Assembly: GCA_030690405.1 (NCBI GenBank) | Contig: JAUYGU010000126.1 | Span: 1-14,349 of the forward strand | Direction of reading: 5' to 3' | Length of the DNA stretch: 14,349 nucleotides | Source: Dehalococcoidia bacterium | Lineage (GTDB): Bacteria > Chloroflexota > Dehalococcoidia > SM23-28-2 > RBG-16-64-32 | Shown: piece after piece, positions 1 to 14,349 of the stretch | Layout of the letters: each line of letters begins with the position of its first letter | How positions within the stretch are numbered: the first letter of the stretch is position 1 | Program-made: the position numbers and the translations under genes | The notes under the pieces: generated by a model | Database searches by the model: none | What the model was told of the DNA's origin: nothing | The model's input: the letters and a program-made list of their open reading frames with translations, nothing else

Positions 1-601
1 TGGAGAGCTCCGCGGCGGCGATCTTCAGGCCCGCTTCTTCCAGCGCCTTTCGTACCTTGACAAGCTCCGTCGGCGCCGTGTAGACCTCCACGCTGCCGCC
101 CTCCGTGCGAACGTCCTGGGCGCCGGCGTCGATGGCGGCCAGCGCCACCTCATCCGGATCGGCGTCGCCCGCGACCAGCGCGATGTAACCGACGCTATCG
201 AACTGCCAGGCGACGCTTCCCGTCTCGCCGAGGTTGCCGCCGTTGCGCGTGAGCGTCGTGCGGATCTCGGACACAGTACGGTTGCGGTTGTCGGTTACGA
301 CCTGAAGGAGGATGGCGACGCCGCCGGGGCCGTAGCCCTCGAAGGTGGCCTCGACAAGCGCCTCTGCCTCGGCACCGCCGGCCCCGCGCTCGGTGGCGCG
401 CTTGATCGTGTCGGCGGCCATGTTGTTCTCCCGCGCCTTGTCGATCGCGAGGCGCAGGCGGGGGTTCGCGTTCGGGTCGCCGCCGCTTTCGCGGGCGGCT
501 ACGGTGATCTCTTTTGATAGCTTGGTGAAGAGCTGTCCCCGCTTGGCGTCGGAGGCGCCCTTCTGCCGCTTGATCGTAGACCAGTGCGAATGTCCACCCA
601 T
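1..601 (-). CDS. yebC: YebC/TACO1-family translation factor/regulator (C-terminus cut by window edge)
   Basis: The protein starts MGGHSHWSTIKRQKGASDAK, the signature N-terminus of the YebC/PmpR/TACO1 family. Internal family motifs follow: FTKLSKEI, DPNANPRLRLAI, KARENNMA, IKRATERG, EGYGPGGVA, TDNRNRTVSEIR and GNLGETGSV. About 200 codons are present of the usual 240-250, so about 40-50 residues are missing beyond position 1. Family members were first described as DNA-binding regulators. More recent work describes ribosome-associated factors that help translation through difficult sequences such as proline stretches. The protein is cytoplasmic. The ATG at 601-599 is fixed by the conserved MGGHSHW start. 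It has no Shine-Dalgarno sequence and lies about 12 nt after a -10 box, so the mRNA is nearly leaderless. The gene follows panC on the same strand after a 67-nt gap but has its own promoter. Confidence 0.96.
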   Translation of the reverse strand, partial: MGGHSHWSTIKRQKGASDAKRGQLFTKLSKEITVAARESGGDPNANPRLRLAIDKARENNMAADTIKRATERGAGGAEAEALVEATFEGYGPGGVAILLQVVTDNRNRTVSEIRTTLTRNGGNLGETGSVAWQFDSVGYIALVAGDADPDEVALAAIDAGAQDVRTEGGSVEVYTAPTELVKVRKALEEAGLKIAAAELS

Positions 602-613
602 ATCTGCGGCAGT

Positions 614-644
614 ATTTTAGCATACGGACGCGCAGGCGGGTCAA
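614..644 (-). promoter_or_regulatory. yebC promoter (extended -10)
   Basis: On the minus strand, TTGACC (644-639) is followed after 19 nt by TAAAAT (619-614). The -10 box is preceded by TGC, giving the extended form TGCTAAAAT. The 19-nt spacer is long, but the extended -10 compensates. The predicted start near 607 leaves only about 5-7 nt before the yebC ATG. Confidence 0.6.
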
Positions 645-664
645 AGTCGCGGCGCGGCTTTCGG

Positions 665-723
665 CCGCTCACCCTTCGACAGGCTCTCGCCCAGGCGCGT
701 CGCCTTGGCGACAGGGCGAGCGG
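665..723. repeat. Imperfect inverted repeat at the 3' end of panC
   Basis: The outer arms CCGCTCACCCT (665-675) and AGGGCGAGCGG (713-723) are complementary at 10 of 11 positions. Beside the left arm is TTCGACAGGCTC. From memory, CCCTTCGACAGGCTCAGGG-type repeats are scattered through many bacterial genomes, and here that repeat seems interrupted by an inner segment. The element covers the stop codon and the last codons of panC, so part of it is translated. Confidence 0.55.
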
Positions 724-1562
724 GGCGTGAGCGCCACGTTATCGATCAGCCGGGTGGCGCCGATGCGCACCGCCAGCAGGAGCAGCGCCGGGCGGTCGAT
801 CTCCGTCAGCTCCTCCAGCGTCTCGCAGCCGGCCACCGCCACGTAATCGATGCTCGCCAGCGGCTCGCCGCGGATCAGATCTTCGACGGCGCGACGGACA
901 GCGGAGGCGTCGCGGACGCCCTCGTCTTCCACCAGGCGGCGGCCCAACTGCAGCGCCCGCGGCATGACGAGCGCCGCCTTCCGCTCCTCCGGCGAGAGGT
1001 AGGAGTTGCGGCTGCTCATCGCCAGTCCGTCCGGCTCGCGCACGGTGGGCAGGCCGATCACCTCCACCGGCAACCGCTGCTCCTGCGCCATCCGCCGCAC
1101 GACCCGCAGCTGCTGGGCGTCCTTCTCGCCGAAGTAGGCGCTCTGCGGCCGGACGATGCGGAACAGCCGGGCGACAACGGTGGTGACGCCGCGGAGGTGG
1201 CCCGGCCGGAACTCCCCCTCCAGCCGCTCGCTGAGCGGGCCGTTGACCTCTACCCAGTCGTTGAAGCCGGGCGGGTAGATCTCCTCCGCCGTGGGAGCGA
1301 ACACGACGTCGACGCCCTCCGCCTCGAGCAAGAGCAGGTCGCGGTCCAGATCCCGCGGGTAGGCCGCGAAGTCCTCCTTCGGGCCGAACTGGGTTGGGTT
1401 CACGAACACGCTGACCACGAGCTGGTCGCAGTCCGCACGGGCGCGGCGGACGAGCGAGAGGTGGCCTTCGTGCAGGGCGCCCATAGTGGGGACGAGGCCG
1501 ACGCGGCCCTTCAGGGCGGCCCGTTCCGCCTCCATCTCCGCCGCCCTCGTAATGACCTTCAT
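669..1562 (-). CDS. panC: Pantothenate synthetase (pantoate-beta-alanine ligase)
   Basis: This enzyme joins D-pantoate and beta-alanine using ATP, through a pantoyl-adenylate, to make pantothenate in the cytoplasm. Family hallmarks are visible. VGLVPTMGALHEGHLSLV carries the HIGH-like ATP motif. VVSVFVNPTQFGPKEDF, the EKDAQQL segment and the KMSKS-like MSSRNSYLSPEER follow. The start is set at the internal ATG (1562-1560), giving MKVITRAAEM and about 297 residues. An upstream in-frame ATG at 1589 adds nine residues without family support. AGGGA lies 4 nt before the chosen start, a weak ribosome site. Homologues usually end soon after the equivalent of TRLIDNVAL. The last 18 or so residues here are arginine/proline-rich and coincide with an inverted repeat. 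The gene lies 66 nt downstream of panB and is probably co-transcribed with it. Confidence 0.97.
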   Translation of the reverse strand: MKVITRAAEMEAERAALKGRVGLVPTMGALHEGHLSLVRRARADCDQLVVSVFVNPTQFGPKEDFAAYPRDLDRDLLLLEAEGVDVVFAPTAEEIYPPGFNDWVEVNGPLSERLEGEFRPGHLRGVTTVVARLFRIVRPQSAYFGEKDAQQLRVVRRMAQEQRLPVEVIGLPTVREPDGLAMSSRNSYLSPEERKAALVMPRALQLGRRLVEDEGVRDASAVRRAVEDLIRGEPLASIDYVAVAGCETLEELTEIDRPALLLLAVRIGATRLIDNVALTPRSPCRQGDAPGREPVEG

Positions 1563-1628
1563 CGTCCCTGACCGGCCGCATACCACCACGACCGCATCGA
1601 GGCGATATGCTTTCGAGGCTCCTGCGGG

Positions 1629-2471
1629 CTAGCCCAGCTGCGCGAGCTCCGAGAAGGCCGACTCGTCGATGAAGAAGCTCTCGCGTTCGGTGGGGAAGGC
1701 GCCCTCCCGTACTTCGGCAACGTACTCGGAGACGGCCTGCTTGATCGCCTCGCCGAGCTGAGCGTAGCGCTTGGCGTGCTTGGGGACGAAGTCTGTGAAC
1801 AGCCCCAGCAGGTCGTGGAACACCTGCACCTGGCCGTCGCAGTGGGGGCCGGCGCCGATGCCGATGGTGGGGATGCTGATCTTCTCCGTGATCACCTGGG
1901 CGAGCTGGGCGGGGATCGCCTCCAGGACGATGGCGTAGGCGCCGGCCTGCTCCAGGCTGACGGCATCGTTGACGAGCTTGACGGCGGCGGCCGGCGTCTT
2001 GCCCTGCACCTTGTAGCCGCCGAACTGGTTGACGGACTGCGGCGTCAGACCCAGGTGGCCCATCACCGGGATGCCCGCCTGCACGAGAGCGCGGACCGTC
2101 TCGGCGACGTGGCGGCCGCCCTCCAGCTTCACGGACTGCGCGCCGCCCTCCTTGAGCAGGCGGCCGGCGTTACGCAGGGCGTCCTGTGGGCCCGTCTGGT
2201 AGCTCATGAACGGCATGTCGGCGACTACATGCGCCTTGTGTGTGCCGCGAACCACCGCCTTCACGTGGTGCAGCATCTCCCCCATGGTCACGGGAACGGT
2301 GGAGTCGTAGCCGAGGACGACCATCCCCAGGCTATCGCCGACGAGGATGATAGGCGCGCCCGCCTCCTCCACGAGTTTCGCGCCCGGGTAGTCGTAGGCG
2401 GTGATCATGGCGATGCGCTCGCCGCGCTTCTTCATCGCCTTCAGGTCGGTTATCGATACGCGTCGCTCCAT
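1629..2471 (-). CDS. panB: 3-methyl-2-oxobutanoate hydroxymethyltransferase (ketopantoate hydroxymethyltransferase)
   Basis: PanB transfers a hydroxymethyl group from 5,10-methylene-tetrahydrofolate to alpha-ketoisovalerate, the first committed step of pantothenate synthesis. It is a Mg-dependent TIM-barrel enzyme of the cytoplasm, usually decameric. Family motifs are clear: MITAYDYPGAKLVEEAG, the Mg-binding ILVGDSLGMVVLGYDSTVPV, VVADMPFMSYQ, VKLEGG, GIPVMGHLGLTPQS, ILEAIP-like VLEAIPAQLA and PTIGIGAGPHCDGQV. Length is 280 residues, normal for the family. The start ATG at 2471-2469 is chosen because AAAGGAGG sits 7-8 nt upstream and family homology begins there. An in-frame ATG at 2573 falls inside the loop of a terminator hairpin and is rejected. 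The gene is preceded by a 15-codon small ORF, an intrinsic terminator and a structured leader, so its transcription is probably attenuated. Confidence 0.98.
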   Translation of the reverse strand: MERRVSITDLKAMKKRGERIAMITAYDYPGAKLVEEAGAPIILVGDSLGMVVLGYDSTVPVTMGEMLHHVKAVVRGTHKAHVVADMPFMSYQTGPQDALRNAGRLLKEGGAQSVKLEGGRHVAETVRALVQAGIPVMGHLGLTPQSVNQFGGYKVQGKTPAAAVKLVNDAVSLEQAGAYAIVLEAIPAQLAQVITEKISIPTIGIGAGPHCDGQVQVFHDLLGLFTDFVPKHAKRYAQLGEAIKQAVSEYVAEVREGAFPTERESFFIDESAFSELAQLG

Positions 2472-2485
2472 CACGTCCGCCTCCT

Positions 2486-2533
2486 TTACCAGGTGAGCCC
2501 CAGGCGCTGCCGCATCGCCGTCTGTTTGGCCAT
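2486..2533 (-). CDS. Candidate 15-residue leader peptide upstream of panB
   Basis: ATG at 2533-2531 opens MAKQTAMRQRLGLTW followed by TAA (2488-2486). GGGAGG (2544-2539) lies 5 nt before the ATG, a strong ribosome site. The TAA overlaps the panB Shine-Dalgarno (TAAAGGAGG), and panB begins 14 nt after the stop. The ORF lies downstream of the leader terminator, so it would be translated only in read-through transcripts. It has no run of valine or other repeated codons, so it is not a classic amino-acid attenuator peptide. It may couple ribosome delivery to panB. Nothing in the peptide is recognisable, and it may not be conserved. Confidence 0.4.
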   Translation of the reverse strand: MAKQTAMRQRLGLTW

Positions 2534-2555
2534 CTGCGCCTCCCTTCGGGCGACG

Positions 2556-2586
2556 AAAAAACCCTTCCGGCATGCCACCGAAAGGG
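2556..2586 (-). terminator. Intrinsic terminator in the panB leader
   Basis: CCCTTTCGG (2586-2578) pairs with CCGGAAGGG (2570-2562) around a 7-nt loop. Six T follow (2561-2556). The stem is 9 bp with one G-U pair. The hairpin lies about 85 nt upstream of the panB start and after a strong promoter, which marks it as a regulatory attenuator rather than the end of the upstream peptidase gene. Confidence 0.85.
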
Positions 2587-2606
2587 CGTAGCCTTCGCCT
2601 ATCTCG

Positions 2607-2639
2607 CCGTCCCGGTCCGCCAAAGGCGGATCCAGGCGG
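2607..2639. repeat. Nested short palindrome inside the panB leader
   Basis: On the plus strand TCCGCC (2616-2621), AAA and GGCGGA (2625-2630) form a perfect palindrome. It is flanked by complementary CCCGG/CCAGG (one wobble pair) and then CCG/CGG. In the leader RNA this makes a long bulged hairpin. TCCGCC-TTT-GGCGGA palindromes are, from memory, dispersed in some bacterial genomes, so this could be an inserted repeat that became a leader stem. Confidence 0.5.
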
Positions 2640-2711
2640 GTGCTGGCCCGAAGAGGCCTGCTCCCTGGCAGGCTGACTGGCTCGCCGCCCTTACGGGTCG
2701 GTGGCAGCGTC

Positions 2712-2741
2712 AGTATAGCAGGGGTGTCAAGAAGGCGTCAA
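2712..2741 (-). promoter_or_regulatory. panB promoter (TTGACG-N18-TATACT, extended -10)
   Basis: On the minus strand TTGACG (2741-2736) and TATACT (2717-2712) are separated by 18 nt, each matching the housekeeping sigma consensus at 5 of 6 positions. TGC precedes the -10, giving extended TGCTATACT. A start 6-7 nt downstream, near 2706-2704, coincides with the first base of the leader closing stem. Confidence 0.8.
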
Positions 2742-2757
2742 AGGCGGAGGGTGGCCT

Positions 2758-3753
2758 CTAGGCGAGCCACTCCGCCGCCGAGGGGACGCCCGCCAGGCCG
2801 GTGGCCTCCGTCACGGCGCGGAGGACGGCCCGCTCCACAGCGCGAGCGGCCAGCGCGCCCAGCCGGAGCACATCCAGGGGGCCGCCGCCGGCGGCGCCGG
2901 TGGCCAGCGCGAATATCGTGTCGCCGTCCACGGGCGTGTAGACGGGGCGGATGGTGCGGGCGAGGCCGGCCTGGGCCATCACGGCCAGCCGGTAGCAGTC
3001 GGATTTCGTGAGCGCGGCGTTGGTGGCGACGACGCCGATCGTGCTGTTGGGGCCGGCACCGAAAGGCGCGAGCGGGGGCTTCGTCCGGAGGACCTCCAGC
3101 GTATCGGCGAAGCGGCCGTCCTCGCCGCGCGGGCCCGCGACGACGCGGCCGCTCTCCGGGTCGGCGACCTCGCCGAAGCAGTTCACCGCCACCAGCGCGC
3201 CCACCACCAGCCCGTCTTCCGTCCGTTCCACGGCGCTGCCGGCGCCGCCCTTGAGCGCCCTCTCAAGGCCGAGGGCCTTCGCCACGGTGGCGCCCGTTCC
3301 GGCGCCGACGCTCCCCATCGCGGGCGGGGCAGCGGAGGCGGCCTCGCAAGCGGCGTAGCCGGACGCGGCGTCCGGGCGGACGTCGCCGCGGCCCAGGGAC
3401 AGGTCGAAGAGGACGGCGCCGGCGACGATCGGCACGACGCCGCCCGGTGTCGGGAAGCCCTTGCCGCGCTCCTCCAGCCAGCGCATGACGCCGGCTGCGG
3501 CGTCCAAACCGAAGGCGCTGCCGCCGGTGAGGAGGACACCGTGCACCCGCTCCACCAGCGTTCCCGGCCGCAGGAGGTCGGTCTCGCGGGTGCCGGGAGC
3601 GCCGCCGCGCACGTCGGCGGAGGCGACCGCGCCATCCGGGCAGAGCACGACGGTACAGCCGGTCGCCGCCTCCGCGTCCGTCCAGTGACCGACGAGGAGG
3701 CCAACGACAGCGGTTATCGAGTCATTCTGAGCCGTATTCACAGAGCCGTTCAC
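2758..3753 (-). CDS. P1/S58 (DmpA-like) N-terminal-nucleophile aminopeptidase/amidohydrolase
   Basis: The 331-residue protein belongs to the S58 DmpA/P1 family, which includes D-/L-aminopeptidase DmpA, beta-aminopeptidases and nylon oligomer hydrolase. These proteins self-cleave to expose a Ser or Thr nucleophile. Visible motifs are VRGGAPGTRETDLL (about 48-61), LTGGSAFGLDAAAGVMRWLEE (75-95), VPIVAGAVLFDL (107-118), GSVGAGTGATVAK and GPNSTIGVVATNAALTK (234-250). Cleavage is expected between Asn236 and Ser237, leaving Ser237 as nucleophile. There is no signal peptide, so it is probably cytoplasmic. The start is GTG at 3753-3751 with no clear Shine-Dalgarno. A second GTG four codons in is equally possible. 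The natural substrate cannot be told from sequence. The gene lies upstream of the panB promoter on the same strand and diverges from the sortase gene. Confidence 0.93.
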   Translation of the reverse strand: MNGSVNTAQNDSITAVVGLLVGHWTDAEAATGCTVVLCPDGAVASADVRGGAPGTRETDLLRPGTLVERVHGVLLTGGSAFGLDAAAGVMRWLEERGKGFPTPGGVVPIVAGAVLFDLSLGRGDVRPDAASGYAACEAASAAPPAMGSVGAGTGATVAKALGLERALKGGAGSAVERTEDGLVVGALVAVNCFGEVADPESGRVVAGPRGEDGRFADTLEVLRTKPPLAPFGAGPNSTIGVVATNAALTKSDCYRLAVMAQAGLARTIRPVYTPVDGDTIFALATGAAGGGPLDVLRLGALAARAVERAVLRAVTEATGLAGVPSAAEWLA

Positions 3754-3779
3754 GCTTTAACTTCGTATTTACGGAGATG

Positions 3780-3810
3780 TTAACATGACCGCCGGTACCG
3801 TAGTTATAAT
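3780..3810 (+). promoter_or_regulatory. Sortase promoter
   Basis: A perfect TATAAT (3805-3810) is preceded by TTAACA (3780-3785) at a 19-nt spacing. The -10 box places the start near 3817. That rules out the upstream in-frame GTG at 3813 and supports the TTG start at 3828. The 5' UTR would be about 11 nt and hold only the Shine-Dalgarno. Confidence 0.6.
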
Positions 3811-3827
3811 ATGTGTTGGAGGGTAGG

Positions 3828-4580
3828 TTGGGTCGGATTTCCCTTTCGGCTTTGAGAAACGTTCGCAACCCGCGCCAGCGCCTGTTGCTGGTCGCGGGGG
3901 TTGTTCTGTTCGCGGCGGGCGCCGCCATCCTCGCCGTGGGGCTGGTCGGCTACTTCGACAACGACAAGGCGCTGCCCCCGGAAGTGACGATGGACTTCGC
4001 CGACCTCATCCCTGACCCACCGAAAGGCATCGAGGACGTCGAGGGCCTTCCTGTCTCCATCCCTTACTACAACCCGTACCCCCGCGTTACAGCGCCGCTG
4101 CGCATAGTCGTCGAGAGGATCAAGGTTGACGCGCCGATAGTCGAGCTGGGGCTGGACGGGAACGGCGTGCCGCAGGTGCCTCTGAACGGTCAGGACGTGG
4201 CCTGGTACACCTTTTCGGCCAAGCCGGGCGCAGGCAGCAACGCGGTGTTCGCCGGGCACGTCAACTGGGCCGGCGCTTTGGGCGCATTCGGTAAAATTGA
4301 CAAGCTGGAGAACGGCGATACGGTCCGCCTGATCGCCGACGACGGCCGCGAGTTCACGTACGAGGTGTTCGCCAATTACTACGTGGACCCCTTAGACCCG
4401 GAGTCGCTGAAGGTGATGGCGCCAACGCCAACGGACACGATCACCCTGATCACCTGCGGCGGCACCTGGATCCCCGACCGGAGCGACAGGTTCGGCGGAG
4501 AGTACACGAACCGCACGATAGTCCAGGCCAAACTCGTAGACTCCAGCCTGGCCGTGCCCTCGCAGATCAGCGGCGGCTAG
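3828..4580 (+). CDS. Class F-like sortase, membrane-anchored transpeptidase
   Basis: Sortases are cysteine transpeptidases that cut sorting signals and attach secreted proteins to the cell surface or to one another. The 250-residue protein has a short basic N-terminus and one hydrophobic segment at about residues 19-43, so it is anchored in the membrane with its catalytic domain outside. The catalytic triad is visible: His144 in FAGHVNW, Cys210 in TLITCGG and Arg229 in YTNRTIVQAK. The TCGG surroundings resemble class F (D/E/F-type) enzymes rather than class A. The start is TTG at 3828 because GGAGG (3818-3822) lies 5 nt before it. The GTG at 3813 lies too close to the -10 box. No protein with an LPXTG-like sorting signal is seen in this window. 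The gene converges on the thiolase gene with a 16-bp gap. Confidence 0.9.
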   Translation: MGRISLSALRNVRNPRQRLLLVAGVVLFAAGAAILAVGLVGYFDNDKALPPEVTMDFADLIPDPPKGIEDVEGLPVSIPYYNPYPRVTAPLRIVVERIKVDAPIVELGLDGNGVPQVPLNGQDVAWYTFSAKPGAGSNAVFAGHVNWAGALGAFGKIDKLENGDTVRLIADDGREFTYEVFANYYVDPLDPESLKVMAPTPTDTITLITCGGTWIPDRSDRFGGEYTNRTIVQAKLVDSSLAVPSQISGG

Positions 4581-4596
4581 CCGTCAGCGCGGACGC

Positions 4597-5841
4597 CTAC
4601 CAGTCGTAGTGCTCCCGCTGGAGCGCCACGGACATGCCCATGCCGCCGCCCATGCAGAGCGTGACGAGGCCCCACTCGGCGTCGCGGCGGTTCATCTCGT
4701 AAGCGATGGTGCCGACCAGGCGGCCGCCGCTGGCTCCCAGCGGGTGACCGATGGCGACGGCGCCGCCGTTCACGTTGACTCTCGACTCGTCGATGCCGAG
4801 CTCGCGGACGACGGCGAGCACCTGGCAGGCGAACGCTTCGTTGATCTCGATGAGATCGAAGTCGTCGATGCTCATGCCGGTGCGCTGGAGGAGCTTCTGG
4901 GTGGCCGGCGCCGGGCCGATCCCCATGATCGTCGGGTCCACGCCGATTGTGGCGGCGTGACGCACCGTGGCCAACGGCTTCAGCCCCATCTCCTTCGCCT
5001 TCTCCTTCTCCATAAGCAGCACCAGAGAGGCGCCGTCCGTGCGGGGGCAGGAGTTGCCCGCCGTCACCAGCCCGTCCGGCCGGAAGGACGGCTTGAGCGA
5101 GGCCAGCTTCTCCAGCGTCGTGTCCTCACGCGGACACTGGTCGGCGTCCACGGTGACGCTGGAGCCGTCCGAGTAGCCGATGGTGATGGGCTTGATCTCG
5201 TCGGCGAAGAGCCCCTCGTGGCGGGCGCGGAAGGCCTTGCGGTGGCTCTCCAGGGCGAACTGGTCGGCGTCCTCGCGCGAGATCCCCCGCACCTGGGCCA
5301 GCTTCTCTGCCGTCTGTCCCATATCCATGATCCAGGGCTCAGTCACCTGGTACCAGCGCTTGGTCCACTCCGGCTTCTTCTCCTCCGGCCAGGAGGTGGG
5401 GAGCATCTCGCGCGCCATCACCTCTGCGGTCTGAATCTGGCCCAGGTTGCGCTCGTCTCCCGGCGCGATCGGCTGCACGCGGTCCATCGTCTCGACGCCG
5501 CCGGCAAGGACAACGTCTGACATGTCGCACATGATCGCGAACGCGCCCTGGGCGACGGCCTGGAGGGAGGAGCCGCACTGCTTGTTCATGTCGGTGGCGG
5601 AAACCGTAAAGGGGAGGCCGGCCTCGAACAGGTAGTGGCGCGACCGCGTGAGCATGCCGGCGATGCCGACGGAGCCCCAGAGGACCTCATCCACCTCTTC
5701 AGCGGGGAGCTTGCTGCGCTCCAGCGCCTCCTTAAGAAGCGTGGTGACGAGCTCAACGTGGGTTATGTCACGGAACGCGCCCCTCTGCCCGGCACGGCCG
5801 AAGGGCGTCCGCACCATGTCGACGACGACTGCTTCTCGCAT
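4597..5841 (-). CDS. Thiolase (acetyl-CoA C-acetyltransferase / 3-ketoacyl-CoA thiolase)
   Basis: Thiolases cleave 3-ketoacyl-CoA with CoA or condense two acyl-CoAs. The 414-residue protein has all catalytic elements: nucleophile Cys89 in MNKQCGSSLQA, NEAFA with Asn334, His366 in GGAVAIGHPLGASGGR and Cys396 in TLCMGGGMGMS. It is slightly longer than the usual 390-400. The extra length includes a charged stretch, SWPEEKKPEWTKRWYQ (about 150-165), in the loop domain. The usual GNSS segment reads GNSCPRTDGA. Which direction or chain length it uses cannot be told. The start ATG (5841-5839) is supported by AAGGAGG 5 nt upstream and by the typical REAVVVDMVRTPFGR N-terminus. No 3-hydroxyacyl-CoA dehydrogenase partner lies next to it, so it appears to be a single-gene unit. 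Confidence 0.95.
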   Translation of the reverse strand: MREAVVVDMVRTPFGRAGQRGAFRDITHVELVTTLLKEALERSKLPAEEVDEVLWGSVGIAGMLTRSRHYLFEAGLPFTVSATDMNKQCGSSLQAVAQGAFAIMCDMSDVVLAGGVETMDRVQPIAPGDERNLGQIQTAEVMAREMLPTSWPEEKKPEWTKRWYQVTEPWIMDMGQTAEKLAQVRGISREDADQFALESHRKAFRARHEGLFADEIKPITIGYSDGSSVTVDADQCPREDTTLEKLASLKPSFRPDGLVTAGNSCPRTDGASLVLLMEKEKAKEMGLKPLATVRHAATIGVDPTIMGIGPAPATQKLLQRTGMSIDDFDLIEINEAFACQVLAVVRELGIDESRVNVNGGAVAIGHPLGASGGRLVGTIAYEMNRRDAEWGLVTLCMGGGMGMSVALQREHYDW

Positions 5842-5881
5842 GTGGCCTCCTTACGTAAACGTCAACGATAGCCAAGTGAGC

Positions 5882-5890
5882 AGTTTACCA
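5882..5890 (-). promoter_or_regulatory. Possible thiolase promoter (extended -10)
   Basis: On the minus strand TGGTAAACT (5890-5882) matches an extended -10 (TGn plus TAAACT, 4 of 6). No good -35 is seen at 16-18 nt. It would give a 5' UTR of about 35 nt ending in AAGGAGG. The support is weak. Confidence 0.3.
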
Positions 5891-5942
5891 CAGGCGGCAA
5901 GACCGCGGCCACAGGTTCCGTCCGATGCCTCCCGGCGTCCGT

Positions 5943-5959
5943 CTTAACCAAACCTTAAC
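5943..5959 (+). promoter_or_regulatory. Possible response-regulator direct repeat
   Basis: CTTAAC occurs twice (5943-5948 and 5954-5959) with an 11-bp period, giving TTAA-N7-TTAA. One-helical-turn direct repeats of this kind are typical of OmpR/PhoB-family response regulators. It lies between the divergent thiolase gene and the 402-residue hypothetical gene. The rest of 5842-6087 (246 bp) shows no gene and no convincing plus-strand promoter. Confidence 0.3.
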
Positions 5960-6087
5960 TTCCTCGGCCCTTGTCTTCACCGGCCCGTTCACTCGTGTCG
6001 ACGAGAATGAGTTGTGCAGGCGGCGAACTTGCCGGACAGAGGCCGCCGGAGCACAAGAGCCAGCGCCCAAAAGGGAGGGTTACACAT

Positions 6088-7296
6088 ATGAGGTGGCTGC
6101 GGGACCGCATCCACGGCCGGCGGCGTAACCAGCGCCCCGAACAGCCGGCCGCCGAACAGCCGAGCCCCGAACCGCCGGTCCAGCCGACGGCGGCGCCGAA
6201 CTTTGAACGACCCCGGCTCGTGCTCCTGGTCCGGGACGCTGCGGGGCCGGCTTCCTACCAGCTCCACAGCTTCGAAGATGAGGCGGAGGCGGCATCCTTC
6301 GTGCAGTTCTGGTTCCCGGGCGACGTCGCCCACGGCGTCATCGCCTTCTGGGCGTCGCACAAGGAGCCTGAGGTCGAGACCGGCGAGAGGCCTGCCGAGG
6401 TCGTGGTCCTGGTGCGGGACGAGACCAGGCCCAAGACCGTGTGCCCCTTCTCCTTCGCGGGCATGGACCTGGCGCAGTCGTGGGTCGTGCGGGAGTCCGA
6501 CCGCGGGCTCAACACGGACCAGCTGCTGATGTACTGGGCGGTGCCGACCCGGATCAGCCGAGACCACTGGGGCCGGGTGCATCTGTGGCCTTCGGAGCCT
6601 CCGGCCCTGCGCCCACACGGACGGCGGGCGACTCTGACTGCTCCGGCCTTCCAGCAGAAGCCCACACCGGCCACGCCCACCGAGACGGGGGTGGCTACCC
6701 CAACGAAGCCGGTCTTCGAACCCAACCCCCAGTCGAGGCGCAGCCTGGCGCGGGCGCCGGAAAACGAGGAAGCGCCCTTCGAGGAGCGGCGCCTGCCGGC
6801 TGACGAGCTCCTGGCCGCGATAGAGGTCGAGGAGACGGCGCAGGCCATGGACAGGCCCGCGGAGCCGGTCGCGGCGGCCGAGGAGGAAGAGCAGGAGCCC
6901 ACCGCGGAGGAGCCGGCCGAGGCAGAAACGACGGTGGAGCTGCTTCCCGAGACGCCGCCAGAGGCCTCAGTGGCCGATATGGCGCAGGGGCCTCCCGCCC
7001 TGGAGCCGGCCGCGGTGGAGACGGCGGCGGAGCTGCTTACGGACACGCCGCCGGAGACGCCGGCCGTAGAGCCGGCTAAGGTGGAGACGGCGCCGGAGGT
7101 GCTCCCCGAGACGCCGCCGGTGGACGAGGTGCCGGGAGTCGACGAGAAGCCGGCTGCCTTCAAGGAGCCTGAGCCAGAGAGCGACAACGAGGTCTTCGAC
7201 CCCTACGACGAGATCGATGAGCTGCTCCGCCGCGGGCGCTGGGAGCAGCGCGAGGGCCCGTTCCGGGGCTTCGGCTCGCCGCCGGGCAAGTTCTAG
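6088..7296 (+). CDS. Unrecognised protein with duplicated N-terminal module and disordered acidic/Pro tail
   Basis: I do not recognise this 402-residue protein. After a basic start and a Pro/Gln-rich linker come two related modules, at residues 43-89 and 104-151. Both follow the pattern V-x-L-V-R-D, P, S-F, A-x-S-x-V, W-A, with about 30% identity by eye. A short basic part follows. Residues ~225-375 are low complexity, rich in Pro, Glu, Ala and Thr, with three copies of an E-(L/V)-L-x-(E/D)-T-P-P motif. The end, DEIDELLRRGRWEQREGPFR, alternates acidic and basic residues and looks conserved-like. There is no signal peptide or membrane segment. The ATG at 6088 is chosen for GGGAGGG 8 nt upstream. 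The in-frame ORF reaching 5971 has no such site. The gene converges on mutM with a 10-bp gap. A cytoplasmic scaffold or adaptor is only a guess. Confidence 0.8.
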   Translation: MRWLRDRIHGRRRNQRPEQPAAEQPSPEPPVQPTAAPNFERPRLVLLVRDAAGPASYQLHSFEDEAEAASFVQFWFPGDVAHGVIAFWASHKEPEVETGERPAEVVVLVRDETRPKTVCPFSFAGMDLAQSWVVRESDRGLNTDQLLMYWAVPTRISRDHWGRVHLWPSEPPALRPHGRRATLTAPAFQQKPTPATPTETGVATPTKPVFEPNPQSRRSLARAPENEEAPFEERRLPADELLAAIEVEETAQAMDRPAEPVAAAEEEEQEPTAEEPAEAETTVELLPETPPEASVADMAQGPPALEPAAVETAAELLTDTPPETPAVEPAKVETAPEVLPETPPVDEVPGVDEKPAAFKEPEPESDNEVFDPYDEIDELLRRGRWEQREGPFRGFGSPPGKF

Positions 7297-7306
7297 CCCG
7301 GCCCGC

Positions 7307-8134
7307 CTAGCGCTGACACTTCGGGCAGTAGTGTGTGCTGCGGCCGCCCACCCTGATGCGCCTGATCGCCGTCCCGCAGACGTAGCAGGGCTCGCCGGTG
7401 CGCCGGAACACCTTCACCCGTAGCTGGTGCATCCCCTGCTCCCCCTCCGCGTCCACGTAGTCGCGGAAGCTGGAGCCGCGGTCCTCCAGCGCCTCCACCA
7501 GCACCTTGCGGACCGCCCGGTGGAGGCGCTCTGCGGCGCGACGCGATAGCGCCCTCGCCGCCTTCGCCGGACGGATGCCCGCCTCGAACAGCGCCTCGTC
7601 GGCGTAGATGTTGCCGATGCCGGCGATCGCCTCCTGGTCCAGGAGAACGGCCTTCACGGGAGCGGAGCGCTTCGCCAGCAGGCGGTGGAGCTCCTGCGGG
7701 CCGAACGCTTCGCCGAGCGGCTCCGGTCCCAGCCTGCCGACGACGGCCGATTCGTCCTCGACCAGCCACATCGTGCCCAGCTTGCGCAGGTCCACGTAGC
7801 AGAGGTGGCTGCCATCGTCCAGGCGGAAGCGGGCGCGCAGGAAGCGGCCGTCCGATACGCTCTCGCAGCCGCCGCGGGTGTGGATGAGGCCGCCGGTCAT
7901 CCGCAGGTGGACGATCCAGGTGACGCCGCCGTCGAGGCGGATGAGCAGGTACTTGCCGCGCCGGTCCAGCTCCTCGATCCGGCGGCCGGTCAGGCGGCGG
8001 CAGAAGGAGTCCGCCGGCTCGTCCTGCACCAGCTTCGGCGCGTCCGGCGAGACCCACGCCTCCACGACCGTCCGCCCGACGATGCGCGGCGTCAGGTCGC
8101 GGCGGATGGTCTCTACTTCGGGTAGCTCAGGCAT
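7307..8134 (-). CDS. mutM: Formamidopyrimidine-DNA glycosylase (Fpg/MutM)
   Basis: This bifunctional DNA glycosylase/AP lyase removes 8-oxoguanine and formamidopyrimidines in base-excision repair. It begins MPELPEVETIRRDL, where Pro2 is the Schiff-base nucleophile once Met is removed and Glu3 is catalytic. This fixes the ATG at 8134-8132 although no Shine-Dalgarno is visible. Other hallmarks are RRGKYLLIRL (Lys61), VHLRMTGGL, VDLRKLGTMWL, GIGNIYADEALF with the helix-two-turn-helix Asn175, and a C-terminal zinc finger with Cys250, Cys253, Cys270 and Cys273 containing Arg265 in GGRSTHYC. The 275-residue length is normal. Its start diverges from the orphan gene at 8213. polA lies beyond that gene on the same strand, a plausible repair cluster that the orphan may have interrupted. 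Confidence 0.97.
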   Translation of the reverse strand: MPELPEVETIRRDLTPRIVGRTVVEAWVSPDAPKLVQDEPADSFCRRLTGRRIEELDRRGKYLLIRLDGGVTWIVHLRMTGGLIHTRGGCESVSDGRFLRARFRLDDGSHLCYVDLRKLGTMWLVEDESAVVGRLGPEPLGEAFGPQELHRLLAKRSAPVKAVLLDQEAIAGIGNIYADEALFEAGIRPAKAARALSRRAAERLHRAVRKVLVEALEDRGSSFRDYVDAEGEQGMHQLRVKVFRRTGEPCYVCGTAIRRIRVGGRSTHYCPKCQR

Positions 8135-8212
8135 GGATGGCCGGCCGAAATCTTCGTCAAAGGATACAATAGCACGAGGATTGACCGGGAGGTTCGCGAT
8201 TCATGGTCTTCA

Positions 8213-8995
8213 ATGTTTGACGCGTGGCGGCGGCCCGACGACAAGATGCCGAGGAAGAAGGGCGGCGTCACCGCCATCGCCTTTGATTCACTTGTTGACA
8301 TCCTCTCAAAGGAGATGTACTCAGTACTGGGAGTGGCGGTGTTCGGTGAGCCTCGTTTTAATCATCTCCTGATGGGATTGCAGTTGGCGAGAGAACTTGC
8401 GCTGAGCCGGTCGGAGATCGGCTACGCCGGTTATCAGCCTGTCGTTCTCACGGTGCTCTTCTTCAAGACGCTGAACGATCTTTTATCAGCTAGCCTATCG
8501 ATCAGGGCAGGTTACGCTCTTCAGGCGTATCCGTGCCTCCGTGCCGCACTGGAGACATCCGAGCTGATGGAACATCTGAAGGATCATCCCGAAAATGTGG
8601 AACACTATGTCCGGGGCGCTGAGGATTTTGCGCGCGACACAAGCTGGATCCGAAAGGAGCTGCCTGACAGCAAGACGAGGATCAAGGTTTATGATTTCCT
8701 CAATTATCAGACCCACGCGAACTTCAAGGGGCTGAACATCTACACCACGTATGATGTCGACGGGTCAACGACAGCCGCCGAGGTCGGCCCAACCCCCCTC
8801 AGATCGCCTGCAATGACCGCACCATATCTCTTCTTGGTCATTATTGCGGCGTATGCCATACGGACTATGTGGCGTTTGGATGAGTCGGCAGTATCTAAGA
8901 GTTGGCTAGAGCGATTCCAAGCCTTCGACCAGTCTGCTGAACACTTCCTCGCCGAAGTTCCTCCTCCACCTGGTAGCCGTACCGCGGAAGACTGA
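8213..8995 (+). CDS. Orphan protein of unknown function, less GC-rich, possibly DUF5677/HEPN-like
   Basis: This 260-residue, largely helical protein is not confidently recognised. The segment AYPCLRAALETSELMEHLKD, followed by YQTHANFKGL about 60 residues later, resembles the Arg-Glu and His pattern of helical DUF5677-type proteins, a weak resemblance. One hydrophobic stretch, PYLFLVIIAAYAIRTMWRL (about 203-221), could be a buried helix or a membrane segment. A 60-base stretch counted at 8461-8520 is about 50% G+C, clearly below the neighbours, and codon use looks less GC-biased, so transfer is likely. GGGAGG (8187-8192) is 20 nt from the ATG at 8213. It sits better for a 5-codon ORF (8203-8220, MVFNV) whose stop overlaps the start region, which suggests reinitiation. 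ATG at 8246 is an alternative. The stop lies 2 bp from the convergent polA stop. Confidence 0.75.
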   Translation: MFDAWRRPDDKMPRKKGGVTAIAFDSLVDILSKEMYSVLGVAVFGEPRFNHLLMGLQLARELALSRSEIGYAGYQPVVLTVLFFKTLNDLLSASLSIRAGYALQAYPCLRAALETSELMEHLKDHPENVEHYVRGAEDFARDTSWIRKELPDSKTRIKVYDFLNYQTHANFKGLNIYTTYDVDGSTTAAEVGPTPLRSPAMTAPYLFLVIIAAYAIRTMWRLDESAVSKSWLERFQAFDQSAEHFLAEVPPPPGSRTAED

Positions 8996-8997
8996 GC

Positions 8998-11799
8998 TTA
9001 GCCCCCCATCTCCTCCACGCCCGTCGCCTCCCCGTACTCCATCTCCCCCCAGTTCTTCCCCACCTTCGTGTCGATCTTCATCGGCACCTTCATCTCCAGC
9101 GACTTCGGCATTATGTCAACCGCCAGCGCCCTCACCTCCTCCAGCTCATCGCCGGGACACTCGAAGATCAGCTCGTCGTGCACCTGGAGCGTCATCAGGC
9201 TGCGCAGCTTGCGCCGCTCCATCTCGGCGTCGATGCGGTTCATCGCGATCTTGATGATGTCGGCCGCCGTGCCCTGCACCGGCATGTTGATCGCCGCCCG
9301 CTCGGCGGCCTGGCGCACGTTGAAGTTCCCGGAGTTGATCTCCGGAATGTAGCGCCGCCGCCCGAACAGCGTCTCCGCGTAGCCCAGCTCCCGCGTCCGC
9401 AGCGCAGTCTCCTCCACGTAGCGCTTGATCCCGGGGTACTTCTCGAAGTACGTGCGGATGAACGTGGCCGCGTCCTCGCGCGGGATCTTCTCGCGGACGG
9501 AGAGACCGTACTCGCTGAGGCCGTAGAGCACGCCGAAGTTAAACACCTTGGCGCGGCGGCGCATGGCCGGCGTGACCTCCGCCAGCGGCACGCCGAACAC
9601 CTGCGAGGCGGTGGCCGCGTGGATGTCCTCGTCGCGCTGGAACGCCTCCACCAGCGCCGGGTCGTCCGTGATGTGGGCCATGATCCGCAGTTCGATCTGC
9701 GAGTAGTCCGCCGAGAGGAGATACGGGTCCGGGCCAACGTCGCGGGCGACGAACGCCCGCCGCACCTCCTCGCCCAAGGCGGTGCGGACGGGGATGTTCT
9801 GGAGGTTCGGGTTGCTGGAGGAGAGGCGGCCGGTGGCGGCGCCCGCCTGGTTGAACTCCGTGTGCAGCCGGTTCGTCTCCGGGTTCACGAGCGCCGGCAG
9901 CGAGTCCAGGTAGGTTGACTTCAGCTTCGTCAGCTCGCGGTAGGTGTAGATCAGCTCGATGACGTCGTGCAGGCCGCGGAGCCCCTCCAGCGCCTGCGCG
10001 TCGGTGGTGTAGGCGCCCGTCTTGAGCCGCCGCGTCTTCGGCAGGTGCAGCTCTTCGAACAGGACATGGCTGAGCTGCTGCGGCGAGCCGATGTTGAACT
10101 CGTGGCCGACCGACTTGTGTATCTCCTCCTCGGTCCGGCTGATCTCCTCCGTCAGGGTGGCCGAAAGCTCGCGCAGGGCGCCGACATCGATGGCGACGCC
10201 GTTCAGCTCCATGCGGGCCAGCACCGACAGCAGGGGCATCTCGATCTCGCGAAAGAGCTGCGACATGCCCAGCCGCTCCATCTCCGGCTCCAGGACGGGC
10301 CGCAGGCGGCCGGCCATATCGGCGTCGGCGCAGGCGAAAGGGGCGACTTCGGCCGGGTCGGGGTCTCCGACGTCCATCACCATCTGGGCGCCGCGCCGCC
10401 TGCCGCCGGCCGGGTCGCGCTCCGGCATCTCGACGCCGAGGCGGCGGGAGACGAGCCAGCGCAGGCTCAGGGAGCCCTCACCGGGGCGGGCGCCGCCGCC
10501 CTCGCCGAGGAGGAAGGAGGCGATCATCGAGTCGAAGGCGAGGCCGCGCGGCCAGGCTCCGCGGCGGGCCAGCACCACCTGGGCGAGCTTCAGGTTGTGG
10601 CCCGCCTTCTCCAGCTTCCCGTCCTCCAGCAGCGGGCCGAGCCGGCCGAGGACGGTGGCGGCGTCCAGCGAGCCGTTGCCCCCGCCGGCCAGAGGCACAT
10701 AGAACGCCTCGCCCGGGGCCAGCGAGAACGAGAGGCCGAGGAGACGCGCGGTCATCGGCTGCGGGCCGAGCGTCTGGCAGGCGAAGGAGAAGCCGCCGGC
10801 CTTTGCCAGCCGGCCCACCAGGGAGTCCAGCTCCGCCGCGGTCTGAACGAGCGCGTAACGCTCTTCCACCTTGGGCGCGGCGGCGGGCGCGCCCGCTGAG
10901 GGCGCCGCCCCCTCCGGGAGGCGCTCGATCAGAGTGCGGAACTCCAGCTCCCGGAACATCTCCAGCAGGCGCTCGCGGTCGTAGTGGGTCGCCAGGTCGG
11001 CGGCGTCGAGGTCGAGGCGAGCGGGCGCCTCATGGACGATGGTGGCGAGGTGCTTGCCCTGCCGCACCTGCTCCTCGTGCTCCTTGAGCGTCTCGCGCAG
11101 CTTTGGCGGCGTGACCTCGTCGATGCGCTCGTACAGACCCTCGACGCTGCCGAACTCCTCGACGAGGCGGGCGGCGGTCTTGTCGCCGACGCCGGGCACG
11201 CCGGCGATGTTATCGGAAACGTCGCCCTTGAGCGCCTTGAGGTCGGGTATCTGCTCCGGCAGGACGCCGTAGCGGCCCTTCACGTCCTCCGCGCTCTCGT
11301 AGACGACGGAATCGCGCTGGTAGGGGCGGTACATCCAGAGCCGCACGCCGGGCCGCACGAGCTGGGCGATGTCGCTGTCCAGGCTCACGAGATAGGTCTC
11401 CACGCCCTGCTCCGCCGCCTGCGTCGAGAGGGCGCCAAGCAGGTCGTCCGCTTCGTACTCCTCGTCCTCGTAGATCGGGAAGCCGAACGCCTCGATCACC
11501 TCGCGGCAGCGGTCCAGCTGGGCGCGCAGGTCATCCGGCATCGCCGCGCGCGTCGCCTTGTACTCCTTCGATATCTTGTGCCGGAAGGTGTCCTTCCCCT
11601 TATCGAGGGCGACGATGACGTGAGTGGGCTTCAGCTCCTGCATCACGGATAGGAGCGTGCTGGCGAGGCCGTAGACGGCGGTCACGACCTCGCCGGTGCG
11701 GCGCACGGTCAGGGGCGCGTCCTTCAGGGCGTGGAAGGAGCGGTGGATGATGCCGTGGCCGTCGATGAGGAGAAGCCGGGGTTTTGCGGGGGCGTTCAC
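8998..11799 (-). CDS. polA: DNA polymerase I (5' nuclease, degenerate 3'-5' exonuclease, polymerase)
   Basis: PolA fills repair gaps and removes RNA primers. The 933-residue protein has the full family layout. Residues 1-290 are the 5' nuclease: RLLLIDGHG, TFRHKISKEYKATR, YEADDLLGAL, SLDSDIAQLV and the helix-hairpin-helix GVPGVGDKTAARLVEEFGS. An Ala/Pro linker spans about 297-311. Residues 312-500 are the 3'-5' exonuclease-like domain. The rest is the polymerase: motif A DYSQIELRIMAH (Asp698), motif B RRRAKVFNFGVLYG (Lys751, Tyr759) and motif C QVHDELIFE (Asp875-Glu876). The exonuclease DxE motif reads FSFACQT, and the next Asp is lost in HNLKLAQVVLARRG, so proofreading should be inactive. 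The start is GTG at 11799-11797, where homology begins. It lies 6 nt after an extended -10 box with no Shine-Dalgarno, which predicts a leaderless mRNA. Confidence 0.97.
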   Translation of the reverse strand: MNAPAKPRLLLIDGHGIIHRSFHALKDAPLTVRRTGEVVTAVYGLASTLLSVMQELKPTHVIVALDKGKDTFRHKISKEYKATRAAMPDDLRAQLDRCREVIEAFGFPIYEDEEYEADDLLGALSTQAAEQGVETYLVSLDSDIAQLVRPGVRLWMYRPYQRDSVVYESAEDVKGRYGVLPEQIPDLKALKGDVSDNIAGVPGVGDKTAARLVEEFGSVEGLYERIDEVTPPKLRETLKEHEEQVRQGKHLATIVHEAPARLDLDAADLATHYDRERLLEMFRELEFRTLIERLPEGAAPSAGAPAAAPKVEERYALVQTAAELDSLVGRLAKAGGFSFACQTLGPQPMTARLLGLSFSLAPGEAFYVPLAGGGNGSLDAATVLGRLGPLLEDGKLEKAGHNLKLAQVVLARRGAWPRGLAFDSMIASFLLGEGGGARPGEGSLSLRWLVSRRLGVEMPERDPAGGRRRGAQMVMDVGDPDPAEVAPFACADADMAGRLRPVLEPEMERLGMSQLFREIEMPLLSVLARMELNGVAIDVGALRELSATLTEEISRTEEEIHKSVGHEFNIGSPQQLSHVLFEELHLPKTRRLKTGAYTTDAQALEGLRGLHDVIELIYTYRELTKLKSTYLDSLPALVNPETNRLHTEFNQAGAATGRLSSSNPNLQNIPVRTALGEEVRRAFVARDVGPDPYLLSADYSQIELRIMAHITDDPALVEAFQRDEDIHAATASQVFGVPLAEVTPAMRRRAKVFNFGVLYGLSEYGLSVREKIPREDAATFIRTYFEKYPGIKRYVEETALRTRELGYAETLFGRRRYIPEINSGNFNVRQAAERAAINMPVQGTAADIIKIAMNRIDAEMERRKLRSLMTLQVHDELIFECPGDELEEVRALAVDIMPKSLEMKVPMKIDTKVGKNWGEMEYGEATGVEEMGG

Positions 11800-11805
11800 G
11801 CGGCG

Positions 11806-11814
11806 ATTATAGCA
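11806..11814 (-). promoter_or_regulatory. polA extended -10 promoter giving a leaderless transcript
   Basis: On the minus strand TGC plus a perfect TATAAT (11814-11806) ends 6 nt before the GTG start of polA. No good -35 hexamer is seen, and the extended -10 can compensate. The -35 zone overlaps the edge of the palindrome at 11831. Confidence 0.65.
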
Positions 11815-11830
11815 CCGGCCTAATACGAGA

Positions 11831-11908
11831 CCCCAGCCTGAAGCCTGCCTGCCGGTAGGCAGGGCTGGGGCATGGACCGATGTCGATGCCACACCCTTCA
11901 GGGTGTGG
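11831..11908. repeat. Palindrome doublet (REPIN-like), copy 1
   Basis: The first palindrome (11831-11870) has arms CCCCAGCC and G-GCTGGGG. Its loop carries a second palindrome, CCTGCC...GGCAGG. The second palindrome (11889-11908) is a perfect CCACACCC-TTCA-GGGTGTGG. The 18-nt spacer (11871-11888) begins CAT and ends ATG, so GGCAT and ATGCC can pair across it. It lies in the divergent polA/MaoC-like intergenic region. The architecture matches the copy at 12876-12933. Confidence 0.75.
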
Positions 11909-11929
11909 TAATAGCCTAGAGCCACATTG

Positions 11930-11959
11930 TTGACCTTCCCGCCCGCTTCGCCGTACATT
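11930..11959 (+). promoter_or_regulatory. Possible promoter of the MaoC-like gene
   Basis: TTGACC (11930-11935) and TACATT (11954-11959) are 18 nt apart, matching consensus at 5 and 4 of 6 positions. A start near 11966 would leave about 10 nt before the ATG at 11976, again a very short leader. Confidence 0.45.
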
Positions 11960-11975
11960 GGCCCACGAGACTACC

Positions 11976-12833
11976 ATGCCCGACCTCTCCTACGAAGGCA
12001 TCGAGCTGAACCGCGAGCACGGCCCCTGGCAGTACGACTGGCGGCCGCTCATCGAGCGCTACCTGGGGGCGGTCGACAACGCCTTCCCCTGGCACCGGGA
12101 CGGCTCGCCCTGGGGCCCGGCGGTGGCGCCGCCAACGCTGCTGGGCAACGCCGCCCTCCGCTTCATCGACTCCATCGCGCCGGTGCCGCCGGGGACGCTC
12201 CACGCCAGGCAGGAGATCGAACTGAGCAACGCCCTCCGGCGCGACCGCGAGCTCATCGGCTACGGCCGCTTCGTCGAGAAGTACGAACGGCGCGGCCGTC
12301 GCTGGTTCGTCTTCTCCGCCCGCTTCCGCGATGGCTCCGGCCTGCTCGTCGGCCACTCCACGGTGACGATGGCGTTTCCCGCGGAGGAAGAGGGAAGCAG
12401 GAAGAAGGAAGGGGACGATGGGCCGCGGGTGGCTGAGCTGACGCTGCCGCCGCGCGCGCTCAGCCGCGAGAAGATCGCCGCCTACTCAGAGGACTCCGCA
12501 AACGCCCGGCGGGGCCAATCGATCCACGCGAACCCGCACATCGCGGAGGCGAAGGGGTTCCCGGACGCGGTGGCGCAGGGGATGATGTCCGCCGACTACA
12601 TATCGGAGCTGATGGCGGGGCGCTTCGAGCGGGGCTGGCTGCTGCACGGCCGCCTATCGCTGGCGTTCGTGGCGCCGGCCTTCGCGGGGGACACGCTGAC
12701 GGCGAAGGCGGCGAAGCGCGAGGAGCTGGACGAGGGGGCATTCGTCCGCCACGTGTACGACGCCTGGTGCGAGAACCAGCGCGGCGAGGTGGTGACGGCG
12801 GGCACCGCGTCGGGCGTGGTGGCAGCGGGGTAG
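11976..12833 (+). CDS. MaoC-like double-hotdog dehydratase/hydratase-family protein
   Basis: The 285-residue protein fits a two-hotdog arrangement. An N-terminal FAS1/MaoC_dehydrat_N-like half (about 1-140) is joined by a charged linker (EEEGSRKKEGDD) to a C-terminal MaoC-like half (about 160-280). The C-terminal half carries QSIHANPHIAEAKGF, VAQGMMSADYISELM, LHGRLSLAFVAPAFAGDTL and related segments. This family hydrates enoyl-CoAs or dehydrates hydroxyacyl thioesters. His184 aligns with the catalytic His of the hydratase-2 motif. The usual GDxNP Asp is not in its place, where the protein reads RRGQSIH, so activity or substrate may differ. ATG at 11976 is preferred over TTG at 11958, which lies inside the predicted -10. 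The nitronate monooxygenase gene follows on the same strand with its own promoter. Confidence 0.8.
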   Translation: MPDLSYEGIELNREHGPWQYDWRPLIERYLGAVDNAFPWHRDGSPWGPAVAPPTLLGNAALRFIDSIAPVPPGTLHARQEIELSNALRRDRELIGYGRFVEKYERRGRRWFVFSARFRDGSGLLVGHSTVTMAFPAEEEGSRKKEGDDGPRVAELTLPPRALSREKIAAYSEDSANARRGQSIHANPHIAEAKGFPDAVAQGMMSADYISELMAGRFERGWLLHGRLSLAFVAPAFAGDTLTAKAAKREELDEGAFVRHVYDAWCENQRGEVVTAGTASGVVAAG

Positions 12834-12841
12834 CTCTACCC

Positions 12842-12870
12842 TTGCCGTAAACGTCAAAGTGACGTAGAAT
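12842..12870 (+). promoter_or_regulatory. Nitronate monooxygenase promoter with internal inverted-repeat operator
   Basis: TTGCCG (12842-12847), a 17-nt spacer and TAGAAT (12865-12870) form a good sigma-70-type promoter. Within the spacer ACGTCA-AAG-TGACGT (12851-12865) is a perfect 6-bp inverted repeat. Its position between -35 and -10 is typical of repressor operators. The predicted start near 12877 places the palindrome doublet in the 5' UTR. Confidence 0.6.
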
Positions 12871-12875
12871 CCACA

Positions 12876-12933
12876 CCGCAGCTTGAAAGCTGCGGCATCG
12901 GGGCATAATCATGCCCCAGCCTTCAGGCTGGGG
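12876..12933. repeat. Palindrome doublet (REPIN-like), copy 2
   Basis: Palindrome 1 (12876-12895) is CCGCAGCTT-GA-AAGCTGCGG. Palindrome 2 (12914-12933) is CCCCAGCC-TTCA-GGCTGGGG, and both are perfect. The spacer (12896-12913) is 18 nt and begins CAT and ends ATG, as in the other copy. GGGGCAT in the spacer can also pair with ATGCCCC across the second palindrome's edge. In RNA it would form a multi-hairpin 5' UTR before the monooxygenase gene. Confidence 0.75.
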
Positions 12934-12977
12934 TAGTGTGTCCCCCCGATGCGAGACAACCGCATAAGGAGGCCCCG

Positions 12978-14153
12978 ATGGCCAAGCCCACACTCCGGAC
13001 CAGGATCTGCGATATCCTCGGCATCGAATATCCGGTCGTCCTGGCTGGCATGGGCGGCGTCGCCCGCCACCGGCTGGTCGCCGCCGTCTCGGAGGCGGGC
13101 GGCCTCGGCATCCTCGGCGCCGCCATCATGGGACCCGGCGAGCTGCGCGAAGAGATCCGCAAGGTCCGCGAGCTGACCGATAAGCCGTTCGGGGTGGACA
13201 TCCTCCTGCCCACGATGGGCACGATCCCCCAGAACCCCGGCGCGTCCACCGGCGGCCCGGCGCAGGGCGAGGGCGACATCCCCAAGAACTGGCGCGACAT
13301 GCTGCCCGCCACCCAGCGCGAGTTCGCCGCCGGCCTCCGCCGCAAGTTCGACCTGCCGGACGTGCAGCCGGAGTACCCGACGCCGTCCGGCCGCCGCGAG
13401 GGTGCGATCTTTGGACCCGGCTTCACCCGCTCCCAGATCGACACGATCCTGGAGGAGAAGGTGCCGGTGTTCGCCTCCGGTCTGGGCAACCCGGCGCCGT
13501 ACGTGGAGGAGTTCCACGCCGCCGGCGTCAAGGTGATCGCCCTGGTCGGGAACGTGAAGAACGCGCGCCGGGTGGCGGAAGGCGGCACCGACGTGGTCGT
13601 CGCGCAGGGCGCGGAGGCGGGCGGCCACACCGGCCGCGTGGGGACGATGGCGCTGGTGCCGCAGGTCGTCGACGCCGTAGCGCCGAGGCCGGTCCTCGCC
13701 GCCGGCGGCATCGGCGATGGGCGAGGCCTGGCCGCGGCGCTCTGCCTGGGCGCCGTCGGCGCCTGGGTCGGCACCGCCTTCCTCGTCTCGAAAGAGGCGG
13801 CCTGGGACGACGTCCTCAAACAGCGCATCCTCGACGCGACCGAAGAGGACACGCGGGTGACGCGAATCTACAGCGGCAAGCCGATGCGGAACATCAACAA
13901 CCCGCTGATCGAGGCCTGGGAGGAGAGCGGCGTGCCGACGCTGCCCTTCCCCTTCCAGGGCGCCGTGATCCAGGAGGTCACCTTCGCCGCGCAGAAGGGC
14001 GGGCGCAAGGAGCTGGGGATGAACCCCGCCGGGCAGGTCTCAGGCATGCTCAACGAGCAGCGCCCCGCGAAGGAGATACTGCAGCGGATGGTGGAGCAGG
14101 CGGCGGAGATCATCCAGCGGCTGCCGGTGGATATCCCAGCCGTGACATCGTAG
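12978..14153 (+). CDS. Nitronate monooxygenase / 2-nitropropane dioxygenase-family flavoprotein
   Basis: FMN-dependent TIM-barrel enzymes of this family oxidise alkyl nitronates to carbonyl compounds. Relatives include the enoyl-ACP reductase FabK. Motifs seen are LGIEYPVVLAGMGGVA (15-30), VSEAGGLGILGA (37-48), PVFASGLGNP, VAQGAEAGGHTGR with the probable catalytic His217, and PVLAAGGIGDGRGLAAALCLG (phosphate-binding). Together these make the family call firm but not the substrate. Length is 391 residues, longer than the usual 310-370. An insert of about 60 residues (roughly 85-150) containing IPQNPGASTGGPAQGEGD lies between the early strands. The start ATG at 12978 has AAGGAGG 5 nt upstream. 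The in-frame ATG at 12936 lies just after the palindrome and lacks a ribosome site. The gene is monocistronic, ending in a strong terminator at 14178. Confidence 0.9.
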   Translation: MAKPTLRTRICDILGIEYPVVLAGMGGVARHRLVAAVSEAGGLGILGAAIMGPGELREEIRKVRELTDKPFGVDILLPTMGTIPQNPGASTGGPAQGEGDIPKNWRDMLPATQREFAAGLRRKFDLPDVQPEYPTPSGRREGAIFGPGFTRSQIDTILEEKVPVFASGLGNPAPYVEEFHAAGVKVIALVGNVKNARRVAEGGTDVVVAQGAEAGGHTGRVGTMALVPQVVDAVAPRPVLAAGGIGDGRGLAAALCLGAVGAWVGTAFLVSKEAAWDDVLKQRILDATEEDTRVTRIYSGKPMRNINNPLIEAWEESGVPTLPFPFQGAVIQEVTFAAQKGGRKELGMNPAGQVSGMLNEQRPAKEILQRMVEQAAEIIQRLPVDIPAVTS

Positions 14154-14177
14154 GCTGCCAACCGGACCGGGCACGCG

Positions 14178-14204
14178 AAAGGCGGGTGGACACCACCCGC
14201 CTTT
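14178..14204. terminator. Intrinsic (bidirectional) terminator
   Basis: AAAGGCGGGTGG (14178-14189) and CCACCCGCCTTT (14193-14204) form a perfect 12-bp stem with loop ACA. Three T end the plus-strand arm and three A open it, so it could act from either side, although both U-tracts are short. It lies 24 bp after the monooxygenase stop. Confidence 0.75.
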
Positions 14205-14207
14205 GCC

Positions 14208-14227
14208 GTCAGGGGAAGGCCCCTGAC
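14208..14227. repeat. Second inverted repeat after the monooxygenase gene
   Basis: GTCAGGGG (14208-14215), AAGG and CCCCTGAC (14220-14227) form a perfect 8-bp stem. It has no T-run on either strand. It may back up termination for the minus-strand gene that ends at 14289. Confidence 0.45.
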
Positions 14228-14288
14228 CAGTAGTTCCCTCTTCCCCCAACCTCCCTATGGGCAAACCTCACACCTGGGCGCTGAGGGA

Positions 14289-14349
14289 CTAGTCGTCACC
14301 GCTGTCCGGTTCGTCTTCGCCGGAAGGATCGCTGCCGGAGCCGCTGCTC
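14289..14349 (-). CDS. C-terminal acidic tail of an unidentified protein (partial)
   Basis: On the minus strand one frame reads SSGSGSDPSGEDEPDSGDD and stops at TAG (14291-14289). Its body lies beyond the right edge of the window. A Ser/Gly/Asp/Glu tail of this sort is common in disordered C-termini. Position just before two hairpins on the far side of the monooxygenase terminator supports a real gene end. The product cannot be named from 19 residues. Confidence 0.55.
   Translation of the reverse strand, partial: SSGSGSDPSGEDEPDSGDD

Follow-up and report, generated by a model that had tools for sequence, protein, structure and literature searches.

The leader of the panB-panC operon in the 14,349-nt stretch of DNA analyzed here (the window) is, as judged from its sequence, a divergent tandem pan RNA, belonging to a family known since 2010. 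It is fused to an intrinsic terminator and probably attenuates transcription of this operon, with a switching direction that we infer to be OFF. The family features, the covariation, the promoter, the terminator and the complementarity of the strands were read directly from the DNA, while the switching itself, its direction and its signal are considered conditionally below. An earlier note on this DNA had correctly located the parts of the leader on the minus strand: the promoter, the beginning at 2706, a 16-bp stem, the U6 terminator and the 85-nt spacing to panB. Its general picture of a structured panB leader, transcribed from a promoter and combining a terminator with mutually exclusive alternative pairings, was confirmed by the sequence and the folding energies.

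All features of the leader lie on the minus strand. A motif scan placed a sigma-70-type promoter with an extended TG (TTGACG-18-TATACT) at 2712–2741, the end of the -10 element being 6 nt away from 2706. The tandem, RF01749-like pan RNA (2603–2706, from the matches of RF01749 and of the model R2 described below) consisted of two hairpins and a linker. Hairpin 1 (2679–2706), recognized in the RF01749 alignment and in the alignment of relatives, had bulged A residues at 2698 and 2682 and one A.C mismatch in place of a pair that was A-U in all nine aligned relatives. Hairpin 2 (2607–2639), recognized from the alignments and covariation, had bulged A residues at 2631 and 2610 and was close to the pan consensus, with a C-G pair against U-A in 9 of 9 aligned relatives. 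Its 3' arm (2607–2617), proposed from the complementarity tests as the antiterminator strand of the class, could pair with the terminator 5' arm at 9 of 11 positions in the window. The intrinsic terminator, found by scanning and folding, was a 9-bp stem-loop at 2562–2586 (2586–2578 paired with 2570–2562, including one U-G pair), followed by a U6 tract visible in the sequence at 2556–2561, whose end was separated by 85 nt from the panB ATG (2471; an in-frame GTG is present at 2474). The leader folded better than its shuffled versions (z -3.7, none of 200 being as good). Scanning of the whole window gave promoter-like sites above chance (4 vs. 1.1 expected), while the terminator-like sites in it showed no excess over chance (5 vs. 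5.6 expected). A TANNNT box within 14 nt 5' of the motif was found in 127 of 161 loci (counting the window) but in only 60 of 619 control stretches; its position just 5' of hairpin 1 indicates that transcription probably begins with the first base of this hairpin or close to it, in agreement with the start proposed earlier.

The family assignment had to be made below the formal threshold. Rfam searched at its own cut-offs gave no match in the window, while with permissive filters RF01749 was the sole match on a 451-nt stretch, spanning the full model (1–92) but scoring 24.1 bits against a gathering cut-off of 36.2 (E 0.058). Two further models were built: R1, from the window and nine relatives, and R2, which to avoid circularity was made from 41 sequences that did not include the window, although they had themselves been found with R1. 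On the window, R2 gave 42.0 bits (E 2.5e-8 in 92 kb) with an alignment spanning 1–88. Five loci from Firmicutes (L040, L035, L031, L027 and L039) scored above the RF01749 cut-off, and R1 matched the same places in all five, some of them weakly (E 6e-5 to 0.07), so that the two models meet at common Firmicutes places; R2 scored four of these accepted members at 24.1–29.2 bits and L040 at 12.9 bits (E 0.28). Among 18 genomes chosen from 80 related panB loci, RF01749 matched in nine at E ≤ 10, always 5' of panB, but exceeded the cut-off in only one, indicating that such leaders are easily overlooked. R1 matched 15 of these 18 panB loci at E ≤ 0.005, eight of the fifteen having been part of its seed. 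Other sub-threshold Rfam matches in the relatives (M23, Twister-sister, ALIL, sR53 and P10) were located elsewhere and look like chance.

The pan motif was described by Weinberg et al. (2010; PMC2864571), in the single paragraph given to it there, as a candidate regulator, with hosts among Chloroflexi, Firmicutes and delta-Proteobacteria. The passages on pan in that paper specify stems that carry two bulged A residues and usually occur as tandem pairs 5' of operons with panB, panC or aspartate decarboxylase, and the window has the same bulged-A stems, the tandem hairpins and panB-panC downstream. The earlier note had not recognized a known class in the leader and had considered it unlike the Firmicutes pan motif, which is contradicted by the four diagnostic bulged A residues, the tandem hairpins and the pan operon. 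A strong Rfam hit had been named there as the result that would remove the novelty: in substance the identity with RF01749 did so, although the Rfam model itself stayed under its cut-off. The window differs from RF01749 by its GC-richness, a longer linker, the A.C mismatch in hairpin 1 and the sub-cut-off score; the latter we take as a limit of the RF01749 model for this clade, since the cut-off is a score set by the curators and not a structural feature. A further difference is the terminator with complementary upstream strands in the window, no terminator being mentioned in the pan passages of PMC2864571. In Bacillus methanolicus and Paenibacillus riograndensis pan RNA has been annotated ahead of panB, panC and panD, in the respective passages as annotation only, without a mechanism (PMC4342826, PMC5670726). 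A search of a literature collection that included few subscription papers found no later account of the pan mechanism or signal.

The closest panB relatives found were from uncultured Chloroflexi, including some Dehalococcoidia, which makes a host of this kind probable. R1 matched 246 of 393 genomes from the class of G007 (the dehalococcoidial genome of locus L007) at E ≤ 0.1 per genome, at which threshold up to about 39 matches could be due to chance; approximately 209 of the 246 were at 1e-4 or better. In 100 aligned sequences 99.2% of the pair cells were standard and 10 of 19 pairs showed two-sided changes, while shifting the partner by 1–3 columns left 27.5–51.4% standard pairs; since the model served both to find and to align these sequences, the values are biased toward its structure. 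None of 500 shuffles, which ignore kinship, reached the observed covariation statistic. Both pan hairpins covaried, and each of the four bulge positions was an A in 162 of 162 rows (alignments A3–A5, one row having AA at one of the positions), the finding model itself carrying those A residues. A 281-base query from the window matched 9 of 25 genomes from the order of G004, the best match (G001, positions 20–208) having 71% identity and, therefore, no closer relative was found in those 25 genomes. Against 72,556 plasmid records the leader gave one short match, within panB of Thermomicrobium roseum.

Several loci showed variants of this arrangement. In L008, L011, L013, L017 and L019 the pan-like hairpins had a variant 3' arm of hairpin 2, GGCCGGTACGG, and their terminators differed or none was found, so they perhaps have a distinct expression platform. 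In two Nitrospina-type genomes (L067 and L069) an R1 match coincided with a sub-cut-off RF01749 match 5' of panB, with no terminator noticed. Nitrospina-type genomes were formerly placed with the delta-Proteobacteria.

A terminator behind the pan hairpins was common in the class: a hairpin with a U-tract occurred within 95 nt downstream in 97 of the 121 loci, compared to 30 of 708 control windows. Of the 24 loci in which the scan found none, some have a terminator recognizable by eye, for example L007. The 3' arm of hairpin 2, GACCGAGACGG, was complementary to the terminator 5' arm, the segments best complementary to it having the consensus CCYUYUCGGYY. The mean duplex energy between the two arms was -11.4 kcal/mol, compared to -6.3 when 331 other terminators of the fetched loci were used (kinship ignored, p 8e-34) and -6.6 with shuffled arms. 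Own and swapped duplexes were similar (-11.4 vs. -11.1 kcal/mol), the hairpin-2 arm being nearly invariant. At least 10 of 11 positions could pair in 36 of the 160 loci, compared to 7 of 623 control stretches; for at least 9 of 11 positions the numbers were 96 loci and 66 control stretches. This complementarity means that a hairpin-2 strand, outside the pan fold, can hold the terminator 5' arm.

Terminator-based riboswitches and protein-controlled attenuators place a mutually exclusive terminator and antiterminator 3' of a conserved sensor fold. The window contains, in its sequence, such a terminator and such an antiterminator, but its sensor consists of two simple hairpins and not of a deep aptamer. 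In the mechanism that we consider probable, the pan hairpins would be stabilized by a sensed end product of the pathway or by a protein reporting on it. A 2022 review of riboswitch ligands notes the lack of a CoA riboswitch. With the hairpins stabilized, the terminator 5' arm would stay free and the U6 terminator would form (OFF), while without stabilization an upstream strand would pair with the terminator 5' arm and allow read-through into panB (ON). The 3' arm of hairpin 2 is the most likely antiterminator strand across the class, and in the window the 16-bp pairing with hairpin 1 would provide a second, stronger alternative. The direction would follow from the conserved, covarying fold: because it leaves the terminator free, whatever stabilizes it should shut the operon. 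The ON polarity of the earlier note is thus not expected, formation of the conserved hairpins freeing the terminator rather than blocking it. An OFF direction would fit the usual behavior of biosynthetic operons, in which the end product shuts off expression.

The folding energies, which leave out transcription kinetics, bear on two alternatives to such an OFF attenuator. The first, which we regard as unlikely, is that the pan RNA and the terminator stand side by side, the latter working at a fixed level or under other control and the hairpins acting through protein binding, RNA stability or translation. It agrees with the dimeric protein-binding element suggested in the pan passages of Weinberg et al. 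(2010; PMC2864571) and with the low stability of the hairpin-2 antiterminator, itself a point against the OFF attenuator, which at the median of the 97 loci was 6.5 kcal/mol less stable than the pan hairpins together with the terminator (+6.5) and was favored before completion of the terminator in 32 of the 97. The sequence of the terminator 5' arm speaks against it: when anchored on the loop, nine of its last ten positions had approximately 0.6–0.9 bits and the innermost 0.3, while the spacer before it had 0.3 bits or less, and this conserved arm was specifically complementary to hairpin 2, which an ordinary terminator would not need. The second alternative, considerably less probable, retains the same competition with a reversed logic, in which binding, such as that of a protein opening one of the hairpins, would stabilize the antiterminated fold and turn expression ON. 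The window would permit this, its unbound optimum being an antiterminated fold (-79.4 kcal/mol) which can retain hairpin 2 (-76.3 when this hairpin is imposed), compared to -75.3 for the OFF fold of pan hairpins and terminator and -66.1, or 9 kcal/mol worse than the OFF fold, for the hairpin-2 antiterminator. However, the bulged A residues and the covarying pairs, which are under the strongest selection, are features of the fold in which the terminator stays free, and the shut-off by product usual for biosynthetic operons is also at odds with a reversed logic.

The 16-bp stem, regarded in the earlier note as the closing stem of an aptamer, was real but proved to be a property of the window. 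Its 3' side (2573–2588, from folding and duplex energy) paired with 2706–2698 and 2692–2686 in two segments of 9 and 7 pairs (2706–2698 with 2581–2573 and 2692–2686 with 2588–2582), interrupted by a 5-nt bulge. The duplex energy was -28.6 kcal/mol, which is beyond chance for this terminator arm, none of 5000 shuffles reaching -28. This pairing was the strongest among the 97 loci with a detected terminator, the window included, and it reaches 16 bp owing to extra bases in the terminator loop of the window. Over the 97 loci, hairpin 1 paired with its own terminator no more strongly than with the 331 others (p = 0.15), and the 5' arm of hairpin 1 alone showed no excess pairing with the terminator (p = 0.96). 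A conserved closing stem was, therefore, rejected: the 16-bp stem lacks a class-wide signal and competes with pan hairpin 1. The covariation among relatives which had been suggested as a check was found in the pan hairpins. In the lineage of the window the antiterminator may have shifted from hairpin 2 to hairpin 1, as judged from one sequence. A new riboswitch class working as an ON switch, with an aptamer closed by the 16-bp stem, is thus very improbable, since the stem, although beyond chance here and capable of blocking the terminator, peaks in the window and excludes hairpin 1, while conservation and covariation reside in the two pan hairpins, the class-wide pairing test and the R2 match together largely refuting the proposal.

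As a member of a known RNA family the leader is ordinary in kind, but its regulon is of more interest than the original claim, while the mechanism has become newly testable: the conserved terminator and the complementary hairpin-2 strand make it directly accessible to experiment. In the window the leader is followed by panB (1629–2474, ATG at 2471; TIGR00222 of NCBIfam, 368.9 bits, cut-off 207.55) and panC (669–1565; TIGR00018, 312.3 bits), and a gene for a P1 family (S58) peptidase is located directly upstream (2758–3753; PF03576, 172.1 bits), all on the minus strand. A 15-codon ORF on the same strand, MAKQTAMRQRLGLTW (2486–2533, the peptide read by eye), begins and ends with codons resembling those at the two ends of the SDR gene which precedes panB in L001, L004 and L006. 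The gene order in L001 and L004 was peptidase, leader and panD-SDR-panB-panC, compared to peptidase, leader and panB-panC in the window; together with the SDR-like ends of the ORF this suggests that panD and the interior of the SDR gene have been lost here. The ORF at 2486–2533 looks like a remnant beside the missing panD, either through two deletions or through an assembly fault. A gene at 3813–4580 of the window gave a sub-threshold match to a class F sortase (89.7 bits against a cut-off of 166).

At least one of panB, panC and panD was present in the fetched stretch of 113 of the 121 loci, six others had the S58 peptidase and/or DUF2520 only, and two had neither (L092, and L138, where the contig ends). 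The first gene behind the pan RNA was DUF2520 in 57 loci, the S58 peptidase in 35, panD in 21, panB in four, SDR and panC in one each, and none was found in two. Forty-one further loci included 33 with panB, panC or panD, three with the peptidase or DUF2520 only and five with other genes, one of the latter (L230) being the same place as L092. Some relatives of the S58 peptidase release beta-alanine. A replacement of PanD by this peptidase is not supported generally, as the peptidase and panD occurred within one operon in many loci; panD was present in 12 of 15 genomes searched and absent from G003, G015 and G105, whose assemblies may be incomplete.

The pan RNA copies ahead of other genes count against the OFF attenuator. 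In G068 (L230), G160 (L231) and G203 (L232), which also carry a normal panB, a further pan RNA was located 5' of an FDH-like molybdopterin oxidoreductase gene, the two tested scoring 341–374 bits with TIGR01591 against a cut-off of 666. These RNAs were followed by a terminator-like hairpin with a weak U-tract. In L230 and L231, the two with enough sequence, sfsA-, HMG-CoA synthase- and thiolase-like genes came next, named by NCBIfam in L230 (the HMG-CoA synthase below cut-offs) and by eye in L231.

A different association was found with the Hps-RraA fusion gene. The full-length gene was detected in four of 44 genomes searched, with seven more partial matches, and at E ≤ 1e-60 in two of the 393 class-sample genomes, both among the four: L233 (G256:C52), L234 (G034:C8), L271/L323 (G412:C105) and L284/L321 (G401:C107). 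The two tested, L233 and L234, scored 638.7 and 635.1 bits with NF005442. Hps-RraA was directly behind its own pan RNA in G256, G034 and G412, while in G401 it was the third gene of a pan operon after DUF2520 and panD, in the place of panB, with the contig ending there. On the basis of gene content, Hps-RraA is a candidate replacement of PanB, which would make it a formaldehyde-using, folate-independent ketopantoate synthase; its position behind pan RNAs suggests a possible new route to ketopantoate. A literature search for a link between Hps and ketopantoate found none. The identity of the genes behind pan RNAs (S58 peptidase, DUF2520, Hps-RraA and the FDH-like operon) narrows what the RNA may sense. 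A wider proposal, that the pan RNA is a true switch throughout much of this Chloroflexota class, with the hairpin-2 strand as antiterminator and a regulon that tracks the pantothenate pathway including its Hps-RraA replacement, is offered as a tentative extrapolation and as a whole appears doubtful.

A canonical PanB was absent from the four Hps-RraA assemblies, while PF02548 matched above 250 bits in 35 of the other 40 genomes and at E ≤ 1e-30 in 319 of 393 in the class; for the co-occurrence of Hps-RraA with missing PanB a slightly conservative table gave a Fisher p of 0.0015, but three of the four Hps-RraA genomes belong to a single family and the assemblies may have gaps. G034 and G401 had no PanB match, and in G256 and G412 the match was only a divergent PanB-like paralogue of 149–174 bits, beside purM- and purH-like genes (names by eye) and located at 1377–2189 in L319 and at 1169–1969 in L320.
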